From a virus: 50,978 nt of DNA. This document shows, piece by piece, positions 1 to 50,978 of this stretch; positions within the stretch are counted from its first letter, which is position 1; each line of letters opens with the position of its first letter. The notes beneath the pieces were generated by a model. It did no database searches. It saw only the letters and a list, made by a program, of their open reading frames with translations, and had not been told where the DNA came from. A program made the position numbers and the translations under genes. Location: the IMG/VR virus record IMGVR_UViG_3300050821_003418, positions 1 through 50,978 of that record; one strand, written 5' to 3'.

Positions 1-51
1 TTGGTGACGAAGCGAATCTTTATATCGCCGACACCGCCGAGAGAGAGCGGC
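1..51. repeat. 51-bp terminal direct repeat, left copy
   Basis: Bases 1-51 are identical to bases 50928-50978. The portal reading frame continues correctly across the join when one copy is removed, so this is the overlap of a circular assembly or a terminally redundant permuted genome. It is not by itself evidence for a short packaged terminal repeat, because it lies inside a coding gene. Confidence 0.95.
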
Positions 52-1511
52 ATATTCGGGACTGTGAGGGCCTTAACGATACGGGCGTTATCCTTGCGGA
101 ACTTATTAGCCGTATAGAACTGGAGCATCGTCTTCAGGATAAGCAGAGCTTCCTGACGGACCATATCGTAGTACATGAGGAGCGGAACTCCCATAGCCTG
201 CTGTTTAGCTTGGTTAGCGGAGTCAACTTCAGCGGCACTCTTAGGCTGGATAGACGGAATGACATTATTCACCCCACCCTGAGCGATGGTAGACATGAGT
301 TGCTGGACTGAGTTCAAAGACGTGAAGTAGTCATTTCCTGCTGGCTTGATATCGACCTCCTTGTAGGCATTGATGTCGGTAACAGGAATCATCTTCTTCT
401 GGCCGAATACAAACTCAGGAGCCTCGATGTCTGATGTGAGGATTGGAGGGTCAATGAGGCGAAGCTCGCGCTCAAGGAGCATAACGAACTGAGTATTAGC
501 CATCTTATGCAGGTCGCGGGTCTTATACGGCATAGGAAGACCGTAGGCCAACTTATCATCCACAGCCTCAGATATAGACCAAACGAATGGCATGAGCTTG
601 TGGTCGAATGGAAGAGGAGCTGGTTTTACAGTTCCACCCTTACCGAGCTTGTTGAGGAGGATACCGTTAGCGACGATGCCGAACTGGTCGCCATCAGTGT
701 CATAGACGCGAAGGACCTCAATCTTGTTCGTCGTGGTTATTCCGGTTCCACCCAGGAGGCGGAAATAGAGAGAGTCTTCAGCGATGCGGTTTCCTGGCTC
801 TACGAATACGTGGTCAGGATACATCTGGAACTCAAGGTGAAAATCAGCGGCCTCCATCTGAGACTTCCTGATTACCTTGCCCTGCTTCTGGATGTTCCTC
901 TCATAGACCTTCTTCAGGTACATGTCTTCGATAGGGACGAGGGTGACTTCGACATCATTCCAGTATTCGATTTCCTTAACATCTATCTGGTAAGCGCCTT
1001 CCTTCGGGTCGTAGTTCTTGAGGAAGCTCTCGGTCTTCTTACGATTGTTATAACCGACATAGAGACAGACCGTGCCGTTGACGACTCCATAGATAAGCTC
1101 CCAGAACTTCTCAACCTTATCGTTGTTCTTAAAGCGCCACCTCTGGTAGAGGGAGTGGAGAATCTTGACGCCAAAGGAATCAAGGTCATCGCCTATGATG
1201 CGAGGTTTGACTCCAAGCGAGACCATGCGAGAGGCAAAGTCCATAACCTCCTTTCGGGTGAAGGGGATATTGAAGCCAAGGCCGATATCACCCAAGTCCT
1301 CAGACTGGGTTCCGGTATAGTTCCAGAATAGCTCGCGGGATATGCGCCAGACATCTTCGATGCTGTTATCGTTGAATTGGCGGAAAGCACCGCTCCTGAA
1401 GGTACGCCACCTATAGAGGTCGGAATACACATCGCCCACGAAATCAATCTCAGCTTCGGCAGCGTGGTAATTTTCCTCTACGAAAACTGGGTCTAAAGAG
1501 TCTTGGTCCAA
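1..1511 (-). CDS. Portal protein, N-terminal three quarters (gene continues at 50927)
   Basis: This is the 5' part of a gene that wraps around the window ends; with 50411-50927 it makes one frame of about 675 aa. The portal is the dodecameric ring at the capsid vertex through which DNA is packaged and ejected. The translation has the mixed alpha/beta, Trp- and Arg-rich N-terminal part and the long helical stretch (around SVQQLMSTIAQGG) usual for podovirus-type portals. It also sits directly downstream of terminase and upstream of the scaffold and capsid genes, which is the classic order. The only early start after the in-frame TAA is TTG at 1511, reading LDQDSLDP. No Shine-Dalgarno is present, and the preceding gene stops 4 bases upstream. 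The identification rests on size, order and general sequence character rather than on a short signature motif. Confidence 0.85.
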   Translation of the reverse strand, partial: MDQDSLDPVFVEENYHAAEAEIDFVGDVYSDLYRWRTFRSGAFRQFNDNSIEDVWRISRELFWNYTGTQSEDLGDIGLGFNIPFTRKEVMDFASRMVSLGVKPRIIGDDLDSFGVKILHSLYQRWRFKNNDKVEKFWELIYGVVNGTVCLYVGYNNRKKTESFLKNYDPKEGAYQIDVKEIEYWNDVEVTLVPIEDMYLKKVYERNIQKQGKVIRKSQMEAADFHLEFQMYPDHVFVEPGNRIAEDSLYFRLLGGTGITTTNKIEVLRVYDTDGDQFGIVANGILLNKLGKGGTVKPAPLPFDHKLMPFVWSISEAVDDKLAYGLPMPYKTRDLHKMANTQFVMLLERELRLIDPPILTSDIEAPEFVFGQKKMIPVTDINAYKEVDIKPAGNDYFTSLNSVQQLMSTIAQGGVNNVIPSIQPKSAAEVDSANQAKQQAMGVPLLMYYDMVRQEALLILKTMLQFYTANKFRKDNARIVKALTVPNMPLSLGGVGDIKIRFVT

Positions 1512-1515
1512 TTTA

Positions 1516-1782
1516 TTAAGCGATTACTCTACCCATATCCCTTCTAATAAACATCTGGTCGGGGTTGCTGATGAGGTTTTGATTCATTCCGAGGCGAACA
1601 AGCGGCTCGAACTGACTCATCCTGGCCCTTTTAGGTATCTCATAGAACTGGCGGGAGTTAAAGTTTTGGACGGCTCTACCCTGCTTATGAATCATCCAAA
1701 TATCCCCATCTGGGATGTAATTGGCGTTCAGCTTATACTTCCTGCAAATAGCAAGAACGAAGTTTTCTATGTCCCGATACAT
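1516..1782 (-). CDS. Small conserved-looking protein upstream of portal, function unknown
   Basis: An 88-aa soluble protein with no recognised motif. It reads straight into the portal gene with a 4-base gap, so the two are co-transcribed. The start at 1782 is fixed by an extended -10 box (TGGTATAAT, 1789-1797) that ends six bases before the ATG, which predicts a leaderless mRNA. It is rich in Arg and aromatic residues. It may be a head-assembly accessory protein, but that is only inferred from position. Confidence 0.75.
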   Translation of the reverse strand: MYRDIENFVLAICRKYKLNANYIPDGDIWMIHKQGRAVQNFNSRQFYEIPKRARMSQFEPLVRLGMNQNLISNPDQMFIRRDMGRVIA

Positions 1783-1788
1783 GCTTTA

Positions 1789-1797
1789 ATTATACCA
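1789..1797 (-). promoter_or_regulatory. Extended -10 promoter, leaderless start of the portal operon
   Basis: On the minus strand this reads TGGTATAAT, an extended -10 element, followed by TAAAGC and then the ATG at 1782. No good -35 is visible. The site lies just past the 3' end of the chaperonin gene, so portal and downstream genes can be transcribed separately from terminase. Nearly the same sequence recurs at 25951-25973 and 40959-40981. Confidence 0.65.
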
Positions 1798-1807
1798 CCC
1801 TATTAGA

Positions 1808-3379
1808 CTAGAGGCCGTCTGTCTTATACGGAATGTCTGTTATGACGGTAGCGATGGTCAAGAACATGCCAGCGAGGTGGACAGAGTTCTGGAGACCCTG
1901 CTTCTCAACGAGAACTGGGTCGATTATTCCACGGCCAACAAGGTCCTTCTTATATTCTCCAGAATCGGTATCGAATCCATCGTGCTGGTTAAACTTGGTG
2001 TTATCAACAACAGCGCCAGAGTTCGTCACAAGGAGAGCCGACGGCATATCGCAAGCCTTCATAAGGACCTCTGAGCCTCCATTGCCTACAGTATTATGTA
2101 TCTGGCGGCCGATGTCCCTAAGAGTGATGCCGCCACCAGCGACATACCCTTCGGCAATCGCAGCTTTAACGGCGAAGACGGCATCCTCAATCTTCATGCG
2201 GAGATAGGGTATCTCAGCGTCAGATTCGGCTCCAACCTTGATGACAACGACTGAACCAGTGATGCGGGCAAGGCGGTCCTCAGTGTGGCGCTTCTCATCT
2301 CCCTTTGCTTCTCTAAGTACAGTCTTCAGCTCTTCGACACGGACATTGTGGTACGACTTCTCGGTGTCGGTCCTGTCTCCCTTAACGAAGAGGGTCTTGT
2401 CCTTTGAGGCGACGACCTTACGGACACGGACACAATCATTCATGGACAGGCCACGGACTGAGCGCTCTCCAGTGACAGCTTCTTTGCGGCCACAGAATAC
2501 AGCGAGGTCCTCAAGGAAATCAACTTTGCGGGGAGCTTTGACTCCGATAGCCAAGAAGCGTCCCTTCATGCGGCTGTTGTTCATAACCATGTTGGCAAGA
2601 GCCTCACCCTGGATGTCCTTTCCGACGATGACGAGGCCAGTACCTCCGGCCTTAAACAGCTCCTCACAGAGGGGCAGGATGTCCTTATTGACGCTAAAGG
2701 TCTTATCGGACACGAGGACATAAGCGTTATCAAGGACACTCTCTTGTCTCTCAGGATTAGTGACAAAGTATGGGGACATATAGCCGCCTTCGATTTCCAT
2801 ACCCTCAATCTTTTCCTTCTCAATCCTGATTCCCTGGCTCTCCTCAACGACGACACGGCCAGTCTCACCAGCCTCTCTAACGGACAAGGCAACGAGCTTG
2901 GCGATGTCTTCATTCTCGGAGCTTATCTTAGCAATCTTCAAAAGCTCAGCATCGTCCTTTATAAGAACAGCTCTCTCTGAGAGAAGTTTCAGAGCGTCCT
3001 TTAGAGAATGGTCCAATTCGTTCCTAAGCTGCATTGGTGAGTATTCTGAGTGAGCATCGAGAAAGTCCTGACCATACTTGATGAGGCTATAGGCCAAGAT
3101 AGTAGCCGTCGTGGTTCCGTCTCCAGCGTTCTCATTAGTCCTCTCGGCAGCTTCCTTTATAAGGTCAGCACCCATCCTTTCTACATCATCTTCAGGGAGA
3201 ATCTGGCGGGCGATGGATACTCCATCATTCGTAATCAAAGGGTTCTCCCAGCGGCGATAGACGGCGTTCCTACCGCGAGAGCCAAGAGTCGAAGCTACAG
3301 CCTTATATACAGTCTCCATTCCGATAAAGAGCTTCTGGCGGGCCTCAGCTCCGAACAGGGTTTTGGTTCTTTTAAGCAT
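1808..3379 (-). CDS. groEL: GroEL-type chaperonin (Cpn60), phage-encoded
   Basis: A 523-aa group I chaperonin, which folds proteins in an ATP-driven double-ring cage with a GroES lid. The nucleotide site is intact: ITNDGVSIAR places Asp at residue 52 and NAGDGTTTAT places Asp at residue 87, the same numbers as in E. coli GroEL. KIEDAV keeps the hydrolytic Asp near residue 390-400, and VAGGG is present. The apical domain keeps GGYMSPYF, DILPL and QGEALA, the regions that bind substrate and GroES. It is shorter than E. coli GroEL (548 aa), has a reduced segment after VKAP, and lacks the C-terminal Gly-Gly-Met tail. It sits between terminase and portal, suggesting a role in folding capsid or portal subunits. 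A GroES-like partner is encoded at 25964-26260. The start overlaps the end of the upstream gene by 8 bases. Confidence 0.97.
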   Translation of the reverse strand: MLKRTKTLFGAEARQKLFIGMETVYKAVASTLGSRGRNAVYRRWENPLITNDGVSIARQILPEDDVERMGADLIKEAAERTNENAGDGTTTATILAYSLIKYGQDFLDAHSEYSPMQLRNELDHSLKDALKLLSERAVLIKDDAELLKIAKISSENEDIAKLVALSVREAGETGRVVVEESQGIRIEKEKIEGMEIEGGYMSPYFVTNPERQESVLDNAYVLVSDKTFSVNKDILPLCEELFKAGGTGLVIVGKDIQGEALANMVMNNSRMKGRFLAIGVKAPRKVDFLEDLAVFCGRKEAVTGERSVRGLSMNDCVRVRKVVASKDKTLFVKGDRTDTEKSYHNVRVEELKTVLREAKGDEKRHTEDRLARITGSVVVIKVGAESDAEIPYLRMKIEDAVFAVKAAIAEGYVAGGGITLRDIGRQIHNTVGNGGSEVLMKACDMPSALLVTNSGAVVDNTKFNQHDGFDTDSGEYKKDLVGRGIIDPVLVEKQGLQNSVHLAGMFLTIATVITDIPYKTDGL

Positions 3380-3692
3380 TGTGGTTTATTGATGATTTAT
3401 AGGTTTCTAATTCTTTCAGTATCTCCTCGCGCTTCCCTCTCACTTGGACGAAGGGATACTTCTGGAGATGGACAATCTGGATGTCACTAACTGATTGGAG
3501 TTGCATGGCCTCGATTCCCTCCTTCAACTCCTCATTGGTCTTGAAGATTCGGTTCTCAGGGGCCTTTGGCAGGACTCGTGAGACGAGGAAGGCATCGACA
3601 TCGGGGAAGTCAGGGTCATTATTTATCTTGGCATATAGGTTCGTCTTGAGGAGGTATGCCGCTTCCTTCAAGACTTTTGTGGTGATTTTCAT
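3372..3692 (-). CDS. Hypothetical protein between terminase and GroEL
   Basis: A 106-aa charged protein with no signal peptide or membrane segment. The C-terminal half looks like an alpha/beta fold (SDIQIVHLQKYPFVQVRG). It overlaps both TerL upstream (4 bases) and the chaperonin gene downstream (8 bases), so all three are translationally coupled. I do not recognise the family. A packaging or head-completion accessory role is only an inference from position. Confidence 0.8.
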   Translation of the reverse strand: MKITTKVLKEAAYLLKTNLYAKINNDPDFPDVDAFLVSRVLPKAPENRIFKTNEELKEGIEAMQLQSVSDIQIVHLQKYPFVQVRGKREEILKELETYKSSINHNA

Positions 3693-5299
3693 ATACGCAT
3701 ATAACGCATTAACTGGTTAGTAAGGTTACGCCCCTCCTCTGTCCTTGGTTCGTTCCTCTGAAGCCTAAGCACCCTTGGTAGATTACAAGCGCCGTTCTCG
3801 AAGGCGCATCTAAAATCTGAGATTTCAGGGTCATGCACTGGTTTCAGGACTGATTGGACCGAGGTTGGAGCGACGACATTCGAGTAGCGGGAGTTCATCA
3901 GTGCATCATAGAGTTCCATCACCGAGTCTGAGTCTTTATTGAACACTGTCATCGGGAGTATCTGGATAACAGCGCGGCGGCGTGGCTCGTAGGTCGTGGC
4001 GTAGCTATTATAAAGTAGCCTGATACCGTATTTGAGGAGTCCATCGGCGCAGCTTCTATTGGTTGGCATGGTCTTGGAGAAGTGAGCCTGCTCTCCGAAC
4101 CAAGCCTTTGGCTTCTGCCACTTCTTTATCTTTTCGAGGAGCTTCTTCTGGTACTCGGTCCTATAGGCGTCTGGGTCATAATTTATCTCAGGATTCATAA
4201 ATGGGGCATACCAGTCTATATCCTTGTTCTTATTGGAGTAGCACTCGATGACATTGAATGAGGCCCCATTGTACTGCCACCAGACGAGGACAGTCAGGTC
4301 TCCACGCCCTATATCCATTGATATATAGACTGGGCGCTTCGGGTCATACTCAATCGACTCAACCTTGGCCTGGTCAATCTGTGGATAATACTGGCTCTTC
4401 TTGTCGATGGAGTAGGAGACAACGGCCTCACGGAGGACTTCGGGGTCGGCTTCGGCACGCTTCTGGAGTTGCTCGAACCACTCCTGGTCCTTCCACGGGT
4501 GGTCCTGCCAATCCAAGTGGATATAGTCTCCATTAGCTTCACACATATCTTTGAACTTCTCATACTGGCGACCTTGGCGGGAGGAGGAGACGAGAACCTT
4601 TACACGGGAGACCGACTCAAGAGAGCGCATGACCTGTAGGAAGTTCTCAATGAAGAAACACTCGTCTATAAAGGAGATAGAGTAGCGGCGTGAGCGGCCA
4701 GCGTTCTGGTTGGTAGAGCTACCATTGATAGAGGACTGGAGGAGGGGATTCAGTATCTTCAGGGACATATCGGTATTGGTTCCTTTCTTGCCTTTCGGGG
4801 TGAAGGACTCTGGAAAGAGGAACTCAGGGCACTTAGACATCAACCATCTAATCTTTCCGAAGATAGAGTTGTCAGGAGATGTCGAGCCATCATCGACCTC
4901 AGACTCAGTTCGAGAGAGAATAAATCCTGACCAATTGGCAGTAAAGAGCCAGCGCCAGAGGTAGTAGGCTGTAATGACCCAAGTGATTCCCATTTCACGG
5001 GGCTTGTCGATAAGGATAATATGCTCCTTAGTATCGTTTTCTGCTTCCAGAAGTTTAAAAATAATCCTCTTCTGGTAGTCAAACATGAAGAAAGGCTTAA
5101 TGGCATTTTGGTAGTTCGGTATCTTTAGGAATAAGAAAGTCTCGATGAACTCGATAGGGTCGGCGGCCCAGACATCGAGCATCATGCGGGCACGATGGAA
5201 ATCATCATCGGCGCAGTTCTTCATCTGCGTCATTCGGGCTATAAGCTTCTGCTTATACTCAGGGCTGTCGTAATACTGGGCGGCTTTCTTTAGGTTCAT
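3689..5299 (-). CDS. terL: Terminase large subunit (packaging ATPase and nuclease)
   Basis: A 536-aa motor protein that drives DNA into the prohead and cuts the concatemer. The N-terminal ATPase carries a viral-type Walker A, KPREMGITW at residues 99-107 (the RxMGxTW form). Walker B with its catalytic Glu is YSISFIDE at 206-213, and the coupling-type motif VLVSSS follows at about 235-240. The C-terminal RNase H-like nuclease begins at VYISMDIGRGDLT, with its first acidic residue at 329. The start overlaps the upstream terminase-like gene in an ATGA arrangement. Full length for the family. Confidence 0.95.
   Translation of the reverse strand: MNLKKAAQYYDSPEYKQKLIARMTQMKNCADDDFHRARMMLDVWAADPIEFIETFLFLKIPNYQNAIKPFFMFDYQKRIIFKLLEAENDTKEHIILIDKPREMGITWVITAYYLWRWLFTANWSGFILSRTESEVDDGSTSPDNSIFGKIRWLMSKCPEFLFPESFTPKGKKGTNTDMSLKILNPLLQSSINGSSTNQNAGRSRRYSISFIDECFFIENFLQVMRSLESVSRVKVLVSSSRQGRQYEKFKDMCEANGDYIHLDWQDHPWKDQEWFEQLQKRAEADPEVLREAVVSYSIDKKSQYYPQIDQAKVESIEYDPKRPVYISMDIGRGDLTVLVWWQYNGASFNVIECYSNKNKDIDWYAPFMNPEINYDPDAYRTEYQKKLLEKIKKWQKPKAWFGEQAHFSKTMPTNRSCADGLLKYGIRLLYNSYATTYEPRRRAVIQILPMTVFNKDSDSVMELYDALMNSRYSNVVAPTSVQSVLKPVHDPEISDFRCAFENGACNLPRVLRLQRNEPRTEEGRNLTNQLMRYMRI
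4380..4388 (-). other. Consensus DnaA box inside terL (probably incidental)
   Basis: TTATCCACA on the minus strand, encoding part of YYPQID in TerL. It has no promoter next to it, unlike the intergenic copies, so it is listed only for completeness of the motif set. Confidence 0.3.
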
Positions 5300-6060
5300 T
5301 CGTTTTCTTCGTTACGCTTCTGGCCGAAGTCGAGGAGGGCGGACTCTAGGTCTTCGCGGCTAGAGGCATTTATCTGGATGTTATTAAGGGTCCCGATGTT
5401 AGGCTTCCAGTTCTTATTCTTCTGCATCATGTCTATGATTTTGATGGAGAGCTGGAGCTTGTCCTTCGTGCCTAGTTCCTTGAGTTCGGTCTTCGAGAGG
5501 CCACGGGTCATAGTGACGAGGGCATCAGCGAGGAAGGTCTGGGCTTCGAGGATGCGGACCTGGGGGTCTTGGGGATTCATTATCGGACGTGCTCCAAGCT
5601 GGGGGCGGGTATCTGGGACGACGACTGGCACTCCCATCTTGGTATCTGCCATCTCATAGTGCTTCAGGCTCCAAGCGAGACGGGGGTTACCTTCAAGGAG
5701 GGGGCGCATCTTCTCTGTAACGACCGAGGGGTTAAGGCGGATGTACTGACCTACCTGACGGACGAGGGCCATAAACTTGTTCTTGAACTTCAGCGGTCCT
5801 CCAAGCGGGTCCGTCGAGAACACGTTGATGCGATAGAACAGCTCTTGGAGGAAAGGGAACGGACCTGAGAGGGCCTTTTGTTCCTGGGCGAGGATAGTTT
5901 CGGCGCGAAAGCGCAGGGTCTCACCCTCCATGAAGGCGCTGCACAGCTCAAAGAACTGGAGGTACTGGGCCTCGTTCCACTGGGAGACATCATAGCGGGA
6001 TGGTAGGTGGCCCGTTATGGCTCGGTACTTTGAAAGATTAGTTTGTTTCATGTAGTGCAA
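5296..6060 (-). CDS. Probable terminase small subunit or packaging accessory protein
   Basis: A 254-aa protein directly upstream of TerL and overlapping it by 4 bases. It is mostly helical and charged, with a C-terminal segment (LSKTELKELGTKDKLQLSIKI) resembling the oligomerisation part of small terminases. No clear helix-turn-helix was recognised near the N terminus. The role follows mainly from position. It could instead be another packaging-associated protein. Starting at the second Met (MKQTNLSK) would shorten it by three residues. Confidence 0.55.
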   Translation of the reverse strand: MHYMKQTNLSKYRAITGHLPSRYDVSQWNEAQYLQFFELCSAFMEGETLRFRAETILAQEQKALSGPFPFLQELFYRINVFSTDPLGGPLKFKNKFMALVRQVGQYIRLNPSVVTEKMRPLLEGNPRLAWSLKHYEMADTKMGVPVVVPDTRPQLGARPIMNPQDPQVRILEAQTFLADALVTMTRGLSKTELKELGTKDKLQLSIKIIDMMQKNKNWKPNIGTLNNIQINASSREDLESALLDFGQKRNEENE

Positions 6061-6310
6061 GCCACAGGTTAGCTACTGCCTCTTCTGGGGTTGAACCTTC
6101 GCCTTTAACAGACTCAGAGTGTTTGCTATTGTATGCGTACCAATACCCTTTAACATTGCAATGTAGATAGAAAGGTAAATCACACGCCTCTACAAGCTCG
6201 CTTAGAGAAGGGATAGTAAAACCATTGCTCCTGTCCCTAACCCACAGCTGATGGGGGTCTAGCTCAGGGAAACCAGCGTCCTTTAGTTGTTTAAGCAGCT
6301 TAGAGGTCAT
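6038..6310 (-). CDS. Conserved phage protein of unknown function
   Basis: A 90-aa protein with the pattern LKDAGFP, PSLSELVEAC and GSTPEEAVANLWLAL. I recall this arrangement from many phage and environmental genomes as a small hypothetical family. Its 3' end overlaps the next gene by 23 bases, and its start overlaps the stop of the upstream ribbon-helix-helix gene as ATGA. No catalytic motif is visible. Confidence 0.8.
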   Translation of the reverse strand: MTSKLLKQLKDAGFPELDPHQLWVRDRSNGFTIPSLSELVEACDLPFYLHCNVKGYWYAYNSKHSESVKGEGSTPEEAVANLWLALHETN

Positions 6311-6471
6311 TTGCCTTCATGGCTAGAGGTTCGAGGAGGAGTAAACGAATAGGCTTGGAGGGCATCGCGGACTATCTGGCTCATAGTCTGGTGGCGCTCC
6401 TCTGCCATCTTGTGTAGCAGGACCTCCGTATCAGGAGTCATAGAGATGGTCTTTCTGATAAAGTTAGCCAT
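6307..6471 (-). CDS. Ribbon-helix-helix DNA-binding protein, 54 aa
   Basis: This short gene encodes MANFIRKTISMTPDTEVLL followed by a helix ending MSQIVRDALQAY. A beta strand (KTISMT) and then two helices with a variable turn is the CopG/Arc/MetJ ribbon-helix-helix plan. Such proteins act as dimers that repress transcription, often their own. It overlaps its neighbours on both sides, so it belongs to the 6679-to-1808 operon. The substrate operator is not identified. Confidence 0.7.
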   Translation of the reverse strand: MANFIRKTISMTPDTEVLLHKMAEERHQTMSQIVRDALQAYSFTPPRTSSHEGK

Positions 6472-6679
6472 TGAGTGTGTCTGTTAGGACCTTGATGACC
6501 TCAGCCACAGTGGCCGCCACATACTCCTTATCCCTATAGCTAGTCGTGGAGCGGATGCGGATATGGTAGCCATTCTCAATCTGGCGGACGGAGATATCCT
6601 TCATATTTCCTATACCATAACCTGTGCTAGTAGTCGTATGTGAAGGTGCTGTCTGATTACCAAGTGGGTTTGGGTCCAT
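6464..6679 (-). CDS. Small hypothetical protein, first gene of the terminase operon
   Basis: A 71-aa protein whose C-terminal half (VRQIENGYHIRIRSTTSYRD) looks like a small beta-sheet domain. It overlaps the downstream ribbon-helix-helix gene by 8 bases. The upstream sequence ATTAACGCAATATACAC just before the ATG is almost the same as that before the gene at 7240, so the two share a leader type. The family is unknown. Confidence 0.6.
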   Translation of the reverse strand: MDPNPLGNQTAPSHTTTSTGYGIGNMKDISVRQIENGYHIRIRSTTSYRDKEYVAATVAEVIKVLTDTLNG

Positions 6680-6710
6680 GTGTATATTGCGTTAATATTT
6701 ATATACCCTA

Positions 6711-6719
6711 AGTATACCA
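6711..6719 (-). promoter_or_regulatory. Extended -10 promoter for the terminase/GroEL operon
   Basis: The minus strand reads TGGTATACT, an extended -10 box, about 31 bases upstream of the ATG at 6679. Transcription would begin near 6704, giving a leader of about 25 bases. It lies back-to-back with a plus-strand -10 at 6754-6759. Confidence 0.5.
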
Positions 6720-6750
6720 CACTTATGCACTGTTACTTACTTGTATGCAA

Positions 6751-6759
6751 TGGTATAGT
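6751..6759 (+). promoter_or_regulatory. Extended -10 promoter giving a leaderless start at 6766
   Basis: TGGTATAGT is followed by six bases (GGGGAG) and then ATG at 6766. The exact six-base spacing matches other leaderless starts in this genome, and it is the reason for choosing 6766 over the earlier ATG at 6745. Confidence 0.55.
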
Positions 6760-6765
6760 GGGGAG

Positions 6766-7005
6766 ATGAGATATAACTGGATGAAGGGATACAGGGCGCT
6801 GACTGGTAGGCATAAGGACCTGAAGAGGTGTCATGTCTGCAACGGGTACTGGGTCAAGCCCAATGGAACACTGGTATTAAATAACATACGCTACCGCATA
6901 TGTTATCCCTGCCGCCCACATGTCCTGGACAGACTGCATCGTGACTATATGGGATATAAGACGAGAGCGATATTCGGCCGCTGGGAGGGTCCGCCTATAC
7001 AGTAG
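6766..7005 (+). CDS. Zinc-ribbon-like small protein on the opposite strand
   Basis: A 79-aa basic protein with two CxxC knuckles (CHVC and CYPC) about 29 residues apart, a plausible single zinc site. It is a lone plus-strand gene embedded in the minus-strand early-left cluster and overlaps the convergent gene at 6995 by 11 bases. The zinc ribbon suggests nucleic-acid binding. An alternative start at 6745 adds seven residues, but it would lie upstream of the -10 box at 6754. Confidence 0.65.
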   Translation: MRYNWMKGYRALTGRHKDLKRCHVCNGYWVKPNGTLVLNNIRYRICYPCRPHVLDRLHRDYMGYKTRAIFGRWEGPPIQ

Positions 7006-7240
7006 GTTTGATGGTCTCGATGTAACAAGGCATACCATATACGATAGAAACATCGCCGCTTAGCATCTTAATGAAGATAACCATAGTTCCCTGCATACCG
7101 AAGAAGTCGTACCTTATCTCAGATACCTTACCCACCTTATTTGAAAGGCTAACCGACCCCGTTGTATAACCCCAATCATTAAGCCCCCCTTCAAGAAACA
7201 TCACCAAGCTGGCCTTATTCTTTGCGTTTTCTATATTCAT
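6995..7240 (-). CDS. Hypothetical beta-rich protein, 81 aa
   Basis: Beginning at MNIENAKNKA, the protein shows alternating hydrophobic strands (GTMVIFIKM, DVSIVYGMP), so a small beta fold is likely. The Met at 7240 is preferred over the one at 7273, because the latter lies inside the upstream gene and 7240 is preceded by the ATTAACGCAATA leader also found before 6679. No known family recognised. Confidence 0.6.
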   Translation of the reverse strand: MNIENAKNKASLVMFLEGGLNDWGYTTGSVSLSNKVGKVSEIRYDFFGMQGTMVIFIKMLSGDVSIVYGMPCYIETIKPTV

Positions 7241-7250
7241 GTGTATTGCG

Positions 7251-7442
7251 TTAATCGTACCTGATAATAACATCCTCCTTCGGAGCGAAGGGGTCCACCC
7301 ACGGCTTCTTAATGCTATTGGCTATCTCTCCTCCAAAGAGCTTACTGCGTATGTATTCTGAGACATTCCCGTCAGAAAGTTCACGCAGTGTGGTTAGTTC
7401 CTCCTCTGTTAAACGAATCTTAACTGTTTTGTCGTATTTCAT
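7251..7442 (-). CDS. Ribbon-helix-helix repressor, probably autoregulatory
   Basis: From the Met at 7442 the protein (63 aa) begins with the strand TVKIRLT, followed by EEELTTLRELSDGN and VSEYIRSKLFGG. This strand-helix-helix layout is the CopG-like ribbon-helix-helix fold, with a further 27-residue tail. It is the first gene of the minus-strand arm beside the control region. Its own promoter is embedded in three 22-bp-spaced direct repeats (7446-7502), the arrangement expected for a cooperative dimer repressing itself. An upstream in-frame Met would place the start inside those operators and is rejected. Confidence 0.75.
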   Translation of the reverse strand: MKYDKTVKIRLTEEELTTLRELSDGNVSEYIRSKLFGGEIANSIKKPWVDPFAPKEDVIIRYD

Positions 7443-7445
7443 AGT

Positions 7446-7502
7446 TGTGGGTACATTATAGCAAATCTGTGGGTACAAGTGCAAGGTTTTGTGGGTACAA
7501 GT
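7446..7502. promoter_or_regulatory. Three 22-bp-spaced direct repeats TGTGGGTACA (operator array)
   Basis: TGTGGGTACA occurs at 7446-7455, 7468-7477 and 7490-7499; the last two extend identically to TGTGGGTACAAGT. Start-to-start spacing is exactly 22 bp twice, two helical turns, so bound proteins would sit on one face. The array spans the -10, spacer and upstream side of the promoter for the ribbon-helix-helix gene at 7442. Confidence 0.75.
7455..7484 (-). promoter_or_regulatory. Sigma-70-type promoter of the left minus-strand arm
   Basis: On the minus strand: TTGCAC (7484-7479), 18-bp spacer ending TGC, TATAAT (7460-7455). The ATG at 7442 is 12 bases past the -10, so the leader is only about 5-6 bases with no ribosome binding site. 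The promoter is covered by the repeat array. Confidence 0.75.
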
Positions 7503-8025
7503 TGTACTCCGCGATATAGCGACGGGGGTGTTCAGGGAGGGAAAGAGCAGACCCTCATCCGATTCCCCACCCCTCTACCATTCATTAAAACGCTTAGACG
7601 TGGCCTAGCTTAGCCATATCATGCCATGCACCCGTAATAGAGTGGATATATTAGAACACATAGACGGATAGGTGAACACATGCACCACATAACAACATGC
7701 ACCACATAACATCTAAGTCTCTATGTCTCTTTGGTGCTGTATCTGGCGGCGCGATAGTCTATGGCTATGTATATGGCTATCACTAGCTACTGCTCATAGG
7801 GGCGTGCATGGGCGGCGGCGTTGGTGGTAGTGCCATACAGGGCTATAGGTGTACTGGTGTATGGTGTAGGCGGCGCAACTGTACCCCATTATAATGGTGA
7901 AAGACTTTCGAGGGGAAAGTTAACAAAGTTCATTTATATAGCTTGTTTGGTACTGAAACATGGCTTTGTTAAGCCATATTGACGATGTTAAGCCGTATAA
8001 TTGTGAATGAATACACATATGAGTG
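7503..8025. other. Divergent control region without a convincing gene
   Basis: A stretch of about 520 bp between the two arms. It contains a tandem 16-mer (ACATGCACCACATAAC at 7678-7693 and 7695-7710), the motif CTTTCGAGGGGAAAG (7905-7919), and two direct copies of TGTTAAGCCRTAT (7967-7979 and 7986-7998, 19 bp apart). TATAAT-like boxes also occur at about 7890 and 7995. The only open frames are short, Gly/Trp-rich and lack supporting signals. The pattern is that of a regulatory region controlling both arms. Confidence 0.6.
7905..7919. repeat. CTTTCGAGGGGAAAG motif, copy 1
   Basis: A CTTTC/GAAAG inverted repeat around a GAGGG centre, here flanked by A and T so the arms extend to six base pairs. 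The same 14-15-mer recurs at 8798, 22719 and 46624, with relatives at 14731, 18056 and 25742. Operator or RNA hairpin; see findings. Confidence 0.6.
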
Positions 8026-8053
8026 TTGCATTTAGTATTGGATATAGTATGAT
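8026..8053 (+). promoter_or_regulatory. Early promoter of the plus-strand arm
   Basis: TTGCAT (8026-8031), 16-bp spacer, TATGAT (8048-8053). It lies about 57 bases upstream of the first plus-strand gene and shares the TTGCAT -35 with the promoters at 9014 and 23065, but has no DnaA box. Confidence 0.55.
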
Positions 8054-8077
8054 GATACTAGAGCTAGGGACATTGAA

Positions 8078-8090
8078 AACTAGGGGGAAA
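8078..8090. repeat. AACTAGGGGGAAA, left arm of a distant inverted repeat
   Basis: The 13-mer at 8078-8090 is exactly the reverse complement of 8416-8428. The two arms bracket the first two small plus-strand genes. The GGGGAAA core relates it to the CTTTCGAGGGGAAAG family. Confidence 0.5.
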
Positions 8091-8109
8091 TAACATAACA
8101 AAAAATAAC

Positions 8110-8301
8110 ATGACGAAAAAGGACTTTATTACCGTGTCAGCAGTTATCAAGAGATTCATGCCAAAGGTTGGCGAGCCGGACTACGAGGCCGGACAAGGGA
8201 CAACAGCGGGAGATATAGCTAGAGCTTTGGCTACAGAGTTCGCCTCAATCAATCCACGCTTTGATTATAAGAGGTTTTACGAGGCTTGCGGCCTCAAATA
8301 G
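8110..8301 (+). CDS. Small hypothetical protein, first gene of the early arm
   Basis: A 63-aa soluble protein (ITVSAVIKRFMP, then GDIARALATEFASINPRFD). It is helical, has no signal peptide, and ends with a Cys-containing tail. It follows the promoter at 8026, and the start context is A-rich (AAAAATAACATG) with no Shine-Dalgarno. The pattern resembles small phage proteins of unknown function. Confidence 0.7.
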   Translation: MTKKDFITVSAVIKRFMPKVGEPDYEAGQGTTAGDIARALATEFASINPRFDYKRFYEACGLK

Positions 8302-8302
8302 C

Positions 8303-8398
8303 ATGGACGAGCACATGACGGGCAAACAAAAGATAGGCATGGGCATACTGGCGACAATTGTAGTCGTAGGATTCTGCCTTATCGGGTACATAGGATAG
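8303..8398 (+). CDS. 31-aa single-pass membrane protein
   Basis: A short polar head (MDEHMTGKQKIG) followed by one hydrophobic helix (MGILATIVVVGFCLIGYIG). It starts one base after the preceding stop. Tiny membrane proteins of this kind recur through the early arm. Function unknown; host-envelope takeover or exclusion proteins are the usual guess. Confidence 0.5.
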   Translation: MDEHMTGKQKIGMGILATIVVVGFCLIGYIG

Positions 8399-8415
8399 GT
8401 TTCACTTTAATCACT

Positions 8416-8428
8416 TTCCCCCTAGTTA
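8416..8428. repeat. TTTCCCCCTAGTT, right arm of the inverted repeat
   Basis: Exact reverse complement of 8078-8090, located in the gap after the 31-aa membrane protein gene. Confidence 0.5.
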
Positions 8429-8499
8429 TCAGCGTGTCGAACGCTGTAGCACTTTAACAATCCGGCATTAACACGGCGTGAGCCGTATCAAATCATCAT

Positions 8500-8674
8500 A
8501 TGAAAACAGTATCAACCAAGCTATACGAGTACAGCGAGCTATCAAAGGAGGCGCAAGCTAGAGAAGTTCGGCTACGAAATGATAGAGTACGAACAGAGCG
8601 AGCAGGCTTTCATAGAGACTTGCGAGGCCAACGAGTACACCTTTGAGGCTAGCGGAGTAATGAGAAACGCATAA
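8500..8674 (+). pseudogene. Collapsed, frameshifted remnant of a phage YEYSEL-type protein
   Basis: The ATG frame begins MKTVSTKLYEYSELSKEAQA, the typical N terminus of a phage family I recall as about 130-160 aa long. The next frame (+1) encodes the family's C terminus (YEMIEYEQSEQAFIE, then ANEYTFEASG) and ends at TAA 8672-8674. The whole middle is missing and the two ends join out of frame, so the original frame stops early at TGA. An internal deletion is the simplest reading. A functional mini-protein or programmed shift is possible but unsupported. Confidence 0.6.
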
Positions 8675-8679
8675 CCGCC

Positions 8680-8952
8680 ATGCTTAAAATCTATTCAACG
8701 CTAGCAGAGTTCAGGGCGCGAGTTATCGCAAGCTATCCTATCAAGGGGCATACGAGAAAGATTAAGGGCAAGAACGCATATAAAGTTGTGAGCTTTCCTT
8801 TCGAGGGGAAAGTGGAAGAAATAAAATACTATGACGCCAAGAAACAAAAGTGCGAAATAGTGCTACCGCCCTTGTTTGATGACGCTGGTAATAGGATTAT
8901 AGGTCAAGGCTACGATTCTATCAGTGGGCAAGTAGTGAACATAATCGAGTAG
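8680..8952 (+). CDS. Hypothetical protein, 90 aa
   Basis: A soluble, Lys-rich alpha/beta-looking protein (KIYSTLAEFRARVIASYPIKG, then IVLPPLFDDAGN). It follows the remnant gene by 5 bases and is closed by a good terminator. Bases 8798-8812 within it spell CTTTCGAGGGGAAAG, encoding PFEGK. No family recognised. Confidence 0.65.
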   Translation: MLKIYSTLAEFRARVIASYPIKGHTRKIKGKNAYKVVSFPFEGKVEEIKYYDAKKQKCEIVLPPLFDDAGNRIIGQGYDSISGQVVNIIE

Positions 8953-8960
8953 AACATTCT

Positions 8961-8985
8961 AGGCCCCATTAGGGGCCTTTAGTGT
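8961..8985 (+). terminator. Rho-independent terminator
   Basis: AGGCCCC (8961-8967) pairs with GGGGCCT (8972-8978) across an ATTA loop, followed by TTAGTGTT. It separates the first early transcript from the promoter at 9014. Confidence 0.75.
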
Positions 8986-8992
8986 TATTGAG

Positions 8993-9042
8993 TTATCCAC
9001 AGTATAAATAGGCTTGCATTAAGTAGTGGAATTATGTATACT
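8993..9042 (+). promoter_or_regulatory. DnaA-box promoter module of the amidoligase operon
   Basis: A consensus DnaA box TTATCCACA (8993-9001) sits 12 bases upstream of TTGCAT (9014-9019). A 17-bp spacer and TATACT (9037-9042) follow. This is a near-consensus sigma-70 promoter that would drive 9080-14730. The same box-promoter layout occurs at 14757, 23047 and 26408, and in part at 18075. Confidence 0.8.
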
Positions 9043-9079
9043 GTATTCAGGTCGATAACGCCTATCAATGAATTAACAG

Positions 9080-9163
9080 ATGACACACTTAATTATAAAT
9101 CACCCTGTGGCGGCGTGGCTCGTAGGAGCAATGATAAGCGCCCTTACAGGGCTAACGAGATAA
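9080..9163 (+). CDS. 27-aa hydrophobic peptide
   Basis: A very short frame (MTHLIINHPVAAWLVGAMIS plus seven residues) ending 7 bases before the next gene. It is hydrophobic enough for one membrane helix. It could be a real tiny membrane protein or an upstream peptide. It is supported only by spacing and by the many similar tiny genes nearby. Confidence 0.35.
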   Translation: MTHLIINHPVAAWLVGAMISALTGLTR

Positions 9164-9170
9164 CAATACA

Positions 9171-9392
9171 ATGGACAAGATAATCGCTAAGGCACAGGAG
9201 GCAGTAAAAAAGGAGTTTGAAAACAGGAGAGAGTCCCATATCATCACAGAGCTTTCAAGGATAGAAAATTACAAAGCAGACTGGAACAAGACAGAAGAGA
9301 GGATAGCCAAAATGCAAACTTTCATAGAGGAGATAGCCAAGTGTAAAAACCAAACAGAGCTTAACAATGTTATTAACAGCCGCAACTTCTAA
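9171..9392 (+). CDS. Small coiled-coil protein, 73 aa
   Basis: Almost entirely charged helix (EAVKKEFENRRESHIITELS, then TEERIAKMQTFIEEIAKC), so a dimeric coiled coil is likely. It begins after AACAATACA with no Shine-Dalgarno and is followed by the next gene after one base. Function unknown; the first confident protein of the amidoligase transcript. Confidence 0.7.
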   Translation: MDKIIAKAQEAVKKEFENRRESHIITELSRIENYKADWNKTEERIAKMQTFIEEIAKCKNQTELNNVINSRNF

Positions 9393-9393
9393 C

Positions 9394-9558
9394 ATGACAC
9401 GCAACATCATAGCGGCTCTTATATTCAGAGCCAAGAAAGCAGGAAACTATTTTGTGAGCTACCGCAATGAGCTGTACTCGCTTGATGAGCTTCTTTCGCT
9501 TCTTACGGGTCGAGAGGTCGAGTTCGCAGAGGCCGAGACATTTCTAAAGCACGCTTAA
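9394..9558 (+). CDS. Hypothetical protein, 54 aa
   Basis: Starts MTRNIIAALIFRAKKAGNYF, then YSLDELLSLLTG. The Met at 9394 is chosen over one at 9367 because that lies inside the preceding gene and 9394 follows its stop by one base. The layout resembles small phage modifier proteins, but no family is recognised. Confidence 0.6.
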   Translation: MTRNIIAALIFRAKKAGNYFVSYRNELYSLDELLSLLTGREVEFAEAETFLKHA

Positions 9559-9573
9559 TATAGAGATAAAGCT

Positions 9574-9744
9574 ATGACTAGCATACCACTAGACACAATG
9601 GAGGAGATAGCATACTTGCGGACTTGCGCCGCGAAAGAAGGTCGCTTGCTTCCCCCATTGCCGGACTGTTCGGCCCCGTGGTGCTCGTCATGCAATTACT
9701 ATCGCAAGTGGTGGGCCGACAAAGGTATCATAATTAAAAGATAA
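9574..9744 (+). CDS. Cys-rich small protein, 56 aa
   Basis: Four cysteines, three of them in DCSAPWCSSC (CxxxxCxxC) plus Cys18, followed by an aromatic, basic tail (NYYRKWWADK). A zinc-binding mini-domain is likely. It immediately precedes the first amidoligase (9 bases) and is in the same transcript. A role as partner or substrate of those enzymes is possible but purely speculative. Confidence 0.55.
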   Translation: MTSIPLDTMEEIAYLRTCAAKEGRLLPPLPDCSAPWCSSCNYYRKWWADKGIIIKR

Positions 9745-9753
9745 TTAAACACA

Positions 9754-10698
9754 ATGTACGACAACATTAGCAGAGAATGGTACGAGGTCGCTAGGCTCTT
9801 GTCAAAAGAGAAAGGCGAGATACTTCAATCTGTACGCAAGTTCGGCATAGAGGTCGAGTGTCAGTATCCAGCATGGGGGGCGGCCGTCAAGGCGTCTACG
9901 GAGATAGACAAGGCCATAGGCATAGGAACCGATGGAAGCGTGAACGGCAACGGCCAAGAGCTACGCCTACCGCCAGCGTCAGGCAAGGCGGCAGAGGCGA
10001 TGATAAAGGAGCTTAGCGCCTCACTCAAAAAGAATGACTACACGACAGACAATTCATGCGGCCTCCATGTCCATATAGACGGGGCGGATATGATGGACAA
10101 GTGCAACAACACGACAGACGGCTATAAGCTCTTTCAGACATACTGGCTCACATACATAGCGATAGATAGCGTCATACGCTCATTCCTGCCGTCTCACAGG
10201 CTCCGCAATACCTTTTGCTATCCTATGGACAAGTGCTTTGAGGCGGTCAAGGCGGCGGACAGCTATAGCACTCTTGACATGATATACAGGTCGGATAACA
10301 AGCAGTGGCTAGACAAAGGCAAGAAGCGAGGACGCAAGGACGACTCACGCTACAAGGGTATCAACCTGTACTCGTTCCTTAGAGCTGGACACCCTGAAAT
10401 CAGGTATCACAACGGCACGATAGACGGGGAGCATATGCTCGCATGGGCAAACCTCCATTGCCTTATCATGGACAAGGTTATGGACGGCACGATAACGGCA
10501 GAGTGGGCGGTCGAGATGAACAGCACGAGGAGCGTAGCAACTAAGACCAAGTGCCTGTTCGACAAGATAGGACTGAAAAAGAGGAGCAGGACATACTTCA
10601 AGGCAAGACAGTACAAGTTTTACAGGCCGTATTCTATCCTGTTTTCAAGCTCCACAATCATGTCAAAGGTAAGGGAATTATCAGGAAGTAATCATTAA
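9754..10698 (+). CDS. Amidoligase 1 (glutamine-synthetase-fold carboxylate-amine ligase)
   Basis: A 314-aa protein of the Amidoligase_2-like family. It would couple ATP hydrolysis to formation of an amide or peptide bond between a carboxylate and an amine. Visible family motifs in order: FGIEVEC (30-36, first metal-binding acidic residues), GTDGSV (58-63), QELRLPP (68-74), CGLHVHID (102-109) and HPEIRYHNGTID (213-224, active-site Arg). It is close to the minimal length of the catalytic domain, with no added domains. The next gene, 6 bases away, encodes a class II glutamine amidotransferase that could supply ammonia or handle a glutamine-derived amide. A second amidoligase/amidotransferase pair follows directly. 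The substrate is unknown. Confidence 0.88.
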   Translation: MYDNISREWYEVARLLSKEKGEILQSVRKFGIEVECQYPAWGAAVKASTEIDKAIGIGTDGSVNGNGQELRLPPASGKAAEAMIKELSASLKKNDYTTDNSCGLHVHIDGADMMDKCNNTTDGYKLFQTYWLTYIAIDSVIRSFLPSHRLRNTFCYPMDKCFEAVKAADSYSTLDMIYRSDNKQWLDKGKKRGRKDDSRYKGINLYSFLRAGHPEIRYHNGTIDGEHMLAWANLHCLIMDKVMDGTITAEWAVEMNSTRSVATKTKCLFDKIGLKKRSRTYFKARQYKFYRPYSILFSSSTIMSKVRELSGSNH

Positions 10699-10704
10699 AA
10701 CCAT

Positions 10705-11724
10705 ATGTGCGGCATTGTACACGGTCGAATGTTAAATAAGGGGGAAGATGTCAGGGGCGAGATAGCTAAGACATACTTCAAGCAGAGAGGCCGAGGCACA
10801 GAGGGGTTTGGCTTTGTGGCCCTCATGCACGGAAAAATCGTAGAGTATGCCCGTGCAGAGAGCGAGCAAGCTATCATGGCAAAGATGAAGACAACGCCTT
10901 GCGATGAGATGATGTTTCATCATCGCTACCCCACTTCAACGCCTAACTTTGCTGTGGCGGCGCACCCTATCGAAGTAAAAAATAAGGCGCTGGCGCATGA
11001 CTACTACATGGTGCATAACGGCGTCCTGTGGAATGACGATGAGCTTAGGGAGCAACACCTAAAGGACGGCTTCAAGTACACCACAGAGATGACGCAGGAG
11101 TGGAAGACCAAAAGGGGCCGCAAAGTGCAGGTTGAGACTAAGTTCAATGACAGCGAGGCTCTTGCCATAGAGCTTGCTAGGGACATAGACAACGAGGCCG
11201 AGGGCATACCACAGGTCAAGGGGTCGGTAGCTTTCATCATCTTGCAGGTCGAGAAGGCCACTAAGAACCCTGTAGCCCTTTACTGGGGCAGGAATAGCGG
11301 CTCGCCCCTTGTCATGGGTAGAGAGGGAGATAAAGCCTTTATGATTTCATCGGAGGGTGGCGGCGAGATAGTGCCGGTAGATAGGCTGTATCGCTATGAC
11401 TATGCGTCAGGCGACACGCTGGCCAAGAAGTATCCTATCGGCCCACAGGTATACGCTTCCAACGAGCTGTTTAATGTCCGCAAGAACCAAGACATAGACA
11501 TTGAAGACCCAGCCTTTCCTAAAGAGGAGGTATACAGCGAGGACGAGAATAACAAGATAGGGGAGCTGTGCATAGAGTGGGACGAGCTTCAGGCCACTAT
11601 GAATAGCGCAGAAGTCTTGCCAGCCGAGGAAGAGGACAGCATATACAAACGCCTGCTAGAGATTGATAGGGAGCTAGACGAGCTACAGCTCAAACATTAC
11701 CAGAGTAAACTTCTTAACGGATAA
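10705..11724 (+). CDS. Class II glutamine amidotransferase 1
   Basis: A 339-aa Ntn-hydrolase-type amidotransferase that would cleave glutamine to glutamate and ammonia. After removal of Met1, Cys2 (MCGIV) becomes the N-terminal nucleophile. HHRYPTST (72-79), AAHP (85-88) and HNG (104-106) are the family motifs for glutamine binding and the oxyanion hole. The last ~100 residues are acidic and helical (IYKRLLEIDRELDELQLKHY) with no synthetase domain attached, so the acceptor-side enzyme must be separate, most likely the neighbouring amidoligases. It starts 6 bases after amidoligase 1 and ends 3 bases before amidoligase 2. Confidence 0.9.
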   Translation: MCGIVHGRMLNKGEDVRGEIAKTYFKQRGRGTEGFGFVALMHGKIVEYARAESEQAIMAKMKTTPCDEMMFHHRYPTSTPNFAVAAHPIEVKNKALAHDYYMVHNGVLWNDDELREQHLKDGFKYTTEMTQEWKTKRGRKVQVETKFNDSEALAIELARDIDNEAEGIPQVKGSVAFIILQVEKATKNPVALYWGRNSGSPLVMGREGDKAFMISSEGGGEIVPVDRLYRYDYASGDTLAKKYPIGPQVYASNELFNVRKNQDIDIEDPAFPKEEVYSEDENNKIGELCIEWDELQATMNSAEVLPAEEEDSIYKRLLEIDRELDELQLKHYQSKLLNG

Positions 11725-11727
11725 ACC

Positions 11728-13212
11728 ATGCCTACACCAAGACCACAAGGAGAGTCGCCAGAAGCGAGACTAAACGAAATCTTCAGCTCCGCACAGGAGG
11801 CAATACGCCAAAATCGAGAGGACTACACAATAATACGGCCAGCGCCACAAATGCCTAGTCAAACGGCCCCTCCTTTCGTTGATTTTACCGACGATGAGGA
11901 GGAGAGTGAGCCTGTAGAGCTACACTGTTCATACTGTGGTACGCAACCAGCCGATGATTCAGAGTGGGACGACTTCAACTGGCTAGAGGGAGCGAATTGC
12001 CTTGCATGTAACGACTGTTACGCCCAGCGCACTTTTGTATGTCCTCAATGCTCTGATGTATTCCCTAATCATGCAGGCAGGAACACCGAGATGGTGGGTA
12101 TTGACCCGCGCACAGGCAAAAAAAGGACAACCTATGTATGCGAGAAATGCGCCCACGAGATATTCGAGTGTTGCGAGCATTGCGGGACGATGTACGGCAA
12201 GGATAGCAAGGAGTGGAAAGAGAGCATCAATGGATATTGCAAGAGGTGCGTCAAGAATTACTCCAATATAGACCATGTGCCTTGTCGAAACTATGAGGAG
12301 CCTACATACGAGGGCGACAATATCCCTAGTATCTTCACTTCAATGCGCCGATTCGGTATCGAGATAGAGGCTCATGCGGCAAAGCCAAGGGGCTGGGGCC
12401 TCGCATATATCATGCTTCCAAAAGAAGTAGGACTAGGCACGGATAGCTCGGTAGGAAACATGGGCGTGGAGTTCAGAACCGCGCCAATATCCGGCCGAGG
12501 GGCCGAGGAGACGATACAGAAGACCTGCAAGGTGTTGAACGACCTCAAGTACACAACGAGCAAGACTTGTGGCTTCCATATCCATGTGAGCGTCGAGGAC
12601 ATAGACAGCCAGAGTTCGGACTACGCTTTCAGTAATATGCGAGATTTGTGGCTCTTCTATCTCACTTTCGAGGATGTCATCTTGAGCTTCCTGCCGCCTT
12701 CACGCCGCAACAACTATCAGTATTGCGCCCCGCTCAAGACCGAGTACCACTTCAAGGAAGTTCACGACGCACAGAACATAGATGCCCTTGAGAAGCTCTG
12801 GTATAGGCTAGGCTCGACGGAGAGCGTAACGAGAGCTAAGAGCGAGCATAGGCACGCTTCACGCTACCGAGGCATCAATCTGCACCCGATGTTCTCTAGC
12901 AGGCACTTTGAGATTCGCTACCACTCCGGCACGCTCAATGCCCGCAAGATGCTGGAATGGACCAACCTACAGCTCAAGATTGTGGACACGATAATAACGA
13001 GAGGATTCAATATGAGCTGGGCCTTCCAAAACGCCTCCTCTACCAACATAGAAGAGAAGACGAGGGAGTTCTTCAAGTATCTCCAGCTCTCAAAGCCATC
13101 TGTCGCTTACTTCATGGCCCGCCAGCAAGCGTTCTACACTCCTCCTACGGTCGAAAAGGACGAGCACTACGAGATTGCCAAAGAATTACTAGATAACGAG
13201 AGAGAACATTAA
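11728..13212 (+). CDS. Amidoligase 2 with N-terminal zinc-finger region
   Basis: A 494-aa paralogue of amidoligase 1 with an added N-terminal half. Residues 1-60 are polar and probably flexible. Residues 67-174 hold a run of CxxC knuckles (C67/C70, C91/C94/C97, C105/C108, C138/C141, C149/C152, C171/C174), so several zinc ribbons that could bind protein or nucleic acid. The ligase domain then shows FGIEIEA (209-215), GTDSSV (237-242), VEFRTAP (247-253), CGFHIHV (281-287) and HFEIRYHSGTLN (393-404). The zinc module could recruit a macromolecular substrate, making this version the targeting enzyme of the pair. That is inference. Confidence 0.88.
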   Translation: MPTPRPQGESPEARLNEIFSSAQEAIRQNREDYTIIRPAPQMPSQTAPPFVDFTDDEEESEPVELHCSYCGTQPADDSEWDDFNWLEGANCLACNDCYAQRTFVCPQCSDVFPNHAGRNTEMVGIDPRTGKKRTTYVCEKCAHEIFECCEHCGTMYGKDSKEWKESINGYCKRCVKNYSNIDHVPCRNYEEPTYEGDNIPSIFTSMRRFGIEIEAHAAKPRGWGLAYIMLPKEVGLGTDSSVGNMGVEFRTAPISGRGAEETIQKTCKVLNDLKYTTSKTCGFHIHVSVEDIDSQSSDYAFSNMRDLWLFYLTFEDVILSFLPPSRRNNYQYCAPLKTEYHFKEVHDAQNIDALEKLWYRLGSTESVTRAKSEHRHASRYRGINLHPMFSSRHFEIRYHSGTLNARKMLEWTNLQLKIVDTIITRGFNMSWAFQNASSTNIEEKTREFFKYLQLSKPSVAYFMARQQAFYTPPTVEKDEHYEIAKELLDNEREH

Positions 13213-13217
13213 ACCCT

Positions 13218-14486
13218 ATGTGCGGAATCATCCTAGTAAGAAGATATGATGGCCTCTCAGCCCGCCGAATGGTGGAGAAGAGGTACAGGAAGCAGAAGAG
13301 CCGCGGGGTGGAAGGTTTTGGGCTGGCCGCAATCTCTGGCGGCAAGGTGGTGGACTACTACCGATGTGAGACTGAGAGCGACATCCTAAAGAGACTCCAC
13401 GAACAGAAGGGGGGCGAGATACTGATGCACCACAGGAAGCCGACGAGTACGCCTAACTTCTGGGAGACCGCTCACCCAATCTATATCGAACACGAGAGCC
13501 TGAAGCACGACTACATGATAGTCCATAATGGCGTCATACATAATGCCGACGAGCTTAGGAAGGAGCACGATAAGCTCAAGTTCGAGTATAAGACCGATGT
13601 CGTCCAGCAATGGATAACAAAGGGCAAGAAGGAGCGCGAGATTCTCAAGAAGTTCAACGACAGCGAGACATTTGCCATCGAGCTGGCGCGAGACTTAGAC
13701 GGCGAGCAGAAAGGCATAGACCATGTGACTGGCACGATAGCTTTCGTTGCCCTCAAACTAGAGAAAGGAGACAGTGGGGTAGTCTTGCAATCATTCTGGG
13801 GCCACAACTACGGCAATCCCCTCACCTTTGAGCAGAGCAAGTATCACTTCTGTGTCTCATCAGAGGGCGGCAAGGAAATCAAAGAGCACTTGCTGTTCAC
13901 CTATGACTACGCAAAGAACGACATAACCTTCAAAGAGTACCGCTTAGGACATCTCTTTACACCGACTGACGATAGGGCATCATCATACGGCGAATGGAAG
14001 AACGGTAAGTGGGTCAGGAAGACTGACGCCGAAAGAGAGGCGGAGAAGAAGGACAAAGAAGACAGCCATCGAGAAGTGGCAACAACCGAGATACCTAAAG
14101 CACCTATTGGCTTCACAGTTCCCAAAGAGGAAGTAAGCTTACTCCCAAAAACACCAGCTCAAGTGCTGTTCCCCGCACGCGTGGATGCCTTCATAGAGCA
14201 TCACGGCTTGAGCGGCTATGACGAGATGGACCCGATTGTAGACCTACAAAGGGCTAGCCCAGACATGAGCCAAGAGGATGTGCTTGATATTGTCCTTGAC
14301 CTACAGGCGGAGATGTCTAACCTAGAAGAGCAGATAGAGGGTGGAAAGATGGGTACGCCGTTCCGCATGTGGGCCACCGAGCGTCTTGCTTTCATAGATG
14401 AATACCTCGCAGAGGGACAGAAGATTATGAGAGAAAAGGTAGCGTCCAAAAAGGAGACGGTAGAGAACGAGAATTACGTCTGTTAA
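13218..14486 (+). CDS. Class II glutamine amidotransferase 2
   Basis: A 422-aa paralogue of the protein at 10705. It has Cys2 (MCGII), HHRKPTSTPN (71-80), TAHP (84-87) and HNG (103-105). Similarity to copy 1 extends through the GVEGFG and SSEGG segments. It has a longer C-terminal part: a Lys/Glu-rich linker (about 270-295), then a helical region with SGYDEMDPIVDLQRA and a final coiled-coil-like stretch. It starts 5 bases after amidoligase 2. The order ligase-amidotransferase twice in a row indicates tandem duplication followed by divergence. Confidence 0.9.
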   Translation: MCGIILVRRYDGLSARRMVEKRYRKQKSRGVEGFGLAAISGGKVVDYYRCETESDILKRLHEQKGGEILMHHRKPTSTPNFWETAHPIYIEHESLKHDYMIVHNGVIHNADELRKEHDKLKFEYKTDVVQQWITKGKKEREILKKFNDSETFAIELARDLDGEQKGIDHVTGTIAFVALKLEKGDSGVVLQSFWGHNYGNPLTFEQSKYHFCVSSEGGKEIKEHLLFTYDYAKNDITFKEYRLGHLFTPTDDRASSYGEWKNGKWVRKTDAEREAEKKDKEDSHREVATTEIPKAPIGFTVPKEEVSLLPKTPAQVLFPARVDAFIEHHGLSGYDEMDPIVDLQRASPDMSQEDVLDIVLDLQAEMSNLEEQIEGGKMGTPFRMWATERLAFIDEYLAEGQKIMREKVASKKETVENENYVC

Positions 14487-14490
14487 AACT

Positions 14491-14730
14491 ATGACCTACT
14501 ACTTCCAATGGCTGAGCACGGAGAATGACGAGCGGGTTATCAAGAGGTTGAAGGAAAGGCAGGGATATGCGGGCTTTAAGCTTGTAGAAGGCAAGGTGGG
14601 CGAGCTAGAGGGTGAGAAGATACTACAGGTCAAGATAGAGTGGTCAGGCGACCAATCAGAGCGTCCCCACCCCCTGTGGAAGGAGATGATACGAGCGGGC
14701 GGCGAGATACACGCCTATATGATGGATTAA
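14491..14730 (+). CDS. Hypothetical protein closing the amidoligase operon, 79 aa
   Basis: A small alpha/beta protein (MTYYFQWLSTENDERVIKRL, then LEGEKILQVKIEWSG). It begins 4 bases after the second amidotransferase with the start context AAAACTATG, so it is co-expressed with the ligase cassette. It might be an accessory factor or a modified substrate. No family recognised. Confidence 0.65.
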   Translation: MTYYFQWLSTENDERVIKRLKERQGYAGFKLVEGKVGELEGEKILQVKIEWSGDQSERPHPLWKEMIRAGGEIHAYMMD

Positions 14731-14746
14731 GCTTTCCCCGCGCAAG
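14731..14746. repeat. GCTTTCCCCGCGCAAG, inverted relative of the GGGGAAAG motif
   Basis: The reverse complement CTTGCGCGGGGAAAGC matches 18056-18070 (CTTGCGCGGGGAAAG). Both copies lie at the end of a gene directly before a DnaA box. Confidence 0.5.
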
Positions 14747-14756
14747 TAGTATTGAG

Positions 14757-14804
14757 TTATCCACAGTATTAGGTATTGCAATTACACACAAAATATGCTA
14801 CACT
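14757..14804 (+). promoter_or_regulatory. DnaA-box promoter module, leaderless start at 14811
   Basis: TTATCCACA (14757-14765), TTGCAA (14776-14781), 17-bp spacer ending TGC, TACACT (14799-14804), then six bases and ATG at 14811. The ATG therefore coincides with the expected transcription start. Confidence 0.8.
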
Positions 14805-14810
14805 GAGCCT

Positions 14811-14990
14811 ATGTCAGACATCATCACAGACCAATTCATAGACACCATGCACAACTGGCTGCTAGATTTTGGCTACAAAGATGGCGACCCTGTATTCCAC
14901 GATGAGAAGGGGTACTACATCTTTAAGGGCGGCCAAATGAAGAGGCTCCCAGCCATGTATGAGCGCTATTACCAACTAAACAGTAAATAA
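14811..14990 (+). CDS. Hypothetical protein, 59 aa, leaderless
   Basis: MSDIITDQFIDTMHNWLLDF begins exactly where the promoter should initiate. The rest (GDPVFHDEKGYYIFKGGQM) looks like a small beta element. It is the first gene of the transcript leading to nuclease and SSB. Longer in-frame extensions are rejected because they start inside the previous gene. Function unknown. Confidence 0.7.
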   Translation: MSDIITDQFIDTMHNWLLDFGYKDGDPVFHDEKGYYIFKGGQMKRLPAMYERYYQLNSK

Positions 14991-14994
14991 ACAC

Positions 14995-15186
14995 ATGAGC
15001 GACTTACCAATGAAGACACAGCATCAAAGAACGATGGAGCGATACGAGGAGCAAGGTCAAATCATCAGGGCAAAGAGATACATCTGGCAAAACCGAGCGC
15101 CCATGATTCTTTCCACCATAGGAGTAATTATCGGTATAGCAGTTGTGGCCCTCTCCTTCGCCCTAGTAATCAAATACTATTTCTAA
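14995..15186 (+). CDS. Single-pass membrane protein, 63 aa
   Basis: A basic cytoplasmic head (residues 1-35, many Arg/Lys/Gln) followed by one long hydrophobic helix (STIGVIIGIAVVALSFALVI) and KYYF. It sits 4 bases after the previous gene. Probably an inner-membrane protein of the early takeover phase. Function unknown. Confidence 0.65.
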   Translation: MSDLPMKTQHQRTMERYEEQGQIIRAKRYIWQNRAPMILSTIGVIIGIAVVALSFALVIKYYF

Positions 15187-15190
15187 GACT

Positions 15191-15370
15191 ATGACCCTTA
15201 CCGAAACACAGATACGAGAGATACCGACGCTCATCTTAGAGAAGACGGCGGGCCAGATAGCGGTCGAGTATGGCTGCCATGAAAGGACGATTAACAAGTG
15301 GGTTAAGAAGTTGCGAGCTTCTGGCATCGAGGTCAAGACCCGTGTAGGCCGCCGCCCAATAAAACTATGA
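15191..15370 (+). CDS. Helix-turn-helix protein, 59 aa
   Basis: TAGQIAVEYGCHERTINKWV at about residues 19-38 is a clear helix-turn-helix, followed by a basic tail (TRVGRRPIKL). Proteins of the same plan occur at 17924 and 25552 in this genome. It overlaps the next gene by 4 bases (ATGA). Likely a small regulator. Confidence 0.65.
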   Translation: MTLTETQIREIPTLILEKTAGQIAVEYGCHERTINKWVKKLRASGIEVKTRVGRRPIKL

Positions 15371-15528
15371 ACACAGACGAAACAGAGATTTTAAGAGGCA
15401 GCATAAAATCTATAGGGCTGCTCTACAAAGAGATAAAGATACTCCGCATTGCAGTAATACTTCTTGGACTTACAAGCATAGTGTATGGACTCGCACTATT
15501 CAATATCCTAACCTTCATAGCAAAATGA
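15367..15528 (+). CDS. Single-pass membrane protein, 53 aa
   Basis: The polar N terminus (MNTDETEILRGSIKSIGLLY) is followed by a hydrophobic helix (IAVILLGLTSIVYGLALFNI). It is linked by ATGA overlaps to both the regulator upstream and the nuclease downstream. Function unknown. Confidence 0.6.
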   Translation: MNTDETEILRGSIKSIGLLYKEIKILRIAVILLGLTSIVYGLALFNILTFIAK

Positions 15529-16400
15529 TTCCAAACTTCACTATAAAACACGAGAAGCGAGAGAAAAAGGGCTTCAATGCTAGCGATGCCGAGCGTATGG
15601 CTTTTGATATCTACCATGCCTTCAAAGGTACGGAGCCTACCAATCCTCCAAAATGGAACGACACCCTAAAGTTCGGAGCTGGAAAAGGTGTAGAACTACA
15701 GATGGTCAAGGTGCTCAAGGATAGCGGCATCATAGACCCTAACTGGAACCAAGAAGAGGACGAGACGCACGAGATGGAGCGCGAGGGAGTCAAAGTCCGT
15801 ATGCGAATGGATACACCAGCTATCTTGCCTAATGAGCACGGGCTTGAGGTAGGCTCTTGCGTAGAGATAAAATCTATTAACAATAAGAACAGCGTGGACA
15901 TCAAAAAATATGCAGAAGGCAACCCAAGAAGCAACTATGTCATGCAATTGGCTATCTACATGGACTACCTTCAGAAGGACATCGGGTATCTATTTGTTGC
16001 TAGCGTTGATGGGCTTTCCTATTTCTTCTTTACTTGTAGGAAGACAGGCGACGGCCTCTACGAGTGCGGCAACACAAAGGTCAACATCAAGGCCGAATAC
16101 CAGCGCTGGGCTGGCATACAAGAGCAGCTCAAGAATGGGACAGAGCCAGTTGTTCCCTTCCGATATAAGATTCCAGTCGGAGAGGTGGACTGGAGTAAGG
16201 TTTCCAAGACTGACATAGCTAAGGCGCGAGCAGGCCATAAGGTCATCGGAGACGAGGGTTCATGGGCTATCGCCTACAGCCCTTACAAAGACCTCATCAT
16301 CAAGGCTCAGGGCGTCGAGGCAGGGTACAATGAGGAAGAGCTAGCGATTATAAACGCCGCGACTCGTGGCTACACAAGCAAGGCAGGAATAACAGAATAA
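15525..16400 (+). CDS. PD-(D/E)XK nuclease (RecB/Cas4-like exonuclease family)
   Basis: A 291-aa protein with the expected order of nuclease motifs: GVELQMVKVL (helix with the N-terminal acidic residue), VRMRMDTPAI (metal-binding Asp), VEIKSI (the E-x-K core) and MQLAIYMDYL (the conserved Gln helix). This fold makes DNA exonucleases and recombination nucleases in many phages. It lies next to the SSB, suggesting it acts in recombination or end processing. No Cys cluster typical of Cas4 was seen. Confidence 0.8.
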   Translation: MIPNFTIKHEKREKKGFNASDAERMAFDIYHAFKGTEPTNPPKWNDTLKFGAGKGVELQMVKVLKDSGIIDPNWNQEEDETHEMEREGVKVRMRMDTPAILPNEHGLEVGSCVEIKSINNKNSVDIKKYAEGNPRSNYVMQLAIYMDYLQKDIGYLFVASVDGLSYFFFTCRKTGDGLYECGNTKVNIKAEYQRWAGIQEQLKNGTEPVVPFRYKIPVGEVDWSKVSKTDIAKARAGHKVIGDEGSWAIAYSPYKDLIIKAQGVEAGYNEEELAIINAATRGYTSKAGITE

Positions 16401-16404
16401 TAAT

Positions 16405-17022
16405 ATGCCAACAAAGTTTTCATTCGGTTCACAGGTTCCAGAGAAAAGCACGGAGGCCAAGAGCACCTCTGGCTTTATGAAGCTAGAACAGGGCGACAAT
16501 AGGCTCCGCATCATGTCCCCTACGGCCGAGTATCCTAAGCACTTCATTAAGGATGGGTATAAGGGGGCGTGCATCGGATCGGATAACAAATGCCCAGGCT
16601 GTGTGGCCGGAGATAAGCCCAATATCAAGTTCATGTGCTGGGTCCTTGATAGGCGCGATGGCCAGTTGAAGCTCCTAGAGCTGTCCTACGGGGTTATGAA
16701 GAGCATAGCCAAGCTCCAAGAGGACATCGACTGGGCCTTCGATGATGTCCCTATGCCATATGACCTCAACATCAAGGTAGACAAGAACTCTAAGTCTCCA
16801 AAGGATTATTACACGGTCATAGGCAGCCCACGCCGCGAGAATGTATCCGAGGCCGAGGCCAAAGAGATTGCCAACCAGACAGAGATACAGGACGTTGTTC
16901 AGGCTATCCATGAGAAGGCTGTTAAGAAGCTCTCAGAGGCGACCCCGAAGCTCAAGGCTGGCGGCGCTGATAGCATTGATTACCCAACGGAGGAAATCTC
17001 ACCTGACGACATCCCATTCTGA
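16405..17022 (+). CDS. ssb: Single-stranded DNA-binding protein with DDIPF tail
   Basis: A 205-aa protein ending SPDDIPF, the acidic tip by which bacterial SSBs recruit partner proteins. A possible zinc knuckle (CIGSDNKCPGC, residues 52-62) recalls T4 gp32-like binders. The core (FMCWVLDRRDGQLKLLELSY) fits an OB fold. It would coat single-stranded DNA for the helicase and nuclease encoded nearby. It is the last coding gene before a 517-bp non-coding region. Confidence 0.85.
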   Translation: MPTKFSFGSQVPEKSTEAKSTSGFMKLEQGDNRLRIMSPTAEYPKHFIKDGYKGACIGSDNKCPGCVAGDKPNIKFMCWVLDRRDGQLKLLELSYGVMKSIAKLQEDIDWAFDDVPMPYDLNIKVDKNSKSPKDYYTVIGSPRRENVSEAEAKEIANQTEIQDVVQAIHEKAVKKLSEATPKLKAGGADSIDYPTEEISPDDIPF

Positions 17023-17539
17023 CATACTTAATTAGATTTGTCAAGTAGTTCTTTACAATCTGCGGTGCGAGGATGATACCAAGGTCTTGAAACTACCTTT
17101 TCTGGCTATACCTCGGTAAATGATTTGAATGGTAAATAGATAATCAGCCGCTCATCAGATACAAAGTCTTGGTAGGTAGAACAGGGCTGTCATCATTTCC
17201 CTTGAACAAGGAAGTGTCTCGAAAGAGAGGCGGCCCCGCTCTGCCTATCAAGTGCTTGGTAATCAAAATGAAGTGGTGGCGGAATAGGTAGACGCAGATG
17301 GTTACAACAGGATTTATCCTGCCCGCATCGTAGGAAAGTAACTACTAACTACATATGAGGTGACTATACGAGTTTGAACCCACCATTTTGGAATAAGGCG
17401 TTGTGGGCCGAATACCCTTATTCTCCTCGGCAAATCCTCATCCACTTCGCTTTGATTATCAGGACTGCTCTGTGCCGCCCGTTATACCCTAGCCTCGCAA
17501 GGGGCGCTGTAGACGGCGGGATGGAGCGCATTAAACACC
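17023..17539. other. Non-coding region rich in pairing potential
   Basis: No convincing gene in 517 bp. TACCAAG (17077-17083) can pair with either of two CTTGGTA copies (17168-17174 or 17255-17261). A tRNA-Leu-like element follows at 17264-17391. Then GAATAAGG and CCTTATTC (about 17391-17398 and 17416-17423) form an 8-bp stem, and GC-rich complementary blocks lie at about 17475-17520. The density of stems suggests structured RNA rather than promoters. Confidence 0.5.
17264..17391 (+). tRNA. tRNA-Leu-like element, degenerate or carrying insertions
   Basis: TGGCGGAATAGGTAGACGC is a textbook tRNA-Leu D-arm (GCG/CGC stem at 17279-17295). GTTTGAACC at 17372-17380 resembles a T-loop. CAAAAT (17264-17269) can pair with ATTTTG (17385-17390) as an acceptor stem, and TGGTGG pairs with CCACCA. 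But extra bases separate the acceptor from the D-arm. The anticodon arm (GATG/CATC) contains an inserted CAGGAT/ATCCTG hairpin, and the T-stem pairs (GGTGG/CCACC) only if about nine bases loop out. No anticodon can be assigned safely. It may be a decayed tRNA, an interrupted tRNA or a tRNA mimic. Confidence 0.35.
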
Positions 17540-17749
17540 ATGAAATTATACGAAATACCAAAAGGCAGCAGAATAAAAACCACCCTTACGAGCGGCAAAG
17601 AGGCAATTATAAACTTCTTCCACATAGACGGTATGTATTCCTACTGTACAATAGACGATGGGGATGCCGATAATGTTATACACTTATCAGCGATGACTCC
17701 CCTCAAAAAGGAGGGCGAGTTTTACACTATCGAACATGTCAGCGAATAA
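17540..17749 (+). CDS. Hypothetical protein, 69 aa
   Basis: A small beta-rich protein (MKLYEIPKGSRIKTTLTSGK, then YSYCTIDDGDADNVIHLSAM) of a kind common among phage hypothetical proteins. The start context is ATTAAACACCATG. Its end overlaps the next gene by 14 bases, so the two are coupled. Confidence 0.7.
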   Translation: MKLYEIPKGSRIKTTLTSGKEAIINFFHIDGMYSYCTIDDGDADNVIHLSAMTPLKKEGEFYTIEHVSE

Positions 17750-17927
17750 CTACATTCTCATAAAGAAAACGAAGGGCGGCAACTTCACCATGAACGAGCG
17801 AGATGCCGACACTCAGGCTATCAACCAGCATTTCGGCATCTATCCCACCTTGCACGAGGCAGTCGAGGTCGCCAATAAATACATGGAGAATGAGGTCATC
17901 GAGTACGGCATAGACATACAGCTATGA
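17736..17927 (+). CDS. Conserved phage hypothetical protein (MSANNYILI type), 63 aa
   Basis: MSANNYILIKKTKGGNFTMN, then RDAD and HEAVEVANKYMENEVIEYGI: a pattern I recall as a widespread small phage protein of unknown function. It overlaps genes on both sides (14 bases and ATGA). Confidence 0.75.
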   Translation: MSANNYILIKKTKGGNFTMNERDADTQAINQHFGIYPTLHEAVEVANKYMENEVIEYGIDIQL

Positions 17928-18073
17928 AGATGAAACAACAGGCCGAAAGGAACGCAAAAATCCACCGATGCTACATGGATGGGGTAGCCCTAACAGAGAT
18001 AGCAAGGCGCTTTAAGCTCACAGTTGGAGCTATCCAGTATATACTCAAGGCCAAACTTGCGCGGGGAAAGTGA
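17924..18073 (+). CDS. Helix-turn-helix protein, 49 aa
   Basis: The protein is essentially one helix-turn-helix: VALTEIARRFKLTVGAIQYI, the form seen in resolvase or sigma-region-4-like domains. It overlaps the previous stop by ATGA. Its last codons are part of the CTTGCGCGGGGAAAG motif that precedes the DnaA box at 18075. Likely a regulator. Confidence 0.65.
   Translation: MKMKQQAERNAKIHRCYMDGVALTEIARRFKLTVGAIQYILKAKLARGK
18056..18070. repeat. CTTGCGCGGGGAAAG motif before a DnaA box
   Basis: Same 15-mer as the reverse complement of 14731-14745. It overlaps the end of the 49-aa gene and is followed at once by TGAGTTATCCACA, so the two motifs may form one regulatory unit. Confidence 0.5.
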
Positions 18074-18074
18074 G

Positions 18075-18121
18075 TTATCCACAGAAAAATAGCCGACCCC
18101 TATCGTGTCTCATGGTATAAT
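18075..18121 (+). promoter_or_regulatory. DnaA box and extended -10 promoter of the replication operon
   Basis: TTATCCACA (18075-18083), then an extended -10 TGGTATAAT (18113-18121). At 17 bp upstream of the -10 the -35 (CCGACC) is poor, so this promoter may need an activator, unlike the other box-promoter modules. It would transcribe the structured leader and then 18292 onward. Confidence 0.65.
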
Positions 18122-18126
18122 AGAAG

Positions 18127-18278
18127 TACCAGCAAACAGTTGCTTGCGAGCTGGTGTCATGGTATCTTAGGACTTACTAGAGTCCTTACATGGGGACAGG
18201 AAAGGGGGGCATAAGCCCGTAGACTACCTAAGAAGTCTATAAGCAACACCTTCCTACCCCTGTGTGAGGACTTTTAAC
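18127..18278 (+). ncRNA. Structured leader RNA with predicted pseudoknot
   Basis: Stems seen by eye: TACCAGC/GCTGGTG (18127-18133 with 18150-18156), AGGACT/AGTCCT (18169-18174 with 18181-18186), GGGC/GCCC with an ATAA loop (18207-18218), and AGACT/AGTCT (18221-18225 with 18234-18238). The loop of the first stem carries GTTGCTT (18139-18145), which is complementary to AAGCAAC (18241-18247), making a pseudoknot. The region starts just after a -10 box and ends shortly before the next gene. It could be a cis-regulatory leader or an independent RNA. No known riboswitch class was recognised. Confidence 0.5.
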
Positions 18279-18291
18279 TACAATTAAATAC

Positions 18292-18492
18292 ATGCCACGC
18301 GCCCCATATTTTGTTCCCGACGAGCAAGGAGAAGCTGTTATAAATCTCAATGGTGAGTATTTCCCTAGCAAGGAATGGCTTTTTTCCTGTCGAAAAGCAT
18401 TAGCATCCCTAATAAAGACTTCTCAGAAAGAGATAGACGAATACAACAAGGGATGGGAAGAAGAAATGGCTAAAATTCAACCAAAACGATGA
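18292..18492 (+). CDS. Hypothetical protein, 66 aa, first gene after the structured leader
   Basis: The N-terminal half has short strands (YFVPDEQGEAVINLNGEYFP) and the C-terminal half is a charged helix with Trp and Lys. It overlaps the replication initiator gene by 4 bases (ATGA), so its translation is coupled to the initiator. Function unknown; control of replication is possible from position. Confidence 0.7.
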   Translation: MPRAPYFVPDEQGEAVINLNGEYFPSKEWLFSCRKALASLIKTSQKEIDEYNKGWEEEMAKIQPKR

Positions 18493-19361
18493 CCTACCCC
18501 GACTATCTTCTTATTCCTTATCAGGTCATAGCAGACCCAGATATAGAACCGACTGCCGAGAAATTGTACGGAGTCATCTATTGGATGACTAAGCTCAGAC
18601 TTGAGAAGTGTTTTGCATCAAACGATACACTTGCTGAGTATGTCAAGACCACGGCTAGAACTATCCAGAACTCGCTAGACGCCCTTGAAAAAAAGGGCTA
18701 TATAACACGCATATATAGGGACACATCTAAGAGAAACAGGGAAGAGATAGTAGCCAACATACACTTCGGCGTACGAAATGGTGGTGATACGTCGAGCGAA
18801 ATGGCGGTGACACGCGTACGAAATGGCGGTGACCAGAGTAGTAATATAAGTAATAAGATAGAAGAAGTCTCGGCTGACGCCGATGTCCCTTCTTCTTTGA
18901 AAGATTATCGCATCGGACTCGGCTGGTCGTATGACTCGGATACCCGCCCGAACGCGGAGGATGTTTACCCCGATATTTGGTGGTTAGACAGGGGGGGCGG
19001 TGTACGCGCTCGAAAAAGCGACTTACATGCGTCTGAGGTCAATTTCAAGCGTTTGGCGGGCATACAGGAGCCGAGTCGAACCGTCCCAGAATCAGCCCAG
19101 AAGGTAGATAAGCTCGTAGACCTGATTTCAACCGAATTGAAGGCTCAATACGGGAGCACCCCTATTTTCGGCAAAAAAGAGAAAGCTATGCTCTCGGCTC
19201 TTATGAAAAGGCGCACCCCCGCTTTTATCGGCCGCTATGGTAAATGGTTCTTTCGCTCAACCTCGATAGACAAGAAATACAAGTATAGCGTCGAAGCGTT
19301 TACCTCTAACCGTTTCATCAACCAGTACATAGGCGACTCTAACGACAACGCACATGAATGA
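18489..19361 (+). CDS. Replication initiator with winged-helix domain (lambda-O-like role)
   Basis: A 290-aa protein. Residues 1-95 form a winged helix-turn-helix: CFASNDTLAEYVKTTARTIQ, then NSLDALEKKGYITRIY, as in phage O/DnaD-type initiators. The middle (about 95-185) is low-complexity and overlaps three DNA iterons. The C-terminal part (KLVDLISTELKAQYG to the end) is a helical domain like those that load helicase. The gene lies directly upstream of, and overlaps by 8 bases, the DnaB-type helicase, the same arrangement as lambda O and P. It would bind the internal iterons and load the helicase. Confidence 0.75.
   Translation: MTYPDYLLIPYQVIADPDIEPTAEKLYGVIYWMTKLRLEKCFASNDTLAEYVKTTARTIQNSLDALEKKGYITRIYRDTSKRNREEIVANIHFGVRNGGDTSSEMAVTRVRNGGDQSSNISNKIEEVSADADVPSSLKDYRIGLGWSYDSDTRPNAEDVYPDIWWLDRGGGVRARKSDLHASEVNFKRLAGIQEPSRTVPESAQKVDKLVDLISTELKAQYGSTPIFGKKEKAMLSALMKRRTPAFIGRYGKWFFRSTSIDKKYKYSVEAFTSNRFINQYIGDSNDNAHE
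18774..18866. other. Candidate replication origin: three iterons plus AT-rich tract
   Basis: CGAAATGGYGGTGA occurs at 18774-18787, 18797-18810 and 18819-18832, spaced 23 and 22 bp (about two turns). The repeats fall in different reading frames, so they are conserved as DNA, not as protein. They are followed by an AT-rich run (18837-18866, AGTAGTAATATAAGTAATAA and on), as expected for an unwinding element. Lambda's origin sits inside O in the same way. Confidence 0.7.
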
Positions 19362-20277
19362 AGTCGAAGTCAGAAACCTACTAAAGGACCTCGGCAAGGA
19401 GATGGCGACCATTAAGGACGAGGCGGAAAGGACTGCTAAGATAGCGGCCTTGACTGAGATGCACCGCAACTACCTCGGAGAGGATAAGGTCGTCTCATCC
19501 CATGAGCTTCTGGATGCAATCAAGAAGCGTCCAGAGGTCATCAAGATAAACTCCGGTATCAAGAAGCTGGATGATGTTCTTGGCGGCTTTGTTAAGAAGC
19601 AGCTCATCGCCCTCTCAGGAATTACCAAGCACGGCAAGACATCCTTCGCCATCGAGCTTACCTGTCAGATGAAGGACCGCCAGCCCTTGTTCTTGCCCTT
19701 CGAGGAGCCAGCAGAAGAAATCATCCAAAAGTTCTTGGACCGCGGCGAGGAGGTCCCCTTGTTCTTCACCCCTGAGAAGATGGTCAGGAATACCAAGTCT
19801 TGCCTTGAGTGGATTGAGAAGAAGATAATCGAATCCAAGGCCAAGTACGGGACCGAGGTGGTCTTCATCGACCAGCTCTCCTTCATCGTCCCGTTCGGCG
19901 TGGAGCGCTACGACCTCGTTATCCAAGAAGCCATGCACCAGCTGAAGGAGATAGCGAAGCGCTGGGATGTCCTCATCTTCATCCTCTGCCACTTGAAGAA
20001 GATTAAGATTGATGTGAACCCCGACCTTGAGGATTTGAAGGACTCGGCCTCAATCGCACAGGTAGCCGATACCGTCATCCTCCTCTGGCGCAAGACCGAG
20101 AGAGTGAACGGAGAGGTTGTGATAGGCAACGAGACGACGGTATCCGTGCAGGCGAACCGCCGCACAGGTAAGACGGGAAACATCAAGCTCGTCTTCGATA
20201 AAGGTCGATTCTATGAGCCAAGCCCAATACACCAAACACATGACGCAGAACTTGAATCTTGGACCGACTTTGAGTAG
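19354..20277 (+). CDS. Replicative DNA helicase, DnaB C-terminal (RecA-fold) type
   Basis: A 307-aa hexameric-helicase ATPase. Walker A is SGITKHGKTS (88-97) and Walker B is VVFIDQ (169-174). The motif HLKK is followed by EDLKDSASIAQVADTVILLW, the DnaB-family signature ahead of the arginine finger. It lacks the N-terminal primase-binding domain of full DnaB (about 450 aa). The first 60 residues are a short helical lead. It would unwind DNA at the iteron origin. Confidence 0.88.
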   Translation: MNEVEVRNLLKDLGKEMATIKDEAERTAKIAALTEMHRNYLGEDKVVSSHELLDAIKKRPEVIKINSGIKKLDDVLGGFVKKQLIALSGITKHGKTSFAIELTCQMKDRQPLFLPFEEPAEEIIQKFLDRGEEVPLFFTPEKMVRNTKSCLEWIEKKIIESKAKYGTEVVFIDQLSFIVPFGVERYDLVIQEAMHQLKEIAKRWDVLIFILCHLKKIKIDVNPDLEDLKDSASIAQVADTVILLWRKTERVNGEVVIGNETTVSVQANRRTGKTGNIKLVFDKGRFYEPSPIHQTHDAELESWTDFE

Positions 20278-20596
20278 AGGACAAGCGGCCTTTGAAGCCG
20301 TGAAGAGAGATATGGCATCGAGTAGCCCCCGAGTAGAAACTCCTTTCAATGGCAAAGTCTCTAAGGAAGACAGGGCGGTTGACTACCTCATGGTAGCAGA
20401 ATTGATGGCGGAAGCCGCTGCGATATGCGCTCGTAGCTCCATTGAAAAGAAAACGTCTGGAGAGATAATGGAAGCGTTCCCCGATGGGGCAGAGCATTTT
20501 GAAAAGTTAAGGATTGAATTGTTCTCTCTGGCCAAATGGTTTGCAGAAGACTCCCGCCACTGGCGTCGTCGGGCCAAAGAGCTTGTTTCTTTATAG
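20240..20596 (+). CDS. Hypothetical helical protein, about 118 aa
   Basis: A soluble protein, helical in its second half (DYLMVAELMAEAAAICARSS, then HFEKLRIELFSLAKWFAED). It overlaps the helicase gene by 38 bases if started at ATG 20240 (context CAAACACATG), or by 65 bases from ATG 20213; the start is not settled. No family recognised. Confidence 0.6.
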   Translation: MTQNLNLGPTLSRGQAAFEAVKRDMASSSPRVETPFNGKVSKEDRAVDYLMVAELMAEAAAICARSSIEKKTSGEIMEAFPDGAEHFEKLRIELFSLAKWFAEDSRHWRRRAKELVSL

Positions 20597-20617
20597 AAAG
20601 AGACTTAATATATACTT

Positions 20618-20824
20618 ATGAAAGGTTCAAGCAGACAGCTTCTTAAAATCATCTGGCCCTACTGTGACCGTATCGTCTTTAATGGCAATCACTACAAGGC
20701 ATACCCAAAAGGGTGCAAGGGGGTGATAGTCATATCGGCCAGCGCCTCAGATAGAAACTTCGCCAGTCAAGTATTTCGGGACTTTCGGCGGATGGGAGTC
20801 ATTATCAACGAGTTAAACAAATAG
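20618..20824 (+). CDS. HicA-like small protein, 68 aa
   Basis: LLKIIWPYCDRIVFNGNHYK, then YPKGCKGVIVISASASDRNF and FRRMG: the strand-strand-helix order and the terminal RR-G pattern resemble HicA-fold phage proteins that bind double-stranded RNA. The catalytic His of HicA is not clearly placed, so activity is uncertain. No HicB partner is seen beside it. Confidence 0.5.
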   Translation: MKGSSRQLLKIIWPYCDRIVFNGNHYKAYPKGCKGVIVISASASDRNFASQVFRDFRRMGVIINELNK

Positions 20825-20827
20825 CAC

Positions 20828-20989
20828 ATGTCAGCACATGGAGACCTAGAGGTATGTTGGACCGATGATGCCGAGCTTGGCATCAAGATTATCACGCAGT
20901 ACCTAGAGCCAAAGAAGATTAACAACGATACTAAGCCCATGCCGAAGGCTGGCAAGAAGCCTAAAGCTATTCAAATAGATGTCGAATAA
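20828..20989 (+). CDS. Hypothetical protein, 53 aa
   Basis: An acidic N-terminal half (GDLEVCWTDDAELGIKIITQ) and a Lys/Pro-rich tail (MPKAGKKPKAIQID). It starts 3 bases after the previous stop and overlaps the next gene by 11 bases. No family recognised. Confidence 0.55.
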   Translation: MSAHGDLEVCWTDDAELGIKIITQYLEPKKINNDTKPMPKAGKKPKAIQIDVE

Positions 20990-21455
20990 ACCAATCGAGG
21001 CCGCTTATAAGTATTGCTCAGATACGATTGCCCTAGTCTCCACCCTTGAGGAAGCATTTTTAACTCTCGGTGAGCGCCTAAAGAAAGTTAGAGACGAACA
21101 GTTGTATCTTCCGACCTATGATACCTTCCGAGACTTCCTTGAGGAGTGCCGCATGAAGGAAGGTACAGCGTCAAAATTGATTTCTGTGTACTCTACCTTT
21201 ATAGAGACCTACGAGATGTCTCCGACCGAGGTGGCCGCCGTAGGCTGGTCAGTCCTCTACGAGTCAATTCCGCTCATCAAGAGCAAGAAGGATGCGGTTG
21301 ATGTTGTCCATGAGCTATCCAACCGCCGCGACAAGGATGCAAGGGATTATGTTAGAGAGAAGCGTTCAGGCATCGACCAAGACAAATGTGCCCACGAAGA
21401 TGTTTACTCTATCCGCTGTTGCCGAACATGCGGACTTAAAATTAAAGACCTATGA
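20979..21455 (+). CDS. Hypothetical protein with C-terminal Cys cluster, 158 aa
   Basis: The helical N-terminal two thirds (FRDFLEECRMKEGTASKLIS) resemble phage DNA-associated regulators. Residues near the end, CAHEDVYSIRCCRTCG, form a likely zinc site (C, H, C and C within 20 residues). It overlaps the methyltransferase start by 4 bases, so it could serve with it as a specificity or control protein, though this is only positional. Confidence 0.65.
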   Translation: MSNKPIEAAYKYCSDTIALVSTLEEAFLTLGERLKKVRDEQLYLPTYDTFRDFLEECRMKEGTASKLISVYSTFIETYEMSPTEVAAVGWSVLYESIPLIKSKKDAVDVVHELSNRRDKDARDYVREKRSGIDQDKCAHEDVYSIRCCRTCGLKIKDL

Positions 21456-22372
21456 AAATACTATCACTATTCGACGGAATCAGCTGTGCAAGGGTAGCTC
21501 TGGAAAGAGCGGGTATTCCAGTTGAGCTATACTGTGCCTTTGAGATAGACAAATATGCAAAGCAGGTAAGTAAGAATAACTACCCTGAGATAATACAATT
21601 CGATTCCGTGGTGAACGCAGACTTCACTAGGGTCGAAGTCGAGTATGACCTCCTCATTGGAGGCTCGCCATGCCAAGACCTATCCATAGCTAAGAAGAAC
21701 CGCCAAGGACTGTCCGGCGAGCGCTCAGGGCTGTTCTGGGAGTATGTGCGTATCTTGAAGGAGGTGAGGCCAAGGTATTTCATACTGGAGAATGTCGCCT
21801 CAATGCCAAAGGAAGCTAAGGAAGTCATCACAGAGGCTCTGGGAGCCGAACCCATAATGATTAACGCCGCCCTTGTGTCAGCCCAGAATAGGAAGAGGCT
21901 CTTCTGGACGAATATACCGAATGTTACTTTACCAGATGATAAAGGTATCCTTCTGAAGGATATTTTAGAGGAGGGTGTGGATGAAAAATACATTACGAAA
22001 AATGTAACCTTGATAAAAGGCGGGACAGATAAGAAAACAGATTTAGATTTCGTGGGCGGAATAAGGAACAAGGACTGGGCAAAAGATGGTAAAAATTATA
22101 GCAGAAACTTTGGACAGGGGGACAGGGTTTATTCTCCAAATGGTAAAGCAACGACATTATCAGCTCTCGGTGGCGGTAGAGGGGCTAAGACTGGATTGTA
22201 TGCTGTGAAAGATTTTGTCCGAAAACTCACTCCTGTAGAATGTGAACGTCTGCAAGGACTTCCCGACAACTACACCGAAGGCGTGAGTAACACACAGAGA
22301 TATAAAGCACTCGGTAACGCCTTCAATGTGGATGTAGTCGCCCACATACTATCCTTCATTCCCCATGCGTAA
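21452..22372 (+). CDS. DNA (cytosine-5) methyltransferase
   Basis: A 306-aa m5C methyltransferase with all key motifs in order: LFDGIS (I, 6-11, AdoMet site), GGSPCQDLS (IV, catalytic Cys 74), ENVAS (VI, 113-117), SAQNRKRLFW (VIII, from 143), a target-recognition region rich in Gly (about 200-245), LTPVECERLQGLPDNYT (IX) and YKALGNAF (X). No cognate restriction enzyme is nearby, so it is an orphan enzyme that probably shields phage DNA from host restriction or marks it. The SPCQDLS form of motif IV is typical of phage enzymes of this size. Confidence 0.95.
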   Translation: MKILSLFDGISCARVALERAGIPVELYCAFEIDKYAKQVSKNNYPEIIQFDSVVNADFTRVEVEYDLLIGGSPCQDLSIAKKNRQGLSGERSGLFWEYVRILKEVRPRYFILENVASMPKEAKEVITEALGAEPIMINAALVSAQNRKRLFWTNIPNVTLPDDKGILLKDILEEGVDEKYITKNVTLIKGGTDKKTDLDFVGGIRNKDWAKDGKNYSRNFGQGDRVYSPNGKATTLSALGGGRGAKTGLYAVKDFVRKLTPVECERLQGLPDNYTEGVSNTQRYKALGNAFNVDVVAHILSFIPHA

Positions 22373-22709
22373 GATACCTGAAAAGCTCCGTAAGGAGATG
22401 GCCGCTGACCCTTTCTATAAGCGTTGCTGTATCACTGGAAAGACAAATGAGAAGATAGACTGGCATCATAATTTCGAGTACCAAGGTCGTCAGTGTAACG
22501 AGAAGTGGTGCATCTTGCCCCTATCAAAGTCCGTTCACGATGACATCGTATATCACAAGGACAGATGCGATTGGGTCATGCTGAACCGAGCGACGCTCTT
22601 TGAGCTTATAGCGAAGTCTAAGGCCATCAATATGGTGTCAGAGCGTATCAGGCTGAACGAAAAATATGGCCCGTATCGAGAAGACTGGTATAATAAGAAG
22701 CACAAATGA
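22365..22709 (+). CDS. HNH-like protein, recombination-associated
   Basis: A 114-aa protein with CCITGKTNEKIDWHHNFEYQ, then NEKWCILPLSKSVHDDI. The WHH...N...H spacing is an HNH-type metal site. Genes like this commonly sit beside RusA in phages, as here (4-base overlap). It probably works in DNA processing rather than homing. Confidence 0.75.
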   Translation: MRKIPEKLRKEMAADPFYKRCCITGKTNEKIDWHHNFEYQGRQCNEKWCILPLSKSVHDDIVYHKDRCDWVMLNRATLFELIAKSKAINMVSERIRLNEKYGPYREDWYNKKHK

Positions 22710-23044
22710 TGCGAATTACTTTCGAGGGGAAACCTATCAGCGTCAATCAGCTCTACACCGGCCGCCGCTTCCTGACTCCTAAAGGTAAGGCCACTAAGGA
22801 AGCCTATGGATGGGCCGCCAAGAAACAATACAAAGGCAAGCTAATCACCTGTGATGTAGATGTCCAGATTACCTTCTACTTCGAGAACAAGAGAAGCGAC
22901 ATAGATAACTGTTTGAAAGCTGCTTTAGATTCCCTTACTGGAATCGTGTGGGAAGATGACTCTCAGATACAGTCGATACTTGTAGTTAAGTACATTGATA
23001 AAGAAAATCCTAGAACCGAAATAGAAGTCATTGTGGATTGCTGA
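22706..23044 (+). CDS. rusA: RusA-type Holliday junction resolvase
   Basis: A 112-aa protein beginning FEGKPISVNQLY with the conserved acidic core RSDIDNCLKAALDSLTG and EDDSQI, the RusA pattern in which Asp residues bind metal. It resolves or debranches recombination intermediates before packaging. ATG occurs at 22706 and 22709 (ATGATG); the first overlaps the HNH stop. Bases 22719-22732 spell CTTTCGAGGGGAAA within its first codons. Confidence 0.92.
   Translation: MMRITFEGKPISVNQLYTGRRFLTPKGKATKEAYGWAAKKQYKGKLITCDVDVQITFYFENKRSDIDNCLKAALDSLTGIVWEDDSQIQSILVVKYIDKENPRTEIEVIVDC
22719..22732. repeat. CTTTCGAGGGGAAA motif, copy inside rusA
   Basis: Fourteen bases identical to the intergenic copies at 7905 and 46624, here encoding TFEGK. 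Confidence 0.5.
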
Positions 23045-23046
23045 AG

Positions 23047-23094
23047 TTATCCACACCTATAGTCTTGCATAAGAGTATGTAAGTATGCTATACT
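23047..23094 (+). promoter_or_regulatory. DnaA-box promoter module for the right early genes
   Basis: TTATCCACA (23047-23055), TTGCAT (23065-23070), 18-bp spacer ending TGC, TATACT (23089-23094). Transcription would begin near 23101, giving a 60-base A-rich leader before the ATG at 23162. Confidence 0.8.
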
Positions 23095-23161
23095 CATGCA
23101 CATGAGGTCGATACAGTCCCTATTAAAAAACAGTTAGCTAACAAAAAACAAACACAACCAT

Positions 23162-23380
23162 ATGTCACTTTCATTTTTGTTCAAGCGTCTCTTGTCAGCA
23201 GACATCCAGACTCAGATTGAGGCCGGATACCTTACCAACGAAGGCAAGCTCACCGATGAGGGAAAGACCACGCTCCTCCAGGAGTTCTACGGCTCTTCCA
23301 CTCTCGGCGGCTCTGCCCTTCTCACCGCCCGCGCAACCGACCTCATCGCTCGCAGGAAGGCAGACGCAGAGAAAGCCTAG
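23162..23380 (+). CDS. Hypothetical protein, 72 aa
   Basis: A soluble helical protein (FKRLLSADIQTQIEAGYLTN, then TARATDLIARRKAD) with a glycine/serine turn in the middle. First gene downstream of the promoter at 23047, so probably well expressed. No family recognised; the plan recalls small phage structural or inhibitory proteins. Confidence 0.7.
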   Translation: MSLSFLFKRLLSADIQTQIEAGYLTNEGKLTDEGKTTLLQEFYGSSTLGGSALLTARATDLIARRKADAEKA

Positions 23381-23415
23381 TTAAATTGGTTGAAGGTCAA
23401 CCATAATTAACCATC

Positions 23416-23667
23416 ATGATACACATTAGCTATAAAGGAAGTCCATACGAGAAGAAGCAGTGGACCAAGCCAGAGATTATTAAGGTCATAAGCGTTTGGG
23501 AAGCGAAGACTCCAGACGAGCTTCAGATGATGTTCGGACGACCGTATGGTGTAATCAATTCTTTGGTCAAGAAACTCCGCCAAGAGGGAGTTAGATTGAA
23601 GAAGAAGACTACAAGTACGAAGTACGGTCTCCGTGAGATGCTAAGAGAGATAGCATCTGAACTCTAA
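23416..23667 (+). CDS. SANT/Myb-like or HTH DNA-binding protein A, 83 aa
   Basis: KQWTKPEIIKVISVWEAKTP, then LQMMFGRPYGVINSLVKKLR: a Trp-anchored three-helix bundle with a helix-turn-helix, ending in a basic stretch. It is a tandem paralogue of the next gene (1-base gap), aligning from QWTK to the basic tail. Confidence 0.65.
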   Translation: MIHISYKGSPYEKKQWTKPEIIKVISVWEAKTPDELQMMFGRPYGVINSLVKKLRQEGVRLKKKTTSTKYGLREMLREIASEL

Positions 23668-23668
23668 T

Positions 23669-23890
23669 ATGAACAGAGAAGTCAAACTCTGGACGAAGGA
23701 GGAGATTAGGATGGTCTTGCAGCATTGGGAGTCTAAGAATACCGAAGACCTTGCAGATATGCTCGGAAGGTCCAGAGCCTCAATATGTGCAATGGCAGCC
23801 ACTATACGCAGGGAGGGCATACCGCTCGCCCGCAAGCGTAAGAAGAACTCAATCAACCTACTCGTCAAAGAGGTCATCGCAGAGATGTAG
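23669..23890 (+). CDS. SANT/Myb-like or HTH DNA-binding protein B, 73 aa
   Basis: LWTKEEIRMVLQHWESKNTE, then LADMLGRSRASICAMAATIR and a KRKK basic run. It has the same layout as the preceding protein, so the pair arose by duplication and may bind related sites or form heterodimers. Role unknown. Confidence 0.65.
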   Translation: MNREVKLWTKEEIRMVLQHWESKNTEDLADMLGRSRASICAMAATIRREGIPLARKRKKNSINLLVKEVIAEM

Positions 23891-23950
23891 TGCTTCGCTA
23901 GGGGGCCACTGGCCTCCTATGGGACGCATTAGATTAAACCAAATCACTAT

Positions 23951-24127
23951 ATGAAAACAACATCAATGGAGGGAGTCATGCTCGTGATAAGAGAGGATGG
24001 AGAGCCTGTCGCCTTTGCGCGGAAAGACCCAACCACACGTCGTATGCGCCTCTACCCTGTCGGAGAGGACATGGGTATAGAAGACCTCGCCGCTCTGTTT
24101 GCCGCCAACATCAACGCCGCCGTATAA
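23951..24127 (+). CDS. Hypothetical protein, 58 aa
   Basis: A small mixed-fold protein (VMLVIREDGEPVAFARKDPT, then EDLAALFAANINAAV). It follows the context TCACTATATG. A short GC-rich hairpin (about 23899-23918) lies in the 60-base gap before it. No family recognised. Confidence 0.55.
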   Translation: MKTTSMEGVMLVIREDGEPVAFARKDPTTRRMRLYPVGEDMGIEDLAALFAANINAAV

Positions 24128-24132
24128 ACACT

Positions 24133-24603
24133 ATGAATACTAAAATACCTTGTCGTTGCGGAAAGAAAGGCCCTCAGTGTATGCTCCACAATCCTCCATT
24201 TCCTATGCCCACCCCCTCCCCACACCAAGAGGGAGATACTCCTCAATCCTCATGGAAAGATAGGCTCGCCCATATTGTTGGTATAGGTCAATTATCAGTA
24301 GGAGCATATGGTGATGTCGAAGACCTGATTGAGTCCGAACGCCTCACCGCCCTCGAAGAAGGCAGAGTACAAGGTGCGCTCAAAGGCGAACGCCGCCGTA
24401 TCATCGCCCAGCTTAGGGATGAAGTGAAACATGAGGTCAGACAGGAGGAGAGGAGGGCTATCATCGGGCTTATCGAACCTATATGCGAAAAACTTGCAGA
24501 CATTGTGGTTTGTACAGAACCGCATGAATCATGGACAGGGCCAGTCAATGACGAAAATGCAAAGCTCTCCGCCGCCATCGCCCTTATCAATTCAAGGAAA
24601 TAA
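24133..24603 (+). CDS. Hypothetical protein with Cys N terminus and coiled coil, 156 aa
   Basis: The first 16 residues hold PCRCGKKGPQC, a possible zinc site. A Pro-rich linker follows, then a long charged helix (LTALEEGRVQGALKGERRRI to RRAIIGLIEP) likely to oligomerise. Five-base gap from the previous gene. Function unknown. Confidence 0.65.
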   Translation: MNTKIPCRCGKKGPQCMLHNPPFPMPTPSPHQEGDTPQSSWKDRLAHIVGIGQLSVGAYGDVEDLIESERLTALEEGRVQGALKGERRRIIAQLRDEVKHEVRQEERRAIIGLIEPICEKLADIVVCTEPHESWTGPVNDENAKLSAAIALINSRK

Positions 24604-24606
24604 TAT

Positions 24607-24879
24607 ATGAACAAAATAAAAAACGAACTTTATAACGATGCTAGTGAGTATGGAGTGCTCCACAATGAGGACTGTTGCGTCAATTTTGATGACGCAAGGT
24701 CATGTGATGTCGGCGTCGGGCCAGTAGATTGTTGCCCTAATATGAGAATGATTAAAGCGATACTGGATAATGCCGCCCAGAGATTCACTGAATACTTCTC
24801 CCATGATATAGAGTTTGACTCAGAGGAGCAGAGAAAAGCCGCAGTGGAGATGTATCTAGAAGACTTTAATAATCGCTAA
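24607..24879 (+). CDS. Hypothetical Cys-containing acidic protein, 90 aa
   Basis: NEDCCVNFDDARSCDVGVGP then DCCPN gives five Cys in a short span, followed by an acidic helical C terminus. It has the look of a small phage protein with a metal site or disulfides. Three bases separate it from the preceding gene. Confidence 0.6.
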   Translation: MNKIKNELYNDASEYGVLHNEDCCVNFDDARSCDVGVGPVDCCPNMRMIKAILDNAAQRFTEYFSHDIEFDSEEQRKAAVEMYLEDFNNR

Positions 24880-24880
24880 C

Positions 24881-24901
24881 CACTAAATACATATCATTAT
24901 G
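24881..24901 (+). repeat. Duplicated start leader, copy 1
   Basis: CACTAAATACATATCATTAT followed by G is identical to 25147-25167, each ending at the ATG of a tiny membrane protein gene. A third, partial copy (AAATATCATTATG) precedes 25254. Confidence 0.7.
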
Positions 24902-24997
24902 ACTGATAAACAATTCAAAATAACAATTATAATTCAGGCAGTACTTCTGACCGTTGCAGTCATTGGCACCATATGGGGGATAACTCAATACCCCTGA
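24899..24997 (+). CDS. 32-aa membrane protein
   Basis: MTDKQFKIT, then one hydrophobic helix (IIIQAVLLTVAVIGTIWGI). The start is supported by the duplicated 21-base leader also found before 25165. Function unknown. Confidence 0.5.
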   Translation: MTDKQFKITIIIQAVLLTVAVIGTIWGITQYP

Positions 24998-25023
24998 CGC
25001 ATTATTCAGGCTAAAATAGCACC

Positions 25024-25137
25024 ATGAATACACAACCATCATCAACCGGCCTCCTCAATAAGGTCTGCAAGGAGATATATGAAGGGGATATATTGGGGTA
25101 TTGGGGAGGAAATCCGAACGGAGCTAAATGGATTTAA
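25024..25137 (+). CDS. Hypothetical peptide, 37 aa
   Basis: MNTQPSSTGLLNKVCKEIYE, then a Gly/Trp-rich end (GYWGGNPNGAKWI). It starts after GCACC with no ribosome binding site. Support is only its position in a run of tiny genes. Confidence 0.35.
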   Translation: MNTQPSSTGLLNKVCKEIYEGDILGYWGGNPNGAKWI

Positions 25138-25146
25138 CCCCTTAAT

Positions 25147-25167
25147 CACTAAATACATATCATTATG
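25147..25167 (+). repeat. Duplicated start leader, copy 2
   Basis: Exact copy of 24881-24901 ending at the ATG of 25165. Confidence 0.7.
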
Positions 25168-25245
25168 AAAAAACTTTGCGCTATCATGGTATTGTTTCTT
25201 CTATCGCTTATCGGACTAATTGTGTGGGGTGTCCACCCGCAATAA
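25165..25245 (+). CDS. 26-aa membrane peptide
   Basis: MKKLCAIMVLFLLSLIGLIV then WGVHPQ: a lysine start and a hydrophobic core, either a membrane peptide or a minimal signal-like sequence. The leader duplication supports translation. Confidence 0.5.
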   Translation: MKKLCAIMVLFLLSLIGLIVWGVHPQ

Positions 25246-25253
25246 ATATCATT

Positions 25254-25403
25254 ATGACCGACAAAGAAGCTAAAATATGGAAGGAGGGGTATGATACTGG
25301 CGCTAAGGCCATGATGAGGCAGAACGATGCCGCTATCAAAATAGGCCAAGCAATCATTGATACCCTTGACGAGCGCTATGCCTTTAGGGAGGAAGACTAC
25401 TAA
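25254..25403 (+). CDS. Hypothetical helical protein, 49 aa
   Basis: MTDKEAKIWKEGYDTGAKAM, then a helix (IKIGQAIIDTLDERYAF). The Met at 25254 is preferred over one at 25176, which lies inside the preceding peptide gene. The partial leader AAATATCATT precedes it. Confidence 0.6.
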   Translation: MTDKEAKIWKEGYDTGAKAMMRQNDAAIKIGQAIIDTLDERYAFREEDY

Positions 25404-25409
25404 ACCAAA

Positions 25410-25435
25410 AGCCTAGCGGGTCGATGCGCTAGGCT
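25410..25435 (+). terminator. Strong hairpin after the small-gene cluster
   Basis: AGCCTAGCG (25410-25418) pairs fully with CGCTAGGCT (25427-25435), nine base pairs with an 8-base loop. No U-run follows, so it may be a processing or attenuation hairpin instead of a classic terminator. Confidence 0.5.
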
Positions 25436-25514
25436 GATGGTAGTCTGGGCAAGACAAGATGTGAGCCGTTCAAAATGTTTCCCTCTCCTACAAAGAGAGG
25501 TGGGGAGTGACCCC

Positions 25515-25543
25515 TTGATGCAGTACACTGCATCGCCTATAAT
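25515..25543 (+). promoter_or_regulatory. Promoter with palindromic operator for the HTH gene
   Basis: TTGATG (25515-25520), 17-bp spacer, TATAAT (25538-25543), near consensus. The 8-bp inverted repeat GATGCAGT/ACTGCATC (25517-25534) overlaps the -35 and most of the spacer, so a protein bound there would block RNA polymerase. The ATG is 8 bases past the -10. Confidence 0.75.
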
Positions 25544-25551
25544 TATAGCAT

Positions 25552-25740
25552 ATGAGCTTCAAAATTGGAATAGAGGAGATGTCACTTATCCACAAGCTAG
25601 TAGGCGAGGGCTTCTCGAATAAGCAGATAGCGGCCCAGATAGGCTGCCATAACGATAGCGTCAAGAGGGCCATAACCCGCATGAAGAGAGCGGGCTTCAT
25701 CATGCCTCCTAGGAAGATGGGCAGGCCAAAGTTATCCTAG
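25552..25740 (+). CDS. Helix-turn-helix protein, probably autoregulatory, 62 aa
   Basis: KLVGEGFSNKQIAAQIGCHN followed by DSVKRAITRMKRAG is a clear helix-turn-helix, with the basic tail RKMGRPKLS. It is related in plan to the proteins at 15191 and 17924. Its promoter contains a palindromic operator, so self-repression is likely. The start is essentially leaderless. A DnaA-like TTATCCACA at about 25584 is inside the coding sequence. Confidence 0.7.
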   Translation: MSFKIGIEEMSLIHKLVGEGFSNKQIAAQIGCHNDSVKRAITRMKRAGFIMPPRKMGRPKLS

Positions 25741-25741
25741 T

Positions 25742-25834
25742 CTTTCGCGGGGAAACAAAAAGGACCTTCACGGCCCCTCTAGGCTTCCGAGGGGAATCGG
25801 CACCTAAAGAGGCAATGACGGCCCTCTTTGATTT
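25742..25834. other. Converging-arm junction with hairpins and a GGGGAAA motif
   Basis: CTTTCGCGGGGAAAC (25742-25756) is a variant of the recurring motif. Downstream, GGCCCCTC/GAGGGG-type and TTTAGGTGCC/GGCACCTAAA-type complementary blocks could end transcripts from both arms. No gene seen. Confidence 0.4.
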
Positions 25835-25930
25835 CTAGTATCCCTTGTTGTCTTTCTTCTTAGGGGCTGGCTTGGAAGGCTTCTTTCCCTTGTATAGGGA
25901 TGAAGACACGCGCTGCTTTTTGAGTGGCAA
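25835..25930 (-). CDS. Lys-rich basic peptide, 31 aa, TTG start
   Basis: LPLKKQRVSSSLYKGKKPSK, then PAPKKKDNKGY. The frame runs from TTG 25930 to TAG with an in-frame stop just upstream and follows the GroES-like gene on the same strand. High lysine suggests DNA or RNA binding, or a packaged basic peptide. The start codon and expression are uncertain. Confidence 0.35.
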   Translation of the reverse strand: MPLKKQRVSSSLYKGKKPSKPAPKKKDNKGY

Positions 25931-25950
25931 ATTAGTATATTAGATTGGCT

Positions 25951-25971
25951 GCTAATGCTTTAATTATACCA
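25951..25971 (-). promoter_or_regulatory. Late-type extended -10 element overlapping the GroES stop codon
   Basis: The minus strand reads TGGTATAATTAAAGCATTAG. The TATAA includes the TAA stop of the GroES-like gene. The same sequence with one or two changes is at 1778-1797 and 40959-40981. Confidence 0.5.
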
Positions 25972-26260
25972 CGGCTACTGGTATTCTCTGGACTCCTACA
26001 ACATCAGCATCTTCGACTATGTAAATGCTATCTTGGCCGCCATCCTTAGTGTTAAAGGATATATGGTCGCATGAGTAGCGGCGGAAGAATAGGATGTCTC
26101 CGACCTTATAATTAGCCGAGGCGCTCTTTATGACCTTGCCCATCGTGGGAGTCGTGTTGCCCTGCTCGATGTTAAGGAAGCCGCTCTCGGTCTGCTCGGC
26201 CTTCAGAGGCTCGACAAGCATCTTAAAGTTCACGCAATCGAATGTATTGATATCAAACAT
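25964..26260 (-). CDS. groES: GroES-type co-chaperonin (Cpn10-like)
   Basis: A 98-aa protein that aligns by eye along the whole of GroES. NFKMLVEPLKAEQTESGFLN matches the first strand and the mobile-loop region. TMGKVIKSA corresponds to RGEVLAVG, YKVGDILFF to VKVGDIVIF, and YIVEDADVVGV to the last strand LIMSESDILAI. The mobile-loop hydrophobic tripeptide (Ile-Val-Leu in E. coli) is replaced by Phe-Leu-Asn or Phe-Leu-Asn-Ile. It would cap the phage GroEL at 1808-3379, although the genes are far apart. It lies at the end of the virion arm. Confidence 0.85.
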   Translation of the reverse strand: MFDINTFDCVNFKMLVEPLKAEQTESGFLNIEQGNTTPTMGKVIKSASANYKVGDILFFRRYSCDHISFNTKDGGQDSIYIVEDADVVGVQRIPVAVV

Positions 26261-26407
26261 TGTTTATTGTTTTAGCTTTATTAAGAAACGCTCATGGGGG
26301 CTGTTTAATCTGGTTCTGAAACCGTATCGGTCATGTAGGCCGATGACCCCCATTGGCCTTAAATAGGCCCCATGAACACTCCTTGCCTAAAGTATAGCAT
26401 ACCTAAG
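26261..26407. other. Short gap with hairpins between GroES and the 41-aa gene
   Basis: GGTCAT/ATGACC and GGCC-TTAAATA-GGCC inverted repeats at about 26325-26372. No gene seen. Confidence 0.4.
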
Positions 26408-26452
26408 TTATCCACATATAGTATTGCAATTACATAAGTAATATGCTAGGGT
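26408..26452 (+). promoter_or_regulatory. DnaA-box promoter module, leaderless start at 26459
   Basis: TTATCCACA (26408-26416), TTGCAA (26424-26429), 17-bp spacer ending TGC, TAGGGT (26447-26452), six bases, ATG. Closely similar to the module at 14757. Confidence 0.75.
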
Positions 26453-26458
26453 GTAGGT

Positions 26459-26584
26459 ATGTTACTTTCAATCGCAGTCGTATTCGTATGTGTCCTTCTC
26501 GGCTTCGGCATGGGAGGCATCCTAGGGGCCATTGTGGGCTATTTCATAGCCTGTGGCATCGTCAAGCTCGCTAAGCTCAGCTAG
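26459..26584 (+). CDS. 41-aa membrane protein, leaderless
   Basis: Hydrophobic throughout with Gly-rich helices (VVFVCVLLGFGMGGILGAIV, then GYFIACG) and a short Lys tail; probably one or two membrane spans. It sits alone on the plus strand, driven by its own DnaA-box promoter, and ends flush against the convergent virion gene at 26585. Candidate early membrane effector. Confidence 0.65.
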   Translation: MLLSIAVVFVCVLLGFGMGGILGAIVGYFIACGIVKLAKLS

Positions 26585-29452
26585 CTACTGAACTATAGAT
26601 GTAGCAGTATCTTTAACCTGTTGTATCTGGCTAACCCCTTTGCCAGCAATGGTCCCAGCCTTTTTGACTGCCCTCTCAGTAAGAGGGTTGGCCATGAACT
26701 CTCTGATAGAGCTTAGAGTCTTATAGAGAATCGAGTCCTTACCCGCCGAACTCATAATGTCATCGTACATCTTAGCCTGAGTTTTAGACATATCACCTGT
26801 ATTAGCAATCAATGATTCAACGACACCCTTAGAGCCGCGTAGGAGTTCCATGACAGCCGCCATAGGATGGCCGAGAGCGGTGAGTATCGGGGCAGATGCC
26901 AATTGTTTGATAGCCTCCTTAGCCTTGTTTCCTTCCAAAGATTTCAAGGTTTCATATGTCTTAACAGCGTCACTGATGGTTGTCTTCTGCTCTGAAGTGA
27001 GGCCATTGTTCCACAGCTCCTTATCAGCCATGATATTCTCGTAGGTCTTCATGCTTTCAGAAAGAGCCTCTGACGCGTCCTCTTTAGTCATTCCAGTGCC
27101 AAGTTCGCTTACCTTATCGGCGAAGTTCGAAGCCGATGCCTTGAGCTTCTCTCCCACAATTACCGAACCAAGAGACTTACGTGAGAGGTCATCTGGCATA
27201 GAAGAGAACATGGCCGACTTTTGGGTATCAGTAAGTTTTTCGTATGCTTTAGCGGTAAGAGTTGGGTCCCCCTGCTGCAAACCTTCTAGTACACCCTTAC
27301 CTGCATTGACCTGCTTACCTGTAGCCTGAGCCTCGGCTGTCTTACCTTGCACCTTATCAGCCAATGGTCCGGCACCTACTGGCTGCGTGTATCCTTCTGG
27401 GGAAGAAAGGTCGCGCTTTAACAGCGAAGACCACGTGAGAAGGTCAGTCTTGTCAGATGGGGTAAGGAAATCGGTATTGGAATAGTTCTTTACGAAACCA
27501 TCTATGATTTTCGCTCCAGCTTGGTAGGCGGATTGTAGCTCATCAGGATTAGAGGCTCCATGTACTTGTTCATCAACCTGACGCTTAATCTCATTAACGA
27601 GGGCGTTCTGCATGTCGCCCTTTGTCTGAGGGTCGAGCATACGGGTAAATCCTTTGATAGCAGGGTCATTAGGCTTGACCTCACCATCTACGACACGGCG
27701 GACAAACTCCTCTTTGGACGAGGCATCAAAGGCGGTCTGGCGGAGAGAGGTGGTGACATTCTCTGCTATCTTCTTCTGAGCGGCATCAGCGGCCTTGTAG
27801 GTATCGTATTGGCCAGTCTCTTGGAACTTGCCCTCAAGGTCTGAGCGGAGCGCCTCTGAGATGCGGGTAGCGATGGCATCGTACTTGCCCTTGAACTGTG
27901 GGGGGTTCAAATAGGACTGGAGCGTGGCAGTTGTAGCACCTTCTGGACGAGTGACAAGGCCGCGCAGACGAGTGACCCACGAAGTGAATCCATTGCGGGA
28001 TGCTGGGTCCTCTGGGGCTTGGTCAAGCTGATTCTTGACCGTCTGCATATCTTCAGGAGAGATACCGGCACGAGCTGCTGTGAGCTTAGCTTCAAGAGCA
28101 GGGTCGGTCTGAGAACCGAATTGGGCGGCAGATTCACCTTGAGCCTGCTTAAACTTATTTACTAAATCTTGGCCCTGTTTGATTCCTATGCCACCTGTCT
28201 CTGAGTCGAGTGTCTCAGCGGTATTGGCCAGCTCGTCACTTGAAAGAGATGTCTTATTGTTGAAAACTTGGTCGTATAGGGCACGCTTGTCATTGTATTG
28301 GTCGGCACTACCTTGGCGTATCTCATCCGTGAAATCATTGAAATCGAAATTATCGGGCTTAGCCATCGCCTCAGACATCGTAGCGTTAAGTCCAGCCTTG
28401 GCTATGTTGAGTTTCTCACCTACACCTTCAAGTGCAGCTTGTCCCTCCGGAGTGGCCTCAGCTCCCCCCTGTACAAGAGCTTTCATCCTGTCGCCAAGGT
28501 TCTGGACGCCCTGCATGAGCTGACCGCCAACCTGGGAGCGTATAACCTTATTAACGGCACCTCCAGCCCATCCAGCTAGGACGTGAGCCGCACCACCGAA
28601 TACAAGGCCGAGGGTTGCCGTGGTCGCACCTTCTGTGACTGCCTGAGAGGTCTTCTCGCCCTTTCCGACTCCAGTGAGCGCTGTTCCTAGACCCATACCA
28701 GCAGCGCTTGCCACGAGACCACCTGCGGCGGTTGAGCCAGCCGTGATGAAATCTCCGAGCGCCTCCGTTGCTCCACGAGCAAGTGCTTCGTTCTTACTCA
28801 TTGCACCAGCGCGAGCAGAGTCAGCAGCCGACGAGCCAGCAGGGGCAAGTATGCCAGTGTATCCAGTATCAATACCGCCCTCCTGGGCTTGCTGAACCTT
28901 CTGCTCAGCGAATTGACCAGCCGATTGCATGGCAGCCCCAGCACCTTTAAGACCAGAGGCAGAAGGAGCGTACTTTTGAAGGAAGCCTCCAACTGAGTCC
29001 AATGCCTTTCCTCCGTACCCAGCGATAGCCGCGCCAGCATCAAGCCCTACCTTTTGGAAAATATTAGCTACACCGCTAACGGCAGATTGCAGGATACCAG
29101 ACTTCTGACCGTTAGCATTACCACTAAGCCTCTTGTTAGTTAAATCACTAGCATTTTGTTTAATGACACCAGGGTCAACACCAAGTGCTTGAGCGCCTGC
29201 TGTAGCCTTTGAAAGCTGGTCTTGGTATTCGCTATCAGATAGAGAAGCGAAGTTCTTGTCGATGTTTGAAGCGGCTTGATTACCTTGAAAGGCAGTACGC
29301 ATCTTACGTATCTGGTCGGTAGCTTGTCCAAATGCTTGCTGTTTGTCAGCAGGAATCTGTCCAGCAAGCTGTGTGAGGGCGGAGTTAAAATCCCCATCAG
29401 ACATGGTTGGAGCGTTCTGCTGTAAGTTATTTAGGAGGTCTTTTGGATTCAT
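26585..29452 (-). CDS. Large internal virion or ejection protein, 955 aa
   Basis: Ala/Gln/Gly-rich and helical. A central region (about 200-310) contains hydrophobic Gly-rich helices (GLVASAAGMGLGTALTGVGK, GLVFGGAAHVLAGWAGGAVN) that could insert into a membrane. The rest looks like long alpha-helices. In podoviruses proteins of this kind sit in the capsid and form a channel during DNA ejection. It is the last large gene of the virion arm and its start abuts the preceding Gln-rich protein by one base. Confidence 0.65.
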   Translation of the reverse strand: MNPKDLLNNLQQNAPTMSDGDFNSALTQLAGQIPADKQQAFGQATDQIRKMRTAFQGNQAASNIDKNFASLSDSEYQDQLSKATAGAQALGVDPGVIKQNASDLTNKRLSGNANGQKSGILQSAVSGVANIFQKVGLDAGAAIAGYGGKALDSVGGFLQKYAPSASGLKGAGAAMQSAGQFAEQKVQQAQEGGIDTGYTGILAPAGSSAADSARAGAMSKNEALARGATEALGDFITAGSTAAGGLVASAAGMGLGTALTGVGKGEKTSQAVTEGATTATLGLVFGGAAHVLAGWAGGAVNKVIRSQVGGQLMQGVQNLGDRMKALVQGGAEATPEGQAALEGVGEKLNIAKAGLNATMSEAMAKPDNFDFNDFTDEIRQGSADQYNDKRALYDQVFNNKTSLSSDELANTAETLDSETGGIGIKQGQDLVNKFKQAQGESAAQFGSQTDPALEAKLTAARAGISPEDMQTVKNQLDQAPEDPASRNGFTSWVTRLRGLVTRPEGATTATLQSYLNPPQFKGKYDAIATRISEALRSDLEGKFQETGQYDTYKAADAAQKKIAENVTTSLRQTAFDASSKEEFVRRVVDGEVKPNDPAIKGFTRMLDPQTKGDMQNALVNEIKRQVDEQVHGASNPDELQSAYQAGAKIIDGFVKNYSNTDFLTPSDKTDLLTWSSLLKRDLSSPEGYTQPVGAGPLADKVQGKTAEAQATGKQVNAGKGVLEGLQQGDPTLTAKAYEKLTDTQKSAMFSSMPDDLSRKSLGSVIVGEKLKASASNFADKVSELGTGMTKEDASEALSESMKTYENIMADKELWNNGLTSEQKTTISDAVKTYETLKSLEGNKAKEAIKQLASAPILTALGHPMAAVMELLRGSKGVVESLIANTGDMSKTQAKMYDDIMSSAGKDSILYKTLSSIREFMANPLTERAVKKAGTIAGKGVSQIQQVKDTATSIVQ

Positions 29453-31194
29453 TATTTTGTTCCGCCGAACATATCACCTATCGAACCGAACGCGCCGCTC
29501 CACGACATACCCTGCATACCTGAATACATGGAACTCATACTGCCTGTAGGGGCTGAAGAACCGGAAGATGAGCCACTAGCGCCACCAAGAGAGTCTATAG
29601 TCTGTTGAAGATTGGTATTAGCCGAATCGAGGTCTTCAACATTGTTACCGAGGTTATAGGTATTAGCGAGACCCTTGGCTTTAGCTTGCATCTTACCTTG
29701 AAGGCTCGTAAGAACTGACTTAATAACGGCGGCACGTGCTGTTGGAGACTGGTTTGCCAACGAAGCGAAATCAGCGCCGATGTCGAGGTTCTCTTGAAGC
29801 TGCACGCCTATATCCTTTGCGGTCTGCAAGTTGGCCATGTTGATACCAAGCGTTCCGTTGAGGAGGCCACCGAGGACTTTGGTTATCGCATTCGTATTAC
29901 CGCTCTGAACGTAATTAGTGAGAGAGCTCAAGTTCTGAGGAGAGGCCGCTGATGTGATAGCTGTTATCTGATTCGTTATCTCTGGGTGATTAGCAATGGA
30001 GGCTGAGCCACCAGCAGAGGTGAGAGATTGGCCGAAAGGAGATAAGGTAGCATTTGCGGCAGAGCTTCCGCCACCAGAACCGCCAGCTCCAGCACCGAAC
30101 TCGGAGTAGAGGCGTTCCTGCGCTATCTGGCTGTTCTTAGCCGCGACCGTTCCAGTACGGATAGATTTGGCGACATCATCAGGCGAGAATCCAGCCTGCT
30201 GGCCTTCCGTGAAGAGGGTAGGGTATGAAGCCTGCAAGTCCTGAAGGGACGAGTCAGGATTGACGCCTGTGAGGGTAGTGCCCTTCAAGAACGAATCGAA
30301 GTTAGACTGAGACTGGAGCGTGCGAGACTGTTGGAAGTTCGCCTGGGTGACGCCGAACTGGGCGATGCCCTGCATAGACTGAGCGAGGCCCATCTGGAGG
30401 GAAGCAATCTGCTGGCCGTACTGAGCTGATGCCTGATTTATCTGCTGCTGGATGCCGATAGCGGCAGAGGCTTCGCCATTCTGGAGAGCGGTCTGCTGTT
30501 GTCCGTATGCCTGAGTCAGGAAGTCAGACTGCTGTGAATAGATATCGTTTATCTTGCCGATATAGCCTGTAGCAAATGAGGATGACTGAACACCCATAGG
30601 GTCAGCCGCAGACATCTGGGAAACAGCCGCCCCAACGGTATTTGCGTGCTGAGTCTGGAGTTGCTGGAAAGACTGATTGTACTGCTGGTTCAAAGAACCA
30701 AGGGAAGTATTGTAGGAAAGCTGGAGCTGCTGGTTAGCAAGGGCAGCATTGGCTATCTGAGTCTGATAGGCGTTTCCAGCGGCGTTCTCCCCGGCCTGGA
30801 CTCCTTGACCAAGGAAGCCCATCATGTAGTTCATAGTATCCATGTAGTTTCCTGAAGGGTTGTACTGGGTAGACTGATTAGTGTTGTTTCCCTCTCCAGT
30901 CGAGGTCTGCTGGCCGCCCTGTTGGGTAGTCTGTGGGGCAGGCTGAGGAGGTGTAGGACCGCCAAGACCTGTTATGGCTGATGTGCCATTTGAGACAGCT
31001 TGACCTGACTGCTGATTGATGGGGACTTGGGCAGACGAGACGATACCTGAAGGGGCCGTCTGCCCCAGGTTGGGAGTCCCATATAGAAAATTCTGTGCTC
31101 CGGCTTGGTCAGCAACAGGTTTACCACCCGAATCTACGAATGTCTTAGCCCCATTTATAAACTGGAAACCTGCTGCTTGGTTGTTAGGCTGCAT
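29452..31194 (-). CDS. Gln/Ser-rich internal virion protein, 580 aa
   Basis: The N-terminal third is low-complexity (many Gln, Asn, Thr, Gly). A long coiled-coil-like middle (ANQQLQLSYNTSLGSLNQQY and on) and a Ser/Gly-rich end follow. The composition matches podovirus internal or ejection proteins. It overlaps the 955-aa gene by one base and follows the collar gene by one base, so the three are one block. Confidence 0.6.
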   Translation of the reverse strand: MQPNNQAAGFQFINGAKTFVDSGGKPVADQAGAQNFLYGTPNLGQTAPSGIVSSAQVPINQQSGQAVSNGTSAITGLGGPTPPQPAPQTTQQGGQQTSTGEGNNTNQSTQYNPSGNYMDTMNYMMGFLGQGVQAGENAAGNAYQTQIANAALANQQLQLSYNTSLGSLNQQYNQSFQQLQTQHANTVGAAVSQMSAADPMGVQSSSFATGYIGKINDIYSQQSDFLTQAYGQQQTALQNGEASAAIGIQQQINQASAQYGQQIASLQMGLAQSMQGIAQFGVTQANFQQSRTLQSQSNFDSFLKGTTLTGVNPDSSLQDLQASYPTLFTEGQQAGFSPDDVAKSIRTGTVAAKNSQIAQERLYSEFGAGAGGSGGGSSAANATLSPFGQSLTSAGGSASIANHPEITNQITAITSAASPQNLSSLTNYVQSGNTNAITKVLGGLLNGTLGINMANLQTAKDIGVQLQENLDIGADFASLANQSPTARAAVIKSVLTSLQGKMQAKAKGLANTYNLGNNVEDLDSANTNLQQTIDSLGGASGSSSGSSAPTGSMSSMYSGMQGMSWSGAFGSIGDMFGGTK

Positions 31195-31195
31195 G

Positions 31196-32446
31196 TTATT
31201 CTTTGATGATGTAATTAACTGACAGATATGGGTTCATCACGTTCATGGCAGCGTTGCCCCCTGTTGAGTTTATAGATTCCGTTCCGTTGATGGTTGAAGT
31301 ACCAGAAGCGAAACCTGCGTTGCTAGAACCTGAGCCGAGAGGATTGGTTATTCCATGCGTATGCGCCAAAAGCTCTATAGATGACATTGCATGTGACTCT
31401 TCGCCACCCGTATCCCCAAGAGTGTGAGCGGTAAGCGTATAAGTGAAAGTCTGAGTACCAGAGCCATCAGATGAGAGGCTGATAGCTGTTGCATTCTGAG
31501 CATTAGCTAAGGTTGTCGCAAGGCTAAAGGTCGTCGCCGATATGCGGATTATGTAGTAGGTAGTAGCTGTCGTAAGGCCAGTCATAGGTGAAGCTGCCGT
31601 GTAAAGAACTGCCTGGCCAGTCTGGACTTCATTGGTTCCGTTGTTGGCTGCCCCCGTCACAGTGATGACGTTAGAGGCGCGGCTAGCGAATGTGAGGACC
31701 TTAGTGCCCGTTCCAGTACCGAATATCGTCCTTCCACGGAGGTCTGGGACATTGAAGTGAGAGCCATCAACCGAGCCATAGGTAGTACCAACAACTGCAA
31801 AAAGAGCGGCTGTAGCGCCCGTGCGGGAATAGGACGTTCCGTCACAGAGCAACCAGCCTGTAGGGGCAGACGAGCCCGCGTAAGGGGCCATGATGCCCGC
31901 TGGGGTTATTGTGGCAAGATAGGCCGCATCGAGCGCCTTATTAGAGGTGCTTATAGCCGTTCCTGACTGCGAAGTATTCGAGCCGACAGCGACAGGGGTA
32001 TTGGTCGTAGCGGGGTCTTGGGTGAGTTTGGTAAGGCCGAAGACCGTGCTCGAAGCGTTGCCAGCCACGCCCTGAACGAGAGAGTTGATATAGGTAACGA
32101 TATCGTTTATGTTTTGTGCGCCGAACGAAATGATGACTGGGGCGCTCGTGCCGTGGTAAACCTTGTTGAGCGTGACAGAGCCGGTAGTCACAGCCGAGAG
32201 GCCACGAGTACAGCCCGTAAAAGCGAAGTTGATAGCATCTATGCCAGTAAAGGAGATTATCTCAGGCTGGGCTGAAATCTGGGCCTCTGGGTCAACAACG
32301 ATGTACCCTTTAGTGAAAGGGGCAAGATTGGAGAAGTTAATGGTCTCTCCCGTTAGAGTAGAAAGAGAGTTCACATAGACAGTAGTTTCGCTGCCATTCA
32401 AAGAGAGAAGCTGGGCGAGGCTAGTTGTGTAGAGAGAAGGGTACAT
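31196..32446 (-). CDS. Tail fibre with tail-collar domain, 416 aa
   Basis: IMAPYAGSSAPTGWLLCDGT, then HFNVPDLRGRTIFGTG and a final HTHG...PYLSVNYIIK segment make a complete Tail Collar domain at about 190-416. The N-terminal part has strands and the LSLNGSETTVYV type of attachment region. The domain is found in short tail fibres that bind the host surface. An insertion (about 255-345) with repeated Thr/Ser strands splits the domain. Confidence 0.88.
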   Translation of the reverse strand: MYPSLYTTSLAQLLSLNGSETTVYVNSLSTLTGETINFSNLAPFTKGYIVVDPEAQISAQPEIISFTGIDAINFAFTGCTRGLSAVTTGSVTLNKVYHGTSAPVIISFGAQNINDIVTYINSLVQGVAGNASSTVFGLTKLTQDPATTNTPVAVGSNTSQSGTAISTSNKALDAAYLATITPAGIMAPYAGSSAPTGWLLCDGTSYSRTGATAALFAVVGTTYGSVDGSHFNVPDLRGRTIFGTGTGTKVLTFASRASNVITVTGAANNGTNEVQTGQAVLYTAASPMTGLTTATTYYIIRISATTFSLATTLANAQNATAISLSSDGSGTQTFTYTLTAHTLGDTGGEESHAMSSIELLAHTHGITNPLGSGSSNAGFASGTSTINGTESINSTGGNAAMNVMNPYLSVNYIIKE

Positions 32447-32455
32447 TATAGGTTA

Positions 32456-32464
32456 ATTATATCA
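32456..32464 (-). promoter_or_regulatory. Extended -10 promoter before the collar fibre gene
   Basis: Minus strand TGATATAAT, nine bases before the ATG at 32446. Same TGnTATAAT form as at 1789, 47818 and 48440. Confidence 0.5.
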
Positions 32465-32474
32465 CGCTAATCAA

Positions 32475-34178
32475 TCAGTAATTCATCGCCATCATCATAT
32501 TGGCAGTCTGGCCTAGCGGAGCGGTAACAAATGTTCCATTCGAGGTGAAGGTGTATATGTCATTGCCCCCTACGTTGGTCTTTACATAAGTTGCAGTGCT
32601 AGCCCCAGAGGCTTTGAGCATACCCGTAGGGAAGGCCAAGATAGCGGTTCCGCTGCCACCCACTCCTCCAGTCAATGAGCCTCCACCAGTACCGCCTCCC
32701 CCGCCTCCGAGGCCGTTCGTACCCGCGACGCTAGCTGTACTGCTTCCGTTAGCTCCACCTCCCAAGCCTCCTGTTCCGTCACCAGCATGGCCTGTACAAA
32801 CTTCTGCGCCACCACCGCCGCCTCCATAGTATACAGAGCTTCCGCTTATGGTGAATGCACGGCCAACACCTCCGTTTCCTCCTACGAAGTTACCTGAGAC
32901 TCCTGCGCCGCCTGAACCGCCCCCACCTCCGCCTGAAGCGTCACAACCTGCGTCGAAACCGCGAGGTATGCGCGAACCGTCGCCGCCATCATATCCCTCA
33001 TAGCCAAGTCCGCCGTATCCGCTTCCATGAGTCGCTGTAGACGTGAGCACTGCTCCGCCGCCACCTCCTCCAGTTGCGCCACTGCTTGCGCCTGGATTGC
33101 CTGAGTCGCGTCCGCTACCACCACCACCCCCACCTGCTGAAATTGTGCCGAAGGTTGAAGTGGCCCCTGTTCCTCCAAGTTGGGGGCCTGAAGTTGCGGT
33201 AGCACCTGCACCGACGACTACATTGTAAGTACTCGCTGGCTCAAGAGAGAAGTTTGTGCGATATTCAACGCCTCCACCTCCTCCACCACCACCGCCATTC
33301 TGTCCACCCTGACCACCACCACCGACGACGAGAAGTTGAGCTGGGTAGGTCGCATCGTACCCGAAGAGTGGAAACTGGGCGTTAGTCGTGTCCATCATAA
33401 CGTCTTCGTAAGTGGTCGTACCAACAGCTGTGCCCGCTTCGTTGTTACCTATAACAACGCTTGCAACAGTCGTGCCCGTGGTCGCCATCGTCGTCGTAGC
33501 CGAACCGAAGAAGTTTCCATTCGTGTCATAGAGGTTAAGCTGAGCCAATCCGCTTACATAGTCTCCTTTCAGGTTAAACCAGAAGGTGCCGCCGACAGGA
33601 ATTAGAATCGCTGGGCTATGGACTGTAGGCGAACCCGTCTCAATCCATACGAAATAGTTTGACCCCTCTGAGCCGTTATAGTTCTGCATGACGAAGAAAT
33701 GGCCGTCACCGCCATAGACAGAGACATCATCGAATACCTGTTGAGCGCCTCCCACATCAGGGACGCCGAACGTCACCCATCCTGCGATAGTGATTGAGGT
33801 GCTTGCATTCGGATTGCCTTTGATGGATGTGAACGAATTGACCTGATTCAAGGCCATGCTATGAGTCACCGTCGTCGTGGCATACGTCTGGCCGTTCGAT
33901 ATGACTGGGGCAAGGAGGGCGTGAGCGCTAGCCTGATAGGTATAGTTAGCTGATGATGTTGCGGTCGTGACGTTGTTATCGACCATTGATGAGAATGGAA
34001 GATTGAATCCTCCACCGACTGTGGTCGTGTTGGCGGTGCTAGTTGAGACGCGTGAGCCGATGGTAGTAGACGAAGCCGTCACAAAGAAGTCTACAGGACC
34101 TATGTTCTGGGAAGCCGCCGCCGTTGAAGGAAGGAGGAAGAGGGCTACGGCTGCTATTTTCCAGAGGTGTTTAAACAT
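32475..34178 (-). CDS. Signal-peptide-bearing adhesin or fibre, LamG-like plus Gly-rich domain, 567 aa
   Basis: From Met at 34178: MFKHLWKIAAVALFLLPSTA then AASQ, a clear Sec signal peptide with AxA cleavage. Residues about 60-265 look like a LamG/concanavalin-fold domain (GWVTFGVPDVGG, FWFNLKGDYVSG). The rest is a very Gly-rich domain with the YNVVVGAGA signature seen in phage receptor-binding proteins. A signal peptide is unusual for a virion protein, so it may be exported to the host surface or anchored. An upstream Met exists at 34259, but it lies within the preceding gene. Confidence 0.7.
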   Translation of the reverse strand: MFKHLWKIAAVALFLLPSTAAASQNIGPVDFFVTASSTTIGSRVSTSTANTTTVGGGFNLPFSSMVDNNVTTATSSANYTYQASAHALLAPVISNGQTYATTTVTHSMALNQVNSFTSIKGNPNASTSITIAGWVTFGVPDVGGAQQVFDDVSVYGGDGHFFVMQNYNGSEGSNYFVWIETGSPTVHSPAILIPVGGTFWFNLKGDYVSGLAQLNLYDTNGNFFGSATTTMATTGTTVASVVIGNNEAGTAVGTTTYEDVMMDTTNAQFPLFGYDATYPAQLLVVGGGGQGGQNGGGGGGGGGVEYRTNFSLEPASTYNVVVGAGATATSGPQLGGTGATSTFGTISAGGGGGGSGRDSGNPGASSGATGGGGGGAVLTSTATHGSGYGGLGYEGYDGGDGSRIPRGFDAGCDASGGGGGGSGGAGVSGNFVGGNGGVGRAFTISGSSVYYGGGGGGAEVCTGHAGDGTGGLGGGANGSSTASVAGTNGLGGGGGGTGGGSLTGGVGGSGTAILAFPTGMLKASGASTATYVKTNVGGNDIYTFTSNGTFVTAPLGQTANMMMAMNY

Positions 34179-34183
34179 GGGTG

Positions 34184-35365
34184 TTACCAAGCGATTGAAG
34201 AACCTTCGATGACGGGGGTTGACGTGCCAGCCGTAACCGTAAACGTCCAGAGGTCGCATACGTTAGCTGTTGTCGTTTGAGTCGGGACGGTGTTTCCTCC
34301 CATCCAGTGAATCGTTGTAGAGCTTTGCCAGTTTATAGCTCCAGCCGTAGTAGTCGGGTTACAGACATTGGCACGCAGGACTTCTCCGGCAACGGGGTCA
34401 ATGAGTTTGAGAGTCATGCTTCCTGTTCCGAGACCAATGAGCTGTGCAGTAGATGAAGCAAACGATACGTTCGTTATCGTAGAGGTCGAAACAGAAAACT
34501 CTTTATCTATGATAGTGCTCGTTGCCGCTACTACTCCTATAGGACTTATAGAAATCCTGTCTATTCCATTTGTCGCAAAGTTGATGAAGTTAGCAACCTC
34601 TGACCACATACCTGTGTTCGTGTTTCCACTAAACGCGTAGGTAGGAGCTGGTGATGTAGGGTTAGTAATAGGCATATATGCCGTTCCCGTGTGGCTATTC
34701 GATAATGTCCTGTTGAAAAAAACATTGGCGTTTGTCCATTCCATTGCGTCTACTGCTCCAATATACATATCAACGGCTGCACCTGCTCCCAAAATCGCAA
34801 ATCCATTGTTGACTGCACCAAGCTGAATAGCAGTATTACTTCCTGAACCAGCATATAATTGAGATATCGGACCAATAGTCTGCGTAGTAGTACCAGTCAC
34901 AAATAGGTTGCTTGAGGTGAAGGCGGTCGTTGATGCGTAGGGGAATTGAGAAGCCATTGCCGTGCTGGTAGCAGTTATGTAATTGACCGTCGGGGATGTA
35001 GATGAAGTGAAGACTGTCCCATTGCTTGCAATCCATCCTTGACCGAAAGATGTCTGGCCTGTGCCGCCATTACCAATGCCAACAGTTCCAAGGCCAATAG
35101 AGCCGCTAGTCGTTATCGTCCCACCAGTCAAAGGAGATGTGGCCGTTATGGAAGTCACACCACCACCCCCGCCGCCACCTGTGATGCCCAATGAGGATGT
35201 CGCTGTGGGTGTGTATGTGCCACCAGAGTTACCGACAAGCACTTGGCCGTAGGTAGGGATAGTCGATGTACCTGTTCCTCCGTGGCTAGGATATACGACA
35301 GTTTGAGCCAGTGCTGAGACTGGAAGGGCGACGGCTATAAGGGTGGCGAGTATTTTATTCTTCAT
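34184..35365 (-). CDS. Signal-peptide-bearing fibre-like protein with GGTG repeats, 393 aa
   Basis: MKNKILATLIAVALPVSALA then QT is a Sec signal. The rest is Thr/Ser/Gly-rich with GGTGTSTIPTYGQVLVGNSG, SPLTGGTITTSGSIGLG and GNGGTGQTSFG repeats of the type in trimeric fibres and surface adhesins. The style is familiar to me from Patescibacteria. The C-terminal part resembles a globular receptor-binding head. It lies 5 bases from the following gene. Confidence 0.7.
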   Translation of the reverse strand: MKNKILATLIAVALPVSALAQTVVYPSHGGTGTSTIPTYGQVLVGNSGGTYTPTATSSLGITGGGGGGGVTSITATSPLTGGTITTSGSIGLGTVGIGNGGTGQTSFGQGWIASNGTVFTSSTSPTVNYITATSTAMASQFPYASTTAFTSSNLFVTGTTTQTIGPISQLYAGSGSNTAIQLGAVNNGFAILGAGAAVDMYIGAVDAMEWTNANVFFNRTLSNSHTGTAYMPITNPTSPAPTYAFSGNTNTGMWSEVANFINFATNGIDRISISPIGVVAATSTIIDKEFSVSTSTITNVSFASSTAQLIGLGTGSMTLKLIDPVAGEVLRANVCNPTTTAGAINWQSSTTIHWMGGNTVPTQTTTANVCDLWTFTVTAGTSTPVIEGSSIAW

Positions 35366-35370
35366 AATGG

Positions 35371-38022
35371 TTATTTTGGTAGGTAATCTACGGTAATGGC
35401 GCTATGCGGCTGGGCGTTATTGATAAAGGTGACTGTATGGTCGTCGGTCAGGTCGTAGTCCACAAGCTCGTCCATACGCAGCCCGTCGGCGTAGACGACG
35501 ACTTGGAAGGAGGCTGGGAAGGTGAAGACGGTATTGACCCCATCCACCGCTCCTGTAGGCGTAGCGCCAAGGGTCCAGTGGTTCTTAGGAGCCGTACCAG
35601 TATTCTGCTTAGGCAGATAGTCTACACTAATTGTATCATGGGGTTGAGCGTTATTTATGAATACAATGGTATGGTCGTTCGTGAGGTTATAATCAACCGA
35701 TTCCGTCATACGCAATCCGTCAGCGTAGACAACGACCTGAGTAGAAGGAGGAAGGATGAAGGTTGTATTTACGCCATCAACAGGGTTAGTCAAGGTAGCG
35801 ATATCGGCATCGAGTATCCAGAAGTCATGCTGTATGCCGCCACTCACGCTCGTGTTGTCTATCCTCATAAGGGGAGGTATCTGAGGCTGGTATTCGACAT
35901 TAGCGCCCTGCCCTATGATGAACCATACAGAGTCAGCATCCTTTGAATAGAACTTAATCTGGAGGGCGAAGAAGCCGTGGGAGTTATCAATCGAGAGGTA
36001 GCCCCTGAAGAAGCCGAGCTGTTTTATTTGGGAGGGGGTAAGGGAGTCTAGGATACCTTGGTTGATAGGAACTTGGTCAAGGCCAGTGATATTGACATTG
36101 GTGAAGTAAAAGCCATTTTGTCCATAGGCCAGCTTGAAGGTCTCAAAGAAAAGCTCGCCCCTTTCGTTATAGAGGACATCAGCATAAATGGTGGTCGATT
36201 GGGTCATATATCCTTCGACGTAGATGGCATCGGCCACCTTGACGAGCGAAGGCTGCCCGTAGTTGTTCATCTTCGAGTAGACGTAGGCGTAGTATGGGTT
36301 GCTGTTATCAGTATAGCCAGTAAAGCCCTGATAGACGTTGCCGTCGAACTTGGAGATGAAATATAGAAGGTTATTGTATACGAAGATGTCCTTCGGGTTC
36401 CATGAGTCAAAGCGGGTCCAGGCGTTCCTAACCGTATCGTATACCATCACGACAGATGAGCCTGACGAGCTATCGGCAGTCCAGAGGAGCTTGTTCCTGA
36501 AGAACGTACCGACAGAGTTCGTGAAATCGAGGCTATTCTGGACATAATTGTTAATTGGATAGGAGATGACTTGGACGCCTGTTGAGTTCGAGGTTCCGCT
36601 CGACACTGGAGATAGGTTAATGAAGCCGCTCGTGGTCGTCGGGTAGTAGATGGAGTTCATCGCTTTGACCGATGCTTGGTTGTTTATGGCTCCCATTCCG
36701 AGTCCTGAGATGATAGGGGTGACCTGTGGGAACTGGGCGGAGAGGTCTGCGTTCGTAGCGAATGAGAATCGGTAGCTGATGTCCTGCTTCTGGACGACAA
36801 GGAACGCGCCGAACTCCTTGAGGTCGGTTATAGCCCCGAATCCGTCCTGGAATATCTGGTTGCCTCCAGAGGATATGTCATCGCCTATAGTGGTCCAGTC
36901 CTCTGGCTGGCTGACACGGGACACATACATGGTGCTCTCAGCGCCAAGCGACTGGTTTGCCATGACGAGACGTGCCTGCCATGTAGTGAATATCTTGCCA
37001 TGAATGGATAGGTTGCCTTGGACCATTGGCCTATCGGTTATCGTTGTTGTGACCGAAGAACTAGCGGCTACTGACGCCCCGATGGTTGCCGTGAGAGTGA
37101 GTACGTTACCAGTCTTGTTATAGTAGATTGCATTAGTCGTCGAACCTACTGCGCTCTGAAGAATAATAGGTTCAGCCTTGTATATCGTATTCGTACCAGA
37201 TGGTGTCCCTGATATTGACACGACGTTCCCCGCTATGGCATTGGCGAGAGAAGTGGCGAAGCCCAGGTTATTGCCTGAAGTCCCATTAGTGGGAAGAGAG
37301 TACGCTGTAGGAACGGCATAGTAAAGAGTATTGGTCGTAAGCCCAGATACTCCTGAGCCTACATAGTAGACCATCTGACCTAGCTCCCACTGGTTCGTGT
37401 AGATGGCATTCTGTTGAGGAGAGGCATTCAAAGTGACAACGTTATCAGCTATAAGAGTCGCGGATATAGTTGCCGTATAGATGCTAAAGCGCGAGGCATC
37501 ATTAAGAGTCAGGCTCGTGTCTGAGGGCTGAGTGGTTACAGCTAAATAGTCGAGGTTCATCCTCCAGCGAGCCACATGGTCGTACCCATTGCAGAAATAG
37601 AGACGGTCATCGCCAAAGCCGCCACACCAGCCTTGATAGCCGAATCGCTTGACCTGAGTGAAGGTCGGCAAGTAGCTTCCATTGATAGGGACCCACCATG
37701 AGTTCTTAACGTCCCACAGGTAGAAGTTATTAGTAGCCGTACCAGATGAATAGACCGATATGAGATAGCTTACTCCATCAGAAGTCTTGGCGACCATGCA
37801 CTGAAGAGGCGTACCAGTCTCGCCTGTAGGCTTGGTGGCGAAGATTTGAGAGCCAGTCCTTACGCCGATTATGCCAGCATCGAACCACGTATTGAGCATG
37901 TCAGGAGACTCGACATCCTTGATGTCATGCTGGTCGGTGACAGTCACCATACCTCCCATTCCCACCTGTCTTGAGTCCTTGAACGAATTATTTACTTGTG
38001 GTTGTGGCTGCTTAGTTGACAT
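35371..38022 (-). CDS. Large tail protein, beta-propeller-like, with C-terminal repeats, 883 aa
   Basis: The N-terminal region (SYLPTFTQVKRFGYQGWCGG, then DRLYFCNGYDHVARW) resembles podovirus tail-tube or needle proteins that report repeated beta blades. The middle is beta-rich. The C terminus holds two tandem ~75-residue repeats (NPVDGVNTTFILPPSTQVVV and AVDGVNTVFTFPASFQVVVY, each followed by YADGLRM...SVDYLPK). The Met at 38022 is used; a longer frame to 38112 lies inside the HNH gene. It is probably the tail stabilisation or tubular B-like component. Confidence 0.65.
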   Translation of the reverse strand: MSTKQPQPQVNNSFKDSRQVGMGGMVTVTDQHDIKDVESPDMLNTWFDAGIIGVRTGSQIFATKPTGETGTPLQCMVAKTSDGVSYLISVYSSGTATNNFYLWDVKNSWWVPINGSYLPTFTQVKRFGYQGWCGGFGDDRLYFCNGYDHVARWRMNLDYLAVTTQPSDTSLTLNDASRFSIYTATISATLIADNVVTLNASPQQNAIYTNQWELGQMVYYVGSGVSGLTTNTLYYAVPTAYSLPTNGTSGNNLGFATSLANAIAGNVVSISGTPSGTNTIYKAEPIILQSAVGSTTNAIYYNKTGNVLTLTATIGASVAASSSVTTTITDRPMVQGNLSIHGKIFTTWQARLVMANQSLGAESTMYVSRVSQPEDWTTIGDDISSGGNQIFQDGFGAITDLKEFGAFLVVQKQDISYRFSFATNADLSAQFPQVTPIISGLGMGAINNQASVKAMNSIYYPTTTSGFINLSPVSSGTSNSTGVQVISYPINNYVQNSLDFTNSVGTFFRNKLLWTADSSSGSSVVMVYDTVRNAWTRFDSWNPKDIFVYNNLLYFISKFDGNVYQGFTGYTDNSNPYYAYVYSKMNNYGQPSLVKVADAIYVEGYMTQSTTIYADVLYNERGELFFETFKLAYGQNGFYFTNVNITGLDQVPINQGILDSLTPSQIKQLGFFRGYLSIDNSHGFFALQIKFYSKDADSVWFIIGQGANVEYQPQIPPLMRIDNTSVSGGIQHDFWILDADIATLTNPVDGVNTTFILPPSTQVVVYADGLRMTESVDYNLTNDHTIVFINNAQPHDTISVDYLPKQNTGTAPKNHWTLGATPTGAVDGVNTVFTFPASFQVVVYADGLRMDELVDYDLTDDHTVTFINNAQPHSAITVDYLPK

Positions 38023-38659
38023 AGTTTTTATTATATTTTCCCATATACGAATCGGTCTTAGCATGGCATCCCTTACATAGGGTGACACCATTGGACGTAT
38101 CCCACAGCTCAAGACATGAGATTGCCTCTTCTGGAGTCTTAATCGAGTTCTCTCTCAAGATAGACGCTAGAGGTTTAATATGGTGAGCATGAAGGATAAT
38201 CTTCTTACCCATTCCGGAGCGAACCCCACATTCCATACAAGTATATTGGTCTCTAACGAATACAGACGTTCTCCAAATAATTGATTCGACCATACCACGA
38301 ATCAATTTGCTTATCTTTGTTTTATATTCCCCTTTTGCTTGCCTATATAGGCGCAGGGATATTTTCGCTTTAGCCCTGGCTTCTGACCATAGCTGAGGGT
38401 TCTCTTTGACCCTAAATAAGGCCCAGCAAGAAGAGGAACAGCATTTCTGTTTGTTGAAATCATTGGTACATATATTGTCCCTCTTCCAAAATAGACCCCC
38501 GCACTCAAGACAGGTCTTAGACATCTTTACACGACCAGTAGATATAGACTTGCTATAACAAGAATGGGAGCAGAAACGCCTAACAGAATGATGCGCCTTC
38601 CCGTGGACAGGGAACTCTTTTGAACACTGCTCACAGGTTTTCTGTATATAGGTCTTCAT
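38012..38659 (-). CDS. HNH endonuclease 1 with zinc fingers, 215 aa
   Basis: From MKTYIQKTCEQC: three CxxC-type modules in the N-terminal half (CEQCSKEF, CLECGGLFW, CCSSSCW), then CMECG, HAHHIKP and TLCKGCHAKTDS forming the HNH metal finger. A free-standing homing endonuclease is likely. It lies between the adaptor-like gene and the large tail gene, overlapping the latter by 11 bases. Confidence 0.85.
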   Translation of the reverse strand: MKTYIQKTCEQCSKEFPVHGKAHHSVRRFCSHSCYSKSISTGRVKMSKTCLECGGLFWKRDNICTNDFNKQKCCSSSCWALFRVKENPQLWSEARAKAKISLRLYRQAKGEYKTKISKLIRGMVESIIWRTSVFVRDQYTCMECGVRSGMGKKIILHAHHIKPLASILRENSIKTPEEAISCLELWDTSNGVTLCKGCHAKTDSYMGKYNKNYVN

Positions 38660-38663
38660 AAGT

Positions 38664-39833
38664 CTAGCGTCCCAACCTTGTTCTTGGTCTATTGTTAGCG
38701 TTCCTTTTTTTGGGCCACCTTCGGCTCCATGCTTTAACGACTTCCATGAAGTTCGCCTTGTATAGCTGCATGAAGGCGGGGTCTCCACGGAGCTGGGGCT
38801 GGGCGTAGAGCGCCCCATAGAGAGCGATAGGCTCGATGAAGTCAAAGGTATAGTTCAAGGTGTCAGTGAGAGCCGTGAGGACCGAGATAGGAGTGCCGCT
38901 CACATCCTTGCCCTTGATGTTCGTCATGTAGATAAAGTCCATCAGGTCTGGGTAGGTGACGAACATATCATCGACACGGAAGTTCTGGACTGAGCCGAAG
39001 TTCGAGGGGATAGCAAAGGATAGAGAGAGTTGGTTGATGTTCTGGAGATTAGGAGTCCCAGCTACGGTCGCATCAGATAACTTAAAGGTAATCTTGTTCC
39101 AAGCATTGACTGTCCAAGGAGTTCCATCAGCCTGAGTAGTAGCGACCATCGAATAGGAGTTGCCAGCGGACGACTGGAAGTTGAAGGTGACGCTCGTTAC
39201 GTTCGTCGATGGGAAGTAGACATAGACGTTGAAGAAGCCAAGGCTCTTAACGACTTGGGTGAAGTTCCAGAAGACCGTAGGAGAGGTGAGCGTGCCCGTG
39301 CCTGTCGAGTAGGCGAGGTTGAACTTCTCAGAGGCATTGGACTGATAGAAGGTATTGGCGTCAGTGGCCGCACCAGAGGCGTCGCCAGAGGCGGTCCAGA
39401 CCACATTGTTGAAGGTCTCGATTATCTGTCCAGGTTGCTGATTCGTGCCAAGCATCATTATCTGGTCAAGTCCGTTAAAGGGGGCGTGAGACCACATATT
39501 GCCGACAGACGGATATGTTCCAGTCCTGACAAGGAGTTCCTGATACGGCCTATAATCCCAGCGGAGGCCCTGCTGAGGGAAGTTGCTTCGTGGGCTATTG
39601 TAAAACAGTCCTAGAGCCTCCTGGAAGTCGGAGGGCATAGGGTAATAGAAGTTGTCGGAGCTATATAGGAAGCTATACTTGGTCTCGTCCTGGGGGAAAG
39701 ATAGGATATTCTTGAGGTAGTTGACGGCCGAATCTATGGCCCTGACCTTCATATCCGTATTGACCTGGCCCGAACTATAGTTTCCCAATAGGTCAGACAT
39801 TCTGAGTATTGCGTCGTTAACGGAGATTGCCAT
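38664..39833 (-). CDS. Head-tail adaptor or tail tubular A-like protein with carbohydrate-binding-like middle, 389 aa
   Basis: The first ~60 residues (VNDAILRMSDLLGNYSSGQV, then KVRAIDSAVNYLKNIL) are a helical adaptor of the kind that plugs onto the portal. A beta-rich insertion (about 140-280) looks like a carbohydrate-binding module. The last part returns to helices with a basic end. Placement just before the large tail protein fits an adaptor. Confidence 0.6.
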   Translation of the reverse strand: MAISVNDAILRMSDLLGNYSSGQVNTDMKVRAIDSAVNYLKNILSFPQDETKYSFLYSSDNFYYPMPSDFQEALGLFYNSPRSNFPQQGLRWDYRPYQELLVRTGTYPSVGNMWSHAPFNGLDQIMMLGTNQQPGQIIETFNNVVWTASGDASGAATDANTFYQSNASEKFNLAYSTGTGTLTSPTVFWNFTQVVKSLGFFNVYVYFPSTNVTSVTFNFQSSAGNSYSMVATTQADGTPWTVNAWNKITFKLSDATVAGTPNLQNINQLSLSFAIPSNFGSVQNFRVDDMFVTYPDLMDFIYMTNIKGKDVSGTPISVLTALTDTLNYTFDFIEPIALYGALYAQPQLRGDPAFMQLYKANFMEVVKAWSRRWPKKRNANNRPRTRLGR

Positions 39834-40446
39834 ATTTGAAATTAGTTATTGCTGGTATATTACCATGAGGACAGAAGCCAAAGGCTCCCATTGAGAAGTT
39901 ACAGTTCATACACAAGACCCTGAAGATGGGAGGGTAACCATTATTCTCTGCCCATAGCGCCATATTGGATATCTTTTCTCTCTTTCTATGCTGGCCGCCA
40001 CCCCCCTCAATATGGTCCAAAGCAAGGAACTCTACGCTTAACTCACCACAGCAAGCACATTTCGGCTGCCCCTCTGAGTAGAAAGACATGACTCTATGCT
40101 TCCTATCTTGCCTTAGCTTACGCCAATAAGTCTTAAACTGCTCTCGTCTTTTCAATTCACAGACCTTACATATAGACCAATACTTGTTCTTTCTTTTAGC
40201 CTCGCTCTTCTCATAAAACTCAGAGCATGGCTTATCTAGGCCACAGGATGTACATTTCTTAATATCAGTATCAACCCATATCTTAACTCCCCAACCTTCT
40301 GGATGTGGTTTACATCCTAACCTAGCCCTCTGCTTATCATTCCTACAAGAACGACAGTCATGGGTAAGGCCACTTTTGGTTGACCTATCTTTGCCAAAGA
40401 GGAACGTATCCTTGATTTCTTGACATTTAGAACACTTCTTGGTCAT
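39817..40446 (-). CDS. HNH endonuclease 2 with zinc fingers, 209 aa
   Basis: MTKKCSKCQEIKDTFLFGKD, then two further CxxC pairs and a third CACCGE, LALDHIEGGGGQHRK and CMNCNF: an HNH fold of a different sequence type from the other two. The Met at 40446 is used because a -10 box covers the more distal Met (40482). It overlaps the adaptor gene by 17 bases. Confidence 0.82.
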   Translation of the reverse strand: MTKKCSKCQEIKDTFLFGKDRSTKSGLTHDCRSCRNDKQRARLGCKPHPEGWGVKIWVDTDIKKCTSCGLDKPCSEFYEKSEAKRKNKYWSICKVCELKRREQFKTYWRKLRQDRKHRVMSFYSEGQPKCACCGELSVEFLALDHIEGGGGQHRKREKISNMALWAENNGYPPIFRVLCMNCNFSMGAFGFCPHGNIPAITNFKYGNLR

Positions 40447-40481
40447 GTAATGGTTAGTTATACACAGGTGGCTACCTATCA

Positions 40482-40490
40482 ATTATACCA
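40482..40490 (-). promoter_or_regulatory. Extended -10 promoter of HNH gene 2
   Basis: TGGTATAAT on the minus strand. Expected start near 40475, 30-base leader to the ATG at 40446. The endonuclease thus has its own promoter. Confidence 0.55.
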
Positions 40491-40546
40491 CCCATTCTGC
40501 TATACTATGGGCATTGAAAATGTAATAGCCGCTTTTAATAAACTCA

Positions 40547-40789
40547 ATGCGTTATCGCAAATATTTGGCCATCAGTGCGAATCAAATCGTCTCCAAGAGG
40601 GAGCGTTGTGGCCACTGCGTTGAGTTTGATGAGCAGGTATACTACAAGCGCTGCAAGGGGTGTGGACAATTTCATCCATTCCGCAACCCAGCCGATATAG
40701 ACAGAAGAGGGGCCATGCCCGAAATGGGAGACCCCCCTCCAGTAGATGATTCTAACGATGACGAGATTAACGGACTTGACCAGTTTTGA
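40547..40789 (+). CDS. Zinc-ribbon protein on the plus strand, 80 aa
   Basis: CGHC (residues 21-24) and CKGC (36-39) form a four-Cys site; the C-terminal half is acidic (DDSNDDEINGLDQF). It overlaps the convergent holin-like gene by 23 bases. A possible extended -10 (TGCTATACT) lies at about 40498-40506. Transcription regulators of this size and shape occur in phages. Function unproven. Confidence 0.55.
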   Translation: MRYRKYLAISANQIVSKRERCGHCVEFDEQVYYKRCKGCGQFHPFRNPADIDRRGAMPEMGDPPPVDDSNDDEINGLDQF

Positions 40790-40943
40790 GGTTATCGTTG
40801 TGGTAGTAGAGACCGATGACCGCGAGAATCCCAGCGATAAGCTGTGCCCAAGCTGTAGGAAGAACAGGCATTATAGCATTGCCCAACTCTACTATACCAG
40901 CGAGAATGACAGGCAATGAAACAGGTGACGTAAGTAGTTGCAT
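40767..40943 (-). CDS. Holin-like membrane protein, 58 aa
   Basis: MQLLTSPVSLPVILAGIVEL, then WAQLIAGILAVIGLYY: two hydrophobic segments with a short polar C terminus, the size and plan of a small class II holin. It sits downstream of the peptidase region on the same strand. Candidate second holin, or an antiholin to the 123-aa protein. Confidence 0.55.
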   Translation of the reverse strand: MQLLTSPVSLPVILAGIVELGNAIMPVLPTAWAQLIAGILAVIGLYYHNDNLKTGQVR

Positions 40944-40958
40944 AATTAAATGTTAAGT

Positions 40959-40981
40959 GGCTAATACTTTAATTTTACCAT
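40959..40981 (-). promoter_or_regulatory. Late-type promoter element before the holin-like gene
   Basis: Minus strand TGGTAAAATTAAAGTATTAG, close to 25951-25971 and 1778-1797. ATG follows 26 bases later at 40943. Confidence 0.45.
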
Positions 40982-41015
40982 GGAAAAGGAGCGCCTACTG
41001 AGACGCCCCTGTTTT

Positions 41016-41210
41016 CTATTCAAGCTCAACCCTGAGCGTGCATTTTCGCACCACATAAACCCAGCCTTCGGTGACTTTGTGTTTTCCAACGAAAGCCTGG
41101 CGATTCTGGAAGTGCAAAGGTTTGCCGTTTCTCCAAGTGTAAGGCTCTTGCCATACGATGTCTTCGGGGCGCACATCGAGCGGCATGAGCAATTCGACTG
41201 TGTGCCTCAT
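41016..41210 (-). CDS. Hypothetical protein with a perfect Shine-Dalgarno, 64 aa
   Basis: RHTVELLMPLDVRPEDIVWQ, then KVTEGWVYVVRKCTLRVELE: alternating strands suggest a small beta barrel. AAAGGAGGTGA lies 6 bases upstream of the ATG (41217-41227 on the minus strand). It is the only consensus ribosome binding site I found in the genome. Function unknown; it is placed in the lysis region. Confidence 0.65.
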   Translation of the reverse strand: MRHTVELLMPLDVRPEDIVWQEPYTWRNGKPLHFQNRQAFVGKHKVTEGWVYVVRKCTLRVELE

Positions 41211-41216
41211 TTAACT

Positions 41217-41227
41217 CACCTCCTTTA
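41217..41227 (-). promoter_or_regulatory. Consensus Shine-Dalgarno AAAGGAGGTGA
   Basis: The full anti-16S complement at good spacing to the ATG at 41210. It overlaps the end of the zinc-finger gene at 41225. Confidence 0.75.
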
Positions 41228-41419
41228 GGTTAAGGCAGCCTGATGAAACAGGCGATGGACCATTGTTTCTGGTTGGTATTTATCCGAGCACTTCTGGGAG
41301 CAGAAGTCACGGCCGTTTTTACTCGTGGCGTCACGGGTGGTGAACCACGAACGAGGGAAGGTCTGCTGGCATTGCCAGCAATACGCCATCGGATTGCGTG
41401 CTTTCATACTAGACTCCAT
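41225..41419 (-). CDS. Small zinc-finger protein, 64 aa
   Basis: YCWQCQQTFPRSWFTTRDAT, then FCSQKCSDKY: two Cys pairs forming one zinc ribbon. TATAAT ends five bases before the ATG at 41419 (leaderless pattern); the Met at 41407 is an alternative. Function unknown. Confidence 0.55.
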   Translation of the reverse strand: MESSMKARNPMAYCWQCQQTFPRSWFTTRDATSKNGRDFCSQKCSDKYQPETMVHRLFHQAALT

Positions 41420-41424
41420 CTCTA

Positions 41425-41430
41425 ATTATA
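41425..41430 (-). promoter_or_regulatory. -10 box before the zinc-finger gene
   Basis: TATAAT on the minus strand, five bases from the ATG at 41419, preceded by GGTG. Confidence 0.45.
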
Positions 41431-41439
41431 CACCCGTTG

Positions 41440-42363
41440 CTAGCCGATTTGAGTCTTGCCGAAGATGCCGTTAAACCAGTTCATTATCCATGTGTAGAAG
41501 GAGTTATCCACAGGTTGTACGACTGGATTAGTTGCTGCTGGGGCGACTGCATAAAGGATGCCCTGAGTGACGAACGGGAGGTAATATCCAGCGCCGAGGA
41601 CCTTTAAATTAGGCTCATACTGGTCGAATATACAGAGCGTTCCGTCATCGTTTATCTTATAGCACTCAACCGCATGGTCGGCTGATACACGGCCGTCCCA
41701 CTTGATTATAGGGCTATTCCAGAGATAGGTAGGCTGAGGAACTGGGATACCGAGCTGAAGCGGAGCCTGCTTGATTGCAGCACGGAGTATATCTATATTC
41801 GGGGTAGTCCAGTTCGTGCCAATCCACTGGCGAGCGACATTTATGTAGTTCTTAGATTGGATACCAAGAGCTTTGAGTTCTGGGGTTATCTGAGCAGGAT
41901 TAAAATAGTCGTTATCGAAATCAGTCTGGTTGGTCCACTGTTGGGCACGAGCTTGGGTGTAGCATAGCTTAGAGCGCGGGACGATGCCATATTGCTGCAT
42001 CAGACTCCACAGATTCATCTGGTTATTGCCACCATCCTTAGCGCCACTCAGAATCTCATAGAATTGCTCAGAGAAGGACAGGTCCCCATCACTATCCACA
42101 TAGCCGTTATCAGTAAAGAACTTCTTTGCCTCATCGGAGAACATCCCATTCTTCCATAGCATCTCGGCCTGGTCTTCGGCGCAGTTGACGCCTGAGAGCG
42201 CCCAGCATGAATCAGAGTCCCATAGACCCCATTTCTGGTTCTCATACTTGCCGAAATATGGAGTCCAGTCTCCAGTCGGGACATTCACCTCATACTGGAT
42301 AGGCTTAACAATAAAGCCTCGAACCTTATCCCTTATTGATTTATGGGTATTTAATTTAAACAT
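41440..42363 (-). CDS. Papain-like cysteine peptidase, candidate endolysin, 307 aa
   Basis: SDSCWALSGVNCAEDQAEML (about residues 50-69) is the catalytic Cys motif (CWA), and SADHAVECYKINDDGTLCIF (around residue 230) holds the catalytic His. A following acidic or Asn residue (DQYEP) completes a C1/C39-like layout. It lies directly beside a XhlA-like membrane protein with overlapping ends, so cleavage of peptidoglycan stem peptides or cross-bridges during lysis is the best reading. A maturation protease or host-protein protease remains possible. Confidence 0.65.
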   Translation of the reverse strand: MFKLNTHKSIRDKVRGFIVKPIQYEVNVPTGDWTPYFGKYENQKWGLWDSDSCWALSGVNCAEDQAEMLWKNGMFSDEAKKFFTDNGYVDSDGDLSFSEQFYEILSGAKDGGNNQMNLWSLMQQYGIVPRSKLCYTQARAQQWTNQTDFDNDYFNPAQITPELKALGIQSKNYINVARQWIGTNWTTPNIDILRAAIKQAPLQLGIPVPQPTYLWNSPIIKWDGRVSADHAVECYKINDDGTLCIFDQYEPNLKVLGAGYYLPFVTQGILYAVAPAATNPVVQPVDNSFYTWIMNWFNGIFGKTQIG

Positions 42364-42727
42364 GTTGGTTGCTCTTTATAATCAAATAAAAACCGACTAC
42401 GGCGTTCAGGATATATAGTGCGCCTATAGCTATCCAAACGTACTTCTCTATCGAGCGTATCCTGTCTTCATGGTCCTTTTGGACCGATACGACTTCGGAG
42501 TGGGTAGACTCAGTGACAAAGGTGCTTCCCATATCCTTGATAGCAGCCTTTATCTCGCCTATGTCTCTTTTTATATATCCTATATCAGTGCCCATAGTAG
42601 CGGCTGCTACCGAGGCTGATTCGGCAACCGAAGCTGCTTTAGCTGCTGCTACGGCCGCTGTTTGAGCCGCTTGAGAAGCCGCTGCTACTGCTATAACACT
42701 CGCCTGATTTTCTGATGATTCAGCCAT
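42356..42727 (-). CDS. XhlA-like holin-associated membrane protein, 123 aa
   Basis: A long Ala-rich helical N-terminal part (QAAQTAAVAAAKAASVAESA), a coiled coil (YIKRDIGEIKAAIKDMGST), then VSVQKDHEDRIRSIEKYVWI and one membrane helix (AIGALYILNAVVGFYLII). The coiled-coil-plus-C-terminal-anchor plan matches XhlA/hemolysin-type phage lysis proteins. It overlaps the peptidase by 8 bases. Confidence 0.7.
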   Translation of the reverse strand: MAESSENQASVIAVAAASQAAQTAAVAAAKAASVAESASVAAATMGTDIGYIKRDIGEIKAAIKDMGSTFVTESTHSEVVSVQKDHEDRIRSIEKYVWIAIGALYILNAVVGFYLIIKSNQHV

Positions 42728-42730
42728 GTT

Positions 42731-43987
42731 TTATTTTATTATTTTTACATTATATGTACTAGCGGTTGGTACAACAGAAACATCCGAGCAGACTTTCGTC
42801 CTTACTGTCGTCGAATTGAGCGCATAGGACTGCCAAGTAAGACCGTCCCCAGGATATATCTTTGGAGTAGTAGCAAAGACAGTTGTCGATGAGATGGTCG
42901 TACCGGCTGCTGTATCGGCCGAGTCACAGCCTAGACCAACTATAGCTCCACTAATAGAGCCAGTCGTAATCGCAGTGATGAGGGCAGTTGTCTGACCTGT
43001 CCCGCCGTTAGCCACAGCAAGGGTGCCCCCAAGCGTGAGTGTGCCCGAGGTCGTGATAGGACCGCCAGTCACAGTGAGGCCGGTTGTGCCGCCTGAGCCA
43101 TCGACTGAAGTGACTGTGCCCGCATTGAATGTCTGACAGTTTCCTCCTATGCGGTAGCAACCTGTGACGTTAGCATCACCTACAATGTCAAGTGCATAGA
43201 CGGGGCCAGCGTTGTTTATGCCGAACATACCACTTGAATTACCATTGGTATAGTATGCCTGATTCGTTGCATCACTTACAGTTAATACGTTCGAATTGCC
43301 CGCGCTCGATACATCGCCTATATAAGTATTACCCTGCGTATCCAAGTTTATATCCAACCCACTTCCTCCACCGACATCAAATATGCCGCGGGGGGTAGGA
43401 GTGTTTACTCCGAAATCTCCACTGCTTGCTTGATAATATATTCCACAATTGCCGCAGCCTGGCTTGTCTATACCAAAGTCTGAGGCGCTTCCAACGCTTA
43501 ATTTTCCTCCTGAAGCATCAAAGCGGAGGTCTCCTCCATCTGACCTGAATTCAATAGCATTTCCATCTCCATTAGAGCCATGTGCGTCGAAGAAAATCGG
43601 GAAAGGGGCGAATGAACCGCCAGGTGATGTTCCTTTGAACCATAGTGCCTCTGTAGAGCCTGAATTAAATTGGAGATAATTGCCTCCATTGTCCACTTGG
43701 CCCGCCTGTATCGTGCTTGAATGTGTCCCGTCAGTTACTGTCTCCACTCCGCTCACTGTCAACGCAGTCGTCGAGGCGTATGGCAGCGTCGAAGCTATCT
43801 TGGTTGAGGTAGCAATAATGTTGCCTACGATGATAGAGGTTGTAGCTAGGTACTGTCCTGTCGTTGTTGACTCAAGCATATAGTTCACTCCAGGGGCGAC
43901 AGGAACGGTCGTATTGATAGCTTGAACAGAGGCAATATACCCGCCCCAGAGCATCATACCTATTAAGATAGAGAGTAGTTTATTCAT
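42731..43987 (-). CDS. Signal-peptide-bearing fibre-like protein, 418 aa
   Basis: MNKLLSILIGMMLWGGYIAS then VQAINT is a Sec signal peptide. The body is Thr/Ser/Gly-rich, including PYASTTALTVSGVETVT, VDGSGGTTGLTVTGGPITTS and VANGGTGQTTA fibre repeats. It shares the GGTGQT and ITTSGTLTLGG blocks with the protein at 34184, so the two are paralogous in part. A tail fibre or exported adhesin. Starts flush against the upstream gene. Confidence 0.7.
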   Translation of the reverse strand: MNKLLSILIGMMLWGGYIASVQAINTTVPVAPGVNYMLESTTTGQYLATTSIIVGNIIATSTKIASTLPYASTTALTVSGVETVTDGTHSSTIQAGQVDNGGNYLQFNSGSTEALWFKGTSPGGSFAPFPIFFDAHGSNGDGNAIEFRSDGGDLRFDASGGKLSVGSASDFGIDKPGCGNCGIYYQASSGDFGVNTPTPRGIFDVGGGSGLDINLDTQGNTYIGDVSSAGNSNVLTVSDATNQAYYTNGNSSGMFGINNAGPVYALDIVGDANVTGCYRIGGNCQTFNAGTVTSVDGSGGTTGLTVTGGPITTSGTLTLGGTLAVANGGTGQTTALITAITTGSISGAIVGLGCDSADTAAGTTISSTTVFATTPKIYPGDGLTWQSYALNSTTVRTKVCSDVSVVPTASTYNVKIIK

Positions 43988-44227
43988 CTAGGATATAAAG
44001 TATAAGTCGTAGGTCGGGGGGATTGTCGTTGTTACAGTCAGGGTTCCAGCGTTCCATGTCCATCCGAAGTTCTCACGATATGAGCCTTCATCAAGGACGA
44101 CTATCTTAGGCTTCGAGGCGGCCCCGAAGGACTTGTTCGTCCCATCTATGTTTCCAGACGCAGGGGTGGCTATCGTGATAGAGCCTCCCCCAGATGTGGT
44201 TATCAGGATTTGCGTCCAAAATGCCAT
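43988..44227 (-). CDS. Hypothetical virion-module protein, 79 aa
   Basis: A small beta-rich protein (MAFWTQILITTSGGGSITIA, then WNAGTLTVTTTIPPTYDLYF). Start context ATTAAAACTACGATG; it ends one base before the fibre gene. Probably a minor structural protein. Confidence 0.65.
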   Translation of the reverse strand: MAFWTQILITTSGGGSITIATPASGNIDGTNKSFGAASKPKIVVLDEGSYRENFGWTWNAGTLTVTTTIPPTYDLYFIS

Positions 44228-44234
44228 CGTAGTT

Positions 44235-44726
44235 TTAATAGACGTAAGGAACGACTGACCACACGATGTCCGTGGTCGGTAGACGGGTCGCGGTCAGGGT
44301 CATAGTGCGGAGTCCGAACACGGCAGCGGTCGTCGAGGCGTTTGCAAGCAATGAGCCAGTACCAGCGGCTACCGTGACAGTCGTTGCGCGGGTGCTAGTT
44401 CCGTTCACGAGCATGAAGCTAACAGATTGGCCATTAGCCGGAATAAAGGTCGAAGGAAGCGTTGAAGAAGCAGGAAGGGTCAGGGTGAAGTTACCAGTGC
44501 TCGGAGTGAGAACAAGGGTCGAAAGTCCGATGAAGTCTCCCCCTATAAGCGTATAGGAGGTTAGGGTGCTAGACGTAGCGTTGACTCCATTGGTCAATGG
44601 ATAGGACGTTACATCGGTCGAGAAGCCTTTTGTTGAAGGGACAGGATGGTATAGGACTGCTACCACTATGGCGAGAAGACAGACGACGACTGAAGCAGGG
44701 AGTATTTTATTCATCAGCTTTTTCAT
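44235..44726 (-). CDS. Membrane-anchored Thr/Ser-rich protein, 163 aa
   Basis: An N-terminal hydrophobic anchor (ILPASVVVCLLAIVVAVLYH) is followed by a beta-strand-rich external domain (FTLTLPASSTLPSTFIPANG, ATTVTVAAGTGSLLANASTT). A Met at 44714 would also serve. Such an anchor is unexpected in a virion protein. It probably ends up in, or outside, the host envelope. Confidence 0.65.
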   Translation of the reverse strand: MKKLMNKILPASVVVCLLAIVVAVLYHPVPSTKGFSTDVTSYPLTNGVNATSSTLTSYTLIGGDFIGLSTLVLTPSTGNFTLTLPASSTLPSTFIPANGQSVSFMLVNGTSTRATTVTVAAGTGSLLANASTTAAVFGLRTMTLTATRLPTTDIVWSVVPYVY

Positions 44727-44844
44727 TATCTATCATCTCCTGAGCCATATCCTTTATCTTAGGATGCTTCAGAAGGTTGATAAGCAGTTTCTTCTCGGTG
44801 TTGGTGAGGCCATCAGAACCAGTTGTTTCAGTTGTGTGTGACAT
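44707..44844 (-). CDS. Small acidic helical protein, 45 aa
   Basis: MSHTTETTGSDGLTNTEKKL, then NLLKHPKIKDMAQEMIDNEK. The start context AATAAACCACTATG is the same as at 45435. It overlaps the next gene by 20 bases. Unknown function. Confidence 0.5.
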   Translation of the reverse strand: MSHTTETTGSDGLTNTEKKLLINLLKHPKIKDMAQEMIDNEKADE

Positions 44845-44850
44845 AGTGGT

Positions 44851-45435
44851 TTATTTAAGACGGGCTTCTAATGTGGTGACCTCACCAGATAGGCGGATAA
44901 AGTCCTTCTTCTTAGTTTCGATAGAGGACTCAAGTTCCACGTTCTCAGACTTCAGCTTCTCGTTCAATAGAGTCAGGCTCCTCTGCTCGTCAGAGAGAGT
45001 TCGATTAGCCCTCTCAAGGGTAGAGACTTGGCCGCGAAGCGAAGTGACTTCCTGGCTCATATTGCCGTGCTCGACAACAAGACCTTGAATCTTATTATCA
45101 AGGTTGTTGTGCTTGGTCTCCCTATCTACAATAGTCGAGTCAAGCTGACTAACGCGCTCAGACTTTTGCCTGATAGCGGCTTCGTGATTCTCATTCTCCT
45201 TGGCGTGGGCATCCTTAGCTTGCTGAAGGGCAGATTCCTCTTTGAGGCGCTCATCCATGACATTAACGAGATGTATCCTATGGAAGGTAGAGGCCTCGGC
45301 TATCTTAGCTATAACACCTTGCAATGACTGAAGATAGCCGTCGAGGGCGACCTTCCTAGCATTCATCTCTTCTACCGTAGAGGCTTTCTCGCCGCTGATG
45401 TTAGAGAGTATCTCTTTGAGGAGGTCTTCAATCAT
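44851..45435 (-). CDS. Coiled-coil protein, 194 aa
   Basis: Nearly all heptad-like charged helix (ALQQAKDAHAKENENHEAAI, VTSLRGQVSTLERANRTLSD). Likely a structural rod or a chaperone for fibres. Six bases from the next gene; start context AACTAAACCACTATG. Confidence 0.7.
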   Translation of the reverse strand: MIEDLLKEILSNISGEKASTVEEMNARKVALDGYLQSLQGVIAKIAEASTFHRIHLVNVMDERLKEESALQQAKDAHAKENENHEAAIRQKSERVSQLDSTIVDRETKHNNLDNKIQGLVVEHGNMSQEVTSLRGQVSTLERANRTLSDEQRSLTLLNEKLKSENVELESSIETKKKDFIRLSGEVTTLEARLK

Positions 45436-45441
45436 AGTGGT

Positions 45442-45861
45442 TTAGTTATTGCGTCCCATTACGGTTATAAGGAAGGCAGGCGTGCCAGTAGCGGACTTGC
45501 CAGTGACTTTAAACCAGTTACCAGCGGCTACAGGGGTGCTGTCGAGGAAGAGGGACTTGCCTCCCGTGACATACGTTCCTGCGTCAACGACGACTGAGCG
45601 CTGGGTTATCTCGCCCGTAGAAGTGTTGTAGAGCGATACTGGATACCATGTAGACCCGCTATCTGGCGAGTAGTAGTAGTAGAATGTCGCTGAAGCAACG
45701 GCTCCCAGGGTGACAGAGCCATATATGCTTATCTGGGACTGATTGAGATAAGCGGCTGAGTTGAAGATACCAAGGTCAACCTCAGACGTTGTTAGAGTCG
45801 TAGGAGGAGTTGAGGTTGGCTTGAATACTCCAGACTGTTCGTAACCTGTTTTAGTTTCCAT
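45442..45861 (-). CDS. Beta-rich virion protein, about 139 aa
   Basis: SVTLGAVASATFYYYYSPDS, then GNWFKVTGKSATGTPAFLIT: strands and turns of a jelly-roll-like minor structural protein. From Met 45861 it overlaps the upstream gene by 11 bases; a start at 45885 adds eight residues. Confidence 0.6.
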   Translation of the reverse strand: METKTGYEQSGVFKPTSTPPTTLTTSEVDLGIFNSAAYLNQSQISIYGSVTLGAVASATFYYYYSPDSGSTWYPVSLYNTSTGEITQRSVVVDAGTYVTGGKSLFLDSTPVAAGNWFKVTGKSATGTPAFLITVMGRNN

Positions 45862-46075
45862 CTGGGGAATCGCTATTAGTGGCATCCTTTACGGCTGCCT
45901 GTTCAATAATGTCGGAAGGCTTCGTATCCTCAACTTGGACGAGGTGAGCATAGAGAGCCAGGATGATATCAGCTTGGTCCTGTTCGTACATGGTCCAGTC
46001 GGTAGAAACCGTGAAGGCTGCGCTACCGCCCACAATGACATCGAAAGGCGCTGATGTTGCTTTGATGTTTTTCAT
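45851..46075 (-). CDS. Hypothetical virion-module protein, 74 aa
   Basis: MKNIKATSAPFDVIVGGSAA, then YEQDQADIILALYAHLVQVE. The Met at 46075 is used because the longer frame starts within the preceding gene. Minor structural or head-completion role inferred from position only. Confidence 0.55.
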   Translation of the reverse strand: MKNIKATSAPFDVIVGGSAAFTVSTDWTMYEQDQADIILALYAHLVQVEDTKPSDIIEQAAVKDATNSDSPDGN

Positions 46076-46077
46076 GG

Positions 46078-46593
46078 CTAGTAGAGGATACAAGTAGTAG
46101 TAGCTGTGCTCGTCCTCATACACTCAAGTTTGCCGACAGCGTTCTGCTGAAGAACAGGGGTAGTCGTGGCAAGCTGAAGAACAGTTGAAAGAGATGGTGC
46201 AGCGAAGGTTACTGTAACTCCAGTAGTTGAGGCGAGGTTCTGGACATAGGTAGATTCCTCATCTCCTACGTTTGTCAGAAGGTTCGTAAATACAGGGAGG
46301 GTCAAGGTAACAGAGATGTTAGTAGGAGTGTACTGAATCAGGTTGTCCGGAAGAAACTCTGCCTCGACAAGGGCATCACCAGCAGTGAGCGAGCTTGTAG
46401 CAAAAGAACCTCCGCCCTCAACGATGTCACCACCAGCATAGATGGTTCCAGTGAAGTGGGAATAGTTGATTGCAGTAACCGATGGGATAGCACCAACCCT
46501 AGCTCCTTTCTGGGATGAGCCAAGGTAGAATGCTCCTCCTATAAGGATGGCGGCGACAATTACAGCGATAATTATTTTGATTGATTTGTTCAT
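46078..46593 (-). CDS. Membrane-anchored virion-module protein, 171 aa
   Basis: MNKSIKIIIAVIVAAILIGG then AFYLG is a single uncleaved anchor. The external part is beta-rich with Thr/Ala blocks (NISVTLTLPVFTNLLTNVG). The C terminus has CMRTSTATTTCILY with two Cys. Third protein of this anchored type in the capsid-to-fibre block. Confidence 0.65.
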   Translation of the reverse strand: MNKSIKIIIAVIVAAILIGGAFYLGSSQKGARVGAIPSVTAINYSHFTGTIYAGGDIVEGGGSFATSSLTAGDALVEAEFLPDNLIQYTPTNISVTLTLPVFTNLLTNVGDEESTYVQNLASTTGVTVTFAAPSLSTVLQLATTTPVLQQNAVGKLECMRTSTATTTCILY

Positions 46594-46623
46594 AATCTTG
46601 GCTCCCCCATTCATCCCTGGAGT

Positions 46624-46638
46624 CTTTCGAGGGGAAAG
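46624..46638. repeat. CTTTCGAGGGGAAAG motif, copy after the capsid gene
   Basis: Flanked here by T and A instead of A and T as at 7905, so the pairing of the outer base is kept by compensating change. It lies in the 63-base gap after the capsid gene on the minus strand. Confidence 0.6.
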
Positions 46639-46677
46639 AAACCAGAGTGAAAGGAGGAACTAAAGGTTAGTTGATAA

Positions 46678-47817
46678 CTATGCCGTTGCGATATAAGCGC
46701 CAGTACCAAGGGAAGCGATGGTTCCACGCCAGTCGGCGAATCCATACACATACTCTTCCTTGATTTTGTAGACGATAGAATCGGTGGCAAGGTCACGCTC
46801 TACACGAGACTCCAATGGAACGAAGTCGATGCGGACGAGGCCAGTACCAATCTGAGGGTCACGGTCAGACTCGTCAACCAAGAACCACTGGAAACCAGTG
46901 AGCTGGGTCGTCGAGGTCGTAGCTGGGAGATAGAACGAGTCGTTGAGGTAAGGAGAGACAATGATGCGTGCGAACTCACCCTTGACGATGTTGACATCGT
47001 TGTCGGTGACACCTGGCTTCCACTCGGACTGCTCAATCGTATGAGCGGTCAAAGCGAGGCCGTTCTTTGGAGGCACAGCGATACAGGTCTTTCCACCGAA
47101 CTTAGGCCAAGGCTTGCCCACGTCATCAACGAATGATGCGCCGAGTTCCTTAGCGGTCCAGTAGTTTACATACGAGAGGGGCAGAGCGGTTCCGGTTCCA
47201 CCAGCGGTTCCACCAACCATGTTCGAGTAGGTCGTTGCTGAGCTGAAGGCTACAGCGTGGGAGTTGGTATAGAGGCGCTCGCCGAGCGGAGCCTGGTTGC
47301 CATCCAAGCCAGCGTTTCCGCGGACGAAGAAGCGAGCAGGCTGCGAAGCGGCAGCGGTGAATCCGAGGTTGAAGACCTCGAATGGGTCAAGGACATTGTA
47401 GCGGTCGATATCGTACATAATCTTGGCTGCGCGTCCGAGCATCTCCTTGTACTGGCGAGCTTCTTTCATCTCGCGCTCTTCTGGGACGACAAAGCGGTTA
47501 GCAAGCTGGAGGTTCGGGTCAGCGATAGCGGTCTCATACGTCCTGATGAACGAAGCGTCAGGATAGACACCACCGGCGATGCGGGTTCCAGAGTTGATAA
47601 CACCAGTCGTACCAACGTGACGCCAGATAGCACGAGTGCCTTCCGTAGTCGTGTCAGAGATTGAGGTGAACAGAGAGAGAGCCATCGGGTCAGTGTCAAC
47701 GAGGCTGTAGCTCTTGACAGCATCGAGAGAGCGAAGGGCTTGATTCTGTGTTGCGTCAAAGTCTGCACGGACCTTAACCAAAAACACGTCTTTGCCGCCC
47801 TGATAAAGTGGTTCCAA
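46678..47817 (-). CDS. Major capsid protein, 379 aa
   Basis: Follows the scaffold and decoration genes and precedes the minor virion genes. Features of an HK97-fold capsid subunit: a helical N-terminal arm (ATQNQALRSLDAVKSYSLVD), a long central helix (EEREMKEARQYKEMLGRAAK), the loop GERLYTNSHAVAFSSATTYS, and a final beta domain ending VYGFADWRGTIASLGTGAYI. The only early start in frame is TTG at 47817, after an in-frame TGA. A -10 box (TGATATAAT) touches this TTG, so transcripts from that box could not carry it. Confidence 0.8.
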   Translation of the reverse strand: MEPLYQGGKDVFLVKVRADFDATQNQALRSLDAVKSYSLVDTDPMALSLFTSISDTTTEGTRAIWRHVGTTGVINSGTRIAGGVYPDASFIRTYETAIADPNLQLANRFVVPEEREMKEARQYKEMLGRAAKIMYDIDRYNVLDPFEVFNLGFTAAASQPARFFVRGNAGLDGNQAPLGERLYTNSHAVAFSSATTYSNMVGGTAGGTGTALPLSYVNYWTAKELGASFVDDVGKPWPKFGGKTCIAVPPKNGLALTAHTIEQSEWKPGVTDNDVNIVKGEFARIIVSPYLNDSFYLPATTSTTQLTGFQWFLVDESDRDPQIGTGLVRIDFVPLESRVERDLATDSIVYKIKEEYVYGFADWRGTIASLGTGAYIATA

Positions 47818-47826
47818 ATTATATCA
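47818..47826 (-). promoter_or_regulatory. Extended -10 box abutting the capsid start
   Basis: Minus strand TGATATAAT directly before TTG 47817. Either the true capsid start is internal, or this box is inactive or serves an overlapping RNA. Confidence 0.4.
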
Positions 47827-47842
47827 TTTTAGCCCGTACTTG

Positions 47843-48433
47843 TCAACTTTTACTGTTAATGAGTTGTTGAAAGTAATCGGACAATTCCGCCGTTTCCCTC
47901 CTAAAATGAGGGTGGTGGCGATGGCACAATGTGATGCCATTATTAAGTTGATAACGAAGGTCTGGGTGTTCACGCCAAGATAGAATATGATGGGCTTCTA
48001 TTCTTCCTTTGCAATCCGAGTTGGCAATTCGGCATTTGAATCCGTCTCTCTCATAGACTTCCTTGCGCCAGATAACGTAGTTGGCATCGTCGCGCCTATT
48101 ATTATACGACTTAACCTTGCTTCTATCCTTAATCCAAGCAGGATTATTTTCCCTAGTTTTAGACTCGTGCATCTTTCTAAAGGAGGCACTAGACCAGAGG
48201 GACTTGGCAACCTGGCTTCTCTTCTGTTTGGTCGCATCAGAGTATGTTCTTGAAGCATTAGACTTAGCCACCCAAGGGGCCTTTTGACCCTTCAGCTTGG
48301 CGCTAATCTTATCTTTGGTTTCCTGAGAGGGTGATTTTCCCTTGTTACCTGGAGGCATACCTTTGCGCCATTTTCCGACGCCTCGGAGCTTACAGGTCTC
48401 AGAAATCCTCTTACGGACTTCTTCAGAACGCAT
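47843..48433 (-). CDS. HNH endonuclease 3 with NUMOD3-like motif, 196 aa
   Basis: The N-terminal part has the NUMOD3-type repeat (SQETKDKISAKLKGQ). The C-terminal part has ERDGFKCRI, IEAHHILSWREHP, LNNGITLCHRHHPHFR, an HNH finger. Inserted between decoration and capsid genes. Its own promoter puts the ATG six bases after TATAAT. A mobile, free-standing endonuclease. Confidence 0.88.
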   Translation of the reverse strand: MRSEEVRKRISETCKLRGVGKWRKGMPPGNKGKSPSQETKDKISAKLKGQKAPWVAKSNASRTYSDATKQKRSQVAKSLWSSASFRKMHESKTRENNPAWIKDRSKVKSYNNRRDDANYVIWRKEVYERDGFKCRIANSDCKGRIEAHHILSWREHPDLRYQLNNGITLCHRHHPHFRRETAELSDYFQQLINSKS

Positions 48434-48439
48434 ACTTAT

Positions 48440-48448
48440 ATTATATCA
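48440..48448 (-). promoter_or_regulatory. Extended -10 box giving leaderless HNH 3 mRNA
   Basis: Minus strand TGATATAAT, then ATAAGT and ATG at 48433: six-base spacing again. Confidence 0.55.
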
Positions 48449-48455
48449 CGAAGAA

Positions 48456-49028
48456 CTAGAGAGTCTTGTAGACGTGGACGATAGCTTGCTTCTTGTTGAC
48501 GATAGGCTCAGTGACCGAGCCGTATGACCAGAACTGGCCAGCGGTTCCACCGAAGAGGGTAATCGAGGTCTCATCGAGAGTCGCTCCACCCGTTGCTCCG
48601 GTCGTAGCTGCAATGAGGTTGAAGTAACCGAGGCCAGCAGAGTCGGTGGTCGTGCCAGAGTTGGCAGAGAGGTCAGCGACGTAATCTACTGGGATGTTCG
48701 ATGGGATATAGATAGCGCGATAGTAGCCAGTGGTCTCGTTGTCGTTATAGACAGAAGCCTTGATGTTGGTTCCGGCAACGGTTGAAGCGGCGCTAACTCC
48801 GATAACAGAGTTAAGCTCGCTAATTCCGTTCAGGAACTCGATGCCAAGGCAGATACCGAGGATAGGGTTCGATGAAGTAGCCTGAGTAACATACTTATTG
48901 TGGCCAGTAGCGCCAGGCTGAAGGGCAGTTCCAGGAGCTATGGTATAGGTCGAGGTAGCTACAGCGTTAGCGATAACGGCGCGGCGGAGGGTATGGGTTG
49001 GTACCTCTCTTGTGGGGACGAATGACAT
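48456..49028 (-). CDS. Head decoration-like protein, 190 aa
   Basis: Small-residue-rich strands (ANAVATSTYTIAPGTALQPG, VTQATSSNPILGICLGIEFL), the plan of capsid decoration or stabilisation proteins that bind the outer lattice. It lies between scaffold and capsid genes. Start context CAACCAAAATG. Confidence 0.7.
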   Translation of the reverse strand: MSFVPTREVPTHTLRRAVIANAVATSTYTIAPGTALQPGATGHNKYVTQATSSNPILGICLGIEFLNGISELNSVIGVSAASTVAGTNIKASVYNDNETTGYYRAIYIPSNIPVDYVADLSANSGTTTDSAGLGYFNLIAATTGATGGATLDETSITLFGGTAGQFWSYGSVTEPIVNKKQAIVHVYKTL

Positions 49029-49110
49029 TTTGGTTGATGATTATAAATAAACGAAAGTAACCTAGTGATAATGGCACTAGGATACTAAGGAATTATATAA
49101 AAAGGGTATT

Positions 49111-49746
49111 CTACTTAAATACGCGCGTTCCTCCTTTCAAACCCCTCTCTGCCTCATCGAGCGTCAGGTGGATACCCTGCTTAGCTGCCTCACGAACCCA
49201 CTCGTGGATGCGAGGAGAATAGACTTTACCTCCATCGTTACCACCACCTCCAGTTGAGCCTCCAGCAGTAGCGGCCGAGTTGAACTCAGCGGCACTCTTT
49301 TGGCTTTCCCTGGCGATTTTCTCGGATTCAATGAGCGTATCAGCGTGGACCATTCCATACGCACGGCGCAAATCAGGGATAATAAGGTCAGCATCGAACT
49401 TACCGGAGTCTGTAGTCTTAAACGCATCATCGACTGGTTTCATCTGTTCCTCGGTTAAACCGTGGTCAGACATGAACCTCGCACGAGCCTTGGTAACCTG
49501 TTCGCTCCTGATTTGGGAACGGACCTTGGTTACGGCCTCAGTTTCGAGCTTCTCTTTGTCAGCTTCGATAGCCTGATTGGCTGCTCGGCGTCCTTTGAGA
49601 GTCTCTAGCGCTTTGTCAGATTCCTCCTTGGCAAGAGAGGCGAGAATCGTGAGAAACTCGGTCTTCTTGTCTTCGGGGACATCCTTGATGACATCTTCGA
49701 CTTTTGCTCCGTTAATAACCTTAGTTGCGATTTCCTTAATATCCAT
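49111..49746 (-). CDS. Scaffolding protein, 211 aa
   Basis: From MDIKEIATKVINGAKVEDVI: highly charged, helical and Ala/Glu/Lys-rich (EADKEKLETEAVTKVRSQIR), then a Gly-rich linker (GGSTGGGGNDGG) and a basic C-terminal motif (VYSPRIHEWVREAAKQGIHL) as in scaffold capsid-binding tails. It would direct procapsid assembly and be removed. The Met at 49746 is preferred to the distal one at 49839. Confidence 0.75.
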   Translation of the reverse strand: MDIKEIATKVINGAKVEDVIKDVPEDKKTEFLTILASLAKEESDKALETLKGRRAANQAIEADKEKLETEAVTKVRSQIRSEQVTKARARFMSDHGLTEEQMKPVDDAFKTTDSGKFDADLIIPDLRRAYGMVHADTLIESEKIARESQKSAAEFNSAATAGGSTGGGGNDGGKVYSPRIHEWVREAAKQGIHLTLDEAERGLKGGTRVFK

Positions 49747-49883
49747 GTGCTTTTGCGCCTCGTCGTCAGGCAGTATACGACCGATAAGATAATGTTTTAC
49801 TTCCGAGTTCGCCACCCTCTCGCACTTGGGAGTGGACACCAGCGAAGGCCTGGTTCTTAATATAAGTATAACACGATAAACGA

Positions 49884-50033
49884 CTACTTGAGTTTCGTCT
49901 TAGATTTAACTACATTCGAGAAGAGGGGCTTGGCGCTACCAATCTTGGCCTTATTGGTAAAGCCGAGCTTAGGCATGGCTATCTTAGGCGTCTTAATCAT
50001 CGTCGAACGGATTGTAAGTTTAGGCATTTTCAT
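49884..50033 (-). CDS. Basic repetitive protein, 49 aa
   Basis: MKMPKLTIRSTMIKTPKIAM, then PKLGFTNKAKIGSAKPLFSN: repeated MPKL/TPK basic units, a DNA-binding or capsid-binding peptide. It starts 14 bases inside the end of the upstream gene. Similar basic peptides occur near portal genes in phages. Confidence 0.6.
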   Translation of the reverse strand: MKMPKLTIRSTMIKTPKIAMPKLGFTNKAKIGSAKPLFSNVVKSKTKLK

Positions 50034-50409
50034 CGGTTTTTGGTTTCTTATTCTGGTTGATAAACTCTTCTACTCCCTTGAGCGGGTCTTTTTCCTTCGG
50101 CTTAGAGCGCCCTTCCTGCGGCCTCATTTCGGGCGGGGCCTTCTTAGAAGCGAGGATGAGGAGTAGCTTCGTAAGGAAGAGCATACCCAGATAGAAGTCA
50201 CCGCGGGTAGGCTCAGAGACGCTTTTCCTCTGGAGAATCCATGACATATAGAGAAGCCACTTCTCCCACTTAGCCCCAGCGGTAGCCATGAAATCGGCGG
50301 CTGGCTCCATCTTGCTATCTGGTATCTCACCGATAATATCCTCGACAATCACTTCCCTAAAGAGCTGTGGATACTTCTTGTATAGAGATTTGATTTTCTT
50401 CTTATCCAT
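50020..50409 (-). CDS. Hypothetical protein downstream of portal, 129 aa
   Basis: A Lys-rich helical protein with an amphipathic middle (WEKWLLYMSWILQRKS, GMLFLTKLLLILASKK). It starts one base after the portal stop. Possible portal- or scaffold-associated protein. No family recognised. Confidence 0.7.
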   Translation of the reverse strand: MDKKKIKSLYKKYPQLFREVIVEDIIGEIPDSKMEPAADFMATAGAKWEKWLLYMSWILQRKSVSEPTRGDFYLGMLFLTKLLLILASKKAPPEMRPQEGRSKPKEKDPLKGVEEFINQNKKPKTDENA

Positions 50410-50410
50410 T

Positions 50411-50978
50411 TTATTGTGGGGTTAGATTAGGCATTGCTGGCTGATTCATCTGGGGAGAGCCGAATGGGGTCGCTCCTTGGCCGCCATTAGACTGGCCTCC
50501 TACTTGCTGTCCCTGGACGGACTGTTGGAGATTACCCATTTGGGTTCCACGGGCCGCTCCAGGCATGGCGTTCACGAGCTGCTGGACTGGGTATCCTGAA
50601 CCCCAATCAGACATGAGCTGAGGGAGTATCTTGTTAGAGGCATAGTCGGCTGGGTGCTCTCCGAGGTTCTCCATGTGGCGTAGGAAGACCTTTGAGATGT
50701 CAGCGACTCCGGCAGGCACATAGGTCTGGAGCATAGGGCCGATGACTGTCTGGATGAACATAGCCTTCTTCATTTCCGAGGTCTCTTCAGGCTCAAGTTC
50801 GACATCCGAAATCTCGAACTCAAGGTTCTGGATGGTCTCGATGTCAGCCTCGATTATCTCAGACATCTTGCCGTTCTGTATAGACTCACGGATATTCTCA
50901 TAATAGAGTTCGAGGCCGCTCTTAGGCTTGGTGACGAAGCGAATCTTTATATCGCCGACACCGCCGAGAGAGAGCGGC
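50411..50978 (-). CDS. Portal protein, C-terminal part (continues at 1)
   Basis: The last ~172 codons of the portal gene beyond the junction (50411-50927) encode the C-terminal helices (KKAMFIQTVIGPMLQTYV, SDWGSGYPVQQLV) and a Gln/Gly-rich tail (GQQVGGQSNGGQGATP). Bases 50928-50978 repeat bases 1-51. Removing one copy gives an uninterrupted frame. Confidence 0.85.
   Translation of the reverse strand, partial: PLSLGGVGDIKIRFVTKPKSGLELYYENIRESIQNGKMSEIIEADIETIQNLEFEISDVELEPEETSEMKKAMFIQTVIGPMLQTYVPAGVADISKVFLRHMENLGEHPADYASNKILPQLMSDWGSGYPVQQLVNAMPGAARGTQMGNLQQSVQGQQVGGQSNGGQGATPFGSPQMNQPAMPNLTPQ
50928..50978. repeat. 51-bp terminal direct repeat, right copy
   Basis: Identical to bases 1-51; see the left copy. 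Confidence 0.95.

Follow-up and report, generated by a model that had tools for sequence, protein, structure and literature searches.

A doubled amidoligase-amidotransferase gene set in a phage genome, with a zinc block on one of the two ligases

Two amidoligases (LIG1, LIG2) and two class II glutamine amidotransferases (GAT1, GAT2) are encoded head to tail, in the order LIG1, GAT1, LIG2, GAT2, in a virus genome of 50,978 nucleotides (IMG/VR record IMGVR_UViG_3300050821_003418; the whole stretch is called the window below). In our view there is about an even chance that this quartet constitutes two paralogous glutamine-dependent amidating enzymes, each made of a ligase and a GAT, for different carboxylate targets. 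A single ligase-GAT pair is already known in phages, while the conserved doubled pair with its asymmetric zinc block is new. Indeed, a literature search found no description of a doubled ligase-GAT set with a zinc module on one copy.

Results

Organization of the quartet and its genome

An earlier note on this DNA had described two tandem amidoligase and class II GAT pairs separated by gaps of 3-6 bases. The spacers are 6, 3 and 5 bases, and matches to PF12224 and to PurF/GlmS models bear out the family assignments. All four open reading frames start with ATG at the positions given in that note. The features are as follows:

9754-10698, plus strand: LIG1, Amidoligase_2 (PF12224), 314 aa, without zinc block; ligase domain ~9820-10620
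10705-11724, plus strand: GAT1, class II glutamine amidotransferase (Ntn glutaminase), 339 aa; GAT domain ~10705-11442
11728-13212, plus strand: LIG2, zinc-block amidoligase, 494 aa; ligase domain ~12331-13134
11926-12249, plus strand: LIM-like zinc-binding block of LIG2 (residues 67-174), six CxxC (12 Cys)
13218-14486, plus strand: GAT2, class II glutamine amidotransferase, 422 aa; GAT domain ~13218-13949; helical C-terminal extension
15191-15370, plus strand: helix-turn-helix (HTH) protein, 59 aa, 60% identical to a protein downstream of the quartet in the related record L006

The record is likely a complete genome, since bases 1-51 are repeated at 50928-50978, as expected of a circular assembly. 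Matches of its terminase to T4-like and other phages are numerous but reach only ~25% identity. The minus strand carries the structural genes and the plus strand the quartet, in the company of small genes and of SSB-like, Cas4-like exonuclease, replication-initiator, DnaB-like helicase and methyltransferase genes. From this position among replication-type genes, expression of the quartet together with early genes may fairly be inferred. The four genes form a putative operon; a promoter scan of the window gave a modest excess (24 versus 15.7 by chance, sd 4.0), and a terminator scan gave a count no higher than chance. Both small ORFs that had been suggested as partners or substrates (9574 and 14491) do exist, but no recognisable relative of either was found near any related locus. 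Such a role is thus unsupported, and we rejected them as substrate candidates.

Both pairs retain family signatures and catalytic residues

LIG1 and LIG2 are 34-36% identical and clearly match the PF12224 profile (56.5 bits, E 4.8e-15, and 87.7 bits, E 1.5e-24, respectively; cut-off 22). A control search gave a match in 0 of 14 control genomes. All 33 aligned ligases, the two of the window among them, have the active-site elements ExE, D, E, HxH and ExR; in LIG2 numbering the invariant residues are E212, E214, D239, E248, HxH, Y380, E395 and R397. The earlier note had made its reading depend on an amidoligase match and on the acidic and Arg active-site residues, and both ligases have these intact. 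This conservation fits selection keeping both copies as enzymes. The predicted fold of LIG2 is that of the glutamine synthetase (GS) superfamily, to which all significant PDB fold matches of the model belong (E up to 0.001). Foldseek matches were YbdK (3e-5), glutamine synthetase (7e-4) and gamma-glutamylcysteine synthetase (3e-3), with low TM-scores (0.2-0.46). In this model the ligase domain has a pLDDT of ~90, while confidence in the zinc block is moderate.

The two GATs are 45% identical. With the GATase_6 profile GAT1 scored 26.0 bits, just under the cut-off of 27, and GAT2 27.1 bits. Both match PurF/GlmS models, at scores far below the equivalog cut-offs, and a PDB search with a profile of the GAT family picked up chains of PurF and GlmS (E 1e-7 to 1e-6). 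Both proteins begin with MCGI, so that the predicted nucleophile Cys2 directly follows Met1. Cys2 is present in 47 of 50 GATs, and the remaining three rows are gapped at this position. Apart from a few gapped rows, Arg74, Thr77, His87, Asn105-Gly106 and Asp149 (GAT1 numbering) are likewise kept. Partly from PDB profile alignments, we take these residues to be the equivalents of the glutamine-binding Arg, Thr and His, the oxyanion Asn-Gly and the Asp of GlmS. Hence the active-site motifs are retained in both members of each pair, as had been claimed. The GAT2 model superimposes on the GlmS glutaminase domain with a TM-score of 0.73-0.74 by target length (rmsd ~3.4 A). It is nearest in fold to the GlmS/PurF glutaminases (E 1e-10 to 5e-11), with EgtC farther away (E 2e-8).

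Two other functions were considered. A defence system has no support from PADLOC, whose anti-phage models gave no match over the enzyme domains and a weak one to the helical tail of GAT2 (E 9e-4). DNA hypermodification is not favoured, as a DNA methyltransferase at 21452 is the only base-modification gene among the annotated genes.

The same quartet occurs in a second phage

Neither LIG2 nor GAT1, used as a single-protein query, found anything in viral contigs, and a tblastn search of cultured phages with the GATs gave no match, whereas alignment queries succeeded. Alignment-guided scans showed the GAT family at 40 loci in viruses and at 5 in genome bins of bacteria or archaea. This survey covers GATs near the motif HHRxPTS, and some records are fragments, so that double sets that are less common or more diverged may have escaped it. 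In most loci the ligase ends a few bases before the GAT starts (median distance 4.5 bases). Within the survey, two ligases and two GATs per whole record were found only in the window, L006 (IMG/VR record 3300025316_000046) and L010. The gene-neighbourhood survey proposed in the earlier note thus recovered the same tandem quartet in one other of the 40 related virus records, L006. In L010 the two pairs are ~3 kb apart, and in L029 a single ligase accompanies two GATs.

In L006 the LIG1 orthologue lies at 5972-6907 (50.5% over 279 residues), followed by the GAT1 counterpart (6909-7898, 44%), the LIG2 orthologue (7900-9318) and the GAT2 counterpart (9318-10403, 49%). The two loci share the quartet order, the zinc block on LIG2 only and nearby cpn60-type and small HTH genes; the HTH protein at 15191-15370 is the one small downstream neighbour common to both quartets. 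They differ in that the proteins are 34-51% identical, and L006 is an uncharacterised metagenome record. That a second phage, at deep divergence, has conserved the quartet strengthens the case for a doubled system with divided roles.

Several neighbouring genes were noticed in these genomes. The window phage encodes a cpn60/GroEL-family chaperonin (1808-3379, minus strand; PF00118, 138 bits; phrog_5725), and a relative with ~26% identity is present in L006 (717-2177, minus strand). A ~95-aa protein with a GAxNxT...FEGYTI motif is encoded near several ligase-GAT loci (L006 4201-4479, L010 91-372, L008 and L019); no copy was found in the window. Upstream of the L006 quartet, the product of 5200-5688 looks by eye like a lytic transglycosylase (AESGLHQ...GYCQIN) and has no Pfam match.

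At 13 loci (L009, L021, L024, L025, L028, L031, L036, L037, L039, L040, L045, L047, L048) the ORF directly upstream of the GAT, for example L039:6316-8001, belongs to a second partner family without a Pfam amidoligase match. It carries the motifs ExE, DGSVDTE, AGMHI and EYRVF, often with DnaJ-like CxxCxGxG repeats between the ExE-like and DGS-like motifs. The family looks like a diverged GS-fold ligase; hhalign gave a probability of 84% in one comparison and 3% with a smaller alignment. In a KSB1 bin (L047, 164-10948) a ligase-GAT pair lies beside relaxase (TrwC), T4SS coupling-protein and tyrosine integrase genes, and in a Paceibacterota bin (L046, 3168-13991) a pair is found near coupling-protein and integrase genes. 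The module therefore seems to travel also on integrative conjugative elements, and its function is not tied to virions.

Duplication of the pair and fate of the zinc block

In the ligase tree the LIG1 proteins of the window and L006 phages group together (support 100/99), as do their LIG2 proteins (99/97), and all four form one clade (98/91). The nearest outgroup consists of zinc-block ligases from single-pair loci (L011, L013, L014, L015). Pairing of the ligases within each phage was rejected (p-AU 1.8e-6 and 5.7e-6), which together with the 36% ligase identity rules out a recent duplication. The four GATs also form one clade (98/93), without resolution of the order inside; a GAT1 clade across the two phages was not recovered, but such a clade was not rejected either (p-AU 0.20). 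Both halves of the unit are duplicated, as the GAT paralogues are 45% and the ligase paralogues 34-36% identical. The simplest account of the trees is a single duplication of the unit before the window and L006 phages parted, with both copies retained since. Neither the ligase tree nor the GAT tree places L010 as sister to the window/L006 clade. A separate origin of its second pair is therefore probable, with the caveat that its branches are long.

The block of LIG2 comprises six CxxC pairs, with none of the 12 cysteines changed in the L006 orthologue. It weakly matches LIM and DnaJ-type PDB profiles (E 0.002-0.04), and one similar viral protein is annotated as 'LIM domain containing'. In both the window and L006 the block is found on LIG2 and not on LIG1. 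The duplication suggested in the earlier note agrees with the pre-split duplication in the ligase tree. The zinc-finger block that it had seen on the second ligase is real, but is not special to the duplicate, as the six-CxxC block is also carried by the single-pair ligases of L011, L013, L014 and L015. Because these outgroup ligases bear the six CxxC pairs, LIG1 most likely lost the block. The presence of two unlike zinc modules (six CxxC; DnaJ-like CxxCxGxG) on GAT-partnered ligases suggests, by inference only, that they serve a docking role.

Discussion

We propose that each GAT would hydrolyse glutamine at its N-terminal cysteine and release ammonia. Each GS-fold ligase would activate a carboxylate with ATP as an acyl-phosphate, which the ammonia would turn into a carboxamide. 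An ancestral pair of a zinc-block ligase and a GAT was duplicated as a unit, and both copies have long been retained. Copy 1 most likely lost the block, which in copy 2 would persist as a module for docking the substrate, and the copies would serve different carboxylate targets. The quartet would probably be made with early genes and may serve to remodel a host macromolecule, a cell-wall peptide or a protein, during infection. Glutamine-dependent amidation of a carboxylate is most simply read from the locus, because a glutaminase and a GS-fold ligase adjoin without the extra ligases of phiEco32-type cassettes. A literature search found no biochemistry for the ligase-GAT family. Some amidoligases in Porphyromonas and Bacillus phages have no annotated GAT adjacent, and the ligase fold alone is therefore no proof of ammonia as donor. 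In a protein-directed form of this scheme, a protein of the host or the phage would be brought to LIG2-GAT2 by the LIM-like module, and LIG1-GAT1 would have another target for amidation. The two kinds of zinc module on GAT-partnered ligases point to protein docking, but we hold this form to be rather improbable. If true, altered side-chain charge would block host defence or superinfection.

In ergothioneine synthesis a gamma-glutamyl group is attached by EgtA and later removed by EgtC. By analogy, the ligases could attach the gamma-carboxyl of glutamate to an amine and a GAT-fold hydrolase could later cleave the bond, so that no ammonia donor would be involved. The GS-fold relatives of LIG2 include the gamma-glutamyl ligases YbdK and gamma-glutamylcysteine synthetase, GAT2 has EgtC as one of its fold matches, and a gamma-glutamyl cyclotransferase is found beside the pair in related phages. 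However, GAT2 is closer to GlmS/PurF than to EgtC in fold and profile, which makes ammonia donation the likelier of the two roles but does not decide between them, and the window and L006 loci lack a cyclotransferase; overall we consider protection and removal of this kind unlikely. Alternatively, the ligases could add amino acids or short peptides to carboxyl groups of the cell wall or of proteins, as has been proposed in print for phiEco32-type phage cassettes (PMC5498523; PMC10580990). The GATs would then be accessory amine suppliers or trimming enzymes. Many related loci additionally hold COOH-NH2_lig, ATP-grasp and cyclotransferase genes. Profiles built from L003, L004 and L008 found none of these three in the window; the L006 quartet is likewise without them, as are, by annotation, the Arthrobacter phage pairs, and we see little probability in peptide ligation here. 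Redundant copies, or a single four-protein complex carrying out one reaction with one ligase or GAT as a structural or regulatory partner, would suit the adjacent and co-oriented pairs of both phages, an arrangement fit for equal subunit expression. Yet all catalytic residues are kept in both copies, the zinc block differs between them and the L010 pairs are ~3 kb apart, which makes redundancy or a single complex quite doubtful.

The idea of a role in peptidoglycan modification and superinfection reportedly traces to Iyer et al. 2009. For cassettes of this kind it is a published hypothesis (PMC5498523; PMC10580990), and our literature search found no assay of peptidoglycan action by phiEco32-type cassettes. 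UFV-P2 encodes an amidoligase (ORF23), a GAT (ORF25) and an ATP-grasp protein (ORF28) (PMC3890496), and PSA-HP1 has a seven-gene cassette of phiEco32 type (PMC5498523). Like the window locus, the phiEco32/LUZ24/tf/RIO-1-type cassettes bring an Amidoligase_2 and a glutamine amidotransferase close together in early-type regions. In contrast, they have one such pair without doubling, and they include COOH-NH2 ligase, ATP-grasp and gamma-glutamyl cyclotransferase genes that the window locus lacks. The Arthrobacter phages Wheelbite (gp93-94) and Ottawa (gp65-66) have a ligase directly followed by a GAT with no other cassette enzymes annotated nearby, but as a single pair with one PF12224 match per genome; our GAT profile matched the Wheelbite GAT weakly (E 6e-4) and did not match that of Ottawa. 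Peptidoglycan amidation by MurT-GatD and AsnB/LtsA resembles the proposed reaction in that a glutaminase and ATP-dependent activation convert a carboxylate into an amide. However, MurT is related to the Mur ligases and works with a class I GAT, the domain found in LtsA/AsnB is of the asparagine-synthetase type, and neither system is known to use a GS-fold ligase, unlike the window pairs. MurT-GatD amidation is described in PMC3267633.

Ligase-GAT pairs are widespread, occurring in many phages and some conjugative elements, and the literature search found no established substrate. The two copies in the window and L006 are distinct through deep divergence and probably have at least two jobs. The doubled pair offers a built-in comparison of a zinc block present versus absent and, with only four genes, is a compact set to express and study by mass spectrometry.
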